Source: Lachnospiraceae bacterium
Lineage (GTDB): Bacteria > Bacillota > Clostridia > Lachnospirales > Lachnospiraceae
Length of the DNA stretch: 64,000 nt
NCBI GenBank assembly: GCA_015056915.1
Contig: SVFK01000002.1
Location: 62,001 to 126,000 of the forward strand
Direction of reading: 5' to 3'
In this document: positions 1-64,000 of the stretch, in pieces
Layout: each line of letters opens with the position of its first letter
Position numbering within the stretch: the first letter of the stretch is position 1
Notes under the pieces: generated by a model
Databases searched by the model: none
The model's input: the letters and a program-made list of their open reading frames with translations, nothing else
What the model was told of the DNA's origin: nothing
Position numbers and translations under genes: made by a program

Positions 1-42
1 TCCGGCGTATATACGGAACAGATGTGAAATAAGAAAATCCGT

Positions 43-71
43 TTGCATTGTCAGAAACCATACTGTATAAT
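43..71 (+). promoter_or_regulatory. Putative sigma-A promoter for scpAB
   Basis: A TTGCAT hexamer at 43-48 and a perfect TATAAT at 66-71 are separated by 17 bases. Transcription would begin near 78, about 30 bases before the scpA start codon. The -35 box is weak, the -10 box ideal. Confidence 0.6.
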
Positions 72-108
72 GATAACCTGAGTGATTCTTTGAAGGGTGG
101 AGAAGGAT

Positions 109-855
109 ATGGCAATACCTGTAAAACTGGAGGCGTTTGAAGGTCCCTTGGACCTGTTGCTCCATTTAATTGAGAAGAATAAGATTGATATTTACGATAT
201 TCCCATAGTGGAAATTACGGAGCAATATCTTGATTATATCAAGCAGATGAAGGACCGGGATATGAACATTATGAGTGAATTTCTGGTCATGGCAGCAACC
301 TTGATTGACATCAAGTGCCGGATGCTTCTGCCCAAGGAAGTGAATGAGGAGGGCGAGGAGGAAGATCCCAGAGCAGAGTTGGTTCAGAAGCTGTTAGAAT
401 ATAAAATGTACAAATACATGTCCTTGGAATTGCGTGACAAACAGGTGGATGCTGCCAAGAATCTGTATCGTGAGCAACAGCTTCCCAAGGAAGTGGCCGC
501 TTATCGACAGCCGGTTAATTACGAAGAGTTAATCGGTGACATGAATCTGAATAAGCTGCATGAGATTTTTAAATCTATTGTCAGAAAACAGGAAGACAAA
601 ATAGACCCCATCCGCAGCCGATACGGTAATATTGAAAAGGAAGAGATTGACATGGAGGTTAAGACACTCTATGTAGAAGCCTATGCCAGAGAGCATAAGA
701 GCTTCAGCTTCCGTAAGCTCTTGGAGAAGCAGAAGAGCAGAATGGAGGTCATTGTGACCTTTCTGATTATACTGGAGCTGATGAAGGTGGGCAAGATTAA
801 TATCAGTCAGGAAAACATTTTTGATGATATTATTATTACATCAAATGTAGCATAG
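109..855 (+). CDS. scpA: Segregation and condensation protein A (ScpA)
   Basis: This is the kleisin subunit of the bacterial SMC-ScpA-ScpB condensin, which compacts and segregates the nucleoid. The opening motif 'KLEAFEGPLDLLLHLIEKNK' is the family signature, and the C-terminal winged helix ('VTFLIILELMKVGKI') is the part expected to contact SMC. The ORF track starts at a GTG at 97, but the ATG at 109 is preferred: it has a GGAG ribosome site six bases upstream and gives 248 residues, normal for the family. scpB follows after 11 bases, so the two are surely cotranscribed from the promoter just upstream. Confidence 0.95.
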   Translation: MAIPVKLEAFEGPLDLLLHLIEKNKIDIYDIPIVEITEQYLDYIKQMKDRDMNIMSEFLVMAATLIDIKCRMLLPKEVNEEGEEEDPRAELVQKLLEYKMYKYMSLELRDKQVDAAKNLYREQQLPKEVAAYRQPVNYEELIGDMNLNKLHEIFKSIVRKQEDKIDPIRSRYGNIEKEEIDMEVKTLYVEAYAREHKSFSFRKLLEKQKSRMEVIVTFLIILELMKVGKINISQENIFDDIIITSNVA

Positions 856-866
856 GAGAAAAGAAA

Positions 867-1436
867 ATGGAACGGATAAAAGCACAGGCTGTAATGGAAG
901 CGATTCTGTTTACTATGGGTGAAAGTGTGGAAATCAGCAAGCTGGCTGATGTGATAGAGGAAGATGTAAAGACAACAAAGGCGATTTTAGAAGAAATGGC
1001 GCAACGCTATGAGCAGGAGGACAGAGGCATTGTCCTGACTCAGTTTGACACGGCCGTACAGCTTTGCACCAAGGCAGACATGTATGAATACTTGATAAAG
1101 ATTGCAAAGGCACCCAGAAAAATGACGCTGACGGACACGGTATTGGAGACTCTTTCCATTATTGCGTACAAGCAGCCGGTCACCAGAGTGGAGATAGAGA
1201 GAGTACGTGGTGTCAGTTGTGACCACGCTATTAACAAATTGCTGGAATATGAACTGATTACGGAATTGGGACGTCTGGATGCGCCGGGACGCCCGTTGCT
1301 GTTCGGTACTACGGAGCAGTTTTTGCGCTGCTTTGGAGTGAAGAGTCTGGAGGAACTGCCGGAGATGAATCCTGTACAGTTGGAGGAATTCAAGCAGCAG
1401 GCAGAGGAGGAAATCCAGCTGCAGCTTGATATTTAA
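867..1436 (+). CDS. scpB: Segregation and condensation protein B (ScpB)
   Basis: The 189-residue protein is the winged-helix partner that dimerises and clamps ScpA in the SMC condensin. The segments 'AILFTMGESVEISKLADVIE' and 'ETLSIIAYKQPVTRVEIERV' are characteristic, the latter followed by the conserved 'RG' and 'GRPLLFGTT' region. The length is typical. An AGGAGA ribosome site overlaps the scpA stop, supporting translation as a pair. The antisense ORFs listed over this gene are shadows. Confidence 0.95.
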   Translation: MERIKAQAVMEAILFTMGESVEISKLADVIEEDVKTTKAILEEMAQRYEQEDRGIVLTQFDTAVQLCTKADMYEYLIKIAKAPRKMTLTDTVLETLSIIAYKQPVTRVEIERVRGVSCDHAINKLLEYELITELGRLDAPGRPLLFGTTEQFLRCFGVKSLEELPEMNPVQLEEFKQQAEEEIQLQLDI

Positions 1437-1495
1437 TACATAATGGACAATATAAGTCTCATATATTATTTTGACAACCGGAAAGGTCATAAACT

Positions 1496-2815
1496 ATGAT
1501 CACGAGAGGAAAGAGAATAATATGGGGCTTTTTTTGTGCCCTTTTTGTGTGGGTTCAGGTAGGAGTGACAGTGTCTGCTGAAGGGGAAGCGGCTGCCGAG
1601 CTGTCCCTATATGCCACATCGGCAGTGCTGCTGGATGCTGATTCCGGAAGAGTGCTTTATGGCAAGAATGCAGATGCTCCAATGGCTATGGCCAGTACCA
1701 CTAAAATCATGACCTGTATTGTGGTGCTGGAGCAGGTGGAGGATTTGGGAGAAATGGTAACCGTGTCTGCCTATGCTTCCAGCATGCCAAAGGTGAAGCT
1801 ATACATAAAACAGGGAGAGCAGTATCAGGTGAGGGAGCTTCTCTTTTCCCTGATGCTGGAATCCCATAATGATGCAGCGGTGGCGTTGGCGGAGTATGTA
1901 GGGAAGAGATATCTTGGAGAGGAATTGAAAAATAAGGACACTGCCACTTATACGGCGGAGGAAAGTAAGCAGGCAGTAGCAGCGTTTGCAGCACTAATGA
2001 ATGAAAAGGCGAGGGAGCTTGGCTGCACGGAAACACATTACATCACGCCAAATGGGTTGGATGCTACGGAAACGATTACGCTGGAAACAGGGGAGACTGT
2101 CCAAAAGGAGCATCATACCACAGCCACGGAGCTTGCTAGAATCATGTCCTACTGCATTAAAGAATCTGTGAAGAGAGATTTGTTTCTGGAAATTACCCGG
2201 ACACCAAGCTATTCCTTCACCAGAAATAACCGAAGCTTTACCTGCGCGAATCACAATTCCTTTTTGACTATGATGGATGGGGCATTATCCGGCAAAACGG
2301 GTTTCACCAATAAGGCAGGGTACTGCTATGTGGGAGCATTACAGCGGGATGACAGAACCTTTGTAGTGGCTCTGCTTGCCTGCGGATGGCCCAATAATAA
2401 GAGTTATAAGTGGAGTGACACGAAGGAAATGATGCAGTATGGTCTTGATTATTATAATTATCGTGATTACGCTCCAAAGGTCAGCCTGCAAGAGGTATAT
2501 GTGGAGGGTGGTGTAATACCGAATGGCAGCCCCTATGAGTCAAAATACATAGCTGTCACAGGCGACAAACTGGAGGAACCCCTCCGCCTTCTGACCACTG
2601 AAAAGGAACAGGTGGTGGTGCGAGTATCCCAAAAGGACTTCTGTCAGGCACCGGTAAGGGCAGGGGATGAGGCGGGAAGTGTGTCTTATTATCTGCGGGA
2701 GGAGAATGGAGAGGAGACCTTGATAAAAGAACTGCCGCTATATTTTGCAGAAGATGTCAAACGATTGGATTTTTCTTATATTCTGCGGTATATTTGGGAA
2801 ATTTACAGTCTATGA
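1496..2815 (+). CDS. D-alanyl-D-alanine carboxypeptidase (penicillin-binding protein 5 family, S11)
   Basis: A secreted serine carboxypeptidase that trims the terminal D-Ala from peptidoglycan stem peptides. Residues 1-28 form a signal peptide. The three penicillin-recognition motifs are present: S67-T-T-K70 with the nucleophile serine, S123-H-N125, and 'KTG' in 'SGKTGFTNKAG'. The C-terminal region after about residue 330 resembles the beta-rich PBP5_C domain, and the last ~15 residues could be a short membrane-associated helix. Position directly after scpAB matches the order in many Firmicutes, where the neighbour is dacB or dacF; sequence alone does not decide whether this copy is vegetative or sporulation-specific. 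Confidence 0.9.
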   Translation: MITRGKRIIWGFFCALFVWVQVGVTVSAEGEAAAELSLYATSAVLLDADSGRVLYGKNADAPMAMASTTKIMTCIVVLEQVEDLGEMVTVSAYASSMPKVKLYIKQGEQYQVRELLFSLMLESHNDAAVALAEYVGKRYLGEELKNKDTATYTAEESKQAVAAFAALMNEKARELGCTETHYITPNGLDATETITLETGETVQKEHHTTATELARIMSYCIKESVKRDLFLEITRTPSYSFTRNNRSFTCANHNSFLTMMDGALSGKTGFTNKAGYCYVGALQRDDRTFVVALLACGWPNNKSYKWSDTKEMMQYGLDYYNYRDYAPKVSLQEVYVEGGVIPNGSPYESKYIAVTGDKLEEPLRLLTTEKEQVVVRVSQKDFCQAPVRAGDEAGSVSYYLREENGEETLIKELPLYFAEDVKRLDFSYILRYIWEIYSL

Positions 2816-2852
2816 GAGTAATTTATGGAAATATGTTAAATTTATGAAAAAA

Positions 2853-2885
2853 ATGCAATTCGTTCTTTGCGAGTTGCGTTTTTTA
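2853..2885 (+). terminator. Intrinsic terminator after the carboxypeptidase gene
   Basis: An 8-bp stem (GCAATTCG pairing with CGAGTTGC, one G-T wobble) with a 7-base loop is followed by a T-run. It separates scpAB/carboxypeptidase transcription from the decarboxylase operon. Confidence 0.8.
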
Positions 2886-2894
2886 TGTTATACT
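2867..2894 (+). promoter_or_regulatory. Putative promoter of the decarboxylase operon
   Basis: TTGCGA at 2867-2872 and TATACT at 2889-2894 are spaced by 16 bases and overlap the preceding terminator. The resulting leader of about 100 bases holds a small inverted repeat (GCAT-n3-CGTT facing AACG-n3-ATGC, 2916-2945). A second TATAAT-like box at 2976-2981 lacks a convincing -35. Confidence 0.4.
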
Positions 2895-2999
2895 TAGAAA
2901 GATGTAATCATGGGGGCATGTGCGTTATCAATAAAACGTAAATGCATTCCCTGTTAATCAGTTTTTATTTTTTATAATATAAATGGAGGGCATGAAAGC

Positions 3000-4430
3000 A
3001 TGAGTACTACTTCAAAAGCGAGTCAAAGAATAGCAGCTTTACTCGACGACAACAGTTTCGTTGAAATCGGCGGACTTGTAACAGCAAGAGCTACAGATTT
3101 CAATATGAAACCAACCGAAACTCCTTCTGATGGATGTATCACCGGATACGGAGTAATCGACGGTAATCTTGTGTATGTGTATAGCCAGGATTCTTCTGTT
3201 ATGAACGGAACCATTGGTGAAATGCATGCCAAAAAGATTGCTAACCTCTATGATCTGGCAATGAAAACAGGTGCACCTGTTATCGGATTAATTGATTCTG
3301 CCGGACTTAGATTACAGGAGGCAACCGATGCACTTGCAGCATTCGGTAATATTTATCTGAAACAAACCTTAGCTTCAGGTGTGATTCCCCAGATTACTGC
3401 AATCTTCGGAACCTGTGGCGGCGGACTTGGTCTGTTCCCTACCCTGACTGATTTTACTTTCATGGAGGAGAAGAATGCCAAGCTGTTTGTAAACGCTCCT
3501 AATGCGTTAGATGGCAATGTAATTACGAAATGTGATTCTTCATCCGCTTCTTTCCAGTCTGAGGAAAGCGGCATTGTTGATGTAGTGGCTGATGAGGCGA
3601 CTATATTGACTCAGATTAGAGAGCTGGTAGGCTTCCTGCCTGCTAACAATGAGGATTATGCAGGCGTTGCAGAATGCACAGATGACTTAAATCGTGTAAA
3701 TGCAGAAATTGCAGGCTGTGTGGGTGATACTTCTATCGCATTATCCATTCTTGCAGACGATAACAATTTCTTTGAAGTAAAAGCAGGCTATGCAAAGAAT
3801 ATGGTAACCGGCTTTATCAGATTAAACGGTGCAACTGTAGGTTGTGTGGCAAACCGCTCTGAGGTTTGTGACGAAGAAGGTAAGGTAGCAGAGAAGCTTG
3901 ATGCGGTTCTTACCAAGAAGGGCTGTGAGAAGGCAGCAGATTTTGTAAACTTCTGTGATGCTTTCGGTATACCCGTACTTACCCTTACCAATGTAAAGGG
4001 CTACGAGGCAACTCTGTGCTCCGAAAAAGGCATTGCTAAGGCCGCAGCGAAGCTTACATATGCATTTGCAAATGCAACTGTTCCCAAGGTAAATGTTATT
4101 ATTGGAAAAGCATACGGTACCGCTTATGTGGCAATGAATTCCAAGGCAATCGGTGCAGATATTACCATGGCTTGGCCTAATGCAGAAATCGGTACAATGG
4201 ATAGCAAGCTGGCTGCAAAGATTATGTACGACGGTCAGGGCGCTGATGTCATCAATGAGAAGGCTGCTGAGTATGAAGCGCTGGCACTTAGCGTAACAAG
4301 CGCAGCAAAGAGAGGATATGTTGATCAGGTGGTTGATGCTGCCGATACCAGAAAATACGTAATCGGTGCATTTGAAATGTTATTCACAAAGAGTGAAGAC
4401 CGTCCTGCTAAAAAACACGGAACAGTCTAG
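3000..4430 (+). CDS. Acyl-CoA-type biotin-dependent carboxyltransferase subunit (MmdA/PccB/transcarboxylase 12S family)
   Basis: The 476-residue protein belongs to the crotonase-fold carboxyltransferases that move CO2 between biotin and an acyl-CoA, as in methylmalonyl-CoA decarboxylase alpha or transcarboxylase 12S. Two half domains are visible: an N-terminal half with 'LIDSAGLRLQEATDAL' and 'FGTCGGGLGLFPTLTDF' (oxyanion-loop glycines) and a C-terminal half with 'GKAYGTAYVAMNSKAIGAD' and 'AWPNAEIGTM'. It is somewhat shorter than the usual 510 residues and diverged, so the acyl-CoA substrate cannot be read. A GGAGGG site lies nine bases before the ATG. It heads an operon with an OadG-like protein, a biotin carrier and OadB, giving a decarboxylase subunit set; an OadA-type carboxyltransferase also follows, which is unusual. 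Confidence 0.85.
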   Translation: MSTTSKASQRIAALLDDNSFVEIGGLVTARATDFNMKPTETPSDGCITGYGVIDGNLVYVYSQDSSVMNGTIGEMHAKKIANLYDLAMKTGAPVIGLIDSAGLRLQEATDALAAFGNIYLKQTLASGVIPQITAIFGTCGGGLGLFPTLTDFTFMEEKNAKLFVNAPNALDGNVITKCDSSSASFQSEESGIVDVVADEATILTQIRELVGFLPANNEDYAGVAECTDDLNRVNAEIAGCVGDTSIALSILADDNNFFEVKAGYAKNMVTGFIRLNGATVGCVANRSEVCDEEGKVAEKLDAVLTKKGCEKAADFVNFCDAFGIPVLTLTNVKGYEATLCSEKGIAKAAAKLTYAFANATVPKVNVIIGKAYGTAYVAMNSKAIGADITMAWPNAEIGTMDSKLAAKIMYDGQGADVINEKAAEYEALALSVTSAAKRGYVDQVVDAADTRKYVIGAFEMLFTKSEDRPAKKHGTV

Positions 4431-4446
4431 AAAGGGTGATTGTAAG

Positions 4447-5244
4447 ATGAAGAAATTTTTAAGCTTATTATGTATGATTACCTGTGTCTTTGGATTAACA
4501 GCCTGTGGAAGTACTGTAGAATACACACAGTATGAGCAGGATAAGATGGAAACGGCAAAGCAGCTGGCAGCAACGGTTGTGGTTCCTTCCTTTGAGGATT
4601 TTAAGGATGAGAGCCTGCAGGCACAATACCAAGAGTATACAGCTGAAGAAGTTGCTTATACGGTAAAACAGGTTTGGGGCATTGAGGCTGACGGTTATGC
4701 TTTTATGACTGCAGTAGAGTCCTTTACCTCTTCCTATGAGGAAATCGGTGATGTGGTAAGCATTGGCGAGCCGACTGCCGAGATTGATGACAAACAGATT
4801 ATTGTATTAGTACCTGTTCAGGGCTCCAATAAAAATGCAGAGGCTGAGGTTATATTCTCAAACGATTATTTTACCAAATTTGAATCTGCATCACTGAATC
4901 CTGAAGCAACCATGGGTGATTTGATGAGCAAGGCTGCTTTGAATACCTTAATCGGTATGGGTACCGTGTTTGTAGTACTGATTCTGATTTGTTTGATTAT
5001 TTCCTGCTTTGCACTTATTCCGAAGATTCAGGCAGCGTTCTCTAAGAAGAACAAGAAAGAAGATACTAAGACAACAGGCGTTGACAATGCAGTGGCACAG
5101 ATTGTAGTTCAGGAGGAAGCTAATGAAGAAGCTGACGACCTGGAGCTGGTGGCAGTTATTGCAGCCGCTATTGCAGCAAGTGAAGGCGCAACATCTACTG
5201 ATGGTTTTGTAGTACGTTCTATCCGCAAGGTTAGATGCCGCTAG
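4447..5244 (+). CDS. OadG-family subunit with exported lipoprotein domain
   Basis: Predicted gamma/delta subunit of a sodium-pumping decarboxylase, the small membrane protein that holds carboxyltransferase to the OadB pump. The start at 4447 is chosen over the track's 4366 because it gives a clean lipoprotein signal peptide with lipobox 'LTAC' (Cys20). Residues 21-165 form an extracytoplasmic domain of unknown role, 168-191 a membrane span, and 192-265 a Lys- then Glu-rich cytoplasmic tail ending in 'STDGFVVRSIRKVRCR', a tail I associate with this family in Lachnospiraceae. Classical OadG is only about 80-120 residues, so the exported domain is the odd part. Sits 16 bases after the carboxyltransferase gene. 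Confidence 0.75.
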   Translation: MKKFLSLLCMITCVFGLTACGSTVEYTQYEQDKMETAKQLAATVVVPSFEDFKDESLQAQYQEYTAEEVAYTVKQVWGIEADGYAFMTAVESFTSSYEEIGDVVSIGEPTAEIDDKQIIVLVPVQGSNKNAEAEVIFSNDYFTKFESASLNPEATMGDLMSKAALNTLIGMGTVFVVLILICLIISCFALIPKIQAAFSKKNKKEDTKTTGVDNAVAQIVVQEEANEEADDLELVAVIAAAIAASEGATSTDGFVVRSIRKVRCR

Positions 5245-5282
5245 GGCAAAAGAAGTAAAATATAATTATGGAGGAATTTAAA

Positions 5283-5663
5283 ATGAAAAATTATACCATT
5301 ACCGTTAATGGAAACGTATATGATGTAGTAGTAGAAGAGGGCGCTTCCACAGGTGCTCCCGTAGCAGCAAAAGCTCCCGCAGCTCCCAAGGCAGCTCCTA
5401 AGGCAGCTCCTGCACCTGCAGCAGCTCCCAAGGCAACCGGAGCAGCAGGCGGTGTAAAGATTGAAGCCGGAGCAGCAGGTAAGATTTTCAAGATTGAAGC
5501 AAGTGTAGGTCAGGCTGTTAAGGCTGGTGACGCTGTAATCATTCTGGAAGCTATGAAGATGGAGATTCCTGTAGTAGCTCCTCAGGATGGTACTATTGCA
5601 AGCATTGATGTAGCAGTAGGTGACGCTGTTGAAGCTGGTGCTGTACTTGCAACAATGAATTAA
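5283..5663 (+). CDS. Biotin carboxyl carrier protein of the decarboxylase
   Basis: A 126-residue swinging-arm protein that carries CO2 on biotin between the carboxyltransferase(s) and the membrane pump. Residues 1-20 form a short beta segment, 21-56 an Ala/Pro/Lys-rich flexible linker, and 57-126 the biotinyl domain with 'EAMKMEI'; Lys92 is the biotinylation site. The ATG at 5283 follows a GGAGGA site by seven bases, better placed than the ATG at 5268 in the track. It corresponds to the 1.3S subunit of transcarboxylase or the gamma subunit of methylmalonyl-CoA decarboxylase. Because the OadA-type protein in this operon has no biotin domain, this carrier probably serves both carboxyltransferases. 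Confidence 0.93.
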   Translation: MKNYTITVNGNVYDVVVEEGASTGAPVAAKAPAAPKAAPKAAPAPAAAPKATGAAGGVKIEAGAAGKIFKIEASVGQAVKAGDAVIILEAMKMEIPVVAPQDGTIASIDVAVGDAVEAGAVLATMN

Positions 5664-5711
5664 TTCATTTATTGTACAGCGCTAAAGCGTAAAACAACAG
5701 GAGGTTAACAA

Positions 5712-6863
5712 ATGGATTATATATTTACTACGCTGGACAATCTCATTCATCAGACTGCGTTCTTTAATCTGACCGTGGGAAATTATGTGATGATTGCGGT
5801 TGCCTGCTTTTTCCTTTATTTAGCTATCCGTCATGAATTTGAGCCTTTGCTTTTGGTTCCGATTGCATTTGGTATGTTGTTGGTTAATATTTATCCTGAC
5901 ATTATGATGCATCCGGAGGATGCGGCAAACGGTGCCGGCGGATTGTTATATTACTTTTATATGTTAGATGAGTTGGCGATTTTGCCTTCCCTGATTTTCA
6001 TGGGCGTAGGTGCGATGACGGACTTTGGTCCTTTGATTGCCAATCCTAAGAGCTTTTTGCTTGGTGCAGCAGCACAGTTTGGTATTTTTGCCGCTTATTT
6101 CGGAGCTATCTGGCTTGGATTTAACGACAAGGCAGCTGCAGCTATCTCTATCATCGGTGGTGCAGACGGTCCTACCTCCATTTTCCTGGCAGGTAAATTA
6201 GGACAGGTAGCGATTATGGGACCTATCGCTGTTGCGGCATATTCCTACATGGCACTGGTACCTGTTATTCAGCCTCCCATCATGAAGCTGTTAACTACCG
6301 AGAAGGAAAGAAAAATCAAGATGGGTCAGCTTCGTCCCGTGTCCAAACTGGAGAAGATTCTGTTCCCGATTATCGTTACTATCGTAGTATGTCTGATTCT
6401 TCCTACTACAGCTCCTTTGGTAGGTATGCTGATGCTTGGTAACTTATTCAGAGAATCCGGCGTTGTAAGACAGCTGACAGAGACGGCATCCAATGCGTTG
6501 ATGTATATCGTAGTTATTCTGTTGGGTACTTCCGTAGGTGCAACTACCAGCGCAGAAGCATTTTTGAATTGGGATACCATCAAGATTGTAGCACTGGGTC
6601 TGATTGCGTTTATGTTCGGTACTGCCGCAGGTGTTCTGTTTGGTAAGCTGATGTGTGTACTGACAAAGGGCAAGGTAAACCCGCTGATTGGTTCTGCTGG
6701 TGTATCTGCGGTTCCTATGGCGGCGCGTGTATCCCAAAAGGTTGGTGCAGAAGCTGATCCTACCAACTTCCTGCTGATGCATGCGATGGGACCTAACGTA
6801 GCAGGTGTTATCGGTACTGCAGTAGCAGCCGGTACGTTCATGGCTATCTTTGGAGTGTTCTAA
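5712..6863 (+). CDS. oadB: Sodium-ion-translocating decarboxylase beta subunit (OadB family)
   Basis: Integral membrane protein of 383 residues that decarboxylates carboxybiotin and couples this to Na+ export. Multiple hydrophobic spans are visible throughout. The motif '[17 protein letters not shown]' contains the conserved Asp-Gly-Pro-Thr known to be essential for ion binding in OadB proteins, and the C-terminal '[19 protein letters not shown]' is also typical. AGGAGG precedes the ATG. The same family serves oxaloacetate, methylmalonyl-CoA and glutaconyl-CoA decarboxylases, so it does not itself decide the substrate. Followed by a 125-base gap before oadA without a visible terminator. Confidence 0.93.
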
Positions 6864-6988
6864 GTTTTCTGAAGGTTTGCCATAAATGACAGGCTACAGG
6901 AATAAAAGATAAAATGAATGATTTCGGGAAAACTGAAATGTTGAAAGGGACAGAAAGTCCACAAATAAATTATGGAGGAAATTCGTAA

Positions 6989-8416
6989 ATGTCAGAACAA
7001 GTAAAAAAACCGATTAAAATTACGGAAACTATATTGCGTGACGCTCACCAGTCTCTGATTGCTACCAGAATGCCTACCGAGATGATGCTTCCTATCGTTG
7101 AGAAGATGGATCAGGTTGGTTATCATTCTGTAGAGTGTTGGGGTGGTGCTACCTTTGATGCGTCCCTTCGTTTCTTAAAGGAAGATCCGTGGGACAGACT
7201 TAGAAAGTTACGTGATGGATTTAAGAATACCAAGCTGCAGATGTTGTTCCGTGGACAGAACATCTTAGGTTACAGACCTTATGCAGATGATGTGGTAGAA
7301 TACTTCGTACAGAAGTCAATCTCCAATGGTATTGATATTATTCGTATTTTCGACTGCTTAAATGATCTTCGTAACCTGCAGGCAGCTGTAGATGCTACCA
7401 ATAAGTTCAAGGCTCAGGAAGGCAGAGGACATGCGCAGATTGCTTTGTCTTACACCTTAGGTGATGCTTATACCTTAGAGTACTGGACCGATATGGCAAA
7501 GAAGATTGAGGAGATGGGTGCAGACTCTATCTGTATCAAGGATATGGCAGGTCTGTTGGTTCCTTATAAGGCAACCGAAATGATTACTGCAATGAAGAGC
7601 GCTACCAAGCTTCCTATTCAGTTACATACCCACTACACCTCCGGTGTGGCTAGTATGACCTACTTAAAGGCTGTAGAAGCCGGTGTAGACGTAATTGATA
7701 CTGCAATGAGTCCTTTTGCACTGGGAACCTCCCAGCCTGCAACTGAGGTTATGGTTGAAACCTTCAAGGGCACCGAGTATGATACCGGATTTGACCAGAA
7801 TCTGCTTGCAGAAATTGCTGATTACTTCCGTCCTTACAGAGACGAGTGCCTTGCAAACGGCTTGCTCAATCCTAAGGTTATGGGCGTTGATATTAAGACT
7901 CTGCTTTATCAGGTACCCGGCGGTATGCTTTCCAACATGGTGAGCCAGCTGAAGGAGCAGAATGCAGAAGATAAGTATTATGATGTATTGAAAGAGATTC
8001 CTGAGGTTCGTAAGGATCTCGGTGAGCCTCCTTTGGTTACACCTTCTTCCCAGATCGTTGGTACACAGGCTGTATTTAACGTTCTGTTGGGTGAGAGATA
8101 CAAGATGGCTACTAAGGAGACCAAGGCGGTGCTTCGTGGTGAGTACGGTCAGACCGTTAAACCTATGAATCAGGAAGTTATCGACAAGGTTATTCCCGGT
8201 GAAGAGAGAATTACCTGCCGTTATGCAGACCTTATTGACAATGAGTTAGATAAGCTTAAGGGTGAAATGGCTGAGTGGAGCCAGCAGGAAGAGGATGTTC
8301 TGTCCTACGCACTGTTCCCTCAGGTTGCTACTGACTTCTTCAAATATCGTCAGGCACAGCAGGAAAAAGTAGACATGACTCAGGCTGATACAAAGAACGG
8401 CGCATACCCTGTGTAA
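6989..8416 (+). CDS. oadA: Oxaloacetate decarboxylase alpha-type / pyruvate carboxyltransferase subunit (5S type, no biotin domain)
   Basis: A TIM-barrel carboxyltransferase that moves CO2 between oxaloacetate and biotin. Expected active-site residues are visible: Asp18 in 'LRDAHQSLIATR', Lys184 in 'IKDMAG' (the lysine carbamylated in this family) and the metal-binding 'HTH' at 213-215. At 475 residues it ends with the conserved C-terminal helical domain and lacks the C-terminal biotinyl domain of classical OadA (about 590 residues), so it needs the separate carrier encoded upstream. In architecture it equals the 5S subunit of methylmalonyl-CoA:pyruvate transcarboxylase. A GGAGGAA site precedes the ATG. 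Confidence 0.9.
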   Translation: MSEQVKKPIKITETILRDAHQSLIATRMPTEMMLPIVEKMDQVGYHSVECWGGATFDASLRFLKEDPWDRLRKLRDGFKNTKLQMLFRGQNILGYRPYADDVVEYFVQKSISNGIDIIRIFDCLNDLRNLQAAVDATNKFKAQEGRGHAQIALSYTLGDAYTLEYWTDMAKKIEEMGADSICIKDMAGLLVPYKATEMITAMKSATKLPIQLHTHYTSGVASMTYLKAVEAGVDVIDTAMSPFALGTSQPATEVMVETFKGTEYDTGFDQNLLAEIADYFRPYRDECLANGLLNPKVMGVDIKTLLYQVPGGMLSNMVSQLKEQNAEDKYYDVLKEIPEVRKDLGEPPLVTPSSQIVGTQAVFNVLLGERYKMATKETKAVLRGEYGQTVKPMNQEVIDKVIPGEERITCRYADLIDNELDKLKGEMAEWSQQEEDVLSYALFPQVATDFFKYRQAQQEKVDMTQADTKNGAYPV

Positions 8417-8418
8417 GT

Positions 8419-8511
8419 TACAAGCCGAGTAAGATAGAAAATAAGAGTGGTCGGAGAGAACATTCATGTTCTCATCCGACCACTCTTATTTTCTATCTTA
8501 CTCGGCTTGTA
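8419..8511. terminator. Long near-perfect hairpin between oadA and tetR
   Basis: Two arms of 44 and 45 bases (8419-8462 and 8467-8511) pair perfectly apart from one bulged base, around a TTCA loop. The left arm begins two bases after the oadA stop codon. There is no T-run after the 3' arm, so a standard intrinsic terminator is not certain; it could also be an RNase III target, a 3'-end stabiliser or a MITE-like remnant. Typed as terminator only because of its position. Confidence 0.5.
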
Positions 8512-8529
8512 GCCTACACATGCTCAGGC

Positions 8530-8570
8530 TTGACATTACACGTAATACAAAGTAAAATAACAAGTGTTAT
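8530..8570 (+). promoter_or_regulatory. Promoter with two operator-like palindromes upstream of tetR
   Basis: TTGACA (8530-8535) and TAAAAT (8553-8558) are 17 bases apart. Two short dyads overlap it: ATTAC-n2-GTAAT at 8535-8546 in the spacer and ATAACA-n2-TGTTAT at 8557-8570 over the start site. This arrangement fits autoregulation by the TetR-type protein just downstream, which is an inference. Confidence 0.6.
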
Positions 8571-8603
8571 AATAGTTGGTACAAAGGCAGAATGAGGTGC
8601 ATT

Positions 8604-9158
8604 ATGGCTCGTAAAGAAACAATTACTATTCAGAACATTTTAGATACAGCTTTCGCCATGACGAGAGAAGAAGGCTTTGCCAATGTGACGGCAAGAAAGG
8701 TGGCTGCCAGAGCGGGCTGCTCGACACAACCGATTTTCCGTGTATATAAGAATATGGATGAGCTTTGGGATGCTGTATATCAGCAGGCAATTTCTTTCTT
8801 TCAGGATTACTATAGCCTGTATCCTAAGACCAGGAAAACACCCTTTGTCAACCTCGGAATGGCATATATTGCTTTTGCCAGAGAGGAAAAGCATTTGTTT
8901 GAGCTACTTTTTGTATCTGACAGCGTCCGTAAGAGGAGTATGTATGAGCTGTTAAATGGGAATGCCGGTAATGTGGTTTATGAAATTAATCTTGCGAGAG
9001 TGCAGGGGTGCCCTGACCCGAGTGATTTGTTTATGAAAATGTGGATTTTTATACATGGAGCAGCATGCATGTCTTTGACCGGCGATTATGATTTGCCGGA
9101 TATGCAGACAATGGATTTGTTGGAGAGGTCCTATGAGGCCTTTGTAGGGAAACGATAA
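8604..9158 (+). CDS. TetR/AcrR family transcriptional regulator
   Basis: A 184-residue one-component repressor. Residues 8-50 hold the helix-turn-helix ('ILDTAFAMTREEGFANVTARKVAARAGCST...IFRVYKNMDELW'); the rest is an all-helical ligand-binding and dimerisation domain without a recognisable ligand signature. The ATG at 8604 has a GAGG site six bases upstream and is preferred over 8592. Its own promoter carries two palindromes, so it probably controls itself and perhaps the genes that follow in the same direction, starting with the RpiR regulator 37 bases on. Target and inducer are unknown. Confidence 0.85.
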   Translation: MARKETITIQNILDTAFAMTREEGFANVTARKVAARAGCSTQPIFRVYKNMDELWDAVYQQAISFFQDYYSLYPKTRKTPFVNLGMAYIAFAREEKHLFELLFVSDSVRKRSMYELLNGNAGNVVYEINLARVQGCPDPSDLFMKMWIFIHGAACMSLTGDYDLPDMQTMDLLERSYEAFVGKR

Positions 9159-9195
9159 AGTAGTATGAGTATAAGAAGGAAATAGGAGCAATAAA

Positions 9196-10116
9196 ATGCA
9201 GGAACAGTACGATATTTTCAGCCGTATTAATGATCGTTTTGATAAGATGAGTAAGGGACATAAGGCCATTGCAAGATATATTTCCGAGCATTACGATCAG
9301 GCGGTTTTTATGACGGCCGCTAAGCTTGGTGAGACATTAGGTATCAGTGAATCCACGGTGGTAAGGTTTGCTTCCGGTATTGGTTATGAAGGATATCCGG
9401 AATTTCAAAAGGCATTGGAGGATTGTGTTAAGGGTAAGCTTAGCAATATGCAGAGGATTGATGCGAAGTATGGAAGAAGCTCCCAGTCGGAGATTTTGAC
9501 ATCAGTGCTTAATGCTGACATAGAAAAATTACAGGATACCATACAAAATCTGGATCCCGCAGCCTTTGAGTCTGCTGTGTCTACTATTTTGGAAGCAGAT
9601 ACCATTTATATTATGGGCTTGCGCAGTAATGAGCCATTGGCAGCATTTTTGCATTTTTATTTGAATATGATTCGTGGACGTGTGGTATTGTTGAATACCA
9701 CTAGTGTCAGTGAGACCTTTGAACAGATGATTCGTATCAGCGAAAAGGATTGTCTGATTGGCATCAGCTTTCCGAGATATTCCATGCGTACGTTAAAGGC
9801 TATGGAATTTGCAAACGACCGCAATGCCAAGGTGATTGCTATTACGGATTCCATGCATTCTCCCATGAATTTGTATTCCTCCTGTAATTTGCTGGCAAGA
9901 AGCGATATGGTGTCCATTGTTGATTCGCTGGTAGCACCCTTAAGTGTTATTAACGCATTGGTAGTTGCCCTGTGTCTGAAATGCCCGCGTGAGGTAAAGC
10001 AGAATCTGGAAATGCTGGAAGAAACATGGAATAATTATCAGGTATATCTGAATGATGAGATTAATTTCATTGACGATGAACCTATGCTGAATTATTCCTT
10101 GCGCAGAGAGGATTAA
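9196..10116 (+). CDS. MurR/RpiR family transcriptional regulator with SIS domain
   Basis: A 306-residue regulator of the sugar-phosphate-sensing RpiR class. Residues 1-77 make the helix-turn-helix ('TAAKLGETLGISESTVVRFASGIGYEGYPEFQ'), and residues ~130-260 the SIS fold that binds phosphosugars ('ADTIYIMGLRSNEPLAAFL', 'DCLIGISFPRYSMRTLKAMEFA', 'KVIAITDSMHSPM'). No sugar metabolism gene lies nearby, so the effector is open. An AGGAG site precedes the ATG. Close spacing on both sides suggests it is cotranscribed with tetR and the flavoprotein gene. Confidence 0.88.
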   Translation: MQEQYDIFSRINDRFDKMSKGHKAIARYISEHYDQAVFMTAAKLGETLGISESTVVRFASGIGYEGYPEFQKALEDCVKGKLSNMQRIDAKYGRSSQSEILTSVLNADIEKLQDTIQNLDPAAFESAVSTILEADTIYIMGLRSNEPLAAFLHFYLNMIRGRVVLLNTTSVSETFEQMIRISEKDCLIGISFPRYSMRTLKAMEFANDRNAKVIAITDSMHSPMNLYSSCNLLARSDMVSIVDSLVAPLSVINALVVALCLKCPREVKQNLEMLEETWNNYQVYLNDEINFIDDEPMLNYSLRRED

Positions 10117-10163
10117 GTAAAAGGTGCAAAGATGCAGATGTTACGCTTGAATGGAGCATGTAA

Positions 10164-11417
10164 ATGAGTAAAGTAATTGTGGTAGGCGGTGGTGCGGCAG
10201 GAATGATGGCTGCCGTTGCGGCAGCGGATGCCGGTCATAGGGTGATTTTGGCAGAGAAGAATGAAAAGCTAGGTAAGAAAGTCTTTATTACCGGTAAGGG
10301 TCGCTGTAATGTGACGAATGCGGCAGATATGGACGTGCTGTTTGATAATGTATGCACCAATGCCAAATTTTTGTATAGTGCATTTTATCAGTATGACAAC
10401 AGAGCGGTTATGGACTTTCTGGAAAAGGCGGGTTGCCCCTTGAAAATAGAGCGGGGAGACCGTGTATTTCCTGTATCTGACCATTCCTCAGACGTGATTG
10501 CTGCTTTTCAAAGAGAGTTGAAAAAGCGTGGAGTAGAGGTGCTCTTGCATACTGAAGTAAAAGGACTGGTGGTAGAAGAATCCAAGACGGATGATAAAGC
10601 TTTGCGATGTATGGGTGTGGAAATTGCCGGCGGTAAAATACTTGATGCAGATGCCTGTATACTGTGCACAGGAGGCGTTTCCTATGCAAGCACCGGTTCT
10701 ACCGGTGACGGACATCGTTTTGCTGAGGAGACAGGACATAAGATCATAGATTGTAAACCGTCACTCGTTCCATTGGAGATGGCGGAGGACTGGTGCAAGG
10801 AGTTGATGGGACTATCTCTTCGGAATGTAGCTTTGCGGATGTGTGGCGGTAAAAAGGAAATTTATCAGGGCTTTGGAGAAATGTTGTTCACTCATTTCGG
10901 AATCAGTGGTCCCCTTGTTTTAAGCGCCAGCAGCTTTTATGCCAAGCACAAGAAGGATAAAGGTGATGTCAAAATTTATATTGATTTGAAGCCTGCTCTT
11001 GATGAGGAACAGCTTGACAAAAGATTATTACGTGATTTTGATGAAAACAAGAATAAACAGTTTAAGAACGCGTTGGGTGGTCTGTTTCCTGCTAAGCTGA
11101 TTCCTGTTATGATTAGTTTGTCAGGCATTCATTCCGATAAGAAGGTCAATGAGATTACCAAGGAAGAAAGAAAAGCTTTTGTTACCCTGATAAAAAACGT
11201 ACCCCTTACAGTGACGGGAACAAGAGGCTTTGCTGAGGCTATTATTACACAGGGTGGTGTCTCCGTGAAGGATGTCAATCCGTCTACTATGGAATCGAAG
11301 AGGGTTAAAGGACTGTATTTTGCAGGAGAGGTGCTTGATTTGGATGCTATGACAGGCGGATATAATCTACAGATTGCTTGGTCTACCGGATATCTGGCAG
11401 GAACCAGCGTGGAATGA
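10164..11417 (+). CDS. HI0933/BaiN-like FAD-dependent flavoprotein
   Basis: A 417-residue flavoprotein of the HI0933 family, annotated variously as aminoacetone oxidase-like or BaiN-like dehydrogenase. The N-terminus carries the dinucleotide-binding 'VVGGGAAGMMAAVAAADAG' and the family signature 'KLGKKVFITGKGRCNVTNA'; a second FAD contact is 'GLYFAGEVLDLDAMTGGYN' near the C-terminus. The true substrate of most members is unknown, and the bile acid reductase role applies to particular members only. cmk follows 41 bases downstream, an arrangement I regard as common in Clostridia. Confidence 0.85.
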   Translation: MSKVIVVGGGAAGMMAAVAAADAGHRVILAEKNEKLGKKVFITGKGRCNVTNAADMDVLFDNVCTNAKFLYSAFYQYDNRAVMDFLEKAGCPLKIERGDRVFPVSDHSSDVIAAFQRELKKRGVEVLLHTEVKGLVVEESKTDDKALRCMGVEIAGGKILDADACILCTGGVSYASTGSTGDGHRFAEETGHKIIDCKPSLVPLEMAEDWCKELMGLSLRNVALRMCGGKKEIYQGFGEMLFTHFGISGPLVLSASSFYAKHKKDKGDVKIYIDLKPALDEEQLDKRLLRDFDENKNKQFKNALGGLFPAKLIPVMISLSGIHSDKKVNEITKEERKAFVTLIKNVPLTVTGTRGFAEAIITQGGVSVKDVNPSTMESKRVKGLYFAGEVLDLDAMTGGYNLQIAWSTGYLAGTSVE

Positions 11418-11458
11418 TAACGATGTGGATAGATTTTACTATCAGAAAGAGGTAAGAT

Positions 11459-12118
11459 ATGAGTTATAACGTTGCGATTGACGGACCTGCAGGTGCAGGA
11501 AAAAGCACGATAGCTAAGGCTATTGCGAAGAAAAAGGGATTGATTTATGTGGATACGGGGGCGATGTACCGTGCCATGGCATTGTTTATGATAAGAGAAG
11601 GGATTGCTGCGCAGGATGCAGAGGGAATCAGCAGAAAGTGTCAGGAAGCAGATATTACCATTGCATATGAGAATGGTGAGCAGGTGGTATATCTAAATGG
11701 AGAGAATGTAAATGCATACTTAAGAACTGAGGAGGTAGGCAATATGGCATCCGCTACCAGCGTTCAACCGGCGGTGCGTAAGAAGCTGGTGGAGTTGCAG
11801 CAGGCGCTGGCGGCGAAAAGTGACTGTATTATGGATGGTCGTGACATCGGTACTTGTGTACTTCCCAATGCACAGGTAAAGATATATCTGACAGCCAGCA
11901 GTGCAGTACGTGCAAAGCGTCGTTATGATGAATTGACTGCCAAGGGTGAGGCGTGTGATTTGGCGCAAATCCAAGCTGACATAGAGGAACGTGATTATCG
12001 CGATATGAACAGAGAACATTCCCCCTTAAAACAGGCGGAAGATGCTATTTTGGTAGATACCTCCGATATGAGTGTAGATGAAGTAATTGAACATATTATT
12101 GGTATCTGTGAGGAGTAA
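11459..12118 (+). CDS. cmk: Cytidylate kinase
   Basis: Phosphorylates CMP and dCMP to the diphosphates in pyrimidine nucleotide supply. The P-loop 'GPAGAGKSTIAKAIAK' sits at residues 8-23, followed by 'YVDTGAMYRAMAL' for nucleotide binding, 'DGRDIGTCVLPNA' for the CMP site, and the mobile lid 'RAKRRYDEL' with 'ERDYRDMNREHSPLKQAEDA'. The 219-residue length is normal. Four bases separate its stop from ispH, whose ribosome site lies inside the cmk end, so the two are translationally close. Confidence 0.96.
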   Translation: MSYNVAIDGPAGAGKSTIAKAIAKKKGLIYVDTGAMYRAMALFMIREGIAAQDAEGISRKCQEADITIAYENGEQVVYLNGENVNAYLRTEEVGNMASATSVQPAVRKKLVELQQALAAKSDCIMDGRDIGTCVLPNAQVKIYLTASSAVRAKRRYDELTAKGEACDLAQIQADIEERDYRDMNREHSPLKQAEDAILVDTSDMSVDEVIEHIIGICEE

Positions 12119-12122
12119 AAAT

Positions 12123-12977
12123 ATGGAAGTGAGACTGGCGGAATGCGCAGGATTTTGTTTCGGCGTAAAGCGTGCGGTAGATACGGTGTATGAACAGGTA
12201 GAAAAAGGGAAAACTATATATACCTATGGCCCTATAGTCCATAATGAAGAAGTAGTAAAGGATTTGGAAGAGAAGGGCGTTCGTGTCATAGAGAATAAGG
12301 ATGAGTTACTTTCGTTGGACAGTGAAAATGCGACTGTGATTATCCGGGCTCACGGTGTTCCGAGGGAAATCTATGATATTTTAGAGAGAAAGGGCTTTGA
12401 ATGCGTGGATGCCACCTGTCCTTTTGTGAAACGAATCCACAAAATAGTAGAAAAAGAGAGCAGTGAAGGGAAACATATTATTATTATCGGCAACCCGGGA
12501 CATCCTGAGGTAGAGGGGATTAAAGGCTGGTGCAAGGGACCGGTAACGATACTGGAAACTCCCGAGGAAGCCATGGACTTTCCTATCAAGGAGGGGAAAG
12601 AAATCTGTATCGTCTCTCAAACGACATTTAACTACAATAAATTTCAATATATAGTTGAAATTTTTCAGAAAAAAGGTTACAATGATAGTGTTGTGAATAC
12701 TATCTGTAACGCAACAGAGGAACGACAGCGGTCAGCAAAAGCTATCGCAACAGAGGCTGACGTTATGATTGTAATAGGAGGAAAGCATAGCTCCAACACG
12801 AGAAAGCTGTATGAAATATGCAGTAAGGAGTGTGCAAATACCTATTTTATACAGACACTGGATGACTTGCATTTAGAACTACCTAAAGCTGTTCGACTAG
12901 TGGGCATTACTGCGGGGGCTTCCACCCCAAATAAATTAATTGAGGAGGTTCAAAATCATGTCAGAATTAACTTTTGA
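12123..12977 (+). CDS. ispH: 4-hydroxy-3-methylbut-2-enyl diphosphate reductase (IspH)
   Basis: The last enzyme of the MEP isoprenoid pathway, a [4Fe-4S] reductase producing IPP and DMAPP. The three cluster cysteines lie in 'AGFCFGVKRAV' (Cys12), 'DATCPFV' and 'TICNATEERQ'. The start at 12123 is set by a GAGGAG site and the conserved N-terminus; the track's 12087 start lies inside cmk. Length is 284 residues. Its last 20 bases overlap the start of rpsA in another frame. In many Clostridia IspH and ribosomal protein S1 are one fused protein, so here the pair appears as two overlapping genes. Confidence 0.96.
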   Translation: MEVRLAECAGFCFGVKRAVDTVYEQVEKGKTIYTYGPIVHNEEVVKDLEEKGVRVIENKDELLSLDSENATVIIRAHGVPREIYDILERKGFECVDATCPFVKRIHKIVEKESSEGKHIIIIGNPGHPEVEGIKGWCKGPVTILETPEEAMDFPIKEGKEICIVSQTTFNYNKFQYIVEIFQKKGYNDSVVNTICNATEERQRSAKAIATEADVMIVIGGKHSSNTRKLYEICSKECANTYFIQTLDDLHLELPKAVRLVGITAGASTPNKLIEEVQNHVRINF

Positions 12978-14106
12978 ACAAATGTTGGAAGGATCTTTAA
13001 AGACAATACATGCAGGAGAGGTAGTCGAAGGTACAGTTATCGATGTGAAACCGGAAGAAATCATTCTGAACATCGGATATAAGTCAGACGGTATTCTTAC
13101 CAAAAATGAATATACAAATGACTCCGGTGTAGATTTGACTACAGTTGCCAAGGTTGGCGATACCATGGAAGTTAAGATTTTAAAGGTAAATGATGGTGAG
13201 GGACAGGTTCTGCTTACCTATAAGCGTCTTGCTGCTGACAGAGGCAACAAGAGAATTGAAGAAGCCTTTAATAATAAAGAGGTGTTAAAGGCTACCGTAA
13301 CACAGGTGCTTGACGGTGGCTTGAGTGTAACTGTTGATGAGGTGAGAATCTTCATCCCTGCAAGTCTTGTTTCTGATACCTACGAGAAGGATTTGAGCAA
13401 GTACGCAGGACAGGAAATTGAATTTGTTATCAGTGAGTACAATCCTAAGAGAAGAAGATATATTGGTGATCGTAGACAGCTTGTCGCTGCAAAGAAGGCA
13501 GAGCTTCAGAAGGAGCTTTTTGCAAAGATTGCAGAAGGTGATGTGGTAGAGGGTACTGTTAAGAATGTTACTGATTTCGGTGCGTTCATCGATCTTGGTG
13601 GCGCAGATGGTCTGCTTCATATCTCTGAGATGTCTTGGGGAAGAGTAGAGCATCCTAAGAAGGTATTCAAGGTTGGCGATACTCTTAATGTATTAATTAA
13701 AGAAATCAGTGGCAACAAGATTGCACTGTCATTAAAATTTGATGATGCCAATCCTTGGAAGGATGCAGAGAGCAAGTATGCTGTAGGTAATGTGGTAACC
13801 GGTAAGGTTGCAAGAATGACTGATTTTGGTGCATTTATTGAGTTGGAGTCCGGTGTTGATGCATTGCTTCATGTGTCTCAGATTTCAAAGGAGCATGTTG
13901 AGAAGCCTGCAGATGTATTAACTGTTGGTGAAGAGGTGACTGCAAAGGTTGTTGATTTCAACGAAGCAGATAAGAAGATTTCTCTGAGTATTAAGGCAAT
14001 GTTCGCTCCTGAACCTGCACAGGAAGAAGTAGTTGAGGAAGAGGATGCAGATGTTGTTTCAGTAGATATCGATGCTGTAATTGCAGCTGAGTCTGAAGAA
14101 GAATAA
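12958..14106 (+). CDS. rpsA: 30S ribosomal protein S1-type RNA-binding protein (four S1 domains)
   Basis: A 382-residue protein of four S1 OB-fold domains at about residues 16-85, 104-170, 190-260 and 275-345; the last two show the canonical 'TDFGAFIDLGGADGLLHISE' type sequence. It ends in an acidic tail rich in Glu and Asp. It likely helps mRNA binding at the ribosome, though S1 in Gram-positives is shorter and less essential than in Escherichia coli, which has six domains. The ATG at 12958 follows a strong GAGGAGG site that lies inside ispH. The track's 12940 start is an upstream in-frame codon. Confidence 0.93.
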   Translation: MSELTFEQMLEGSLKTIHAGEVVEGTVIDVKPEEIILNIGYKSDGILTKNEYTNDSGVDLTTVAKVGDTMEVKILKVNDGEGQVLLTYKRLAADRGNKRIEEAFNNKEVLKATVTQVLDGGLSVTVDEVRIFIPASLVSDTYEKDLSKYAGQEIEFVISEYNPKRRRYIGDRRQLVAAKKAELQKELFAKIAEGDVVEGTVKNVTDFGAFIDLGGADGLLHISEMSWGRVEHPKKVFKVGDTLNVLIKEISGNKIALSLKFDDANPWKDAESKYAVGNVVTGKVARMTDFGAFIELESGVDALLHVSQISKEHVEKPADVLTVGEEVTAKVVDFNEADKKISLSIKAMFAPEPAQEEVVEEEDADVVSVDIDAVIAAESEEE

Positions 14107-14130
14107 GAATTGAAAAGTAAAAGAAGCATG

Positions 14131-14172
14131 CACCATAGTGAGATATTATAAGTGTCACTATGGTGTATTGTT
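14131..14172 (+). terminator. Probable terminator after rpsA
   Basis: An 11-bp perfect stem (14131-14141 with 14155-14165) around a 13-base loop lies 25 bases after rpsA. The following sequence is T-rich but not a clean T-run, so termination may be partial. A TATAAT box at 14172-14177 directly after it may belong to a cheR promoter without a clear -35. Confidence 0.6.
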
Positions 14173-14204
14173 ATAATAAGAACATATGAAAAGGCGGTAT
14201 ATCC

Positions 14205-14981
14205 ATGGCATTTGATTATGAGTATTTTAAGAAAGAGATATTGGCGTTGACTACAATTGACTTAAACAGCTATAAAGAGCAACAGATGAAGCGCCGCATT
14301 GATACCCTAATCGCAAAGCATAAAATCGTCGGCTATGATAAGTATGTACAGGCATTGCGAACAGATAAAAACATGTTTGAGGAGTTTGTCAACTATATTA
14401 CGATTAATGTATCCGAATTTTATAGAAATCCGGAGCAATGGGAGATTTTGGATAAAACAATATTCCCAGAGCTTATTTCAAAATATGGTAAGAATCTGAA
14501 GATTTGGAGTGCGGCCTGCTCCACAGGAGACGAGCCGTATTCATTAGTAATGGCGCTGTCCAGACATATTCCGCTTAATCAGATTAAAATTTTTGCCACC
14601 GATTTGGATAAACAGGTCATCGCCAAAGCTAAGGTAGGGCTTTATACAGAGAAAAGTATTGCCTCTGTACCTGAGGACTTGAAGAAAAAGTATTTTACAA
14701 AGGTTGGTCCGTCCTACAAAATAGCAGATGAAATCAAGGCGCGTGTGGAATTTAAGGAGCACAATCTGTTGAAGGATGCGTATCCTACAGAATATCATTT
14801 GATTGTTTGTCGTAATGTTTTGATTTACTTTACGGAGCAGGCAAAGGATGAAGTGTTCAGGAAATATTTTAAATCTCTTGCCAAGGGTGGTATTCTTTTC
14901 ATCGGAAGTACTGAGCAGATTATGAATTATAGAGAAATCGGCTTTGAACGCAAGAATTCATTCTTTTATGCAAAACCGTAG
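14205..14981 (+). CDS. cheR: CheR-type protein-glutamate O-methyltransferase
   Basis: A 258-residue S-adenosylmethionine-dependent methyltransferase of the chemotaxis family that methylates glutamates of chemoreceptors. An N-terminal helical CheR domain ('MKRRIDTLIAKHKI', 'YITINVSEFYRNPEQWEIL') is followed by the SAM-binding domain with 'LKIWSAACSTGDEPYSLVMAL' and 'YHLIVCRNVLIYFTEQAKDEVF'. No other chemotaxis or flagellar gene lies in this window, so it is an orphan copy here, either part of a dispersed chemotaxis set or with another target. A terminator lies immediately downstream. Confidence 0.92.
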   Translation: MAFDYEYFKKEILALTTIDLNSYKEQQMKRRIDTLIAKHKIVGYDKYVQALRTDKNMFEEFVNYITINVSEFYRNPEQWEILDKTIFPELISKYGKNLKIWSAACSTGDEPYSLVMALSRHIPLNQIKIFATDLDKQVIAKAKVGLYTEKSIASVPEDLKKKYFTKVGPSYKIADEIKARVEFKEHNLLKDAYPTEYHLIVCRNVLIYFTEQAKDEVFRKYFKSLAKGGILFIGSTEQIMNYREIGFERKNSFFYAKP

Positions 14982-14996
14982 GTTTATCCCATAATG

Positions 14997-15064
14997 AAGA
15001 GGGTGTTCAAAATAGTTGTGTTTGTACAATCATTATACAAACCACTATTTTGAATACCCTCTTT
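14997..15064. terminator. Bidirectional terminator between cheR and the exonuclease gene
   Basis: A long inverted repeat (about 27 bp, with a small bulge and a G-T pair) begins with AAGAGGGTGTTC and closes with GAATACCCTCTT, followed by a short T-rich stretch. It lies between two convergent genes and can serve both. Confidence 0.8.
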
Positions 15065-15094
15065 ATTAATTGCGGTTAAAACTTCATAATTACA

Positions 15095-16201
15095 TTAATA
15101 GATAGATGCAATCATTGCAATGACATGATTGGCATAAGCAGTAAAACCGGCACGGTCCTTTTTCATTTCATCAGTAAGCTCAAAAAACAATTCCTTGCTC
15201 TTGTAATCTCGTTTGAAGAACGGTTCAAAGAGAATAGTCCACTGGGGCAGATAACAGGAAAATTTCCTTGTGTAGCAGTTATTGGCAGAAGCCTGAATAC
15301 GATGCTCCTTGTCTACAAAGCCGGCTACTGATTTGTGAAGAGCGACATCCTCGGTAGGCAGGTAGTAATAATCCTTATAGTTGGAATAAAAATATTTCAA
15401 CTCTTCCTCATATATAGGAATTCTCAAGGTAGCTTCCAAGCCTTCGCCGCGGAAATAGCAGTTGTTGGCAGAAGCGCTAACTGCTTTGGGTAAAGGAGAA
15501 GACAGTTGTAAGGTAATCAGTACCTCCGTGCGCTTTTTGCCGTTGATATCTTTATAATAATTTGCTTGCACCTTTCGTGCTTTTAAGGCCTGTTCGTTGA
15601 ATAGGTCATAGTAAGCCAATATGGGAAGCACTTCAAGCATGCCTTTTAAATCATCTGCATTGTGCAGAAACAGCGACTTTTCGGCAAATTCAGTAGGAGA
15701 TTTTACATAATCATGGTAAATGCCGATTAATTCCCCGCCGGAGAAAACATCCTGACGGTTAATTCCGAGGTATTGCTCTAATGTCTTTTGTTTGCAGTTG
15801 GGAAGCTTTAAGAAAAATTTATAAGGTGAAATCCGCTTATAAATATCAATTCCCTGAAAGCCTTCAAAGGAGAAAGGAAGCTCCAGCTGCTTACATTTCT
15901 GGGTTATAAAAGGCAGATCAAAATTGTTGCCGTTAAAATGTACCAGATATTTATATAACTCTGCAAACTCAAAAAAAGCAGTAAGGATAGCGGCTTCCTG
16001 ACTGTAATCCTCAGCCATCCATTGAATGGTATGCCACTTGTCGCCCTGATAATAGGCGCAACCTATCAGGTATAGATAGGAGGAGCGGGATGTGAAGCCG
16101 GTAGTCTCTATATCAAAAAATAAAATTCGTTCCAAGGGTGCAATCTTTTCCAAGGAATAAGAAATGGAAAAATTGTCCAGCGTTTCTTCAGAAATTCTCA
16201 T
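15095..16201 (-). CDS. Predicted DEDD 3'-5' exonuclease, YprB-like ribonuclease H-fold protein
   Basis: A 368-residue protein with the DEDD exonuclease core. Exo I is 'ILFFDIETTGF', Exo II 'LVHFNGNNFDLPFI', and Exo III 'LFLHNADDLKGM', so the metal-binding acidic residues are present at about residues 30 to 200. The remaining ~170 residues are a less conserved C-terminal part of the sort seen in YprB-like proteins, whose biological substrate is unknown. On the minus strand a GAGGAA site precedes the ATG. It is a single-gene unit convergent with cheR and divergent from rnfC. Confidence 0.8.
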   Translation of the reverse strand: MRISEETLDNFSISYSLEKIAPLERILFFDIETTGFTSRSSYLYLIGCAYYQGDKWHTIQWMAEDYSQEAAILTAFFEFAELYKYLVHFNGNNFDLPFITQKCKQLELPFSFEGFQGIDIYKRISPYKFFLKLPNCKQKTLEQYLGINRQDVFSGGELIGIYHDYVKSPTEFAEKSLFLHNADDLKGMLEVLPILAYYDLFNEQALKARKVQANYYKDINGKKRTEVLITLQLSSPLPKAVSASANNCYFRGEGLEATLRIPIYEEELKYFYSNYKDYYYLPTEDVALHKSVAGFVDKEHRIQASANNCYTRKFSCYLPQWTILFEPFFKRDYKSKELFFELTDEMKKDRAGFTAYANHVIAMIASIY

Positions 16202-16377
16202 AATATTCCTCGTTTCTACGCCTCAAGGGCGTGTGTATCGTCATAAGTGTCAGGTAATTATCAGATAATACAATTTCATTATTAATATAATAGCATAAAA
16301 ATCAAATTTGCAGTAGTATTTTGCAAAAAAAAATAGTATATTTAAAGAGAATATTTTAATCGCATAATTTGACATTT

Positions 16378-16391
16378 TGTGACTATTCACA
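16378..16391. promoter_or_regulatory. TGTGA-n4-TCACA palindrome in the rnf control region
   Basis: A perfect 5-bp dyad TGTGACTATTCACA lies 73 bases before rnfC. Just upstream is TTGACA (16369-16374), but no -10 box stands at a standard distance; TATCAT at 16403 is 28 bases away. The site resembles Crp/Fnr- or Rex-like operators, though the 4-base centre differs from the 6-base spacing of CRP and Rex. The regulator is unknown. Confidence 0.35.
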
Positions 16392-16463
16392 GCAGGGTTT
16401 TTTATCATTTCCTTACAGATTTTGAATGGTTACTAACATAAATACAAGAAAGGATAACGAGAT

Positions 16464-17783
16464 ATGGCAAAATTAACATTTGTGGGTGGAATTCATCCGT
16501 ATGATGGAAAAGATTTGTCAAAGGACAAGCCCATACAGGATGTGCTTCCAAAGGGTGATTTGGTGTATCCATTGTCTCAGCATATCGGAGCACCGGCGCA
16601 GGCTATCGTGCAAAAAGGAGACAGGGTTCTGGTAGGACAGAAAATAGCAGAAAGCGGTGGATTTGTATCGGCACCCATTTATGCATCTGTATCAGGAACC
16701 GTAAAGGCAGTGGAGCCGCGCAGAGTGGTAACCGGCGAAAGCGTTATGAGTATCATTGTGGAAAATGACGGTTTGTATGAGGATGTGGGCTTTTATCCGG
16801 TAGCACCCGTAGAAAAGCTGAGTAAAGAGGAGATTATAGATGCTGTCAAAGAGGCAGGTATTGTCGGCATGGGCGGAGCGGGTTTCCCTACCCATGTAAA
16901 GCTGTCTCCCAAGGAGCCTGATAAAATAGATTATGTAATTGCGAACTGTGCGGAGTGTGAACCATATCTGACTTCTGATTATCGTCGTATGCTGGAGGAA
17001 CCGGAGAAGCTGATTGAAGGCTTGAAAATTATACTTCGTCTCTTTGATCATGCCCAGGGTATTCTGGCAGTGGAAGATAATAAGCCGGATTGTATTTCTC
17101 TTTTGAAGCAGTTGACTAAGGATGAGGCACGTATCAGTGTGAAGGCTTTGAAAACCAAATATCCTCAAGGCGCTGAACGCCAGATTATCTATGCCACCAC
17201 CGGAAGACAGATTAATTCTTCCATGCTGCCGGCTGATGTCGGTTGTGTAGTAAATAATGTTGATACTATTGTATCCATATATCGTGCGGTTGCTGAGGGA
17301 CGTCCCCTGATGGAGAGAATCGTGACTGTGACGGGAGATGCTATTAAGAATCCTCGCAATTTCCGTGTGCGTACGGGTACAAGCTATCGTGAATTGGTAG
17401 AGGAAGCAGGTGGATTCACAAGCCAGCCTGAAAAAATCATTTGCGGCGGTCCTATGATGGGCTTCGCTATGTTTGACTTGAATGTTCCTACTACCAAGAC
17501 CTCCACAGCATTACTTGCCTTCAGCAAGGATGAAGTGGCGGCATTTGAACCCGGTCCCTGCATTAACTGCGGACGTTGCGTAGAGGCATGCCCCGGAAGA
17601 GTAATCCCCAGTATTCTGGCAGATTGTGCGGAGCACTTTGACGAAGAGGGCTTTCTTGAAAATAATGGTATGGAGTGCTGTGAATGTGGCTGTTGTAGCT
17701 TTGTATGTCCTGCAAAACGTCCCTTGACACAGCAGATTAAATCCATGCGCAAAATACAGCTTGCGAAGAAGAAAAAGAAGTAG
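16464..17783 (+). CDS. rnfC: Rnf complex subunit RnfC
   Basis: The NADH-facing, peripheral subunit of the ion-translocating ferredoxin:NAD+ oxidoreductase. It starts with the family motif 'FVGGIHPYDGKDLSKDKP', contains the NADH/FMN-type glycine-rich 'GIVGMGGAGFPTHVKL' and 'NCAECEPYLTSDYR', and ends with two [4Fe-4S] motifs 'CINCGRCVEACP' and 'CCECGCCSFVCP'. The 439-residue length fits the clostridial form without the long C-terminal extension of Proteobacteria. It is first in a rnfCDGEAB operon, the order known from acetogens and other Clostridia. The Lys-rich C-terminus is unremarkable. Confidence 0.96.
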   Translation: MAKLTFVGGIHPYDGKDLSKDKPIQDVLPKGDLVYPLSQHIGAPAQAIVQKGDRVLVGQKIAESGGFVSAPIYASVSGTVKAVEPRRVVTGESVMSIIVENDGLYEDVGFYPVAPVEKLSKEEIIDAVKEAGIVGMGGAGFPTHVKLSPKEPDKIDYVIANCAECEPYLTSDYRRMLEEPEKLIEGLKIILRLFDHAQGILAVEDNKPDCISLLKQLTKDEARISVKALKTKYPQGAERQIIYATTGRQINSSMLPADVGCVVNNVDTIVSIYRAVAEGRPLMERIVTVTGDAIKNPRNFRVRTGTSYRELVEEAGGFTSQPEKIICGGPMMGFAMFDLNVPTTKTSTALLAFSKDEVAAFEPGPCINCGRCVEACPGRVIPSILADCAEHFDEEGFLENNGMECCECGCCSFVCPAKRPLTQQIKSMRKIQLAKKKKK

Positions 17784-17796
17784 GGAGGTAGAAGAA

Positions 17797-18726
17797 GTGA
17801 GTGAGCTTTTTAAAGTATCATCCAATCCGCATGTCCGTTCCAAGGTAACCACCGGTGGGATTATGATGGCTGTTATTGTTGCCCTTCTGCCGGCTACCGG
17901 CTTTGGAATATATAATTTCGGTCCCCGTGCACTGGCTGTTATTTTAGTAACGATTGCTGCCACGGTACTGACAGAATTTTTATTTGGTCTATATAAGAAA
18001 AAAATGACAATCACAGATTTGTCTGCGGTAGTGACAGGTCTTTTGTTGGCTTTAAATCTGCCGGTCGGCATTCCATTGTGGATGGCGTTTTTGGGTGGTG
18101 TATTTGCAATACTTGTTGTGAAAATGCTGTTCGGAGGCTTAGGACAGAATTTTATGAATCCGGCGCTGGCGGCAAGATGCTTTTTGCTGATATCTTTCCC
18201 CTTGCAGATGACAGATTTTGGCTGTGATGCTTATTCCGGTGCCACACCTCTGGCTTTGCTTAAGGCAGGAGAGAGTGTGAATACAATGGACATGATTATT
18301 GGTCGTACGGCAGGTACTATCGGTGAGACCTCCATGCTTGCTATTTTGTTGGGAGCATGTCTGCTGATTATGATGGGAATTATTGATTTGCGTATTCCCG
18401 GAAGTTACATAGTAAGCTTTGTGTTGTTTGTTGGTATTTTTGGAGGTCACGGGTTTGACCCTGCGTATTTGTCTGCACAGCTGGCAGGCGGCGGTCTGAT
18501 GCTGGGTGCGTTCTTTATGGCAACAGATTATGTGACAAGACCTATCACCGTAAAGGGTCAGTATGTATTTGGTATTTTTCTGGGATTAATGACCGGTGTT
18601 TTCCGTATCTTCGGACCGGGCGCAGAGGGAGTATCCTATGCGATTATTTTGGGCAATCTGTTGGTGCCTCTGATTGAGAAGGTGACGAAGCCCAGAGCCT
18701 TCGGAATGGGAGGTAGAAAAGCATGA
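17797..18726 (+). CDS. rnfD: Rnf complex subunit RnfD
   Basis: An integral membrane subunit of 309 residues with many hydrophobic spans. 'YSGATPLALLKAG' holds the threonine that carries covalent FMN in this family. The start is a GTG at 17797, chosen because GGGAGG stands eight bases upstream and the homologous N-terminus begins 'SELFKVSSNPHVRSK'; the track's 17761 start lies inside rnfC. The gene ends in an ATGA overlap with rnfG, indicating translational coupling. Confidence 0.95.
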   Translation: MSELFKVSSNPHVRSKVTTGGIMMAVIVALLPATGFGIYNFGPRALAVILVTIAATVLTEFLFGLYKKKMTITDLSAVVTGLLLALNLPVGIPLWMAFLGGVFAILVVKMLFGGLGQNFMNPALAARCFLLISFPLQMTDFGCDAYSGATPLALLKAGESVNTMDMIIGRTAGTIGETSMLAILLGACLLIMMGIIDLRIPGSYIVSFVLFVGIFGGHGFDPAYLSAQLAGGGLMLGAFFMATDYVTRPITVKGQYVFGIFLGLMTGVFRIFGPGAEGVSYAIILGNLLVPLIEKVTKPRAFGMGGRKA

Positions 18727-19355
18727 AGAAAAACAGTGATGTGAAGATTATGCTGAAGGAAGCAGGTATTTTGTTTGCAATTACATTAATTGCAGGTCTG
18801 GTACTTGGTTTTGTCTATGAGCTTACTAAGGAGCCTATTCGCATACAGCAGGAAAAGGCGATACAGGAGGCTTGCGCAGCCGTATTTGAGGATGCGGCAG
18901 GATTTGACAAAATAGAGTATGCAGTTCCTGAGGGAGAAGCATCCATGGCCGAAAGTCTTGCCGAGAAGGGCGTGGAAATCGGTACGATATATGCAGCAGC
19001 AGATGCTGGCGGAAGCTGCTTGGGATATGTGATTGAAACGGTAACCCATGAGGGCTACGGTGGTGACATCATACTGTATATGGGTGTGCGTATGGACGGA
19101 ACCCTAAACGGTATTTCCTTACTGGAAATAAGTGAGACTCCGGGTCTGGGATTACAGGCAGAGGATGTTCTTGTGCCTCAGTTTAAAGACAAGAACACAG
19201 AGGAATTTACATACACCAAGACGGGAAGTAAGGCTGATAATGAAATTGATGCTATCAGTGGTGCTACGGTTACCACGCAGGCCATTGTCAATGCAGTAAA
19301 CGGTGGTCTTGAGGTTGCAGCTGATTTGTTGAAGGGAGGTGCCGATAATGAATAA
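18723..19355 (+). CDS. rnfG: Rnf complex subunit RnfG
   Basis: A 210-residue subunit with one N-terminal membrane span (about residues 13-33) and an extracytoplasmic FMN domain. 'DAISGATVTTQAIVNAVN' carries the flavinylated threonine. It passes electrons across the membrane between the RnfD and RnfC/RnfB sides. Start overlaps the rnfD stop by ATGA; its own end overlaps rnfE by eight bases. Flavinylation would require an ApbE-type transferase, not found in this window. Confidence 0.95.
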   Translation: MKKNSDVKIMLKEAGILFAITLIAGLVLGFVYELTKEPIRIQQEKAIQEACAAVFEDAAGFDKIEYAVPEGEASMAESLAEKGVEIGTIYAAADAGGSCLGYVIETVTHEGYGGDIILYMGVRMDGTLNGISLLEISETPGLGLQAEDVLVPQFKDKNTEEFTYTKTGSKADNEIDAISGATVTTQAIVNAVNGGLEVAADLLKGGADNE

Positions 19356-20100
19356 GGCGACAGAGAGACTTTATAATGGTCTTCTGAAGGAGAATCCTAC
19401 CTTTGTGCTGATGCTGGGAATGTGTCCCACTCTTGCGGTAACAACTTCTGCAATGAACGGCTTGGGTATGGGACTGACAACGGCAGTAGTATTGGCACTC
19501 AGCAATTTAATTATTTCGCTGCTTCGGAATGTTATTCCGAACAGAGTGCGTATTCCTGCATTTATCGTAATTATTGCATCCTTCGTAACAGCAGTGGAGC
19601 TATTGTTGGAAGCGTACATTCCGGCTTTAAATACAGCATTGGGAATGTATATTCCTTTAATCGTTGTAAATTGCATTATTCTGGGAAGAGCGGAGAGCTA
19701 TGCTTATTCCAATCCCCCCATTCCCTCTCTGTTTGACGGTATTGGTATGGGACTTGGATTTACCTTTGCATTGACATGCATTGGTGCGTTTCGTGAGCTT
19801 CTGGGAGCCGGTAAGCTTTTTGATTATCAGATTATGCCGGATTCCTTTACGCCTATCGGTATTTTTGTATTGGCGCCGGGTGCGTTCTTTGTATTGGCGA
19901 TGTTGACGGCATTCCAGAATTATATGAAGATTACCAGAGCGCGTGTGGGCAAGGAAACAGCCAAAATACAATCCGGTTGTAGCGAGGACTGTATGAATTG
20001 TTCTGACAGCGGCTGTGCAAGAAGATTCTATGACAATACCAAGACGGTAGCAGAAGGTGAAGAATCGGAAATTGTAGACTTAGAAAAGGAGGACAAATAA
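19348..20100 (+). CDS. rnfE: Rnf complex subunit RnfE
   Basis: A 250-residue membrane subunit paralogous to RnfA, with about six hydrophobic segments ('LMLGMCPTLAVTTSAMNGLG', 'IPLIVVNCIILGRAESYA'). The C-terminal ~50 residues form a Cys-containing tail ('CSEDCMNCSDSGCARRF') that is not part of the core fold; this Cys-rich tail is noteworthy and might be metal-binding. ATG 19348 with GGGAGG is used; the track start is a GTG nine bases upstream. The stop abuts the rnfA ATG. Confidence 0.95.
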   Translation: MNKATERLYNGLLKENPTFVLMLGMCPTLAVTTSAMNGLGMGLTTAVVLALSNLIISLLRNVIPNRVRIPAFIVIIASFVTAVELLLEAYIPALNTALGMYIPLIVVNCIILGRAESYAYSNPPIPSLFDGIGMGLGFTFALTCIGAFRELLGAGKLFDYQIMPDSFTPIGIFVLAPGAFFVLAMLTAFQNYMKITRARVGKETAKIQSGCSEDCMNCSDSGCARRFYDNTKTVAEGEESEIVDLEKEDK

Positions 20101-20685
20101 ATGGATAGCGTAAAAGAATTGTTGGTCATTTTAATTGGTTCTTCTTTGGTAAGTAATGTGGTGCTCAGTCAGTTCCTCGGATTGTGTCCTTTTCTGGGAG
20201 TATCCAAAAAGATTAAAACAGCAGCCGGTATGGGAAGTGCGGTTATTTTTGTAATCACGCTGGCAAGTGCTGTGGCAGGTGTGATTTATAAGTATGTATT
20301 GCAGGCATTTGGTATTGAATATTTGCAGACAATCGTATTTATTCTTGTGATTGCCGCATTAGTTCAGTTTGTGGAGATGTTTTTGAGGAAAGTGATGCCT
20401 TCCCTTTACGAGGCACTCGGAGTGTATCTGCCATTGATAACGACCAACTGTGCCGTGTTGGGCGTTGCGATTACCAATGTACAGAAGGAGTATGGCATTT
20501 TGACAGGTATTGTAAATGGTTTTGCTACGGCAGTAGGCTTTACTATTGCAATTGTTATTTTGGCAGGACTTCGTGAGAAGATGGAGCATAATGATGTACC
20601 TGAATCCTTTAAGGGAATGCCAACGGTATTACTGACCGCAGGTCTTATGGCCATTGCGTTTTGCGGATTTTCAGGATTGTTGTAA
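20101..20685 (+). CDS. rnfA: Rnf complex subunit RnfA
   Basis: A 194-residue membrane subunit with about six spans and inverted topology relative to RnfE. 'VVLSQFLGLCPFLGVSKKIK' and 'LPLITTNCAVLGVAITNVQKEY' are diagnostic; in known structures the conserved Cys residues of RnfA and RnfE hold a membrane-embedded [2Fe-2S] cluster. AAAAGGAGG precedes the ATG, which directly follows the rnfE stop. Confidence 0.96.
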   Translation: MDSVKELLVILIGSSLVSNVVLSQFLGLCPFLGVSKKIKTAAGMGSAVIFVITLASAVAGVIYKYVLQAFGIEYLQTIVFILVIAALVQFVEMFLRKVMPSLYEALGVYLPLITTNCAVLGVAITNVQKEYGILTGIVNGFATAVGFTIAIVILAGLREKMEHNDVPESFKGMPTVLLTAGLMAIAFCGFSGLL

Positions 20686-20746
20686 GTATACATGGAAGAA
20701 GTCTTGGTGAGCCATTTTGGTCGGATACTGAAAATTGGAGGTAATT

Positions 20747-21544
20747 ATGAGTATAACAGGTATTGCTACAGCGGCTGTTGTAGTAGGAGCAGTTGGTATC
20801 TTTGTCGGTCTTTTTCTTGGAGTGGCAGGTATCAAATTTAAAGTGGAAGTAGATGAAAAGGAAGAGGCGGTTCTTGCCGCTCTTCCCGGTAATAATTGTG
20901 GCGGCTGCGGTTATGCAGGGTGTTCCGGTCTGGCGGCGGCGATTGCCAAGGGCGAAGCACCGGTAAACGCCTGCCCCGTGGGCGGGGATGCTGTCGCAAA
21001 TAAAATTTCCGAGATTATGGGAGTTGAGTCTCAAAGCTCAGAGCGCATGGTGGCTTATGTGCATTGTCAGGGAGACTGTGACAAGGCATCGGTGGATTAC
21101 GAATATTATGGAATTACAGATTGTCGCATGTTAGGCTTTGTGCCCAATGGAGGTCCGAAGAAATGTAACAGCGGGTGTCTGGGTTACGGAACCTGTGTAC
21201 AGGTCTGTCCCTTTGATGCAATTAAGGTTGTAAATGGAGTAGCAGTTGTGGATAAGGAAAAATGTAAAGCCTGTGGCAAATGTATTGAGGCTTGCCCGAA
21301 GAAATTGATTTCCCTGATTCCATACAAAGCAAAGCTTGCTGTGGCGTGCAGCTCCACCGATAAGGGACCTGTTGCCATGAAGGCATGTACAACTGCCTGT
21401 ATCGGTTGCGGAATCTGTGTTAAGGCATGTCCTAAAGAAGCAATTACTGTCACAGATTTCCATGCAAAGATTGATCAGGAAAAGTGTGAAGGTTGCGGAC
21501 TTTGTGCTGAAAAATGTCCGAAGAAGGCGATTGTAAAGCTATAA
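20747..21544 (+). CDS. rnfB: Rnf complex subunit RnfB (polyferredoxin)
   Basis: The ferredoxin-accepting subunit, 265 residues. An N-terminal membrane helix (about 5-27) leads to a cluster motif 'GNNCGGCGYAGCSGLAAAI', then four ferredoxin-type motifs in sequence: 'CLGYGTCVQVCP', 'CKACGKCIEACP', 'CIGCGICVKACP' and 'CEGCGLCAEKCP'. This gives capacity for five or so iron-sulfur clusters, typical of clostridial RnfB. TTGGAGG precedes the ATG at 20747; the track start at 20735 is an upstream TTG. It closes the rnf operon; the GH25 gene follows 15 bases on. Confidence 0.95.
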   Translation: MSITGIATAAVVVGAVGIFVGLFLGVAGIKFKVEVDEKEEAVLAALPGNNCGGCGYAGCSGLAAAIAKGEAPVNACPVGGDAVANKISEIMGVESQSSERMVAYVHCQGDCDKASVDYEYYGITDCRMLGFVPNGGPKKCNSGCLGYGTCVQVCPFDAIKVVNGVAVVDKEKCKACGKCIEACPKKLISLIPYKAKLAVACSSTDKGPVAMKACTTACIGCGICVKACPKEAITVTDFHAKIDQEKCEGCGLCAEKCPKKAIVKL

Positions 21545-21559
21545 TGAGGAGGAATGTGT

Positions 21560-22660
21560 ATGCGTCTGCCGGACGACTACGAAGAACGGTCAGGAATGAC
21601 TCCCAGCGTGATGAGCGCCCTGATAGCAGTGACCCTGTTCGTGGGTGCGATATTGGGGATTGTACTGCTGATAAATAAGCCGACAGAATCAACGAAGAAG
21701 CCTTCGGCTACCGTGGAAACATCGGAGCAGGCAGCCGATTCCGCTGATAGTATTTATCCTGATACGGAGGATTTGCTTACGGGCAGTACTCTTTCTCCGG
21801 AGGACTTTGATTTCTGGGACAAGTATCCGGAAGAAATCATAGAAACAACTGTACCGGAGCAGGAACCTACACAGGAACTTGTGGAGAATGATCCGGCAAC
21901 AGATGGGAAGCATACGTTGGTAGTATCTGCTGACGGCTCAGAGGAATGGGTGTTAATCAGTCCGTATCTGCCCAAGCACGAGTACGATTTTACAAAGCTG
22001 GTCTGTCAGTCTAATCTGATGAAATACTATGAAGACGGTAAACAGGTATCCTATGTAGGAGCCGATATTTCCAAATATCAGGACTATGTAGATTTTGTAG
22101 AGTTGAAAAAAGCCGGCGTAGACTTTGTAATGCTTCGTGTAGGTGCCAGAGGCTATGGAAGCGGTCAGATTGTGATGGATGATTATTTCCTGGATAATAT
22201 AAAGCGTGCTACAGATGCCGGACTGCAGGTGGGTGTGTATTTCTTTTCACAGGCAATCACAGCGGATGAAGCCATAGAAGAGGCCAATATAGTGCTGGAA
22301 AGTATTCAGGATTATAAGATTACTTATCCGGTGGCATTTGATATGGAGCATATAGAGAATGATACTGCTCGAATCGATGTATTAAGTAAGTCGGAAAAGA
22401 CAACCATTGCGAAGAGCTTTTTGGATACTATTCAAAATGCGGGCTATAAGACTATGATATATGGCAATAAGGAGTGGTTGTTAAAGGAGATTGATATGTC
22501 CAAATTGACAGCTTATGACGTGTGGCTGTCTCAACAGGAGGATGTACCGGATTATCCATACAAATTTACAATGTGGCAATATACCACAAGTGCTACCATT
22601 GACGGAGTTGCAGGATATGTGAGTCTGAATATCAGCTTTATTGATTATGCGGAAAAATAA
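21560..22660 (+). CDS. Membrane-anchored glycoside hydrolase family 25 lysozyme
   Basis: A 366-residue N-acetylmuramidase-like protein that would cleave peptidoglycan on the outer face of the membrane. Residues ~16-41 form a membrane anchor, 42-125 an acidic Thr/Glu/Asp linker, and ~155-366 the GH25 barrel with 'GADISKYQDYVDFVELKKAG' and the catalytic 'FDMEH'. AGGAGGA seven bases before the ATG at 21560 sets the start. Although only 15 bases after rnfB, its role is cell wall turnover and the linkage is probably just read-through. It ends nine bases from the convergent AP2-like gene. Confidence 0.9.
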   Translation: MRLPDDYEERSGMTPSVMSALIAVTLFVGAILGIVLLINKPTESTKKPSATVETSEQAADSADSIYPDTEDLLTGSTLSPEDFDFWDKYPEEIIETTVPEQEPTQELVENDPATDGKHTLVVSADGSEEWVLISPYLPKHEYDFTKLVCQSNLMKYYEDGKQVSYVGADISKYQDYVDFVELKKAGVDFVMLRVGARGYGSGQIVMDDYFLDNIKRATDAGLQVGVYFFSQAITADEAIEEANIVLESIQDYKITYPVAFDMEHIENDTARIDVLSKSEKTTIAKSFLDTIQNAGYKTMIYGNKEWLLKEIDMSKLTAYDVWLSQQEDVPDYPYKFTMWQYTTSATIDGVAGYVSLNISFIDYAEK

Positions 22661-22669
22661 GAAATTGTT

Positions 22670-23512
22670 CTAGGGGCGATAATTTAAAATCTTGGACGAT
22701 ATTTTCAGGGAGGTATAGATTTCCGCATATTTACTTGGAGAAAGACCATCAATATAGTTGGCTGTATAGTTTTTCTTGAGACCGTTTTTTTGAAGAATGT
22801 CGATTGCTTTGTTATAAGCAATCGCGGCCTCGAGCTCAGAATGGTATTTTCCTACAACATAATTGCCCTTGATATGAATGCGGACAGTATATAGATACTG
22901 TCCGTTTTTTTGTGTGCAACGGACCCCATGATAAATATTGTGAATTTCCAGATTTTCACGACGAAAATCTGTAGCGTCACCATTGATAAAGTGAAAATCA
23001 ACACCATTTACGGCATAATTTTTGATGCCGTAGCGAGACATAATATTTAACTGCATACCATAATCTGCTACAAAATAGTGATTGCCGCGGCACATAATTT
23101 TGTGGGAAGAATAAAAAAATAAATCGTCCAAATCAAATTTTAAAACATGCTTAGGATTTAAGTAGTAATAAAATAATTTTTGACCCATATAAATGGGATT
23201 GCCAAAATAGATACCGTTATCCCGGAAATTCAGCAGACAGACCCATTTTTCGAAGGCGAGAGAGGACTCTGAATGATAGTGGTTCAGTGTTAAGGCATTG
23301 TCTGACAGAAGACGCAGTCCTTCCAAATAGGCTTCGTGAGCTTTTTCGGGGACAGAGAAGCTTCCCAGACTGATATGTTTGCCGTGGTAGGTTAAAGACG
23401 CACGATAATAGACCTCTCCATTTTTTTTGGTGGCGGAGAAGACTCCTTCATAATGTTTATCAGTTTGATTCTCACCGGGGTGAGAAGGGAGCTTAGAATC
23501 AGTGGATTGCAT
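22670..23512 (-). CDS. AP2-like/HNH-like domain protein of unknown function
   Basis: A 280-residue protein with two AP2/ERF-like DNA-binding modules at its ends: residues ~22-70 ('YEGVFSATKKNGEVYYRASL...LGSFSVPEKAHEAY') and ~190-240 ('YHGVRCTQKNGQYLYTVRIHIKG...YHSELEAAIAYNKAID'). Between them 'VDFHFINGDATDFRRENLEI' resembles the HNH_3 nuclease motif, but one histidine of the usual His-His pair is Phe. This looks like a domesticated AP2-HNH homing-endonuclease derivative, possibly now a DNA-binding protein. A GGAGG site and a TTGTGT-17-TATAAT promoter precede it. Function is not known. Confidence 0.65.
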   Translation of the reverse strand: MQSTDSKLPSHPGENQTDKHYEGVFSATKKNGEVYYRASLTYHGKHISLGSFSVPEKAHEAYLEGLRLLSDNALTLNHYHSESSLAFEKWVCLLNFRDNGIYFGNPIYMGQKLFYYYLNPKHVLKFDLDDLFFYSSHKIMCRGNHYFVADYGMQLNIMSRYGIKNYAVNGVDFHFINGDATDFRRENLEIHNIYHGVRCTQKNGQYLYTVRIHIKGNYVVGKYHSELEAAIAYNKAIDILQKNGLKKNYTANYIDGLSPSKYAEIYTSLKISSKILNYRP

Positions 23513-23556
23513 AGGACCTCCGTTATCATATAATTATAGGATCTGAATCTTTGCTT

Positions 23557-23585
23557 ATTATAGCATTTTTAACAAAAATACACAA
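23557..23585 (-). promoter_or_regulatory. Promoter of the AP2-like gene
   Basis: On the minus strand TTGTGT (23585-23580) and TATAAT (23562-23557) are 17 bases apart, about 45 bases before the start codon. The same hexamer pair precedes the 6S-like RNA. Confidence 0.6.
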
Positions 23586-23692
23586 TTTAGAAATATTTTC
23601 AGGACGAGCATCATAAAATAATAGAGTGTATTCCATGCAGGAAAGAGATTTGACTGCAAATCAATTATAGTAGGCAATGAAAGGATTTTGAT

Positions 23693-24313
23693 ATGTATAA
23701 GAAAGCGATGAGTTGCCTGCTGCTTGCGAATCTGTTATTTGTGTTTGGTTTTATGTGTATTAAAGGAGTGGCAGAAAACAGAACGGCAGCGGCAACAGCG
23801 TTTGAAGTAAAGTTGGACGAGACCTATGTGGCAGATAATGAGAGCAGCGCCATGGGGATTGTATCGGTGGCTGCATCCGGACAGCGAGTAGTAGATTGCA
23901 ATGTGTTGGAAAAGAAACTGGCATATCAGCTGTCAGAAGAGGAAGTGAATGTACTTCTGCGTATTGTGGAAGCAGAAGCGGGTGGTGAAGATATAGAAGG
24001 TAAGCTGCTGGTAGCCAATGTGGTGCTGAACCGTGTGAACAGTAGCAAATTTCCGAATACGGTAAAAGAGGTTGTTTTTCAGCAGGAAAAGGGGGTTACA
24101 CAGTTTTCGCCGGTGGCAAATGGGCGATATTATACAGTAGAAATCAGTGATGAAACCGTAGAAGCAGTAGCATTGGCGCTGATGGGAGAAGATATTTCTC
24201 AGGGCGCATTGTATTTTGCTGCCCGGGAATATGCAGATGATGACAGGATGCGTTGGTTTGATGAAAATCTCACACTTCTCTTTAAGCATGGCGGGCATGA
24301 ATTCTTTAAATAG
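23693..24313 (+). CDS. SleB/CwlJ family cell wall hydrolase
   Basis: A 206-residue exported protein with an N-terminal membrane or signal helix (residues 6-27) and a C-terminal Hydrolase_2 domain from about residue 85: 'LLRIVEAEAGGEDIEGKLLVANVVLNRV' holds the glutamate shown to be catalytic in SleB-type lytic enzymes. 'VTQFSPVANGRYY' is also typical. There is no peptidoglycan-binding domain, unlike Bacillus SleB. The family includes spore cortex-lytic enzymes acting in germination, but also vegetative members, so a spore role is only suggested. AAAGGA precedes the ATG. Confidence 0.88.
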   Translation: MYKKAMSCLLLANLLFVFGFMCIKGVAENRTAAATAFEVKLDETYVADNESSAMGIVSVAASGQRVVDCNVLEKKLAYQLSEEEVNVLLRIVEAEAGGEDIEGKLLVANVVLNRVNSSKFPNTVKEVVFQQEKGVTQFSPVANGRYYTVEISDETVEAVALALMGEDISQGALYFAAREYADDDRMRWFDENLTLLFKHGGHEFFK

Positions 24314-24355
24314 GTCCTTTGGACAAAATAGCTCTTTTTGACTGACTAAAATGAA

Positions 24356-24384
24356 TTGCACGTCAAGAAAAAGTGTGCTATACT
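24356..24384 (+). promoter_or_regulatory. Promoter of thrC
   Basis: TTGCAC (24356-24361) and TATACT (24379-24384) are 17 bases apart with an extended -10 TG one base before the hexamer. It lies inside the upstream part of the ORF-track thrC frame, confirming that translation starts further down. Confidence 0.65.
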
Positions 24385-24482
24385 ATCATAAATCTTGGCT
24401 TGATGGCAGGAATATGTCACTGCAATATATGAGCCACAAGAAAAACAACAGTGAAAAGTGTGAAAACACGAAGGGAGCAATT

Positions 24483-25970
24483 ATGGAAGTATTTTATAAT
24501 AGTACAAGAAGTCAGGGAACACCTGTAAAGGCATCCGAAGCGATTTTAAAAGGACTGTCCGATGACGGCGGTTTGTTTGTGCCGGACCATATTCCTGCTT
24601 TAGATAAGAGTTTGAAAGAGCTGTCAGCTATGAATTACAGAGAAGTGGCTTACGAGGTTATGAAGCTGTATCTGACAGATTTTACAGAGGAAGAGTTAAA
24701 GAATTGTATTAACAGAGCATATGATTCCAAATTTGATACAGAGGTTATTGCTCCCTTGGTGGAAGCTGAAGGCGCATACTATCTGGAGCTTTTCCATGGT
24801 TCCACCATTGCGTTCAAGGATATGGCGTTGTCGATTCTGCCGCATCTGATGATTACTTCAGCTCGCAAGAATCAGATTAAAAATGAAATTGTGATTCTGA
24901 CTGCAACCTCCGGTGATACCGGAAAGGCTGCATTGGCAGGTTTTGCAGGAGTGGAAGGCACCAGAATTATTGTATTTTATCCCAAGAACGGTGTCAGCCC
25001 CATTCAGGAGAAGCAGATGGTGACTCAGAAGGGTGATAATACCTTGGTAGTAGGCATTCATGGTAATTTTGATGATGCCCAGACCGGTGTAAAGATGATT
25101 TTCTCCGATAAGGAGCTGGCAAAGGAAATGGACGAGAAGGGCTTCCAATTCTCCTCTGCCAATTCCATTAATATCGGTCGTTTGGTACCTCAGATTTGTT
25201 ACTATGTATTTGCATATGCAAAATTACTTGCAGAGGAGAAGGTTACAGAGGGGGAAACCATTAACGTAGTGGTTCCTACCGGTAATTTTGGTAATATTCT
25301 TGCTGCTTTTTATGCGAAAAACATGGGACTTCCTATCGGAAAGCTGATTTGTGCCTCCAATGACAATAAGGTGCTGTATGATTTCTTCCGTACCGGTACA
25401 TATGACAGGAACAGAGAATTTGTATTGACTACTTCTCCTTCCATGGATATTTTGATTTCCAGTAATTTAGAGCGTCTGATTTATCGTATTGCAGGTAATG
25501 ATGCTGCTAAGAATGCAGAATTAATGGCAGCACTCGGCGGTCAGGGTAAATATGAAATTACCGGTGAGATGAAAGCGGCTTTGGCTGATTTCTATGGTAA
25601 TTATGCGAGTGAGGCTGAGACTGCAGAGGAAATCAAGCGTTTGTACAACAGCTGCGGCTATGTTCTGGATACTCATACGGCTGTTGCTTCCGCAGTATAT
25701 CAGAAATATGTAGCCGAGACCGGTGACAATGCCAAGACGGTAATTGCATCCACAGCAAGTCCTTTCAAATTTACCAGAAGCGTTATGAATGCGATTGATG
25801 CGAAGTACGATGCTATGGGTGATTTTGAATTGGTTGATGAGCTTTCCAAGCTGGCCAATGTTACTGTACCTAATGCAATTGAGGAAATCCGCACTGCACC
25901 TGTGGTTCATGACAAACAGTGTGATGTAGATAAGATGAAGGACACCGTAAAAGAGTTTTTGAATATTTAA
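24483..25970 (+). CDS. thrC: Threonine synthase
   Basis: A PLP-dependent lyase converting O-phosphohomoserine to threonine. 'MEVFYNSTRSQGTPVKASEAILKGLSDDGGLFVP' is the usual N-terminus, 'ELFHGSTIAFKDMALSILPHL' contains the PLP-binding lysine, and 'LTATSGDTGKAALAGFAG' binds the phosphate. At 495 residues it belongs to the longer bacterial/yeast type. The ATG at 24483 has a GGGAG site; the track's extra 44 N-terminal residues cover the promoter and leader. A strong terminator follows, so it is transcribed alone. Confidence 0.96.
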   Translation: MEVFYNSTRSQGTPVKASEAILKGLSDDGGLFVPDHIPALDKSLKELSAMNYREVAYEVMKLYLTDFTEEELKNCINRAYDSKFDTEVIAPLVEAEGAYYLELFHGSTIAFKDMALSILPHLMITSARKNQIKNEIVILTATSGDTGKAALAGFAGVEGTRIIVFYPKNGVSPIQEKQMVTQKGDNTLVVGIHGNFDDAQTGVKMIFSDKELAKEMDEKGFQFSSANSINIGRLVPQICYYVFAYAKLLAEEKVTEGETINVVVPTGNFGNILAAFYAKNMGLPIGKLICASNDNKVLYDFFRTGTYDRNREFVLTTSPSMDILISSNLERLIYRIAGNDAAKNAELMAALGGQGKYEITGEMKAALADFYGNYASEAETAEEIKRLYNSCGYVLDTHTAVASAVYQKYVAETGDNAKTVIASTASPFKFTRSVMNAIDAKYDAMGDFELVDELSKLANVTVPNAIEEIRTAPVVHDKQCDVDKMKDTVKEFLNI

Positions 25971-25978
25971 GATGAGAA

Positions 25979-26002
25979 TGGGGGAGAAATCCCCCGTTTT
26001 TA
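25979..26002 (+). terminator. Intrinsic terminator after thrC
   Basis: A GGGGGA/TCCCCC stem closed by a GAAA tetraloop is followed by GTTTTTATT, a classic intrinsic terminator beginning nine bases after the thrC stop. Confidence 0.9.
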
Positions 26003-26031
26003 TTGTAATTTATTTCTGCCCGTATTAAAAT
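26003..26031 (+). promoter_or_regulatory. Putative promoter of deoC
   Basis: TTGTAA (26003-26008) and TAAAAT (26026-26031) at 17-base spacing, about 70 bases before the deoC ATG. The same hexamer pair is seen before the EF-G-like gene. Confidence 0.5.
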
Positions 26032-26100
26032 AGAATCTGTAGGTATAAAGGAAGATGCTTACGGATTTTATTTTGGGTAAGCTTTTGGAAGGAGACAGCT

Positions 26101-26766
26101 ATGACGGCAAAAGAAATGTTAAGTAAGGTGGACCATACACAGTTAAAGGCATTCGCTACATGGGAGGATATTGTAGCACTTTGTGAGGAGGCAATTCAGT
26201 ATCAGACAGCAAGTGTCTGCGTTCCCCCGGCATATATTAAGCGTATTTATGATACCTATGGGAACAAAATCAACATTTGTACAGTGGTAGGCTTTCCACT
26301 GGGCTACAGCGTTACGGAGGCTAAGGAGGCAGAGGTTGTACAGGCTCTTGCAGACGGCTGTAACGAAATTGATATGGTAGTAAATATCAGTGATGTGAAA
26401 AACGGTCTGTTTGATAAGGTGGAGGAGGAAATCCGCCGGTTAAAGGCAGCCTGTGGTGAACATATATTGAAGGTTATTATTGAGACCTGCTATCTGACGG
26501 AGGAAGAGAAAATCGCCATGTGCAAGGCGGTTACTAACGCAGGAGCAGATTACATTAAGACATCCACCGGATTTGGTACAGGTGGTGCTACGAAGGAAGA
26601 TATTGAGCTTTTTAAGGCGCATATCGGTCCCAATGTAAAAATGAAGGCGGCAGGCGGTGTGTCTACGTTGGAGGATTTGGAAATGTTTATCGGACTTGGT
26701 TGTGACCGTATCGGAACCTCCAGGGCTGTGGGACTGTTAAAGGGCGAATTGACAGAAGGCTATTAA
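26101..26766 (+). CDS. deoC: Deoxyribose-phosphate aldolase
   Basis: Cleaves 2-deoxyribose-5-phosphate to glyceraldehyde-3-phosphate and acetaldehyde in deoxynucleoside salvage. 'DYIKTSTGFGTGGAT' holds the Schiff-base lysine; 'VDHTQLKAFATWEDI' and 'VVGFPLGYSVTEAKEAE' are family signatures, and the proton-relay lysine lies in 'VKMKAAGGV'. The 221-residue length is standard. AAGGAG precedes the ATG. No other deo gene is adjacent. Confidence 0.96.
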   Translation: MTAKEMLSKVDHTQLKAFATWEDIVALCEEAIQYQTASVCVPPAYIKRIYDTYGNKINICTVVGFPLGYSVTEAKEAEVVQALADGCNEIDMVVNISDVKNGLFDKVEEEIRRLKAACGEHILKVIIETCYLTEEEKIAMCKAVTNAGADYIKTSTGFGTGGATKEDIELFKAHIGPNVKMKAAGGVSTLEDLEMFIGLGCDRIGTSRAVGLLKGELTEGY

Positions 26767-26822
26767 CAGCGTTTTGTGACATTTCATAGGAATACATGAT
26801 AGAATGGAAAGGGTAGTTTACT

Positions 26823-28628
26823 ATGGAAAATAAAGTGATTCAGGAGCGTTTACATGCGCTTAGAACAGCAATGAAGGATGCGGGTATCGACTTTTATATG
26901 ATGCCTACTGCTGATTTTCACAATTCGGAATATGTAAATGATTACTTTAAGGTAAGAGAATATTTCTGCAATTTCTCCGGCTCTAACGGTACTCTCTTAG
27001 TATGGCAGGAGGGCGCAGGATTGTGGACGGACGGCAGATATTTTATCCAGGCCGACAGAGAGCTGGAGGGGACTAAGGTTGAATTGTTCCGTATGCTGGA
27101 TGAGGGTGTGCCTACCATCGAGGAATTTTTGAAGAAAGAGATGAAAGAGGGACAGACCTTAGGCTTTGATGGCAGAGTGATTTCTGCCATGGATGGCAAA
27201 AAATATGAGAAAGAAATGGCAGATAAGCAGATCAATTTTGCCTATGATAAGGATCTGGCGGAAGCAATATGGACGGATAGACCGGCGTTTCCGGCAGGAA
27301 GGGTCACTGTTCTGAGTGAAGAGCTTGCAGGTAAGAGTGTGGATGAAAAGCTTGCTGAGACGAGGCATAAGCTGACTGCAGAAGGCGCTGACAGCATGCT
27401 GCTTACCAAGCTGGATGATTTAATGTGGCTGTACAATATTCGTGGCTGCGATGTGGAGTGCAATCCTGTGGCAATGTCCTATGGATTTATTACGAAGGAT
27501 TCCGCAGTACTTTTCATTCAGGAAAAGGCACTGGATGATACTGCAAAGGCATATTTTGCCAAGAAGCAGATTCAGGTAGAGCCCTATGAGAATATTGTGA
27601 CTTATCTGAAAGAAATGAAGGATGGGCAGAATATTCTGGTGGATAATCGCTATTGCAGCTACACGCTGTATAAAGCGCTTGCAAAGAAGCAGACATTAAT
27701 TGAGAAGAAGAATCCTACGGAATTATTAAAGGCTGTTAAGAATCCGGTAGAGCTTGCCAATATGGAGAAGATTTATTTAAAGGACAGTCTTGCTGTTACC
27801 AGATTTATTTATTGGCTGAAGACCAATATCGGTAAGCAGGAGATTACGGAGCTGTCAGCGGCAGATTATCTGGAGGGACTGCGTAGGGAGATTCCTGAAT
27901 TTTTGGATTTATCCTTCCCTACCATTGCCGGCTATCAGGCCAATGCTGCCATGATGCATTATGAGGCAACACCGGAGAATTATGCCGTATTGGCACCGGA
28001 GGGTATGCTACTGGTAGATTCCGGCGGACAGTATCTCGGTGGAACCACCGATATTACCAGAACTATCGTATTAGGACCGGTTTCTGATGAAATCAAGAGA
28101 CATTATACCATGGTGGCTGTGGGTATGCTTCAGCTTAGCGCAGCCCGTTGGATTCATGGCTGTACCGGACGTAATCTGGATATTTTGGCGCGTCAGCCCC
28201 TCTGGGATATGGGAATCGACTATAAATGCGGTACAGGGCATGGTGTAGGATATATCCTGAATGTGCACGAAGGACCACAGAATTTGAGATGGCGTTTTAC
28301 GGACGGAATGGTAGAGGCTGTTATTGAAGAGGGCATGGACGTTACCAATGAACCGGGTGTTTATGTGGAAGGCAGTCACGGAATCCGTATTGAAAATGTA
28401 ATGATTGCCAAGAACGACGTAAAGAACGAGTATGGTCAGTTTATGCATTTTGAAACACTTACCTGGGCGCCCATTGATATGGATGCTATTGACGAGCAAT
28501 ATCTTACCGATACCACAAAAGCTCTTTTGTACGATTATCAGAGCAAGGTATATGAGAAACTGTCACCTTACCTCAACGAGGAAGAGCGAGAGTGGCTGAA
28601 GAAGGAGACAAGGGTCGACTGTTCTTGA
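26823..28628 (+). CDS. M24 family Xaa-Pro aminopeptidase
   Basis: A 601-residue cytoplasmic metallopeptidase releasing N-terminal residues ahead of proline. Two creatinase-like N-terminal domains (about 1-315) precede the pita-bread catalytic domain; metal ligands are visible in 'LLVDSGGQYLGGTTDITRT' (two Asp), 'GTGHGVGY' (His), 'NEPGVY' (Glu) and 'GIRIENV' (Glu). The C-terminal ~60 residues match the Peptidase_M24_C extension ('HFETLTWAPIDMDAI'), the long form as in human XPNPEP1. Gene symbol left empty because pepP usually denotes the shorter enzyme. Confidence 0.92.
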   Translation: MENKVIQERLHALRTAMKDAGIDFYMMPTADFHNSEYVNDYFKVREYFCNFSGSNGTLLVWQEGAGLWTDGRYFIQADRELEGTKVELFRMLDEGVPTIEEFLKKEMKEGQTLGFDGRVISAMDGKKYEKEMADKQINFAYDKDLAEAIWTDRPAFPAGRVTVLSEELAGKSVDEKLAETRHKLTAEGADSMLLTKLDDLMWLYNIRGCDVECNPVAMSYGFITKDSAVLFIQEKALDDTAKAYFAKKQIQVEPYENIVTYLKEMKDGQNILVDNRYCSYTLYKALAKKQTLIEKKNPTELLKAVKNPVELANMEKIYLKDSLAVTRFIYWLKTNIGKQEITELSAADYLEGLRREIPEFLDLSFPTIAGYQANAAMMHYEATPENYAVLAPEGMLLVDSGGQYLGGTTDITRTIVLGPVSDEIKRHYTMVAVGMLQLSAARWIHGCTGRNLDILARQPLWDMGIDYKCGTGHGVGYILNVHEGPQNLRWRFTDGMVEAVIEEGMDVTNEPGVYVEGSHGIRIENVMIAKNDVKNEYGQFMHFETLTWAPIDMDAIDEQYLTDTTKALLYDYQSKVYEKLSPYLNEEEREWLKKETRVDCS

Positions 28629-28656
28629 TTGAGCATTAGGTCAGCTGTTCCTGCCA

Positions 28657-28918
28657 GAGCATCTAGAAAGAGGATTATATGAGTTTTTAGCTGTCAATTT
28701 TAGGTGTTTTTTTCATGCTTGAGCATACAGAAATGCATATTTCAGTTTATCTAGATGCAAATTATGTGAGTTTTTATATCAATTTTTGCGTTTTATATGC
28801 CTTTAAACCAAGTTTTAGCATCTAGAATCCACTGTTTTAGTGTTTCTAGATGCTGAAGCATCGATTTTTACCCTAATTTTGGCGGCTAGAAATTATTTTT
28901 TGAGTATTTCTAGATGCC
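28657..28918. repeat. Cluster of GCATCTAGAAA inverted repeats
   Basis: Five copies and one degenerate copy of an 11-base element centred on TCTAGA occur in alternating orientation: forward at 28659-28669, 28818-28827 and degenerate 28884-28892; reverse (TTTCTAGATGC) at about 28748-28758, 28843-28853 and 28907-28916. Each forward copy can pair with the next reverse copy; the middle pair forms an extended hairpin at 28817-28854. The area is AT-rich and has no ORF. No function can be assigned. Confidence 0.7.
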
Positions 28919-28964
28919 CAAGGTCAAGTTTCTAAAAACCGGCATAAATTTTCATTGCCGTTTA

Positions 28965-28993
28965 TTGACTTTTTTACGTACATTTGAGATAAT
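28965..28993 (+). promoter_or_regulatory. Promoter of pckA
   Basis: TTGACT (28965-28970) and GATAAT (28988-28993) are 17 bases apart. The start site near 29000 gives a leader of about 170 bases with two hairpins (29051-29075; GGTTGAA/TTCAACC at 29080-29101) and a run of nine C residues at 29100-29108. Confidence 0.6.
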
Positions 28994-29172
28994 ACATGAT
29001 AAGTAACAATCATAATGGGTAACCAGCGATTGTTAGAAAACAAAAACTGCCTCCCAGAATTCTTTTCTGGGGGAGTAAAGGTTGAATTGACATGTTCAAC
29101 CCCCCCCCGGAATTGATTGTCCGGCATACGGGCAGAAGGGAGCAAAATACATATTTAAGGAGGACGTTTTAA

Positions 29173-30885
29173 ATGTCAACAAAAGCTTATTATCCGATTT
29201 CTGAAATCGGCGCAGGCAAGCCCGGTTTCAGCAAAACACGTTCTATTATCGAAGGTGCTTTTTACGGTAATAACGTAGTTAAGGTTAACACCTTAAGAGA
29301 GGCATATGAATTAGCTAAGAATTCACCCGGTACTATTGTTACCGATATGCCTATTTACAATGCAGAGCAGCAGGGTCTTGAGAGAGATTCTAAGGTTCTG
29401 TTATTCAATGACGGTGCAGTTACCGGTCGTTATGCTCAGGCACGTCGTATTAAAGGCGAGCCCGGCGTAGATGCTACCAAATTAGACAAGGTAGTTATGG
29501 ATGCTATTTACAAGACCCGTTGGATGACCCTGTATCATGCAGAGTGCTATATCGGTCTTGATCCTGAATTCATGGTAAAGGCTCACCTTCTGATTCCTGA
29601 AGGAGAAGAGAATATCCTTTACAACTGGATGTTAAACTTCCAGTATATGTCTGATGAGTATGTAAGAATGTATCAGAATTCCGTACCTGTAGGTAATGGA
29701 AATGAGCCTGATATCTACATCTTCTCTAATCCTCAGTGGGAGCCTACTCCCAGCCCTGACGTTGATTACAGCTGCTTAAGCGATGATTTGACTCTGTGCT
29801 ACTTTGACACAGACCAGAACTGTGCAGCTATCCTTGGTATGAAATACTTTGGTGAGCACAAGAAGGGTACTCTGACCATGGCTTGGGCACTTGCTAACAG
29901 AAATGGTTATGCTTCCTGCCACGGCGGACAGAAGGAATATACCTTAGCAGATGGTTCTAAGTATGTTGCATCTGTATATGGTCTGTCCGGATCCGGTAAG
30001 TCTACTCTGACTCATGCTAAGCATGGCGGCAAGTATGACATCAAGGTTCTTCATGATGATGCATTCATTATCAATACCGATACCTGTGCATCTATCGCAC
30101 TTGAGCCTTCTTACTTTGATAAGACAGCTGATTATCCTACCGGTTGTGAAGATAACAAGTATCTGCTTACTGCTCAGAACGTTTCTGCAACTCTTGATGA
30201 GGACGGAAAGATTCAGCTGGTAACTGAGGATATCAGAAACGGTAATGGTCGTGCTATTAAGTCCAAATTATGGTCTCCTAACCGTGTAGATAAGATTGAC
30301 GCTCCTGTTAATGCTATCTTCTGGATTATGAAGGACCCTGTAATTCCTCCCGTACTTAAGTTAAAGGGTGCTGCTTTAGCATCTGTTATGGGTGCAACCT
30401 TAGCAACCAAGACCTCTACCGCAGAGCGTGTTGCTGCAGGTACTGATATGAACGCACTTCGTTTCGTGCCTTATGCTAATCCTTTCAGAACATATCCTCT
30501 GGCTAACGACTATGAGAAGTTCAAGAAGCTGGTAGAAGAGAAGAACGTTGACTGCTACATCGTTAACACCGGTGACTTCATGGGTACAAAGGTTAAACCT
30601 GCTGATACTCTTGGTATTCTTGAGACAATCGTTGAAGGAAAGGCTAAGTTTGAGCAGTGGGGTAACTTCGAAGATATCGAAATCATGTACGAGTGGGATG
30701 GCAAGACTGCTGACTTCACTCCTAACCTTTCTGATGCTGCTTACATTGATGCACTTAAGGCTGCAATGCAGAGCCGTGTAGGTGCTGTTGAAGGCTTCGC
30801 AACCAAGAAGGAAGGTTATGACAAGCTTCCTGATGAGGCATTAAATGCTCTGAAGAAGCTCGTTGATGAGGCATCTTCTCTGTAA
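29173..30885 (+). CDS. pckA: Phosphoenolpyruvate carboxykinase (ATP)
   Basis: Interconverts oxaloacetate plus ATP and PEP plus CO2 plus ADP. The kinase P-loop 'VYGLSGSGKSTLTHAKHGG' and metal-binding 'KVLHDDAFIINTDT' identify the ATP-type enzyme; 'WMTLYHAECYIGL' is an N-terminal region of this form. The 570 residues slightly exceed the 540 of Escherichia coli. The codon choice is strongly biased toward a restricted set, as in rpsA and the decarboxylase genes, which suggests high expression. AAGGAGG stands before the ATG and a strong terminator follows. In a fermenter it may run in either direction, linking PEP to the oxaloacetate used elsewhere in this window. Confidence 0.95.
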   Translation: MSTKAYYPISEIGAGKPGFSKTRSIIEGAFYGNNVVKVNTLREAYELAKNSPGTIVTDMPIYNAEQQGLERDSKVLLFNDGAVTGRYAQARRIKGEPGVDATKLDKVVMDAIYKTRWMTLYHAECYIGLDPEFMVKAHLLIPEGEENILYNWMLNFQYMSDEYVRMYQNSVPVGNGNEPDIYIFSNPQWEPTPSPDVDYSCLSDDLTLCYFDTDQNCAAILGMKYFGEHKKGTLTMAWALANRNGYASCHGGQKEYTLADGSKYVASVYGLSGSGKSTLTHAKHGGKYDIKVLHDDAFIINTDTCASIALEPSYFDKTADYPTGCEDNKYLLTAQNVSATLDEDGKIQLVTEDIRNGNGRAIKSKLWSPNRVDKIDAPVNAIFWIMKDPVIPPVLKLKGAALASVMGATLATKTSTAERVAAGTDMNALRFVPYANPFRTYPLANDYEKFKKLVEEKNVDCYIVNTGDFMGTKVKPADTLGILETIVEGKAKFEQWGNFEDIEIMYEWDGKTADFTPNLSDAAYIDALKAAMQSRVGAVEGFATKKEGYDKLPDEALNALKKLVDEASSL

Positions 30886-30906
30886 TTTCAAACAGTAAAG
30901 TAACAG

Positions 30907-30937
30907 ACAGACCATGGGAAACCATGGTCTGTTTTTG
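30907..30937 (+). terminator. Intrinsic terminator after pckA
   Basis: An 11-bp perfect stem (ACAGACCATGG and its complement) with a GAAA loop and a T5 tail, 22 bases after the pckA stop. Confidence 0.93.
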
Positions 30938-31019
30938 AAAGTAACACGGTTGAAGTATGGTATTCTGTTTTGTAGGATGAATGTTAAGGAAAGAATTAAA
31001 GATTTGGTAAATTTTACAG

Positions 31020-31048
31020 TTGTGTAATCGCGAAAAATTGGCTATAAT
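31020..31048 (+). promoter_or_regulatory. Promoter of the 6S-like RNA
   Basis: TTGTGT (31020-31025) and a perfect TATAAT (31043-31048) at 17-base spacing give a start near 31055, just before the predicted RNA. Confidence 0.65.
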
Positions 31049-31054
31049 ATAAGT

Positions 31055-31293
31055 AACCTGAGATGCACGATAACTCTTGTTAATTTTGAACCTACATTTT
31101 CTTTAAACGGGATTCCTATATTGCCAAGTGGCTGTCAAGCCCTCACTCCAAGGCATGACCTTGGAGGATTGGAAGGGAAGGCAAAAGGTTGGTTGCGGTT
31201 ACCCACCTAGCATCGCTAGGAGTCAAAAAACAAGAGGCGGCATTTTGGGGCAATACAAAAGATGAGGAGCAGTCCGAAAGGACTGCTCTTTTA
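31055..31293 (+). ncRNA. ssrS: Probable 6S RNA (ssrS)
   Basis: A noncoding transcription unit with its own promoter and an intrinsic terminator (GAGCAGTCC-GAAA-GGACTGCTC-TTTT at 31267-31292). The ends of the RNA pair: ATGC at 31063 with GCAT at 31240, and CTCTTGTT at 31074-31081 with AACAAGAG at 31229-31236. An apical hairpin CTCCAAGG/CCTTGGAG lies in the middle, between unpaired stretches such as 'GAACCTACATTTTC'. This closed-stem, central-bubble, apical-stem plan is that of 6S RNA, which mimics an open promoter and binds sigma-A RNA polymerase. The assignment is by structure and recall of family sequence, not by a covariance search. Confidence 0.7.
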
Positions 31294-31347
31294 AACTTTA
31301 GGATAAGCATTGGAAGAATAGGTAAGGCGGAATGTGAGGTTAAGAAT

Positions 31348-33234
31348 TTGCATAATGGACATATGAATCAATCTCAAAGGATGCAGCTTAAGACCTTAAT
31401 ATGTATTTTAGGGCTTGGGGTGTTGTTGATAATAGTAATTGCACGATTGTTTATGATATTGCAGCCGGGAACAGAGCAGGAGGAACCACATATTCCTGTC
31501 ATTGAGGAATTCCGAAATGTGTGGATTATGGAGGCTGATGGTGAAGCCTTGTTAATGTATAAGGAGGGTGAGGAAATATCTTACCCGTATGAATTGCAAG
31601 CCGGCAATTCTAAGCCGGAGCAGATGCGGGAGCAGCTTGCGGATATTGTCTTGACAGACGGTGTGATTACCGAGATACATATTAAGTCGGATAAAATAAA
31701 TGGCAAGGTCTTGAGTGGGGATGCTACGGGGATAGAGGTAGAGGGTTACGGCAGGCTTCCTCTGGCAGAGGACTATAGGGGTTACCGTATTTACAAAACA
31801 CTTGCTATGTGTACCGTTTCTGATTTGGCATTTGGGTATCCTTATGCTGATTTTGTAGTGGAAAACGGACAGATATGCGGTATCCTGATTGTCAGAGAAG
31901 AGGCCATGGAGTATATCAGAGTATTGCTTAAGACGTCAGACTATGCAGGCATCTATCATGAGCAATTACAAATCACGGCTGATACGGCATTTACCATTCA
32001 ATATGGTCCTTATGAAAACAGGCAGACGGAACAGCATGCTGCCGGTGAGTTGGTTTCTATTGATAAAAGCAGTCCGTATTTTCAGGGAGAGCGTGTGTTG
32101 ATTGCACCGGATGTACTTACCGGCAAGGTGATTTTACAAAATGTGAGTCGTAGTCAGGGAGCGCCGAATTACCGCGGATGTATGGAAGTGCAGCTTACAG
32201 AGGAAGGAATGGTTGTGATAAATGAGGTGCTTTTAGAGGAATATCTCTACTGTGTAGTACCCAGTGAAATGCCGGCTTCCTACCCGGATGAAGCCTTGCA
32301 GGCGCAGGCGGTCTGTGCTCGAACCTACGCCTATGGACACATGCAGCAGGCCGGCTATCCTGAGTATGGTGCCCATGTGGATGACAGTACTTCTTATCAG
32401 GTTTACAACAATATTTTGGAGCAGGAAAGTACCACTACAGCGGTGAAGGAGACCTATGGACAGCTTCTGTATACTGCGGATGGCAATTTGGCAGGAACCT
32501 ATTATTATTCAACCTCCTGTGGTGTGGGAACAGATGCTGATATTTGGAAAACAGAAGCCTCAAGGGCACTTACCTATTTACGTGGGAAATCTGTAAGTCG
32601 TCAGGAAACGGAAGCTGCTTCAGACATGGCTGATATGTTGAAGGATGAGGCGGCGTTTGCCAATTTTATTCAAAGTAAGAATGCGGATGATTTTGAGGTG
32701 AACGAGGGCTGGTATCGGTGGACCTACACCGTGCCGGTAATTGACACACAACGTATGCTGGGCATATTGCAAAATCGTTATCAGGCTAACAGAAACCTGG
32801 TGCTGACCCTGCAGGGAGAAGCATATGTCAGCGAACCCATAGAAGAGCTTGATGAGATAACAGATATGTATATTGCGAGCAGGGGTAGTGGCGGTGTTGC
32901 GGATGAATTGATGATAAAGACAAAGGAGCATACTTATAAGGTCATATCCGAACACAATATCCGTTATGTTCTTAACAACGGAGAGAGTCCGGTGGTGAGA
33001 CAGGATGGAAGTGAGGTGACAGCTGCCACCTTGTTGCCCAGTGCCTTTTTTGTACTGTCTGCTGGTAAAGAAGGTGAAAAGGTGGTAGGATATAACTTGA
33101 CGGGCGGCGGATTTGGTCATGGTGTGGGAATGAGTCAGAATGGTGCCAAAAATATGGCAAATAGCGGCTATACTTCTGATGAAATTTTGACGTTTTTTTA
33201 TGAGGGTTGCTCGGTTCAAAATGTATATGAGTAA
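31348..33234 (+). CDS. SpoIID/LytB domain-containing membrane protein
   Basis: A membrane-anchored protein whose C-terminal half (about residues 290-628) is the SpoIID/LytB domain, known in SpoIID as a lytic transglycosylase acting in engulfment and in LytB as an amidase enhancer. 'VVPSEMPASYPDEALQAQAVCARTYA' carries the proposed catalytic glutamate, and 'GGGFGHGVGMSQNGAKNMA' closes the domain. A membrane helix lies near residues 16-38; residues 50-290 are a beta-rich region not recognised. The track start at 31189 lies inside the 6S-like RNA; a TTG at 31348 with a GAGGT site is preferred, with ATG 31363 possible. A sporulation role is plausible but unproven. Confidence 0.8.
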   Translation: MHNGHMNQSQRMQLKTLICILGLGVLLIIVIARLFMILQPGTEQEEPHIPVIEEFRNVWIMEADGEALLMYKEGEEISYPYELQAGNSKPEQMREQLADIVLTDGVITEIHIKSDKINGKVLSGDATGIEVEGYGRLPLAEDYRGYRIYKTLAMCTVSDLAFGYPYADFVVENGQICGILIVREEAMEYIRVLLKTSDYAGIYHEQLQITADTAFTIQYGPYENRQTEQHAAGELVSIDKSSPYFQGERVLIAPDVLTGKVILQNVSRSQGAPNYRGCMEVQLTEEGMVVINEVLLEEYLYCVVPSEMPASYPDEALQAQAVCARTYAYGHMQQAGYPEYGAHVDDSTSYQVYNNILEQESTTTAVKETYGQLLYTADGNLAGTYYYSTSCGVGTDADIWKTEASRALTYLRGKSVSRQETEAASDMADMLKDEAAFANFIQSKNADDFEVNEGWYRWTYTVPVIDTQRMLGILQNRYQANRNLVLTLQGEAYVSEPIEELDEITDMYIASRGSGGVADELMIKTKEHTYKVISEHNIRYVLNNGESPVVRQDGSEVTAATLLPSAFFVLSAGKEGEKVVGYNLTGGGFGHGVGMSQNGAKNMANSGYTSDEILTFFYEGCSVQNVYE

Positions 33235-33277
33235 TAAAGCGTGTTGTGGGTTACATATTTCTACGGGAGGGAAGGGC

Positions 33278-34099
33278 ATGAGATCTATGTTGCGAAAAAT
33301 AATTTATATATTGCAAGATTTTTCGGCGCAGATGAAAAAGCAAAATATCAGTGCCTTTGCGGCAAGTACGGCATTTTTTCTGTTTTTGTCACTGGTGCCC
33401 ATGTTGATTATGCTGTGTACGGTGATTCCCTTTACTCCGCTTACGGAACAGGATTTGATGGCGGCGGTCACGGATATAACGCCCGATGTGATAGACCCCT
33501 TGGCGCGAAGCTTGATAGGCGAGGTGTATGATAAATCTGCAGGAATTTTGTCTGTGGCGGTGCTGGCTACTTTATGGTCTGCCGGTAAGGGCGTGTTGGC
33601 GCTGATGAGGGGGCTTAATGCCATTAATGATGTGGATGAAGAACGTAATTACTTTGTGGTGCGTGGGATGGCATCCTTCTATACGCTGGTGATGCTACTG
33701 ATTGTGATTCTTTCTTTGTTTATTATGGTATTTGGGAATGCACTGGTGAATGTCTTGCTATATCGGATTCCGCAGCTGCAGATACTTGCCTCCTTTTTAA
33801 TGAATTTCCGCTTTGTTTTCGTGTGGTTAGTGCTGACGATTTTATTTGCAATGATATATGCCTATATCCCTAATATTAAGCTGAAATTTAGAGAACAGCT
33901 TCCGGGAGCTATGTTTTCAGCTATTGTTTGGAGTGTTTTTTCATGGTTTTTCTCCGTTTATGTGGGCTGGGAGGAGGCCGGTAGTATATACGGAAGCCTG
34001 TCCATTATTGTAATTGTAATGCTGTGGCTGTATTTTTGTATGTACATCATTATGGTGGGAGCCTATTTAAATCGGTATTTTAATTCAAGAAATTCTTGA
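33278..34099 (+). CDS. YihY/virulence factor BrkB family membrane protein
   Basis: A 273-residue integral membrane protein with about six hydrophobic spans. 'SAFAASTAFFLFLSLVPMLIMLCTVIPF' near the N-terminus and 'FREQLPGAMFSAIVWSVFSWFFSVYV' are characteristic of the family once called ribonuclease BN; that activity is not supported for these proteins and their role is unknown. A GGGAGG site before the ATG at 33278 sets the start. Its stop codon overlaps the -35 box of the pheST promoter. Confidence 0.88.
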   Translation: MRSMLRKIIYILQDFSAQMKKQNISAFAASTAFFLFLSLVPMLIMLCTVIPFTPLTEQDLMAAVTDITPDVIDPLARSLIGEVYDKSAGILSVAVLATLWSAGKGVLALMRGLNAINDVDEERNYFVVRGMASFYTLVMLLIVILSLFIMVFGNALVNVLLYRIPQLQILASFLMNFRFVFVWLVLTILFAMIYAYIPNIKLKFREQLPGAMFSAIVWSVFSWFFSVYVGWEEAGSIYGSLSIIVIVMLWLYFCMYIIMVGAYLNRYFNSRNS

Positions 34100-34124
34100 C
34101 ATTTTCACAGATTATCACTACAAT
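34096..34124 (+). promoter_or_regulatory. Promoter of the pheST T-box unit
   Basis: TTGACA (34096-34101) and TACAAT (34119-34124) with 17-base spacing. The -35 box contains the stop codon of the preceding gene. Confidence 0.8.
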
Positions 34125-34130
34125 GAAAAG

Positions 34131-34398
34131 CAGTGATAAATAGCGATGAAGGTACACAGTAGCGTATCGTTTTCTTTCAGAGAGAGGAAGTCACCGGCTG
34201 CAAGCTTCCTTAAGTTCAGATGATATGTCGAATTTCCTACCGGAGCTGCTTGGAGGAACAGAGGTATAAGATATTTCTAAAGTATTCCAAGCCGGAGGCG
34301 CCCGTTACGCGTAAATGAGTGTCTGATATAATATCAGGAATCAGGGTGGTACCGCGGAAGAATTCGTCCCTTGCATAGAAATATGCAGGGGATTTTTT
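34131..34398 (+). promoter_or_regulatory. T-box leader sensing tRNA-Phe
   Basis: The T-box core AGGGTGGTACCGCGG at 34343-34357 pairs with the tRNA acceptor end. Upstream, AGAGAGG and GGCTG-type Stem I elements are present, and GAA followed after one base by TTC at 34234-34236 fits the specifier loop for phenylalanine. The terminator TCCCTTGCATA-GAAA-TATGCAGGGGA with T6 (34367-34398) competes with the antiterminator. Uncharged tRNA-Phe would permit read-through into pheST. The specifier position is by eye. Confidence 0.9.
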
Positions 34399-34486
34399 AT
34401 TTTACTGGATTAGGGTGTCAAAGGGTTCTGCATCCCCCCTAATCTTTACGAGAAAGAAATTCTAAGAAAAGGAAAGGAAGAACAAA

Positions 34487-35512
34487 ATGAACGCAAATTT
34501 GGAGCTGATTAAGCAGGAAATTATTGCTGGTGCAGAGGAATTGAATTCCTCAAAAGAAGTGTATGAGTTCAAAAAGAAGTTTTTGGATGGCAAGACAGGT
34601 AAAATTGGCTTGCTGATGAGAGAAATGAAGAATATTCCACCCGAGCAGAGAGCAGATTACGGCAAGGGTGTAAATGAATTGAAGGAGTGGGCGTTAGATT
34701 TTCTGGGTGAGCTTGATGCCAAGATGAAGGAGAAGGAATTACAAGCAAGATATGAGTCAGAAAAGCTTGATATTTCTCTTCCGGCAGTAGAGTTAGAGGA
34801 GGGTAATCTTCATCCCATTACCTTGGTTCGTAATCAGTTAATTGATATTTTCTCAGGAATGGGATTTGAGATTTTTGAGGGTACTGAAATTGAGACGGAT
34901 TATTACAATTTTACAGCATTAAATACCCCTCAGGATCATCCGGCAAGAGATATGCAGGATACCTTCTATTTATCGCCTGAATTTCTGCTGAGAACACAGA
35001 CCAGTGCCGGACAGATTCATGTTATGGAGAAGCAGAAGCCGCCGATTAAGATATTATCTCCCGGCAAGGTGTTCCGTTCTGATGATGATGCTACACATTC
35101 ACCTATGTTTACCCAGATGGAAGGTCTTGTTGTAGATAAGGGCATCACCCTTTGCGATTTACAGGGTATGTTGGATGTGTTTGTGCAGAAGATTTACGGT
35201 GAAGGCACTAAGACAAGACTTCGTCCTTCCTACTTCCCGTTTACGGAGCCTTCTGTAGAAGTGGATTGCAGCTGCTTTGAGTGTGGAGGAACAGGCTGTA
35301 AGCTTTGTAAGGGAACCGGCTGGATTGAGATTTTAGGTGCAGGTATTGTGAATAATAAGGTCCTTGAGAATTGTGGCATTGATTCCAATGAATATAGCGG
35401 TTTGGCATTTGGTATCGGTATTGAACGTACTGCAATGTTAAAATATGGTATTAACAACATTAAGTTATTATTTGAATCAGACTTACGTGTGCTGAAGCAA
35501 TTAAATGACTAG
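34487..35512 (+). CDS. pheS: Phenylalanyl-tRNA synthetase alpha subunit
   Basis: The catalytic alpha subunit of the (alpha-beta)2 enzyme that charges tRNA-Phe. An N-terminal coiled-coil region (1-95) is followed by the class II core: '[20 protein letters not shown]' (motif 1 region), '[25 protein letters not shown]' (motif 2) and '[18 protein letters not shown]' (motif 3). The 341-residue length is standard. '[19 protein letters not shown]' contains four or five cysteines that may hold zinc, seen in some bacterial PheS. Expression is set by the T-box leader upstream. Confidence 0.97.
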
Positions 35513-35567
35513 GACTTGATACGGAATAAATTGATAAAAGTCAAACAGAAAGGTAAGGTAAATTAAT

Positions 35568-37988
35568 ATGATTACACCCCTTAGTTGGTTGAAGGAATAT
35601 GTAGATATAGATGTGACACCACAGGAATTGCAGGATAAATTATTCTCTTGTGGTTTCGAGGTAGAAGAGCTGTACGAGGTAGGTAAGGATATTAGTAAGG
35701 TTGTAGTGGGACATGTGCTTACCTGTGAAGCGATTCCCGATACTCATTTGCATGTATGTCAGGTGGATTGTGGAGAACATGGTACTTTCCAGATTTGTTG
35801 CGGAGCAGATAATGTGGTTGCAGGCGGCAAATTCCCGGTTGCTCTGGTAGGTGCGACTGTGTATGCCACAGCCAAGGATCACAAGACTGTAGAAGGCGTT
35901 ATGACCATTGGAAAGGGTAAGCTGCGCGGTTATGAATCCCATGGTATGCTTTGTTCCGGCGTGGAGCTTGGCGTAAGTGAAAATATGTATCCGGGTGCAG
36001 GCTATAACGGACTTTTAGTGCTCCCTGAGGATGCTGAGATTGGTGCAGATGTAAAGCCGATTCTTGGATTGGATGACTGGATTTTTGATATTGCTATTAC
36101 CGCCAACCGCCCTGATTGTCAGAGTATCCTTGGTATCGCAAGAGAGGTGGCAGCGGTACTGGAGAAAGAATTAAAAATGCCGGATTTAAGCTACACCGAG
36201 ACAGATGCGACTTTGGAAGGATTTACGGTAACCGTGGATTGTCCCGATTTGTGCCCCAGATACAGCGCTCACTATGTGACTGATGTGCGTATCGGAGAGT
36301 CTCCGCTATGGATGAAACGCAGACTTGCACTGGTGGGAATTGATGCGATTTCTAATGTAGTAGATATTACCAATTACATTCTGAAAGAATTGGGACAGCC
36401 CATGCATGCTTTCGATTTGGCTACCTTGGAAGGCAATGCAATCAATGTAAGACGTGCAAAAGATAATGAGCTTATCACCACTCTGGATGGTCAGGAATTA
36501 ACGCTTACAAATGCTAACATGGTAATATGTGACGGAGTGAAACCGGTTGCATTGGCAGGTGTAATGGGAGGATTGAATTCTGAAATTCGTGACACCACAA
36601 GCAGTGTATTGTTTGAATCTGCAAAGTTTGCACGTGACAATATCAGAAGAACCTCCAGAGCATTAGGAAAACGCTCTGACTCCAGTGCCCGCTATGAAAA
36701 GGGTGTGGATGAATACGCGACTGTTATGGCTATGAAGCGTGCACTCCACTTGATCGAAGAGCTTGACTGTGGTAAAGTATCCCGCATGCATGTGGATGTA
36801 AATACCGGAAACAGCGTAGAACCCAGAGAATTAAAGGTTAGTATCGAAAAAGTAAATAATTGTCTTGGTATTGTAGTACCCAATGAAGAGATTCTTAAAA
36901 TTATGAAGAATCTGGCATTTGAGCCTCAAATCGAAGGCGATTCCCTGATTCTGCAGGTTCCGGCGTTCCGCGAGGATGTTGAAACCTATCAGGATATTGC
37001 AGAGGAAGTTATCCGTATGTATGGCTATGAGCATGTCATTCCTGCATTTATGCCTTCTGCTCAGGTTACTATCGGTGGACAGAATCTGGTGCAGAAGAGT
37101 GAATTGAAGCTGAAGAAAGCTCTTTGCAGTGTGGGGGCTTATGAGTGTATTCATTATTCCTTCTTCTCACCTACGGATCTTGATTTATTAAGAATGCCGG
37201 AGGATGCAGTAGAGCGTAAGGCAATCAGAATTATGAATCCCATCAGTGAGGAATTATCGCTGATGAGAACCACTCTGGCAGCATCTATGATTAATGCTGT
37301 TGTTCGCAATCAGAAGAAGGGTAATCTGGAGGGCAGATTATTTGAAATCGGCAATGTATTTATGCCCTATGAGCTTCCGCTGACACAGTACCCGGACGAA
37401 AAGGCAAGACTTTGCGTGGGTATCTTTGGTGAGAAGGAATCCTTCTATACCATGAAGGGAATTGCAGAAAAGATTGCAGACTGCTTACATCTTAAGTTTA
37501 CTTATGAAAATAGCAGCAAGACCTTTTTACATCCTTATCAGACAGCACGTATTCTGTGTGAAGGCATAGAAATCGGTTATTTTGGAAAGCTTGCATATGA
37601 TATTGCAGACGATCAGGATCTTCGTACCCAGACATTTATTTTAGAGATGGATTTGAAGGTTGTTTCCCAGTGGTATGGCAAGAAACCGGTGTTCACACCG
37701 TTGCCCAAATTCCCGGAAGAGGAGAGAGATTTGGCTCTTGTTGTATCCAAAGAAATTACCTGTGGCGAAATCGAAAATGTTATGTTGGAGGCTTGTAAGT
37801 ATATCACCAATATTACTCTCTTTGATATTTATGAGGGTGAGCAGATTGCCGCAGACAAGAAGAGTATGGCATTTTCTGTGGTATTTACACCAAAGGATGA
37901 AGCGTTTGGTGCAGATAGCGTAGATGGCTTTGTAAAGAAAATCTTAAAGCAGCTGAACAAGGCATATGGAGTAGAGCTGAGAAGTTAA
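35568..37988 (+). CDS. pheT: Phenylalanyl-tRNA synthetase beta subunit
   Basis: The 806-residue beta subunit with tRNA-binding and editing domains. In order: an OB-fold tRNA-binding domain (about 40-150), B1/B3-B4 editing domain including 'ITANRPDCQSILGIAREVAAVL' and 'LGQPMHAFDLATLEG', B5 domain (about 400-475), a catalytic-like core, and the C-terminal anticodon-binding FDX-ACB domain ('FPEEERDLALVVSKEI'). Full length. It follows pheS by 55 bases in the same T-box-controlled unit and ends at a terminator. Confidence 0.97.
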   Translation: MITPLSWLKEYVDIDVTPQELQDKLFSCGFEVEELYEVGKDISKVVVGHVLTCEAIPDTHLHVCQVDCGEHGTFQICCGADNVVAGGKFPVALVGATVYATAKDHKTVEGVMTIGKGKLRGYESHGMLCSGVELGVSENMYPGAGYNGLLVLPEDAEIGADVKPILGLDDWIFDIAITANRPDCQSILGIAREVAAVLEKELKMPDLSYTETDATLEGFTVTVDCPDLCPRYSAHYVTDVRIGESPLWMKRRLALVGIDAISNVVDITNYILKELGQPMHAFDLATLEGNAINVRRAKDNELITTLDGQELTLTNANMVICDGVKPVALAGVMGGLNSEIRDTTSSVLFESAKFARDNIRRTSRALGKRSDSSARYEKGVDEYATVMAMKRALHLIEELDCGKVSRMHVDVNTGNSVEPRELKVSIEKVNNCLGIVVPNEEILKIMKNLAFEPQIEGDSLILQVPAFREDVETYQDIAEEVIRMYGYEHVIPAFMPSAQVTIGGQNLVQKSELKLKKALCSVGAYECIHYSFFSPTDLDLLRMPEDAVERKAIRIMNPISEELSLMRTTLAASMINAVVRNQKKGNLEGRLFEIGNVFMPYELPLTQYPDEKARLCVGIFGEKESFYTMKGIAEKIADCLHLKFTYENSSKTFLHPYQTARILCEGIEIGYFGKLAYDIADDQDLRTQTFILEMDLKVVSQWYGKKPVFTPLPKFPEEERDLALVVSKEITCGEIENVMLEACKYITNITLFDIYEGEQIAADKKSMAFSVVFTPKDEAFGADSVDGFVKKILKQLNKAYGVELRS

Positions 37989-38018
37989 TTGGTATAATCA
38001 AATTTAGAAAGATACAAA

Positions 38019-38057
38019 ATAAATCCTGTCAGGACAATCTCGACAGGATTTATTTTA
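38019..38057 (+). terminator. Intrinsic terminator after pheT
   Basis: A 10-bp stem (AAATCCTGTC with GACAGGATTT) around an 11-base loop, followed by ATTTTAT. Confidence 0.85.
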
Positions 38058-38071
38058 TAAATTTCTTTAGG

Positions 38072-38115
38072 AAATGAAATTTGGGATTTCATTTATAGTT
38101 TATTTGTTGTAAAAT
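38072..38115 (+). promoter_or_regulatory. Possible lysA promoter with inverted repeat
   Basis: An inverted repeat AAATGAAAT / ATTTCATTT (38072-38080 and 38086-38094) overlaps a weak -35 (TTTCAT), 17 bases before TAAAAT (38110-38115). The repeat could be an operator; no regulator is evident. Confidence 0.35.
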
Positions 38116-38167
38116 GGTTGGTGAGATTTGTTTGCACTCAAATTTTGAATGAAGGATAGGTACGTAC

Positions 38168-39433
38168 ATGATAGAATTTAACAATTCAGTATATTTTGAC
38201 GGAACGGATTATTATATGCAGACCGTGAAGCTGCAGGAGATTTCAGAAAATGCCAAAACTCCTTTTTATATATATGATATGAATTATGTTTTAGATAAAT
38301 ATCAGAAGCTCAAAGCATGCTTTCCGAGAGAGGATGTAAGATTATTTTATGCTGTGAAGGCTAATTTTAATCCACATATGTTAAAGATTATGAAGGAGAA
38401 TAACTTTTGCCTTGATACGGTTAGCCCGGCAGAAGTGATTTTGGCAAAGAAATTAGGCTTCGACAGTAGAAATATTTTATTCACAGCTAATAACATGACC
38501 GATGAAGAAATGGAAATTGTCAAAGCGCAGGGAGTGCTTTTCAATATTGATTCCCTGTCAAGATTGGAGGCATATGGTAAGTTCTACAGTGGTTCCGAAG
38601 TGTGTGTGCGCATTAATCCGGATGTACAAGCCGGTGAAAATGAAAAGGTCATGACAGGTGGCAGCTTAAGTAAATTCGGAATTTTGCTAGAGGATGTTCC
38701 GAAGGTGATTGCCATTGCCAAAGAATATAATATTAAAATAGTGGGTCTTCATGAGCATACGGGAAGCGGAATCTCCGATACCGGGAAAGTATTTGAAAGT
38801 ATGGAGAATCTTTTAAATATTGTGAATCCGGTGGATTTCCCGGATTTGGAGTTTGTTGATTTTGGCGGTGGCTTCAAAGCCCGTTATGCACCGGATGAAA
38901 AAGAAATAGATTATGTGGAGTTTGGCAAAAAGGCGGTTGAGATGTTTGACAAGGCCTGCTCCAAATACGGAAAGCAATTAAGTCTGTATTTTGAGCCCGG
39001 AAAGTATACTGTGGCAGAATGCGGATGTATGGTGGTGCAGGTGAATACCGTGAAAGACAATAAGGGTCGTCTTATTGTGGGAACCAATTCCGGTTTTCCT
39101 CACCTGATTCGTCCGGTATTTTATGATGCATATCATCATGTGGTTAATTTGAGCAATCCCACCGGAGAGGTTAAGGTATATGATATCTTCGGCAATACCT
39201 GTGAATCGGGAGATTGCTTTGCAAAGGAAAGAGAGCTCCCGGAGATTCGTATCGGAGATTATCTTGCAATCATGAATGCAGGCGCTTATTGCCGTTCCAT
39301 GGCTTCTGAATATAATCTTCGCCCGTTGCCGGCAGAGTATATTGTTTATAATGAAGAGGTGTTAACGACTAAAAGGAAGCTTTCCCATGAAGAATTGGCG
39401 GATAGAATTCTTGCTGATTACGGATTGGTGTAA
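38168..39433 (+). CDS. lysA: Diaminopimelate decarboxylase
   Basis: A fold-type III PLP decarboxylase turning meso-diaminopimelate into lysine. 'LFYAVKANFNPHML' has the PLP lysine, 'GLHEHTGSG' and 'DFGGGFKARY' bind phosphate, 'CESGDCFAKE' has the active-site cysteine typical of DAP decarboxylase, and 'GAYCRSMASEYNLRPLPAEY' is near the end. The 421-residue length fits. Carboxynorspermidine decarboxylase and ornithine/arginine decarboxylases share the fold; the CESGD motif favours LysA. It begins a run of closely spaced genes ending with pilZ. Confidence 0.85.
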   Translation: MIEFNNSVYFDGTDYYMQTVKLQEISENAKTPFYIYDMNYVLDKYQKLKACFPREDVRLFYAVKANFNPHMLKIMKENNFCLDTVSPAEVILAKKLGFDSRNILFTANNMTDEEMEIVKAQGVLFNIDSLSRLEAYGKFYSGSEVCVRINPDVQAGENEKVMTGGSLSKFGILLEDVPKVIAIAKEYNIKIVGLHEHTGSGISDTGKVFESMENLLNIVNPVDFPDLEFVDFGGGFKARYAPDEKEIDYVEFGKKAVEMFDKACSKYGKQLSLYFEPGKYTVAECGCMVVQVNTVKDNKGRLIVGTNSGFPHLIRPVFYDAYHHVVNLSNPTGEVKVYDIFGNTCESGDCFAKERELPEIRIGDYLAIMNAGAYCRSMASEYNLRPLPAEYIVYNEEVLTTKRKLSHEELADRILADYGLV

Positions 39434-39466
39434 GTAGATAACGATTATGTAAGGAGAAAAAGCGTA

Positions 39467-40891
39467 ATGGAAAAGAAAAACGTGTGGGAAACCTACAGCT
39501 CCAAGCAGTTAAAGGAACTGGAAAAATTAAATAAAGAGTACAGAGACTTTCTCGACAATGGTAAAACAGAGCGAGAATGTATTGATACAATTGTAAATAC
39601 CATTGAAGCAGCAGGTTATCAGGAATTAGACAAGGTGGTGAAAAGCGGTACTGCCTTAAAAAGTGGCGATAAGGTATACAGTGTATGGATGAACAAATCC
39701 ATCGCTATGTTCCAAATCGGCGAAAAGCCTATGACAGAGGGGATGAATATTCTGGGTGCGCATATTGATAGCCCTAGACTGGATATTAAGCAGAATCCTT
39801 TATATGAGGATGGCGGATTTGCTTATCTGGATACACACTATTACGGCGGAGTAAAGAAATACCAATGGGTGACCATTCCTTTGGCGATTCATGGTGTGGT
39901 AGTGAAAAAGGATGGTACTATTGTTGAGATTAATATCGGTGAAAATGATGATGATCCGGTATTCTTTGTGTCTGATTTGCTGATTCATCTGGCACAGGAG
40001 CAGTTAGAAAAGAAGGCTGCCAAGGTGATTGAGGGAGAAGCACTGGATATTATTATCGGCAGCAAGCCCCTTGTCATTGATAAGAAGTCGGGGAAGGATG
40101 AAAAGGAAGCAAAGAACGTCGGAAAAGAAGTTGTGAAAGCAGGAATTCTGGGCATCTTAAAGGAGAATTATGATATTGAGGAGGAAGATTTTATCTCTGC
40201 GGAATTAGAGGTGGTTCCTGCCGGTAAAGCAAGGGAAGCAGGCTTTGACCGCAGCATGATTCTGGCTTACGGTCAGGATGACAGAGTATGTGCCTTTACT
40301 TCTATGAAGGCTATGCTTGACACGAAAAAGACAGATAGAACTATGTGCTGTATTCTGGTGGACAAAGAAGAGGTCGGTTCTGTGGGAGCTACCGGTATGC
40401 AGTCCCGATTCTTTGAAAATGCAGTGGCAGAGGTAATGAATCTTACAGGTGAGTACAGTGAATTGAACATGAGAAGATGTCTGGCTCATTGTTGTATGCT
40501 TTCCTCTGATGTAAGCAGTGCCTTTGATCCTTCCTATGCAGGAAGCTTTGATAAGAAAAATGTTGCATACTTAGGCGGTGGTATTGTATTTAATAAATTC
40601 ACCGGAGCCCGCGGTAAATCCGGCTCCAATGATGCCAATGCAGAATATCTGGCACATCTTCGTAGTGTGTTAGAGGAGAAGAAGGTTACCTTCCAGACTG
40701 CAGAATTAGGTCGTGTGGATTTGGGTGGTGGCGGCACCATTGCATACATTCTGGCACTGTACGGCATGAATGTAATCGACAGCGGTGTGGCAGTACTGAA
40801 TATGCACGCACCCTGGGAGGCTACCAGCAAGGCCGATGTATATGAGGCTTATCGTGGCTACAAGGCATTTGTGGAAGGAGCGAGTCTGTAA
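39467..40891 (+). CDS. M18 family aminopeptidase (aspartyl aminopeptidase-like)
   Basis: A 474-residue metallopeptidase of family M18. '[20 protein letters not shown]' contains a metal-ligand His and Asp, '[14 protein letters not shown]' is diagnostic, and '[19 protein letters not shown]' holds the catalytic Glu pair. It likely removes acidic or neutral N-terminal residues from peptides in the cytoplasm as a large oligomer. It follows lysA by 33 bases, and its TAA stop overlaps the ATG of queA by one base, so the genes are translationally linked though functionally unrelated. Confidence 0.93.
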
Positions 40892-41979
40892 TGACGGACG
40901 GACAGATAGCACAGACTGAAAACCAGATAAAAGAATTGAAAAAGTCGGATTTCTACTTTGATTTGCCGCAGGAATTGATTGCACAGGACCCTTTGTCGGA
41001 TCGCTCCTCCTCCAGACTTCTTGTGTTGGATAAATATACGGGAGAGGTGTCACACCATATTTTCAAGGATATTTTGGATTACCTTCATGCAGGTGATTGT
41101 CTGGTGTTGAATAATACGAAGGTGATTCCCGCAAGGCTTTTGGGAGAGAGAGAAGGAACAGGTGCCCATGTGGAGGTGCTTCTTCTGAAACGCCGCGAGG
41201 GCGATGTATGGGAAACCTTGGTAAAACCGGGAAAGAAATGCAAGCCCGGTACCAGACTGGTATTCGGTGACGGACTGCTCCGGGCAGAGGTGTTGGAGAC
41301 GGTAGAAGAGGGCAATCGCCTGATTCATTTTGAATATGAGGGTATTTTTGAGGAAATATTGGACCGATTGGGAGAGATGCCATTACCCCCCTATATTACT
41401 CACAAACTGCAGGATAAGAACCGTTACCAGACGGTTTATGCAAAATATGAGGGCTCAGCAGCAGCCCCCACCGCCGGACTTCATTTTACACAGGAATTAC
41501 TGGGCAAGATTGCAGAAAAGGGTGTAGAAATCGCCTATGTAACACTTCATGTGGGACTGGGAACCTTTCGCCCGGTAAAGGAAGAAAATGTACTGCAGCA
41601 TCATATGCATTCCGAATTTTATCAGGTTACAGAAGAGGCTGCTGACAAGATTAACAGCACTAAGCAAAAGGGCGGAAGAGTCATCTGTGTAGGCACTACC
41701 AGCTGTAGGACTGTGGAAAGCGCTGCAGACGAAAACGGTGTGGTACAAGCCGGCTGTGATAATACGGAGATATTTATTTATCCGGGATATGAATTTAAGG
41801 TGCTGGATGCGCTGATAACCAATTTTCACTTGCCGGAGTCTACGCTTGTAATGCTGGTGTCTGCACTGGCAGGCAGGGAACAGGTGCTTGCGGCTTATGC
41901 AGAAGCTGTTGAAAAGAAATATCGTTTTTTCAGCTTTGGGGATGCGATGTTTATTGTTGATTTGCAGAAAATGCTTTAG
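40891..41979 (+). CDS. queA: S-adenosylmethionine:tRNA ribosyltransferase-isomerase
   Basis: Transfers and isomerises the ribosyl group of SAM onto 7-aminomethyl-deazaguanine in tRNA, the step giving epoxyqueuosine. '[27 protein letters not shown]', '[15 protein letters not shown]', '[18 protein letters not shown]' and '[23 protein letters not shown]' are family signatures. The 362 residues include a slightly longer N-terminus than the usual 342. The ATG lies in a TAATG junction with the M18 gene. No other queuosine gene is in the window. Confidence 0.96.
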
Positions 41980-42005
41980 TAAACTAATGAGAAAAGGAGA
42001 GGGTT

Positions 42006-42338
42006 ATGAAAGAGAGAAGAAAAGACAAAAGAACGGAATTACAGTCAAAGCTGATTGTAAAGCGACTGGATGGAGAAGAAGGCAAGGAGGTTGCCATCGA
42101 GATCGTTGATGTTTCCAAGGGAGGCGTTGGCTTTCAATGTGAAGAAGTATTAAGTATCGGAGAGGTATATGAATCCTACCTGACCATTTGGACGCAGGAG
42201 GTGATTCATGCCTTTCTGCAGATTGTCAGAATTGAATTAAAGAATGATGGTTATTCCTATGGCGCATCCTTTGTGGGTATGCCGGAAATGGATGCATCCA
42301 GAATTGAGGTTTACCAGACTGTCAGCGAGAATACTTAA
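42006..42338 (+). CDS. Single-domain PilZ protein
   Basis: A 110-residue protein made of one PilZ domain, the cyclic-di-GMP receptor fold. The N-terminal 'RRKDKRTELQSKL' matches RxxxR and 'IVDVSKGGVGF' matches the (D/N)xSxxG motif, so the ligand-binding residues are intact. 'GASFVGM' ends the barrel. An AAGGAGAG site precedes the ATG 26 bases after queA. It may act on motility or exopolysaccharide, but its partner is unknown. Confidence 0.88.
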   Translation: MKERRKDKRTELQSKLIVKRLDGEEGKEVAIEIVDVSKGGVGFQCEEVLSIGEVYESYLTIWTQEVIHAFLQIVRIELKNDGYSYGASFVGMPEMDASRIEVYQTVSENT

Positions 42339-42369
42339 ACGTAAAACAAGATAATCCAAAAGATAAGAA

Positions 42370-42398
42370 AGACCAAAAGCATCGCTTTTGGTCTTTTT
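42370..42398. terminator. Terminator between pilZ and tyrA
   Basis: An 11-bp stem AGACCAAAAGC/GCTTTTGGTCT with a 3-base loop and a T5 tail on the plus strand. A matching A-run on the left lets it work for the convergent tyrA gene as well. Confidence 0.9.
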
Positions 42399-42421
42399 GT
42401 GTGATTAAGCGCTGTAACACA

Positions 42422-43522
42422 TTATTTTCTCTCGTGGATGGTGTAGCCCTTGCTGCTTAAGATGCTTTTGGAACGCTCGATAGATTCCTCTTCATAGAAT
42501 TCTATTCGCAAGATGCCACCCTCGAATTCCCTGTTGTGCACGATTCCGATATTCTTGATACTAATGCTGTTTAACGCAAGAATAGTGGCAATAGATGCCA
42601 GTGCTCCGGGCTCATCGGCAATATCGATGGTAATGGAATAGGAGGCTTTGATAGGGCCGCTTGCAGCATTAATAAAGGAGTCTCTATAAATTCGTGCGCT
42701 GTCAAATAATTCATAAAGTGCACTGTCATCATGTCCCTCCAGCTGTTCGCGGGTGGCACTTAGGGAATCAATATATGCAGTCAATAGTGCGGAAATATTA
42801 TCTGTGTTGGTAAGGCATATTTGTTGCCACATAACAGCGGATGAGGATGCGATGCGGGTAATATCCTTAAAACCACCGGCTGCAATCATTTTCATAATAC
42901 CCTCGGCAGAATCATGGTCGTGTACCAGATTTACCAGAGAAGCTGCAATAATATGCGGAAGATGACTGACAGCGGCAGTGACATAGTCATGCTGTTTGCA
43001 GCTTAAGATAAGGGGAATTGCCCCCAGTGTCTGTACCAACTCCTTATAAGCCTGCACCTTTGTGGCAGGGATTTCTGCTGTAGGAGTAAGAATATAATAA
43101 GCATTTTCCAATAAAACAGCTTTGGAATTGATAAAGCCCACTCGCTCACTGCCTGCCATGGGATGCCCACCTATAAACTGAGCATTTAACCCGGCTTCAT
43201 CAATGGCATGGTGAATATCTGATTTGACACTGCCCACATCCGTAAGTAAACAATCGGGTGAAAGGATTGCTTTTACTGCGGCCAGATTATCGTCATTTTT
43301 TTGCACCGGTGCACACAAAAATATGTAGTCACATGCACGGAAGCTTTCATCAATAGCACTGGTGGTAATATTTGCAATATTTGCCTCTTTGGCAGCTATA
43401 AGAGTATCGGCATTAATGTCGTATGCAATGATTATGGTGTCAGGAAGTTTTTCTCTGAGAGCTCTGGCAATAGAACCACCGATGAGACCCAGACCGATAA
43501 AGCCACAGGTTAATTGTTTCAT
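42422..43522 (-). CDS. tyrA: Prephenate dehydrogenase with C-terminal ACT domain
   Basis: Oxidatively decarboxylates prephenate to 4-hydroxyphenylpyruvate for tyrosine synthesis. 'CGFIGLGLIGGSIARALRE' is the NAD(P)-binding Rossmann start, 'IGGHPMAGSERVGF' the substrate region and 'AVSHLPHIIAASLVN' the helical domain. Residues ~295-366 form an ACT domain ('SITIDIADEPGALASIATILALN') that would mediate tyrosine feedback inhibition. The internal ATG at 43522 has a GAGG site six bases away and is preferred over 43534. A TTGACT-17-TATAGT promoter lies upstream. It stands apart from other aromatic genes. Confidence 0.93.
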   Translation of the reverse strand: MKQLTCGFIGLGLIGGSIARALREKLPDTIIIAYDINADTLIAAKEANIANITTSAIDESFRACDYIFLCAPVQKNDDNLAAVKAILSPDCLLTDVGSVKSDIHHAIDEAGLNAQFIGGHPMAGSERVGFINSKAVLLENAYYILTPTAEIPATKVQAYKELVQTLGAIPLILSCKQHDYVTAAVSHLPHIIAASLVNLVHDHDSAEGIMKMIAAGGFKDITRIASSSAVMWQQICLTNTDNISALLTAYIDSLSATREQLEGHDDSALYELFDSARIYRDSFINAASGPIKASYSITIDIADEPGALASIATILALNSISIKNIGIVHNREFEGGILRIEFYEEESIERSKSILSSKGYTIHERK

Positions 43523-43574
43523 AAGATGCCTCATTTCTGTATCAATTCATAGGAGTCTTCTTTTACTGTTCTAT

Positions 43575-43603
43575 ACTATAACACTTCAACGCGCGAAAGT
43601 CAA
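43575..43603 (-). promoter_or_regulatory. Promoter of tyrA
   Basis: On the minus strand TTGACT (43603-43598) and TATAGT (43580-43575) are 17 bases apart, about 50 bases before the tyrA start. Confidence 0.7.
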
Positions 43604-43736
43604 CAAGCTATTTACATTTATCACGTATTTTCACCTTCTTTTTAATTTTTTGGAATCAAAAGTCTGAATTGCACATAAAATACATACAAAACGTACAAAA
43701 ATTAAAAAATTAATATGCAAAAATACTAACAATTAC

Positions 43737-43765
43737 TTGTAAAATGTTGCAATATTTAGTAAAAT
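43737..43765 (+). promoter_or_regulatory. Promoter of the EF-G-like gene
   Basis: TTGTAA (43737-43742) and TAAAAT (43760-43765) at 17-base spacing. The rest of the 300-base gap from tyrA is AT-rich and holds nothing else recognised. Confidence 0.5.
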
Positions 43766-43840
43766 AACCACATGGGGTTAACGAATCCAATAATAAGAAT
43801 CGGCAGAATACCCAAAAACATCAAAATTGGAGGACGGAAT

Positions 43841-45934
43841 ATGAATGTTTACACAACTGACAAGATTCGTAACGTGGTATTATTAGGACATGGTGGAAGC
43901 GGAAAGACCAGTCTGGCTGAGGCATTTGGTTATTTGTCAGGTATTACCTCTCGTATGGGTAAGGTGACAGATGGCAATACCATCAGTGATTTCAGTAAGG
44001 AAGAGCAGAAGAGACAGTTTTCTATTTCTACATCCGTAATACCCATTGAATGGGACGGTTATAAGATTAATATTATAGATACACCCGGTTATTTTGATTT
44101 TGTAGGTGAAGTAGAGGAAGCAATCAGTGCTGCAGGTGCAGCGATTATCGTTGTAAACGGTAAGGCCGGTATTGAAGTGGGTACACAGAAGGCATGGGAG
44201 CTCTGTGAGAAGTATAAATTACCCAGATTTATTTATGTTTCCAATATGGACGTGGACAATGCGTCCTTCCGTCAGGTAGTGGAGGACATGACAGAGGCGT
44301 ATGGTAAGAAGATGGCGCCTTTCCATTTACCTATCCGTGAGAATGAGAAGTTTGTAGGCTATGTCAATGTTATTACCGAGACCGGTAATCGCTGGCAGGG
44401 CAAGGATGTTGTACCTTGTGAAGTGCCTGATTACAATAAGGCTAATCTGCAGATTTGTCGTGATACGCTGATGGAAGCGGTTGCTGAGACCAGTGAAGAA
44501 TTCATGGAGAGATATTTTGGTGGAGAGAGCTTTTCTGAGGCTGAGATCCGAGCAGCACTCCGTACCAATGTATGTGACGGTAGCATCGTACCTATGACTA
44601 TGGGCTCCAATACCTTATGTCAGGGTATGTACACATTATTAGATGATATTATCAAATATATGCCCAGCCCCGAGAATCGCGAGGTGGCAGGTATTAACAT
44701 GAAGACCAATGAGATTTATCATGCAGATTATGATTTTTCCAAAGCAAAATCCGCATATATCTGGAAGACGATTGTGGATCCTTTCATTGGCAAGTATTCC
44801 TTGATTAAGGTGAATTCAGGCGTTTTGAAAACGGATGATGTAATTTACAATGTAGATAAGGATATTGAGGAGAAAATCGGTAAGCTGTATGTGCTTCAGG
44901 GTAATAAGCCTATTGAAGTAAGCGAGCTGCATGCAGGTGATATTGGTGCACTTGCAAAGCTGACCGGTGCAAGAACCGGCAACAGCCTTTCTACCAAGGC
45001 AACTACTATCAAGTTTGGTAAGTTTGAGATTTCCACACCTTATACATACATGCGTTACAAGCCTAAGAACAAGGCTGATGTAGATAAGATTTCTCAGGCT
45101 TTACAGAAGATGACTCACGAGGATCTAACTATCAAGGTGGTAAATGATTCTGACAACAAGCAGCTTCTGTTATACGGAATGGGCGATCAGCATCTGGAAA
45201 TCGTGGTAAGCCGTCTGTTGAATGAATACAAGGTAGAGGTAGAGCTGGCACAGCCGAAGATTGCTTATAAGGAGACGATTAAGAAGACCTCAGATGTAGA
45301 ATACAAATATAAGAAGCAGTCCGGCGGACACGGTCAGTACGGTCATGTTAAAATGCGTTTCTCGCCGGCATCCGATCCGGAAGTACAGTATGAATTTGAA
45401 CAGGAAGTAGTAGGTGGAGCAGTACCTAAGAATTTCTTCCCGGCAGTAGAAAAGGGTATTCAGGATTCTGTGGTGAAGGGTCCTTTGGCTGCTTACCCTG
45501 TAGTGGGTGTAAAAGCGGTTCTGTACGATGGTTCTTATCATCCGGTAGATTCCTCTGAAATGGCATTTAAGACTGCTGCTACGCAGGCATTCAAGAAAGG
45601 CTTTATGGAAGCACATCCTGTACTTCTTGAGCCCATTATGTCCTTAAAAGTTACCGTTCCCGATGCTTATACCGGTGATGTTATGGGTGACCTGAACAAG
45701 AGAAGAGGACGTGTGCTTGGTATGAACCCCATGGCCGGTGGCAAACAGATTATTGAAGCAGACATCCCTATGAGTGGATTATTTGGCTATTGTACCGACC
45801 TTCGTTCCATGACCGGTGGACGCGGTGAATATGCTTATGAATTTGCTCGCTATGAGCAGGCTCCCTCCGATGTACAGGAGAAGGAGGTTGCAGCAAGAGC
45901 AGCGAAGGTTGCCGAGAATAATGCTGAGGATTAA
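43841..45934 (+). CDS. Elongation factor G-like translational GTPase
   Basis: A 697-residue GTPase of the EF-G family. G1 is 'GHGGSGKTSL', G3 'DTPGYFDFVGE', and G4 'YVSNMDVDN', where Met replaces the usual Lys of NKxD. Domains II-V follow, with domain IV 'SGGHGQYGHVKMRF' and 'GVKAVLYDGSYHPVDSSEMAF'. Divergence in the N-terminal motifs suggests the EF-G-II/EF-G-like class found in Clostridia in addition to canonical FusA, rather than the main factor; no ribosomal protein operon is adjacent. The ATG at 43841 follows TTGGAGG; the track start lies upstream in the leader. Confidence 0.88.
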   Translation: MNVYTTDKIRNVVLLGHGGSGKTSLAEAFGYLSGITSRMGKVTDGNTISDFSKEEQKRQFSISTSVIPIEWDGYKINIIDTPGYFDFVGEVEEAISAAGAAIIVVNGKAGIEVGTQKAWELCEKYKLPRFIYVSNMDVDNASFRQVVEDMTEAYGKKMAPFHLPIRENEKFVGYVNVITETGNRWQGKDVVPCEVPDYNKANLQICRDTLMEAVAETSEEFMERYFGGESFSEAEIRAALRTNVCDGSIVPMTMGSNTLCQGMYTLLDDIIKYMPSPENREVAGINMKTNEIYHADYDFSKAKSAYIWKTIVDPFIGKYSLIKVNSGVLKTDDVIYNVDKDIEEKIGKLYVLQGNKPIEVSELHAGDIGALAKLTGARTGNSLSTKATTIKFGKFEISTPYTYMRYKPKNKADVDKISQALQKMTHEDLTIKVVNDSDNKQLLLYGMGDQHLEIVVSRLLNEYKVEVELAQPKIAYKETIKKTSDVEYKYKKQSGGHGQYGHVKMRFSPASDPEVQYEFEQEVVGGAVPKNFFPAVEKGIQDSVVKGPLAAYPVVGVKAVLYDGSYHPVDSSEMAFKTAATQAFKKGFMEAHPVLLEPIMSLKVTVPDAYTGDVMGDLNKRRGRVLGMNPMAGGKQIIEADIPMSGLFGYCTDLRSMTGGRGEYAYEFARYEQAPSDVQEKEVAARAAKVAENNAED

Positions 45935-45961
45935 AGGAATATTTGTTGGCCGACTGGGTAC

Positions 45962-45990
45962 TTGACATTTTCATCCAAAACAGCTAAAAT
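45962..45990 (+). promoter_or_regulatory. Promoter of the leuS T-box unit
   Basis: TTGACA (45962-45967) and TAAAAT (45985-45990) with 17-base spacing, 27 bases after the EF-G-like gene. Confidence 0.8.
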
Positions 45991-45996
45991 GTGTGT

Positions 45997-46287
45997 TAGT
46001 TTTATGAAGTGAATTCATATGGGAACAGACATTGAAGAGGAATAGTAAGAGTACCAGGTTTTCAGAGAGCTGCCGGTTGGTGTGAGGCAGTAGCGCAATG
46101 CTCCCAACTGGCCTCGGAGTTCTTTCTGTGAAGCGCATCAGCGTGTGTAATGGGAAGCGGGTGATTCCGTTATTGATTATAAAAGTGCACAACGTGTTTG
46201 TGTTGTTTCGCAATAACAAACGCATGTGAATTAGAGTGGTACCACGGAATTGAGCCCTTTCGTCTCTAAGATGCGAAAGGGCTTTTC
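45997..46287 (+). promoter_or_regulatory. T-box leader sensing tRNA-Leu
   Basis: The T-box core AGAGTGGTACCACGG lies at 46233-46247. The terminator AGCCCTTTCG/CGAAAGGGCT with T4 is at 46253-46286. A probable specifier CTC (Leu) sits in 'GGCCTCGGAG' near 46108, but Stem I was only inspected by eye. Low charging of tRNA-Leu would favour antitermination into leuS. Confidence 0.88.
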
Positions 46288-46314
46288 TATTTGATAAACT
46301 AGGAGGAAATAAAA

Positions 46315-48729
46315 ATGGCACAACCTTATAACCATCACGAGGTGGAAGCAAAATGGCAGAAGGTTTGGGATGACGAGAAGGCATTTAAGACTTCTGAAGA
46401 CTATTCCAAACCCAAATATTATGCATTGGTAGAATTCCCTTATCCTTCGGGACAGGGACTTCATGTGGGTCATCCCAGACCTTATACCGCACTGGATATT
46501 GTGGCTCGTAAGAGAAGAATGCAGGGATATAATGTATTGTATCCTATGGGATGGGATGCTTTCGGTCTGCCCACTGAGAATTTTGCGATTCAGAACAATA
46601 TTCATCCCAGAATTGTAACCAAGAATAATGTAAGCAGATTCAAGGAGCAGCTTCATTCTCTGGGATATTCCTTTGACTGGGACAGAGAAGTGAATACAAC
46701 CGACCCGAATTATTACAAGTGGACCCAGTGGATATTCCTCAAATTATTCAAGGCAGGTCTGGCATATAAGTCCGAGATGCCTATTAACTGGTGTACCTCC
46801 TGTAAGGTAGGTCTTGCCAATGAAGAAGTAGTAAACGGCACCTGTGAGAGATGCGGTTCAGAGGTGGTTCGTAAGGTTAAGAGTCAGTGGATGCTTAAGA
46901 TTACTGAGTATGCGGATAAATTGATTGAGGATTTGGATTCAGTAGACTATATTGAGCGCGTAAAGGTGTCCCAGAAGAATTGGATTGGCAAGTCACAGGG
47001 TGCTGAGGTTGATTTTTCCCTGACCGGCAAGGAAGAGAAGCTTCGCATATACACTACCAGACCGGATACCTTGTTTGGTGCGACTTACATGGTAGTATCC
47101 CCAGAGCATCCGTTGATTGATAAATACAAGGATGAAATCAAGAACTGGGAGGAAATCGTAGCGTATCGCGAGATGGCCTCCAAGAAGTCTGATTTTGAGC
47201 GTACTGAGCTTGCAAAGGATAAAACAGGTGTTGCTATTGATGGACTTACTGCAACCAACCCTGTAAACAATAAAGAAATCCCTATCTGGATATCCGATTA
47301 TGTATTGATGACTTACGGTACCGGCGCAATTATGGCAGTGCCTGCCCATGATGAAAGAGACTGGGATTTTGCAAAGAAATTCAACCTTCCTATTATTGAG
47401 GTAGTAGCAGGCAGTGATGTGAGCGTACAGGAGGCTGTTTATACGGATGTGGCTACCGGAACCTTGGTGAATTCCGAATTCCTGAACGGTCTGTCCGTTG
47501 CAGAAGCCAAAGAGAAGATTATAGCTTTTCTGGAGGAAAAGGGTATCGGTACCAGCAAGACCAACTTCAAGCTTCGTGACTGGGTATTTTCCAGACAGCG
47601 TTACTGGGGTGAGCCCATTCCTATTGTACAGTGTGAGAAGTGTGGCTATGTACCTATTGATGAAAGCCTGCTTCCTCTGGAGCTTCCTGAGGTGGACAGC
47701 TATATGCCTACCGATAACGGCGAGTCCCCGCTGGCGGCTATGACAGATTGGGTAAATACCACCTGTCCTTGCTGTGGTGGTCCTGCAAAGAGGGAAACAG
47801 ATACCATGCCTCAGTGGGCAGGTTCTTCCTGGTATTTCCTGCGTTATACAGATCCTACCAATGAGAATGCCCTCGCAAGCAAGGAAGCACTGGAATATTG
47901 GATGCCTGTTGACTGGTATAACGGTGGTATGGAGCATACTACACTGCACCTTTTGTATTCCCGCTTCTGGCACAAATTCTTGTTTGACCAGGGTGAGGTT
48001 CCTTGTGCGGAACCGTATCAGAAGAGAACTAGTCATGGTATGATTCTCGGCTCCAATGGTGAGAAGATGTCCAAATCTCGCGGTAATGTAGTCAATCCCG
48101 ATGATATCGTAAGAGATTATGGTGCAGACACTCTTCGTACCTATGAGATGTTTATCGGTGCATTTGATTTGAGTGCAGCATGGAGCGAGGATGGTGTAAA
48201 GGGCTGCCGCAGATTCCTTGAAAGAGTATGGAAACTGCAGGATATCCTTGTAGATGGCGAGCAGTATAGTGCAGATATGGAAACGAAGATGCACCAGACG
48301 ATCAAAAAGGTCAATAATGATTTTGAAAGCTTAAAATACAACACGGCGATTGCAGCAATGATGGCACTGATTAATGAATTCTACAAGAAGAATGCAATCA
48401 CCAGAGGTGAATATAAGACACTGCTTACCCTGTTGAATCCGGTAGCACCTCATATTACAGAGGAGCTGTGGCAGATGGCCGGCTATGAAGGAAAGGTATA
48501 TCAGACCACATGGCCTGAATATGATGAGGCTAAAACCGTGGAGAGTACCATTGAAATCGGTGTACAGGTTAACGGTAAAATGCGTGCCACCATTATGGTA
48601 TCCAAGGAGGAAGCAAAGGAAACCGTTATTTCTATGGCGAAGGAAGCGCTTGGTGACAAGCTTTCAGGAACCATTGTAAAGGAAATCTACGTTCCCGGAA
48701 GAATTGTAAATATTGTAGTGAAGTCATAA
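46315..48729 (+). CDS. leuS: Leucyl-tRNA synthetase
   Basis: Class I synthetase of 804 residues that charges tRNA-Leu. The HIGH-type motif is '[20 protein letters not shown]' and the KMSKS motif '[15 protein letters not shown]'. The CP1 editing domain occupies about residues 220-420 ('[20 protein letters not shown]', '[17 protein letters not shown]'). Two CxxC pairs ('CTSCKVGL', 'CERCG', later 'CEKCGY', 'CPCCGG') suggest zinc sites. AGGAGGA precedes the ATG. The 433-residue antisense ORF across it is a codon-bias shadow. Confidence 0.97.
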
Positions 48730-48781
48730 TGTATTACTATGATAATAATGTGCGGTGGATAAACAAAAGCCGCCGCCATGG

Positions 48782-48811
48782 TTGACAAGTATTTTGTGCA
48801 AGCAGTATACT
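48782..48811 (+). promoter_or_regulatory. Promoter of the zinc-ribbon/TPR gene
   Basis: TTGACA (48782-48787) and TATACT (48806-48811) at 18-base spacing. A second TTGACA at 48828 has no matching -10. Confidence 0.6.
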
Positions 48812-48872
48812 TGAAATGTACCAAATATTGACAAAATAGTTAAAATACGTTGGCAGATGAGGGAGGTTAAAA

Positions 48873-50615
48873 ATGTTTTGTGAAAAATGCGGAGCAGATA
48901 TTCAGGAAGGCGCTAAATTTTGCCGTGCCTGTGGTACAGTTGTTACGGCTGAGCCAGCGGCTACAGTAGAGCAGAGTGTGGCAAATGCATCAGTGCAGGA
49001 GCCGGTGGCTGCTGACAATGCTGTGCAGGCACAGCCTGCACAGGATAATGCGCAGCCTGAGAAAAAAGAGAAGGCACAGAAAAAGGAAAAAGCGCAGTCA
49101 AAAGATGCGAGCAAGAAAAAAGGAAAAACAGGTGTCTTGATTGCCGTATTAGCAGTGCTGATATTGGCAGTAGGCGGTGTGGGAGGATTTTTATTCTATA
49201 ATTCTCCCCAGCATCAGCTTACCCTTTTACTGGAAGAAGCTGATGTGTGCATGGATGATGACGATTACGAGGATGCAATCGAGGTATATGAAGAGGCATT
49301 GGAGCTGGTTCCTGATTCCGAGGATGCTTTAAAGGGATATGCAAAGGCATGTACAAAGCTTGCAAAGGAATACATAGAGGATGGCAAGTATGAGAAGGCC
49401 ATTGAGGTCTACAGCCTGCTTCAGGAAAAGGACAGTGAAAATGATGATGCTGTCGAAGGCATGGTAGAATGCTATCAGGCATTGGCTGATAACGCACAGT
49501 ACGATGATTTATATGAAGATGCAATCGGTTATTATGAGAAAGCATTGGCTCTGGACCCGGATAATTCCAATATCAAAAGAGAGCATTTGGATTGTCTGTA
49601 TAATTTAGGCGATGAGAAATACTATCAGGGCGAGTACGAGGAAGCTGTGGTATTCTATGAGAAAATGCTTGAGGTTGACCCGGAAAATGAGAGTGCCCTT
49701 GATGCCAAGATGCTTTGCTTGTTCAATGTGGCTTATGAATTCTATTATGATGAAGAGTATGAATCTGCATTAGAATATTTTGATAAAGTTGAGCAGGCAG
49801 GCGTAGAAGGCTGGGATACCACTTATGAGAGAATCATGTGCTGGAATGCGTTAGGCGACCAGCTCTATGAGTGGGAAGACTATGCGGGAGCCTTGGAATA
49901 TTATGAAAAATCACTGGAATTAGATCCCTATGATTGGGATGCAGAGCAAATGCGATTAGAATGCTGGATTGGCCTTGGCTATCAGATGAAGGGGCAGGGT
50001 GACGGTGCAGCTGCTAAGGAATATTTTAATAAAGTAATTGAGTATGATTCCGATTATGCGACAGTACTTCCCTATATTCTTGATGAGATTCGGATTCTTG
50101 TACCGGAAGGATATTTCGGAGATGAACAGGCTACTGCAGAATTTGAAGCCCAGTGGGAAACCATGGTGGGTTCGAATCTGATTATTAATTCTTTACCGTC
50201 AGCAGATTATGATGCGCAACTCTGGACGATAATAGCAGCAGGTGAAAATCTCGCAGATTATGCGGATATTATTCTGATTTCGGATGAATTATATGAGCAG
50301 GTAATGGAGTACGAAGGTACATATCTGTGGTGGTATTTGGAGGATGCTCTTTATGATTCAGGCATCTATTGGAACGCAGAGTATGACATATTTGAGTTTG
50401 ATTATGAGAGAGGTTTCTGGTCAGGATATAATCTTCAGACAGAGGTTAACAGTGGCTACAGATGGTGTATTCCCGAAAACGACTATGATTATACCTACAA
50501 TAATGCAGTGTTTGATACCTTTATTGAGACGATGTTAGACGGTATGGCAGTGCAGGGACTGTGGGAAACTTATCGTCCTTATTGTGATTTTATTTGTCCT
50601 ATGAATGAGGCGTAA
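48873..50615 (+). CDS. Zinc-ribbon, transmembrane, TPR-repeat protein of unknown function
   Basis: A 580-residue protein built of four parts. Residues 1-24 are a zinc ribbon ('CEKCGADIQEGAKFCRACG'); 25-85 a low-complexity Ala/Gln/Lys linker; 86-109 a single membrane span; ~115-400 about seven TPR repeats in the exported part ('DYEDAIEVYEEALELVPDSEDALKG'). The last ~170 residues are very acidic and rich in Tyr and Trp ('GTYLWWYLEDALYDSG'), with no family I recognise. The ribbon faces the cytoplasm and the TPR array outside, which suggests a sensor or assembly scaffold; this is inference. GGGAGG precedes the ATG. Confidence 0.75.
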   Translation: MFCEKCGADIQEGAKFCRACGTVVTAEPAATVEQSVANASVQEPVAADNAVQAQPAQDNAQPEKKEKAQKKEKAQSKDASKKKGKTGVLIAVLAVLILAVGGVGGFLFYNSPQHQLTLLLEEADVCMDDDDYEDAIEVYEEALELVPDSEDALKGYAKACTKLAKEYIEDGKYEKAIEVYSLLQEKDSENDDAVEGMVECYQALADNAQYDDLYEDAIGYYEKALALDPDNSNIKREHLDCLYNLGDEKYYQGEYEEAVVFYEKMLEVDPENESALDAKMLCLFNVAYEFYYDEEYESALEYFDKVEQAGVEGWDTTYERIMCWNALGDQLYEWEDYAGALEYYEKSLELDPYDWDAEQMRLECWIGLGYQMKGQGDGAAAKEYFNKVIEYDSDYATVLPYILDEIRILVPEGYFGDEQATAEFEAQWETMVGSNLIINSLPSADYDAQLWTIIAAGENLADYADIILISDELYEQVMEYEGTYLWWYLEDALYDSGIYWNAEYDIFEFDYERGFWSGYNLQTEVNSGYRWCIPENDYDYTYNNAVFDTFIETMLDGMAVQGLWETYRPYCDFICPMNEA

Positions 50616-50621
50616 TAAGAA

Positions 50622-50645
50622 GGCGGCGGATTATTTTCCGCCGCC
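50622..50645. terminator. GC-rich hairpin between convergent genes
   Basis: A 9-bp stem GGCGGCGGA/TCCGCCGCC overlaps the last codons of the minus-strand gene. T-runs on either side are poor, so termination is likely but not certain. Confidence 0.6.
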
Positions 50646-50921
50646 CTTTGCTTTGTTCAGAATCTGATCAATTTTTTGCAATTCATCCTCGCTACTATGT
50701 TTTTTGATGGCTGCGATAGCAGCATTCATTTCCTGCGGGGTAAAGGTGAGCTTTTCCTGCTTGGCCTTTTTCATCATAGGCATCAGAAAGGCCATCATTT
50801 CCTTTTGATTTTTGCCATGCCCTTCGGAAAACATTTTGCCTAAAAAATCCAATTTTTCAGGTGCAATGTCCTTTACCAGCTCGTCATCCATCCAGGCGGG
50901 ATGTAGAGTGTTTTCGTTCAT
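50631..50921 (-). CDS. Small hypothetical protein, Met/Lys-rich
   Basis: A 96-residue soluble, helical protein that I do not recognise. It has 'PEKLDFLGKMFSEGHGKNQKEMMAFLMPMMKKAKQ' and 'FTPQEMNAAIAAIKKHSSEDELQKIDQIL', amphipathic with many methionines. The ATG at 50921 has a GGAGG site; the track start is seven codons further up. It follows a second unknown gene by 33 bases and is surely in one operon with it. Both proteins have a Met-rich helical stretch, which may mean they pack together. Confidence 0.65.
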   Translation of the reverse strand: MNENTLHPAWMDDELVKDIAPEKLDFLGKMFSEGHGKNQKEMMAFLMPMMKKAKQEKLTFTPQEMNAAIAAIKKHSSEDELQKIDQILNKAKGGGK

Positions 50922-50954
50922 ATGCCTCCAATCAGGTATCAATATCGATACCAG

Positions 50955-51440
50955 TTATTTATTATTCATCATTTCCATTATTTGAGACAGATCTATACCC
51001 GAGAAATCAGGCATGCCGGACATTCCGGCAAGTCCCGACAGAATATCCATACCCCCATCGGCATTATCTGCCCCCTCAGGGAACAGATCCTTCATCATTT
51101 GTATCATTTCCATCATGCCCTGCATGCTTTCAAAGGTTTGAAACATGCTTTTAAACTGATTGATTTTGTCCCTTTGCGGAGTTTCGCAAAGGGGTAGAAG
51201 CTCGTCGCATAGTTTGGTGGTTTCCATAGTATCTTCATGAGGAAGTCCGCACAGGGCCGCATTCGGGTGTGTTTGAAAAAAGGAAAGCGTATACTGCAAT
51301 TCCATAAACTTTATGTATACGGCAAAGCTTTTTTGCATGGGGGGAGTTAGATAAGTAATCAAAACCTTAAGCATCTGAATGCTGTTTGTTGTAAAAAGTG
51401 TATCAAAGACAGCGATCTTATCTATACTCTTGTCTTCCAT
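50955..51440 (-). CDS. Hypothetical protein with Met/Gly-rich C-terminus
   Basis: A 161-residue protein of unknown family, first in a two-gene minus-strand operon. The N-terminal 100 residues look helical ('TNSIQMLKVLITYLTPPMQKSFAVYIKFMELQYT'); then comes 'ESMQGMMEMIQMMKDLFPEG' and a flexible Gly/Met/Asp tail ending 'SQIMEMMNNK'. No signal peptide or membrane span. GGGAGG precedes the ATG. No function can be assigned. Confidence 0.65.
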   Translation of the reverse strand: MEDKSIDKIAVFDTLFTTNSIQMLKVLITYLTPPMQKSFAVYIKFMELQYTLSFFQTHPNAALCGLPHEDTMETTKLCDELLPLCETPQRDKINQFKSMFQTFESMQGMMEMIQMMKDLFPEGADNADGGMDILSGLAGMSGMPDFSGIDLSQIMEMMNNK

Positions 51441-51537
51441 GGTGGCCTCCCGAGTGCGTTTTTTATTATCCTATGAAGCTTTCACAGCTCTTATTCATAC
51501 TAGAAACAAGCATTGATTTTCTGAATAAATTGTCTTT

Positions 51538-51566
51538 AGAAAATAGGCCCCCGAAAGGGCCTATTT
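51538..51566 (-). terminator. Terminator after the Cys/Asn-rich gene
   Basis: A 10-bp perfect stem AAATAGGCCC/GGGCCTATTT with a 6-base loop lies just downstream of the minus-strand gene that ends at 51587, followed by a TTTT run on that strand. Confidence 0.8.
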
Positions 51567-51586
51567 GTAGAGCTGTCAAAAAATGA

Positions 51587-51853
51587 TTAGCAGCAGCCGT
51601 TACCACAGCCGTTGTTGTTGCCGCACAGGCAGGAGATAAGCAGAATCCAGATTAACCATTCGCAGCAATCGTTTCCACAACCGCAGCCGTTATTGTTATT
51701 GCTTCCGCCCAGAATGCCGTTGTTGTTACCGCAGCCTCCGCAGAATACTAATAAAAGAATAATCCAGATACAGCTTCCGCCGAAGCCGCTGTTATTGTTG
51801 TAAGAACAGCTATTGTTGTTACAACCACAGTTTGTAGCAGTTAAATCGCTCAT
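51587..51853 (-). CDS. Cys/Asn/Gly-rich small protein (chorion class high-cysteine type)
   Basis: An 88-residue protein with 15 cysteines and 19 asparagines. Two hydrophobic stretches ('SCIWIILLLVFC' and 'EWLIWILLISCLC') are separated by Cys-Asn-Gly segments such as 'CGNNNGILGG'. It resembles small proteins named chorion class high-cysteine HCB protein 13 in gut Clostridia, whose role is unknown. A cell envelope or spore coat location with disulphide cross-links is a guess. A GGAGGC site precedes the ATG, and TTGACA occurs upstream on the minus strand without a good -10. Single-gene unit with its own terminator. Confidence 0.7.
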   Translation of the reverse strand: MSDLTATNCGCNNNSCSYNNNSGFGGSCIWIILLLVFCGGCGNNNGILGGSNNNNGCGCGNDCCEWLIWILLISCLCGNNNGCGNGCC

Positions 51854-52009
51854 TTTGTTGCCTCCAATGTTTTATTTATGGTTTATTGTATGCGCATTGG
51901 CATGTCAATGTTTCTAAAAAAAATTATTTAATGTTGCATTAATTTGAACATATAGTAAAATAGAAGTATGATATTATTGCAATAAGTATGGTTAGTTTAA
52001 GGATAGAGT

Positions 52010-53146
52010 ATGGCACAGAAGATTTATATTGTGGAAGGACGGCAATTTCGTACAGAAGTTGATTATAATCGTGCTCTACATGATAAGGAGATAATGGAAC
52101 GGTTGCGTAAGCAGACCGGTGGATATAATGCAACACAGCTGAGACAGCTGAAAGAAGAGGTACATAACGGGAAATACAAATTTCTGACACTTCTGGGACA
52201 GGATTTTGAGGATGAGTTGGATGAGATGATAAAGGGTACTGCCTCAAGTACTTCTGCAAAAGGCAAAAGTGAAAAGGGAAGCAGCCGTACAAAGCTTTCT
52301 AAGGAGGCTGCGGCAGCCCTTGATGAGGTGGCAAGAGAAGAACTAAAACGGCAGGAAAAACGCAGAAAGCAGATAGGGTTTTTGTGCAGTATCATAGGAA
52401 TTATTTGTCTGAGTTATTTCGGTATGTATTTATACTATGATTACAAGACCCGTAGCAGCTATGAAATGTTGAGTGAGCTAAAAGAAAAGCCACCGATAGT
52501 ACAAGCCCAAGCAGAATCCACCGTATCGTATACCAGAGATACAACAGATAAAGTACAGCGAGAAGTACTGGATGAATATAAAAATTTATTAAATAAAAAT
52601 AAAAAGCTAATTGGATGGATAAAAATTGACGATACAAATATAGATTACCCTGTAATGCAGACTTCGGATAATGAATATTATCTGGATCACAATTTAAATC
52701 AGGAATATGACAAGAACGGTTCCATTTTTATGGATAAGGATTGTGACGTAGTAAACCCCAGTACCAACTATATCTTGTATGGTCATCATATGAAGAGCGG
52801 TAAGATGTTTGGGGACTTGGACGAGTATAGCAGCAAAGAATACTATGAGGAGCATCCATACATCCAGTTTGATACCATCTATGAAAAGGGAACCTATCAG
52901 GTGATGTATGTATTCCGTTCAAGGGTATACAGTGAAGAAGAAATTGTTTTTAAGTACTATCAGTTCATTGATGCATTCAGTGAACAGGAATTTAATTCCA
53001 ATATGCAGGAAATGGCAGCGTTATCCCTATATGATACGGGTGTAACGGCTGAGTATGGAGACCGGCTTCTGACTCTTTCCACCTGTGATTATCAGGAGGA
53101 GGACGGCAGATTTGTAGTGGTAGCCAAAAAGATTGCGAAGGAGTAG
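52010..53146 (+). CDS. srtB: Class B sortase with N-terminal cytoplasmic domain
   Basis: A 378-residue transpeptidase that attaches surface proteins to the cell wall. The catalytic triad is His259 in 'YGHHMKSG', Cys359 in 'LSTCDYQ' and Arg367 in 'GRFVVVAKK', with 'GWIKIDDTNIDYPVMQ' typical of class B. Unusually the membrane span lies at about 121-142 and is preceded by 120 cytoplasmic residues, including a conserved-looking module (1-75) and a Ser/Lys-rich linker; usual class B sortases have the anchor at the very N-terminus. AAGGATAG precedes the ATG. Five bases separate it from a large surface protein ending in TPKTG, probably its substrate. Confidence 0.9.
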   Translation: MAQKIYIVEGRQFRTEVDYNRALHDKEIMERLRKQTGGYNATQLRQLKEEVHNGKYKFLTLLGQDFEDELDEMIKGTASSTSAKGKSEKGSSRTKLSKEAAAALDEVAREELKRQEKRRKQIGFLCSIIGIICLSYFGMYLYYDYKTRSSYEMLSELKEKPPIVQAQAESTVSYTRDTTDKVQREVLDEYKNLLNKNKKLIGWIKIDDTNIDYPVMQTSDNEYYLDHNLNQEYDKNGSIFMDKDCDVVNPSTNYILYGHHMKSGKMFGDLDEYSSKEYYEEHPYIQFDTIYEKGTYQVMYVFRSRVYSEEEIVFKYYQFIDAFSEQEFNSNMQEMAALSLYDTGVTAEYGDRLLTLSTCDYQEEDGRFVVVAKKIAKE

Positions 53147-53151
53147 ATAGA

Positions 53152-56100
53152 ATGGCTAAGGCTTCTAAGAAAAACAATAGAAAAAAGAGAAAAGTAATAA
53201 GAAAAACATTGGGAACCCTGTTTTTGGCATCTGCTATTTTAGTGGCAGCGATTCCGGTGGAGGGATTGGAAGCATCTGACGGAAGTACTGCCAGAAGCAC
53301 AAGAACAGAAGAATACAAGGTAACGATAGAACAGGCGGATACTAAGATTCCGACCATAACACCGGAGGAACCCATTTACACTACCGCAGACGGTACCTAT
53401 CAGTTTGCGTATGTAAGTACATCAGGCTCCAATCAGAAGTTTGCAGTTATTCTGGGATACAATAAGCTCAATGTATTGGAAGGCAATAGGCTCTCTATTC
53501 CGGAATCAGTGGACGCTTATGTACAATATACCTATAGTATGGGTACCACGAGAGGTTATGTGGCTGTAGGAAAAGCGAACAACCCGCTTTTCTATGAATA
53601 CACGTGGACAGAATATCAGGATGAAGAAGTGGTGGATCCGGAAACAGGAGAGACTACTGTAAATCAGATACCGATTCTAAAGGGCGAGCTTCGCCCCTGC
53701 TATGTGGAAGATATTGCGAACTGGCAGGATACGGATTTGGAAGAATTTTATTTTGAAAAATCCGGTTCCAACAGTACCAGTAGTGCTACCAACAATACCT
53801 ATGAAAACTTTGCCAAAACTACTACTGAGGACTATCAGCGTATTCAGGGCGCAGAGGTCAGATATATCGGTAATCAGTACCTGACAGAGGAGGATGGTAA
53901 CTGGAAGGTTGAGGCAGACAATTTTGTTACGGAAGATACTTGTGAAATGGGTATCTTTGCAGACTGTGGTAATATCGTAGATTTACAGGTGGGCGAGAAG
54001 CTGCTTGGTATCGGTAATTATGCGTTCTGGCATTGTACCGGTCTCAAGAGTATTTCCTTAGGAAATGGTGTTAATACCATCGGTAATGGCGCGTTCAGTG
54101 ATTGCGCCAATATGCAGACCATCAGCATGCCTGTCAACTCTAATATCAGTATAATCGGAAGCCAGGCCTTTTATAATTGTAGAGCACTTCAAAGCTTTGT
54201 GATGCCGGCATCCGTATCCAAAATCGGTGATTCTGCTTTTGAAGGCTGTACCACTATGTCAAGTGTTGACTTGTGTAGTGCCGGTCAAAACAACGTACTT
54301 ACTGAGTTGGGCTGGGATTTGTTTAAGAATTGTGAATCCTTAAAATCTATCACCTTCCCAGCAGCCTATGCGGAAACGGTTGATATTTCCATGTTTGAGG
54401 GCTGTAAGAATCTACGATTTATTACAGCACAGAATAAGAATTTAAGCTTTACGGAGGAAGACGGAATATATACCTTTGATAAGTTTAAAGAGATGCTGGC
54501 AGAGGAGCCTGTGGCAGGTACCTTCTATTTTGAAGGCTTCAGAGGCTCTGCGTTGCATGATTTTGCTAAAAAGTATTGCTTTGCCTTCAGTTACATCAAT
54601 TCTGACGAAGGTGAATTTTATAAAGAGGATCGCTATGAGCTTACCGTGGAGGATGAGGATACCGGTGGAAAGACAACTTATGTGGTGAATTCCTCCAATC
54701 AGCTGATTGCAAGCTCCTTTGAGGGCAATGTGGCCACTCTTGATATTCCCAGTCAGATTGGTCCTTACGGTATCAGTAAGATTGAATCAGGAGTGTTCCA
54801 GAATAAGTGTAATCTTCTTGAGGTTACTATTCCTGCTACAGTGAAGGAGATTGCAGAAAATGCGTTTAAGGGCTGTCATAATCTGGCAAATGTGATTTTT
54901 GAATCCGGTGATATTACCATAGGTACGGATGCTTTCAAGACGCAGGAGAATACCGCGCATACCTGTGGCGGTACGGTAGAAACCGTAAGCGATAACACCC
55001 CGCTTGTACGGTTGCATTTTACAGGACCTATATCTACCACATCCGGTCCCTTTAACTATGCAATGAGCAGTAGTGGAAGATACAATGCAACAGGACAGAA
55101 GGAAAGTTTTATTACCTACTATAGCGGTTGGCCGCAGAATCTGGAAGTAAGATATAATTATGATGCTTCCACCGGAAACGGTAAAAGTGAATTGGTAGAT
55201 TTTCCTGCATTTACAGAATTGCAGGGTAAATATACGCAGGCTAATTATGCCTATATTACCTCAGAGCATGAGGAAGCGGCAGACAAAGCCTTGGAACAGT
55301 ACAGAAATGATCCTGTAAATATGACGGAGAATCAGCGTGCCATTATTAATGCTGCATTAGCTCTTGAGATTCCGGAAGGAATACAAAGTATTAGAGCAGG
55401 CTTGTTCCAGGAGAAGGAAGCCAGTGACGGAAGTAATATCAAAAAGACGATTACAGCCTATGGCTTAGACGATATTCAATCGGCTGCGTTTGCAGACTGT
55501 AACAGCTTAAAAGAGGTTACTTTGCTGGGAGATACTACGACTATCGGCGAGTACGCATTTGATGGATGTAGCAGTCTTGATACAGTGTCAATACTTGGCA
55601 ATACGCAGACTATTGAGGATTACGCTTTCAATGATTGTACAAAGCTGCAAAATGTTTCCGTATCAGATACGGTAAACTCTTTGGGTATTCGTCCTTTTGC
55701 AGGATGTGAAACGTTAAGTAATGTTAATTTCCAGAATAATCCTGATTATATATGTGAGAATTCCATTATTTTCGGATTGAAAAACGGAGTAAAGGATTCC
55801 ATTGTGCAGTGTCTGGAGGGCAGAGAGTCCAAATATGTTCGTTCTTCGGATGTTGCCGGTGTTACCAGCTTGGAGCCGGAAGCATTTATGGGAACAAGCG
55901 TAAAGGAAGTGGATTTGACAGACACTACAGTAAGTGTGATTCCTACCAGAGCATTTGCGGACACAAGTGAACTTCGAACTGTAAAATTACCTTATACATG
56001 TCAGATGCTTTCTGATTATGTGTTCGAGGACAGTAATGTGGACTATATTGAGGCACCTGTTGCTCTGACATTGTTAGACCAGAATGCATTTGCTGATTTG

Positions 56101-57840
56101 CTGAGAGCGAATAGCGAGGTTACCATTTGTTGTGAGCCGGATAGCTATATTGATCAATACGCTAAGCTGAATGGCTTTGACACTACGGAAATGCCCATAG
56201 AGAGATATTATACTGTATCTTTCTGGGATTGGGATGAAACACTGGGAAAGAATGTACTGGTAAAGGAACAGGATGTGCTTAGTGGTAAGGATGCTGAGCC
56301 TCCTACACCTGCCGGCAAAGCGGGATATGTATTCTCCAAGTGGGACCCTGACTATAAGGAAATTTATGAAGATACCTTCTGTATGGCAGTGTATGATACA
56401 GAACCGGAAGATTATAACAAGTTTAAGGTTGTATTCCAGGATTATGACGGTACGGAATTGAAGGTGGTATATGTAGAGGCAGGCGGCACTGCGGAGCCTC
56501 CTTCTGATCCTTCAAGAGAAGGATATACCTTTAGTGGCTGGGACCGTGTGCTCACCAATATTCAGGAAAGCTTTACTACAAAGGCTGTGTACGATGAAAT
56601 TCCTGAAGGCAAATTTGTGGTGCGCTATATTGACAGGGACGACAATGTTATTTATACGGCACTTGTGAGTGCAGGAGAAGATGCACCATCAATTCAGGTT
56701 CCTGAAGTGGAAGGTTATGTGTTTACCGGATGGAGACCCGCGATTACCGGAATTACAAAGGATACGGATGCCTATGCGCAGTATGAAAAGATTGATGCTG
56801 ACGGTAGTGGCAATGGAAGCGGCGATGGCTCCGGCAATGGCTCCGGCAATGGCTCCGGCAATGGAAGCGGCGATGGCTCCGGTAATGGAAGCGGTGATGG
56901 TAGTGGCAATGGAAGCGGTGATGGCTCCGGTAACGGAAATGGTACGGACGCAACATCTAAAACATATATTTTGACAGTAAAAGGAGGTAGTGGTTCCGGT
57001 AGTTATGTGGCAGGTTCACAGCCTATCATTATCGCAAATGATCCTCCGGCAGGACAGGAATTTGCCAGCTGGACAGTGGAACCCTCTACAGTTACCATTG
57101 CAAGTAAGGTGTTATCAGCGACGGTTATTACCATGCCGGCAGAAAATGTTACAATTACTGCCAACTATAAAGCAAAGACGGGCGGTTCTGGAAATTCAGG
57201 AGACGGAAGTACCTCCGGTTCTGATAGCAACAAGCCCAATAGTAATGCCGGCACCAATGCGGGTGGTACTACAGTAGTTATTGACAAGAACGGTTTGTCT
57301 AATACCGGTGTGGTATCTGCAACCGTAAACGGTTCCTCTGATAATTTTACCATTAAAATTACGGAGAGCAGTGCTGCGGCAGAGGCGGCTGTAAAGGCAT
57401 TAATGGCAGAATACGGTGACTTGACTAACATCAAGTATTTCCCTATGGATATTAGCTTGTATGATTCTGCAGGAAATAAGAAAATTACGGATACCAGAGG
57501 CTTGTCTATCAGTATTACATTGCCATTACCGGATTCCTTGATTACATACGCCGGTAATAATAAGGTTGCAGGCATTGTAAACGACAGGCTGGATAAGCTG
57601 GATGCGAAGTTTACAACGATTTCAGGTGTATCCTGTGTTATCTTTACAGCGGAGCATTTTTCACCTTATGTGATTTATGTGGATACGAATAATTTAACAG
57701 CGGGAACCGTGGCGGATTCTACTCCGAAAACCGGTGACGGCATCCACCCGAAATGGTTCCTGTCAATCGGACTTGCCTGCATAGCTATTGTTCTCTTTGT
57801 GAAAAAGGACAAGAAGGTATTACGTCAGGCTACAGTGTAG
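53152..57840 (+). CDS. Sortase-anchored BspA-type leucine-rich-repeat surface protein with InlB B-repeats
   Basis: A 1562-residue cell wall protein. A basic signal peptide (1-42) leads to a ~200-residue N-terminal region, then two sets of BspA-like LRR_5 repeats (about 270-430 and 535-1010; 'GNYAFWHCTGLKSISLGNGV' style). Three InlB B-repeat modules follow (~1020-1210; 'GYVFSKWDPDYKEIYEDTF'), a (Gly-Ser-Gly-Asn/Asp) linker (~1218-1262), a further Flg_new-like domain ('ITMPAENVTITANY'), a C-terminal beta domain and the sorting signal TPKTG at 1524-1528 with a membrane span and Lys-rich tail. Expected role is adhesion or matrix binding; the ligand is unknown. It directly follows srtB. Confidence 0.88.
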   Translation: MAKASKKNNRKKRKVIRKTLGTLFLASAILVAAIPVEGLEASDGSTARSTRTEEYKVTIEQADTKIPTITPEEPIYTTADGTYQFAYVSTSGSNQKFAVILGYNKLNVLEGNRLSIPESVDAYVQYTYSMGTTRGYVAVGKANNPLFYEYTWTEYQDEEVVDPETGETTVNQIPILKGELRPCYVEDIANWQDTDLEEFYFEKSGSNSTSSATNNTYENFAKTTTEDYQRIQGAEVRYIGNQYLTEEDGNWKVEADNFVTEDTCEMGIFADCGNIVDLQVGEKLLGIGNYAFWHCTGLKSISLGNGVNTIGNGAFSDCANMQTISMPVNSNISIIGSQAFYNCRALQSFVMPASVSKIGDSAFEGCTTMSSVDLCSAGQNNVLTELGWDLFKNCESLKSITFPAAYAETVDISMFEGCKNLRFITAQNKNLSFTEEDGIYTFDKFKEMLAEEPVAGTFYFEGFRGSALHDFAKKYCFAFSYINSDEGEFYKEDRYELTVEDEDTGGKTTYVVNSSNQLIASSFEGNVATLDIPSQIGPYGISKIESGVFQNKCNLLEVTIPATVKEIAENAFKGCHNLANVIFESGDITIGTDAFKTQENTAHTCGGTVETVSDNTPLVRLHFTGPISTTSGPFNYAMSSSGRYNATGQKESFITYYSGWPQNLEVRYNYDASTGNGKSELVDFPAFTELQGKYTQANYAYITSEHEEAADKALEQYRNDPVNMTENQRAIINAALALEIPEGIQSIRAGLFQEKEASDGSNIKKTITAYGLDDIQSAAFADCNSLKEVTLLGDTTTIGEYAFDGCSSLDTVSILGNTQTIEDYAFNDCTKLQNVSVSDTVNSLGIRPFAGCETLSNVNFQNNPDYICENSIIFGLKNGVKDSIVQCLEGRESKYVRSSDVAGVTSLEPEAFMGTSVKEVDLTDTTVSVIPTRAFADTSELRTVKLPYTCQMLSDYVFEDSNVDYIEAPVALTLLDQNAFADLLRANSEVTICCEPDSYIDQYAKLNGFDTTEMPIERYYTVSFWDWDETLGKNVLVKEQDVLSGKDAEPPTPAGKAGYVFSKWDPDYKEIYEDTFCMAVYDTEPEDYNKFKVVFQDYDGTELKVVYVEAGGTAEPPSDPSREGYTFSGWDRVLTNIQESFTTKAVYDEIPEGKFVVRYIDRDDNVIYTALVSAGEDAPSIQVPEVEGYVFTGWRPAITGITKDTDAYAQYEKIDADGSGNGSGDGSGNGSGNGSGNGSGDGSGNGSGDGSGNGSGDGSGNGNGTDATSKTYILTVKGGSGSGSYVAGSQPIIIANDPPAGQEFASWTVEPSTVTIASKVLSATVITMPAENVTITANYKAKTGGSGNSGDGSTSGSDSNKPNSNAGTNAGGTTVVIDKNGLSNTGVVSATVNGSSDNFTIKITESSAAAEAAVKALMAEYGDLTNIKYFPMDISLYDSAGNKKITDTRGLSISITLPLPDSLITYAGNNKVAGIVNDRLDKLDAKFTTISGVSCVIFTAEHFSPYVIYVDTNNLTAGTVADSTPKTGDGIHPKWFLSIGLACIAIVLFVKKDKKVLRQATV
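56803..56934 (+). repeat. Tandem 12-bp repeat encoding (Gly-Ser-Gly-Asn/Asp)
   Basis: Eleven in-frame copies of a 12-base unit (GGCTCCGGCAAT and variants) code for a flexible spacer between surface domains. Several adjacent copies are identical, so unit number may vary between strains by slippage or recombination without breaking the frame. Confidence 0.9.
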
Positions 57841-57911
57841 AGAAGAGAAAAGGGTTGAAGTAAATGTGGCAGGCTTCACTGCCATAAGTAAAAAGAAAGT
57901 ATGGAAGGCAT

Positions 57912-60002
57912 ATGAAGAGAAAGAGAAAGCTGTTCGGTATACTGTTTATTATAACGGCACTACTCATAATGCAGATTCCAGTAGCGGAAGCAGATGCGGC
58001 AACATCTGCTTCTGATTTTAAAGTGGAAGGCGATACCTTGGTAAAGTATCAGGGTACAGAGAAAAGTGTAACGGTTCCCAATACAGTGGAAGTAATCGGT
58101 GAGGATGCTTTTGAAGGCAATACGAATATTGAACGTGTGGTACTTCCCAATTCGGTTACCAGAATCGATGCTTATGCATTCTGGGGCTGTGAAAATCTGG
58201 AAAGCGTCATATTGGGCGATGGCTTAATTGAGGTCGGAGATTATGTTTTTGCTAACTGCAAGGGCTTAAAAACCATGTCTATTCCTTCTAATATCAGAAG
58301 TATTGGTATTCAGGCATTTGTAGACTGTGTCAACATGACGGATATTGATATTCCACCTGAGGTTATAAGTATCCATGATACGGCTTTTGATGGCTGCTAT
58401 AGACTGATGATTCATGCGGAAGTGGGAAGTATAGCAGATAAGTATGCCAAGGAATTCTATGAAAAGCAAAAGGAAATGCCGGAATACGAGGATGTTGCTG
58501 ATTATGAATCGGATGAGGAGAATACTGAGGATAAGGATGCAGATGATAAGACCAATTCTTCTGATTCGTCGGAAACAGTTACAGGAGCAACTATCGGTTC
58601 CACTAAAGTCGTTGGTAATCAGGCCGTCGTTTTTGTTGACAACACCAACCTGGAAGTTCTAGAGGGAAAAGAGAATACAGAAGTGTTGGAAACTACAAAA
58701 CAGGATGAAGAAATATCTGTACAGGGTATTCCGAAATATACGATAGTGGATGAGACTGTGGTTGCCGATCAGGCATATTACCGAAGCAAGAATTTAGAGG
58801 CTGTAACATTGCCGGAAGGAATTAAGGAAATCGGTCAGTTTGCATTTGCAAGAAGTTCTGTTAAGGAAATATTACTGCCTGATGGTGTTGAAACCATTGG
58901 ATATGGTGCTTTCTATCATTGCGATGCTTTGACGAAGATAGAATTGCCTCAGACAATTACCAATGTGGAACCCAAGACATTCACTCATACTGCATGGGTC
59001 GATTCTTTTATACAAAATGGAACGGAAGATTTTTTGGTCAGCGGCGGTGTCCTTGTGGCATATCGCGGCAATCATCAACAAGTTACCATACCTGAGGGGG
59101 TAAGAGTCATTGCAGGAGAAGCGTTTGCAGGACATTCGGAGATTAGCGAGCTTACGTTGCCGAATAGTCTGGTGACGATTGGTGAGGCGGCTTTTGAAAA
59201 TTGTACAGGACTTAAGAACGTATTTTGGGGAGAACAGCTTCAACAGATTAAGGACAGAGCATTTGTGGGATGTGCAATTACGACAGCGACTCTTCCTGCA
59301 TCGGTAGAAGAAATGGGCTTAAAGGCATTTGATGAAAAGGTGGAGCTGAAATACGGTGGAGGTCATATACCGGCGCAGACCATAGAAACGTCTGCCCAAA
59401 GATTGTCAAATGAGTCTTACAGACCATGTAAGGATGAAACAGATGAGGCAGGCGTGACGGTATATGGAGTAGAGCATGCATATGCACATCTGGAGGGGGC
59501 TGCAAGAAGCTATTCTCTTACGATAGCAGAAACGGCAGATAAGACTAATATTGAGAAGGCGTTTTCCAGAAATCTGCAAAGTGAAATGCCTGTAGATGTG
59601 GTTATTTATGATTTGTTGCTTACAGATAACAGTGGCATCCCGATTACGAAGCTGGGCAAACAACCGATTCAGGTGACATTGCCGGTGCCGGAGAGTCTTG
59701 CCGCTCAGAATTTGCGATTATTTGTTGTTGACAGAAACGGACAGCTTGAAGAATTACCGGTAGAGAGAGTGAAGCTGGACGGAGTAGATAGCTTCCGCTT
59801 TACTACCAATTATGTATCTCAGATAGCTTTATCGGGCAACGGCACTCATTTTGATGAGTCTTATATTTTGGAGGAAACTACAAGTATTGTGAGTATGAGT
59901 GGTGCCCCTCAAAAGTCCCCTTCTGTATTGCCGCCCCTTCAGTGGGGAGTGGCAGGCATTCTTACACTGGTCGGTATATGCTGTATATTTTGGAAACGAT
60001 AA
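57912..60002 (+). CDS. BspA-type leucine-rich-repeat surface protein, membrane-anchored
   Basis: A 696-residue relative of the preceding protein. It has a signal peptide (1-29), LRR_5 repeats at about 40-165, an acidic linker (~190-225), more LRR_5 repeats (~275-480; 'ITNVEPKTFTHTAWVDSFIQ'), and a C-terminal beta domain similar in plan to that of its neighbour. It ends in a hydrophobic helix (676-696; 'GVAGILTLVGICCIFWKR') with no LPXTG-like motif before it, so it should stay in the membrane rather than be a sortase substrate. GGAAGG precedes the ATG 70 bases after the first LRR gene. Confidence 0.85.
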   Translation: MKRKRKLFGILFIITALLIMQIPVAEADAATSASDFKVEGDTLVKYQGTEKSVTVPNTVEVIGEDAFEGNTNIERVVLPNSVTRIDAYAFWGCENLESVILGDGLIEVGDYVFANCKGLKTMSIPSNIRSIGIQAFVDCVNMTDIDIPPEVISIHDTAFDGCYRLMIHAEVGSIADKYAKEFYEKQKEMPEYEDVADYESDEENTEDKDADDKTNSSDSSETVTGATIGSTKVVGNQAVVFVDNTNLEVLEGKENTEVLETTKQDEEISVQGIPKYTIVDETVVADQAYYRSKNLEAVTLPEGIKEIGQFAFARSSVKEILLPDGVETIGYGAFYHCDALTKIELPQTITNVEPKTFTHTAWVDSFIQNGTEDFLVSGGVLVAYRGNHQQVTIPEGVRVIAGEAFAGHSEISELTLPNSLVTIGEAAFENCTGLKNVFWGEQLQQIKDRAFVGCAITTATLPASVEEMGLKAFDEKVELKYGGGHIPAQTIETSAQRLSNESYRPCKDETDEAGVTVYGVEHAYAHLEGAARSYSLTIAETADKTNIEKAFSRNLQSEMPVDVVIYDLLLTDNSGIPITKLGKQPIQVTLPVPESLAAQNLRLFVVDRNGQLEELPVERVKLDGVDSFRFTTNYVSQIALSGNGTHFDESYILEETTSIVSMSGAPQKSPSVLPPLQWGVAGILTLVGICCIFWKR

Positions 60003-60036
60003 AAATAGAAAATTTTATAAGCTGTAACGGTTTATC

Positions 60037-60074
60037 ATCCCCGGCATAAAATACATTAAATTTATGCCGGGGAT
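60037..60074 (+). terminator. Perfect 14-bp hairpin before the subtilase gene
   Basis: ATCCCCGGCATAAA (60037-60050) pairs perfectly with 60061-60074 around a 10-base loop. There is no T-run after it, and the 3' arm includes the only Shine-Dalgarno-like GGGG ahead of the subtilase ATG at 60083. It may terminate the LRR operon, gate translation of the subtilase, or both. Confidence 0.55.
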
Positions 60075-60082
60075 TGTGTGTT

Positions 60083-60991
60083 ATGCAGCGTGTGAGAAAG
60101 CAGATTGAGCTTCCACCGGATACTTTGGATAAAAAGAGTCGTGGCGTTTCAGTGGCAGTACTGGATACCGGAATTGGAAGACATCCTGATTTGGCAGGGA
60201 AATTAATGTGTTTTCATGATTTTGTTGGTAATAAAAATTTGATGTATGATGACAATGGACATGGAACCCATGTGTGCGGGATTATATGTGCGAATGGTAG
60301 TCTGTCGGCAGGGGAGTATCAAGGGATTGCGCCGCGTACTATGCTGGTGGTAGGAAAGGTGCTCGATGCTAAGGGTGACGGAACCACGGAGGCTATGCTG
60401 GAAGGATTAAGGTGGGTACTTTCCATCCGAGAGAAATATCGGATAAGAATATTAAATATTTCTGTGGGAATCGGCAACTTGAATGACAGCAAAAAGGAAA
60501 AGGCATTGCGAAGGCAGATTGATGAGCTGTGGGATAGCGGAATTGTGGTAATCTGTGCTGCAGGCAATAAGGGTCCCCAAAACGGCTCTGTGTCTTCGGT
60601 GGGAAGAAGTCAAAAGGTAATTACAGTAGGCTGCCATGACGGAGTATATTGCAGGAATAATCCCAAGCGATGTGAAACCTATTCCGGTCGCGGGAATGCG
60701 CTGGATTCCATGCGTAAGCCGGATATTGTTGCACCGGGGACGGATATTATTTCTTGTGACGGCGATTGTTATAAAGCAAATGGAGAATATCAGAATACCT
60801 ATATTGCCAAGAGCGGTACATCCATGGCTACGCCTATTGTGACAGGCGCAATCGCACGGTTGTTGGAAAAGTTTCCTCAGATGACCAATGAGGAGGTGAA
60901 GCAGAAATTGACGTATACTGCCACAGATTTAGGGGAGCCTTGGAATAAACAGGGCTGGGGCATGATAAATGCTCATAGGCTGTTGGAATAA
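60083..60991 (+). CDS. S8 family subtilisin-like serine protease, apparently intracellular
   Basis: A 302-residue protease with a complete triad: Asp28 in 'VLDTGIG', His60 in 'NGHGTHVCG' and Ser247 in 'SGTSMATP', plus the oxyanion Asn in 'CAAGNKGP'. There is no signal peptide and only ~20 residues before the catalytic domain, so it resembles intracellular subtilisins, possibly with a very short propeptide. The ATG at 60083 is preferred; the track's start is a TTG nine bases upstream. Its ribosome site is weak and lies in a hairpin. Proximity to the sortase/LRR genes might mean processing of surface proteins, but without an export signal this is doubtful. Confidence 0.9.
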   Translation: MQRVRKQIELPPDTLDKKSRGVSVAVLDTGIGRHPDLAGKLMCFHDFVGNKNLMYDDNGHGTHVCGIICANGSLSAGEYQGIAPRTMLVVGKVLDAKGDGTTEAMLEGLRWVLSIREKYRIRILNISVGIGNLNDSKKEKALRRQIDELWDSGIVVICAAGNKGPQNGSVSSVGRSQKVITVGCHDGVYCRNNPKRCETYSGRGNALDSMRKPDIVAPGTDIISCDGDCYKANGEYQNTYIAKSGTSMATPIVTGAIARLLEKFPQMTNEEVKQKLTYTATDLGEPWNKQGWGMINAHRLLE

Positions 60992-61018
60992 AATGAATAA
61001 GCTTTTTTGCAAAAATGA

Positions 61019-61059
61019 TTGACACGCCTCGTATGATTGTATACAATAATACGAGGCGT
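61019..61059 (+). promoter_or_regulatory. Promoter with 36-bp palindromic operator for the citrate synthase operon
   Basis: TTGACA (61019-61024) and TACAAT (61042-61047) are 17 bases apart. A palindrome spans 61024-61059: outer arms ACGCCTCGTAT/ATACGAGGCGT match perfectly, the centre is TTGTATACAA, and only two base pairs between them fail. TTGTATACAA is the type of site bound by FadR/FCD-class GntR proteins, and such a regulator is encoded in this operon, so autoregulation is likely. Confidence 0.75.
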
Positions 61060-61131
61060 TGCATAATAGATTCACACATAATTCGGGAAGCTGGTTGTTT
61101 CGAGTGTGAAGGGAAGAGAGGGATAAAACGT

Positions 61132-62544
61132 ATGAGAGATAATGATACATTTCAGAATCGTCCGGTTACAATGAACCAAAAGAATAATTTGTTGCAGATA
61201 GAAGAGCATATGTACATATTGGATGATGTGGAAAAGCCGAATGTGTTCCGCAATATGTTTCCTTATTCAGAAATCCCTAAAATACCGTTTAATGACAGAA
61301 TCGTTCCTCACAATATGCCGAAGGAAATCTGGATAACAGATACGACCTTTCGTGATGGACAGCAGTCTCGTGCGCCATATACCACAGAGCAGATTGTAAA
61401 AATTTATGATTATCTGCATGAATTGGGCGGCCCAAACGGCATGATTCGTGCAAGTGAATTCTTCTTATATAGTAAAAAGGATAGAGATGCCGTATACAAA
61501 TGTATGGAAAGAGGCTATAAGTTTCCTGAGGTCACCAGTTGGATTCGTGCAAGCAAGGAAGATTTTAAGCTGGTAAAGGAAATCGGCATGAAGGAAACCG
61601 GTATTCTGGTAAGCTGTTCCGATTATCACATTTTTATGAAGCTGAAGATGACCAGACGTCAGGCAATGGAACATTATCTGAGTGTGATTCGTGATTGTCT
61701 GGAGGAGGGCATCAGCCCAAGATGTCATCTTGAGGATATTACCAGAGCAGATATTTACGGTTATGTAGTACCTTTTTGTCTGGAACTGATGAAACTGATG
61801 AAGGAATATAATATTCCCATTAAAGTACGTGCCTGCGATACCATGGGCTATGGTGTGAATTATCCGGGTGCGGTTATTCCCAGAAGTGTACAGGGTATTA
61901 TCTATGCACTTCATGTACATGCGGGTGTCCCCTGCGAATTGATTGAATGGCATGGACATAATGATTTTTATAAGGCAGTATCCAATTCTACCACAGCATG
62001 GCTTTACGGCTGTGCAGGCATTAATACATCCCTTTTCGGTATTGGTGAGAGAACCGGTAATACCCCTCTTGAAGCAATGGTATTTGAATATGCACAGCTT
62101 AAAGGTGATTTAAACGGTATGGATACCAGAGTTATCACGGAATTGGCGGAATATTATGAGAAGGAAATCGGTTATGAGATTCCTCCCCGTACGCCTTTTG
62201 TGGGTAAGAATTTTAATGTTACCAGAGCGGGTATCCATGCAGACGGACTTTTAAAGAATGAGGAAATCTATAATATTTTTGATACGGAGAAATTCCTGAA
62301 TCGACCTGTGTTATGTGCTATTTCCAATACCTCGGGACTGGCAGGAATTGCACATTGGATTAACACCTATTATAAGCTTAAGAATGAAGCACAGGTGGAT
62401 AAGAATTCTGAGCTTGTAAAGGAAATCAAGAAATGGGTTGACGATGAGTATGCAGGAGGACGTGTGACGGTACTTACAGATGAGGAAATCATTGCGTGCC
62501 TGAATCGTGTGTGCTTGGAGAAAAATATTACACTTGGTGAATAG
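61132..62544 (+). CDS. Probable Re-citrate synthase (homocitrate/isopropylmalate synthase family)
   Basis: A 470-residue DRE-TIM metallolyase that condenses acetyl-CoA with a 2-oxoacid. 'WITDTTFRDGQQSRAPYTTEQI' holds the catalytic Arg and metal Asp, and 'EWHGHNDFYKAV' the metal-binding histidines. The sequence plan 'GGPNGMIRASEFFLYSKKDRDAV' matches what I recall of clostridial Re-citrate synthase, and the operon continues with GntR and isocitrate dehydrogenase, which supports citrate rather than homocitrate or isopropylmalate as product. Start at ATG 61132 with an AGAGGG site; the track start lies over the promoter. Alternative: homocitrate synthase. Leucine-pathway genes are absent. Confidence 0.75.
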   Translation: MRDNDTFQNRPVTMNQKNNLLQIEEHMYILDDVEKPNVFRNMFPYSEIPKIPFNDRIVPHNMPKEIWITDTTFRDGQQSRAPYTTEQIVKIYDYLHELGGPNGMIRASEFFLYSKKDRDAVYKCMERGYKFPEVTSWIRASKEDFKLVKEIGMKETGILVSCSDYHIFMKLKMTRRQAMEHYLSVIRDCLEEGISPRCHLEDITRADIYGYVVPFCLELMKLMKEYNIPIKVRACDTMGYGVNYPGAVIPRSVQGIIYALHVHAGVPCELIEWHGHNDFYKAVSNSTTAWLYGCAGINTSLFGIGERTGNTPLEAMVFEYAQLKGDLNGMDTRVITELAEYYEKEIGYEIPPRTPFVGKNFNVTRAGIHADGLLKNEEIYNIFDTEKFLNRPVLCAISNTSGLAGIAHWINTYYKLKNEAQVDKNSELVKEIKKWVDDEYAGGRVTVLTDEEIIACLNRVCLEKNITLGE

Positions 62545-62581
62545 TTGTACGCCCGTAGGTCGGGCAGAATGGAGAGAAGCG

Positions 62582-63283
62582 TTGGGTAATTATGATGTAA
62601 AACAGGAAGTAACTGATAAATACTCCCTGCGCGGAAGAGTGTTCCACAAGCTACGAGATGATATTTTGAGCGGTAAGTATGAGGAGCATGAGGAATTAAA
62701 GGAAGTGGCAATCGGTGAGGAAATGGGCGTCAGCAGGACTCCTGTAAGAGAGGCTTTCCGTCAGCTTGAACTGGAGGGACTTATTCAGATTATTCCTAAT
62801 AAGGGAGCCTATGTCACCGGAATCACAGAGAAGGATGTTAAGGATATTTACATGATTCGCTCTCTGCTGGAGGGGTTATGTGCGCGTTGGGCTACAGAGC
62901 ATATTACCAAGGAGCAGATGGAGGAGATGGAGGAAAATGTGTATCTTGCGCAGTTTCATGCCAGAAAAGGGCATTTGGAGCAGCTGGCAGAGCTGGATAA
63001 TCGTTTTCATGATATTCTGTATGAAGCATGTAACAGCAAAATACTGGAGCATCAATTAAAGGATTTTCATCAATATGTGCTTCGTGTGCGCAAGAAGACC
63101 CTTGCCAATGCCAACAGAGGACCCCAATCCAACAAAGAGCACGAAGAAATCATGGAAGCAATTAAGGCGGGAAATGCAGAGCTTGCAGAAATGCTTGCTA
63201 ACCGTCATATGATTAATGCCTATGAAAATATGGTGCAGAATGGACTGCACGAGGCATATGAACGGAAAGAAAATGCCAAATAG
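62582..63283 (+). CDS. GntR family regulator, FadR/FCD class
   Basis: A 233-residue repressor-type protein. Residues ~10-75 form the winged helix ('GRVFHKLRDDILSGKY', 'IGEEMGVSRTPVREAFRQLELEGLIQIIPNKGAYV'), and 80-220 the all-helical FCD effector domain with metal or acid-binding His and Asp ('ELDNRFHDILYEAC', 'NKEHEEIMEAIKAG', 'LANRHMINAYENM'). The start is taken as TTG 62582, eight bases after GGAGAG; the track's start lies inside the synthase gene. It probably binds the palindrome at the operon promoter and senses a carboxylic acid such as citrate, by inference. Confidence 0.88.
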   Translation: MGNYDVKQEVTDKYSLRGRVFHKLRDDILSGKYEEHEELKEVAIGEEMGVSRTPVREAFRQLELEGLIQIIPNKGAYVTGITEKDVKDIYMIRSLLEGLCARWATEHITKEQMEEMEENVYLAQFHARKGHLEQLAELDNRFHDILYEACNSKILEHQLKDFHQYVLRVRKKTLANANRGPQSNKEHEEIMEAIKAGNAELAEMLANRHMINAYENMVQNGLHEAYERKENAK

Positions 63284-63361
63284 ACTGTTATCTCATAAAG
63301 ATATGTGCTAAAATGTAAAAGGTCTATAGAAGGATAGAGAAGCGAAAGGATGTACGCAAAC

Positions 63362-64000
63362 ATGGAAAAGATTAGAATGACGACCCCGTTAGTAGAGATG
63401 GACGGAGATGAAATGACCAGAATACTGTGGCAGATGATTAAGGATGAACTGTTACTGCCATACATAGATTTGAAGACAGAATACTATGATCTGGGTCTTG
63501 AGTATCGTAATGCAACCAACGATCAGGTGACAGTGGATTCTGCCAATGCAACGTTAAAGTATGGTGTTGCCGTAAAATGTGCAACCATTACTCCCAATGC
63601 AGCCAGAATGACTGAGTATGACTTAAAAGAAATGTGGAAGAGTCCGAACGGAACCATTCGTGCCATTTTGGACGGAACCGTGTTCCGCGCACCGATTCTG
63701 GTAAAGGGAATTGTACCTTATGTAAAGAATTGGATGAAGCCTATCACCATTGCCCGTCATGCTTACGGTGATGTTTATAAAAATACGGAAATCAAAGTGC
63801 CCGGTGCCGGAAAGGCAGAGCTGGTATACACAGCAGAAGACGGTACAGAGGTAAGAGAGGTTATTCATAACTTCAAGGGTGCCGGTATCTTACAGGGTAT
63901 TCATAATACAGAGGAATCCATCAGCAGTTTTGCAAGAGCATGCTTTGCGTATGCAGTAGATACCAAGCAGGATTTGTGGTTCTCTACGAAGGATACCATC
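63362..64000 (+). CDS. icd: NADP-type isocitrate dehydrogenase (5' part; runs off the window)
   Basis: The first 213 codons of an isocitrate dehydrogenase of the eukaryote-like dimeric class: '[35 protein letters not shown]' and '[42 protein letters not shown]' are diagnostic, the latter including the substrate-binding Ser-Pro-Asn-Gly-Thr. '[13 protein letters not shown]' follows. It oxidises isocitrate to 2-oxoglutarate with NADP+. An in-frame ATG at 63350 sits too close to AAAGG, so 63362 is preferred. The gene continues beyond 64000 and was therefore missing from the ORF track. With the citrate synthase-like gene it makes the route to glutamate. Confidence 0.93.

Follow-up and report, generated by a model that had tools for sequence, protein, structure and literature searches.

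A conserved 22-bp core, probably a GntR operator, with co-varying outer arms at the promoter of a synthase-gntR-icd operon in Lachnospiraceae

The operon and the dyad over its promoter

The window analysed here, a stretch of 64 kb, belongs to a 2.2-Mb draft genome in 24 contigs, whose closest named relatives carry the names Acetatifactor or Lachnospiraceae. Three genes on the forward strand form the operon at its end. The first (61132..62544) encodes an HMGL-like (DRE-TIM) synthase, the second (62591..63283, start codon uncertain) a GntR-FCD regulator, our proposed autoregulator, and the third is icd (63350..64000, running off the window), whose NADP-dependent isocitrate dehydrogenase scored above the NF006156 cut-off. 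The regulator matched PF00392 and PF07729 above cut-off, confirming the sequence-only reading, which had placed a GntR-FCD gene second in a citrate synthase/gntR/icd operon. Both gntR and icd hold in that description, but the synthase is matched at the level of the HMGL-like family only: every synthase model match was under its cut-off, and no citrate synthase model was among the matches. The relatives of this protein in the libraries searched were homocitrate, isopropylmalate and citramalate synthases only. Matches below cut-off to the homocitrate and isopropylmalate synthase models are presumably what a Re-type citrate synthase would give, and from its sequence the first gene product is probably such an enzyme.

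Upstream of the operon and co-directional with it lies a gene for an S8 subtilisin-like peptidase (60074..60991, forward strand); of 113 relatives, 89 have it in the same place and direction. No terminator was found in the 27 nt between the end of this gene and the -35 box. Immediately 5' of the peptidase gene, at 60038-60073, we noted a terminator-like palindrome (TCCCCGGCATAAA...TTTATGCCGGGGA); thus, the peptidase gene probably starts a new transcript, which could enter the synthase operon. In ten relatives (L067, L070, L111, L134, L144, L161, L162, L167, L174, and L177), the TGA stop codon of the peptidase gene lies within the TTGACA -35 box and ends 19 nt ahead of the dyad centre. Further upstream, two large proteins are encoded at 57912-60002 and 53152-57840, with stretches that by eye resemble leucine-rich repeats.

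The start of the operon is covered by a zero-gap dyad at 61024-61059 with 17 of 18 pairs matching (arms 61024-61041 and 61042-61059, 18 nt each without spacer, 94% complementary, single mismatch at ±7). By chance, 7e-5 zero-gap dyads with at least 17/18 pairs are expected in 64 kb. The window holds one other zero-gap 36-mer with at least 14/18 pairs, a terminator-like stem at 60055 (15/18), and the best score in ten shuffles of the window was 14/18. TTGACA-17-TACAAT, with the -35 box at 61019..61024 and the -10 box at 61042..61047 of the forward strand, was the top promoter match of the region (11/12). The dyad extends from the final base of the -35 box to beyond the likely start site (~61053), precisely the near-perfect 36-bp dyad that had been described from the sequence alone.

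At the centre of the dyad lies the inner operator TTGTATACAA (61037..61046, no strand assigned), and TACAAT forms the right half of this inner palindrome. The surrounding 22-bp core GTATGATTGTATACAATAATAC (61031..61052, likewise unstranded) is our proposed GntR operator. It is flanked on the forward strand by the left outer arm ACGCCTC (61024..61030), comprising the last -35 base and part of the spacer, and the right outer arm GAGGCGT (61053..61059), both of which are variable and co-varying in relatives. With the start site predicted as above, the right outer arm probably provides the first nucleotides of the mRNA. A divergent symmetric promoter was rejected, as the right arm contains no good minus-strand -35 box. 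A search for an intrinsic terminator (GC-rich stem plus T tract) found none at the dyad, and an Rfam scan of the region returned three chance-level matches, all far under the gathering score. Seven other TTGTATACAA sites in the genome were set aside because they lack the extended core.

Conservation of the core and its co-occurrence with gntR

For comparison, 138 genomes of the genus, together with a public genome collection, yielded 121 distinct operons. The promoter and the 22-bp core, GTATnATTGTATACAATnATAC with few changes, were found in the same register in 120 of the 121 operons, and the same number had the -35 box at the same position, ATTGTATACAAT with at most two mismatches, a purine at position +12 and a C before it. 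The -10 box read TACAAT in 112 operons and TACACT in seven. Wherever the following gene could be checked, it was gntR with a single exception (116/117). Beyond ±11 from the centre, conservation dropped. Among relatives that keep the operon, the palindrome of the sequence-only reading thus comes apart: its core survives and its arms do not.

Within the core, a GTAT/ATAC box occupies positions ±8 to 11; its right side is conserved in most genera, its left side less often. The core was found in most of 40 regions from other genera, with the left outer GTAT box as the least constant element. Since the box at +8 to +11 doubles as the promoter discriminator, promoter constraint may account for some of its conservation.

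In a set of 299 Lachnospiraceae genomes, TTGTATACAATnATAC was present in 118 of 134 genomes with this GntR versus 10 of 165 without it (Fisher p 3e-52). Conversely, 16 genomes of the family possess this GntR and lack the exact site, and the 10 with the site give no match to this GntR. Two genomes, G044 and G132, have no synthase match, yet keep a perfect core, which in G044 is located directly 5' of gntR-icd. Thus, the site tracks gntR even without a synthase match, as expected of an autoregulatory operator. The view that the core serves the GntR-FCD protein of this very operon, as originally proposed, is strongly supported by the conservation, the co-occurrence with gntR and this persistence; through this operator, the protein most likely regulates its own operon.

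A probable second target and the proposed regulation

Most genomes contain exactly two core sites (up to two mismatches), and a reversed-pattern control nearly always gave zero. The second site precedes the gene for a PF12897 aspartate aminotransferase at all 33 loci where this gene is present; in the source genome, it lies ~109 nt ahead of the gene start. A TATGAT-like box just 5' of this site was observed, and the position of the site appears suited to repression. Additional core-like sites away from the aspartate aminotransferase gene occur in a few relatives, namely L238, L240, L241, and L256.

Operators of the FadR subfamily follow the consensus GTM-N0-1-KAC, and a weaker extra box can lie 7-12 nt away from the middle of the site on one or both sides (Suvorova et al. 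2015, PMC4494728). The sequence TTGTATACAA, conserved in the genus operons as described above, has the corresponding TTGT and ACAA (TKGT/ACMA boxes) in the GT-A-T-AC arrangement. As in the FadR/FCD systems, the regulator gene, with its GntR helix-turn-helix and FCD domains, belongs to the operon and is accompanied by the site across genomes, and the GTAT/ATAC box falls within the range reported for the extra half-boxes (PMC4494728). Extra GntR subunits, if there are any, may by analogy bind this box inside the core and not the outer arms. Unlike the operators of that subfamily, the present dyad is lengthened by arms past ±12 to 36-40 bp in some species, with unconserved sequence. Judged by its sequence, the operator is of the known FadR/FCD kind, and the co-varying arms set it apart. 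The FadR set of Suvorova et al. includes one Clostridia transcription factor, and citrate is unmentioned (PMC4494728). Our literature searches on ATTGTATACAAT and on GntR proteins with Re-citrate synthase found nothing relevant.

We consider it likely that the FCD-type GntR specified by the second gene uses the 22-bp core as its operator, that this protein represses its own operon with the aminotransferase gene as a second target, and that the outer arms extend the dyad in a lineage-specific, sequence-free manner without forming a second conserved binding site. Conservation, co-occurrence, the second site and the arm covariation are observed; binding of the regulator at 61031-61052, repression, the ligand and the origin of the arms are inferred. 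Placed downstream of the -35 box and upstream of the start site, the core spans the -10 box, so that bound GntR should exclude RNA polymerase and thereby autorepress synthase-gntR-icd. Together with the aminotransferase gene, this would make up a small regulon spanning the oxaloacetate-citrate-2-oxoglutarate-glutamate branch. The synthase, icd and aminotransferase products connect these four metabolites, so a ligand from that set is likely to be the signal, and its binding would probably release GntR. A comparable protein is CitO of Enterococcus faecalis, likewise an FCD GntR with citrate-related genes, whose binding sites lie upstream of promoters and which switches on citrate-utilisation genes in the presence of citrate (PMC4746285). 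Unlike the CitO sites, the one described here lies across a promoter, that of genes presumed to be biosynthetic, which is repressor geometry. Such a two-target regulon would belong to a regulator present in nearly half of the Lachnospiraceae genera sampled, and it would govern carbon entry into glutamate in gut anaerobes.

That the core is conserved through promoter constraint alone, with a coincidental palindrome, is very improbable: all conserved bases of the right side do overlap the -10 box or the discriminator, but conservation extends to the left half, which falls in the spacer, TACAAT is nearly fixed instead of the consensus TATAAT, and the core recurs ahead of the aminotransferase gene and tracks gntR.

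Covariation and origin of the outer arms

Most species with the operon lack the outer arms (±12 to ±18). The six extra pairs of the arms are complete in 31 of 120 sites, compared with a mean of 1.8 and a maximum of 8 in shuffles that combined left and right sides from different species, and the complete arms comprise 14 different sequences. On a phylogeny built from the synthase and gntR genes, we counted ~22 double changes from one paired state to another versus 0.3-7.7 for slid controls, a contrast that is somewhat flattered because the slid controls begin with fewer paired states. Single changes that break a pair were more frequent (~107) than the pair-keeping double changes; thus, the arms turn over quickly. 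At the aminotransferase-gene site, arms are absent. As a control, a Rex-type palindrome was tried and gave zero exact sites in 41 genomes; CIRCE was used in its place, and no arm extension was seen at 30 CIRCE operators of the genus. The mismatch at ±7 was rejected as a G-T wobble signal, as the pair frequency approximates the product of the separate base frequencies. The direction of the upstream gene was rejected as a cause of the arms, since this gene is mostly co-directional at armed and unarmed sites alike.

Most likely, the arms are made and repaired by template-switch copying between them, weakly favoured by selection as a hairpin that forms in transcripts entering from the peptidase gene, or both. 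We regard template switching and RNA-level selection as about equally likely and not mutually exclusive. A tentative view embracing both, which we hold at somewhat less than even chances, is that the same DNA serves as operator, promoter and fast-evolving hairpin, with arms whose sequence is free while their complementarity is maintained, serving either to insulate the operon from read-through at the RNA level or as a natural template-switch hotspot within a promoter.

Taken separately, a purely mutational origin is possible, with rather more doubt attached: the hairpin-forming core would prime template switching, and one arm would be copied to the other, extending or repairing the dyad as a functionless by-product. 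Consistent with copying, long arm pairs are contiguous and in register with the core in 31 of 35 cases, the arms are patchy on the tree, and parts of the -35 box reappear on the other side, the pair at position 18 being formed at 17 of 31 fully armed versus 13 of 69 poorly armed sites; L204 and L304 show such copying of the -35 box as well. Template switching has been proposed elsewhere to create and maintain hairpins whose inverted-repeat arms co-change over evolution, as here (PMC8794818). Those hairpins were described for RNA genes, whereas the present one is a promoter-operator whose left arm lies outside the operon's own transcript. Against this origin, the CIRCE palindromes of the same genus offer no counterpart, and among the near relatives L018, L138, and L132, the change of an arm can resemble single-pair steps via a T-G intermediate.

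Selection of the arms as an RNA hairpin appears a little more doubtful still. Here, transcripts from the peptidase gene would cross the promoter, the whole dyad would fold, and the RNA would end or be stabilised, which would insulate the operon. The frequent co-directional peptidase gene fits this scheme, as does the predicted folding of the read-through RNA of the region at -24.9 kcal/mol (z -4.8). T-rich DNA follows 7 of 39 armed sites versus 1 of 70 others, mismatches at armed sites are G-T/T-G (11) more often than A-C/C-A (4), and a peptidase stop codon within 19 nt of the centre goes with fewer arms (2/16 versus 30/73). Each of these statistics, with p between 0.003 and 0.06, is weak and ignores relatedness. 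Armed positions are also richer in GC, but the excess appears in chance-paired combinations too (0.60). Most armed sites, including that of the window, lack a T tract, and the left arm is not part of RNA from the operon's own promoter.

From the length of the arms, it had been suggested that a second protein or cooperative dimers bind there. Symmetry in register with the core, the common CTC/GAG adjoining it and the precedent of NanR, a GntR-type repressor that places three dimers on a three-box operator (PMC8012715), would accord with a second protein or a second pair of GntR dimers. However, we consider this improbable. The arms are variable in sequence, mostly absent from operon-keeping species and missing at the second target, which disfavours a second sequence-specific protein and speaks against the arms as its fixed landing site. 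Moreover, other genera provided seven long arm pairs, and two of these, in L304 and L313, are off register. Palindrome length alone is thus no evidence of extra protein contacts: these arms co-vary like an RNA stem, yet flank an operator. They are a trap for motif finding, and the site provides a natural case for template switching or hairpin insulation at promoters.

In L313, the long inverted arms ACACGGTCAAAGC and GGCTTTGGCCGTGT surround the same core about six bases off register, and the left GTAT box is lost. In L304, CAAAGTCA stands on the right side with a two-base shift; it is the reverse complement of TGACTTTG, which includes part of the -35 box.
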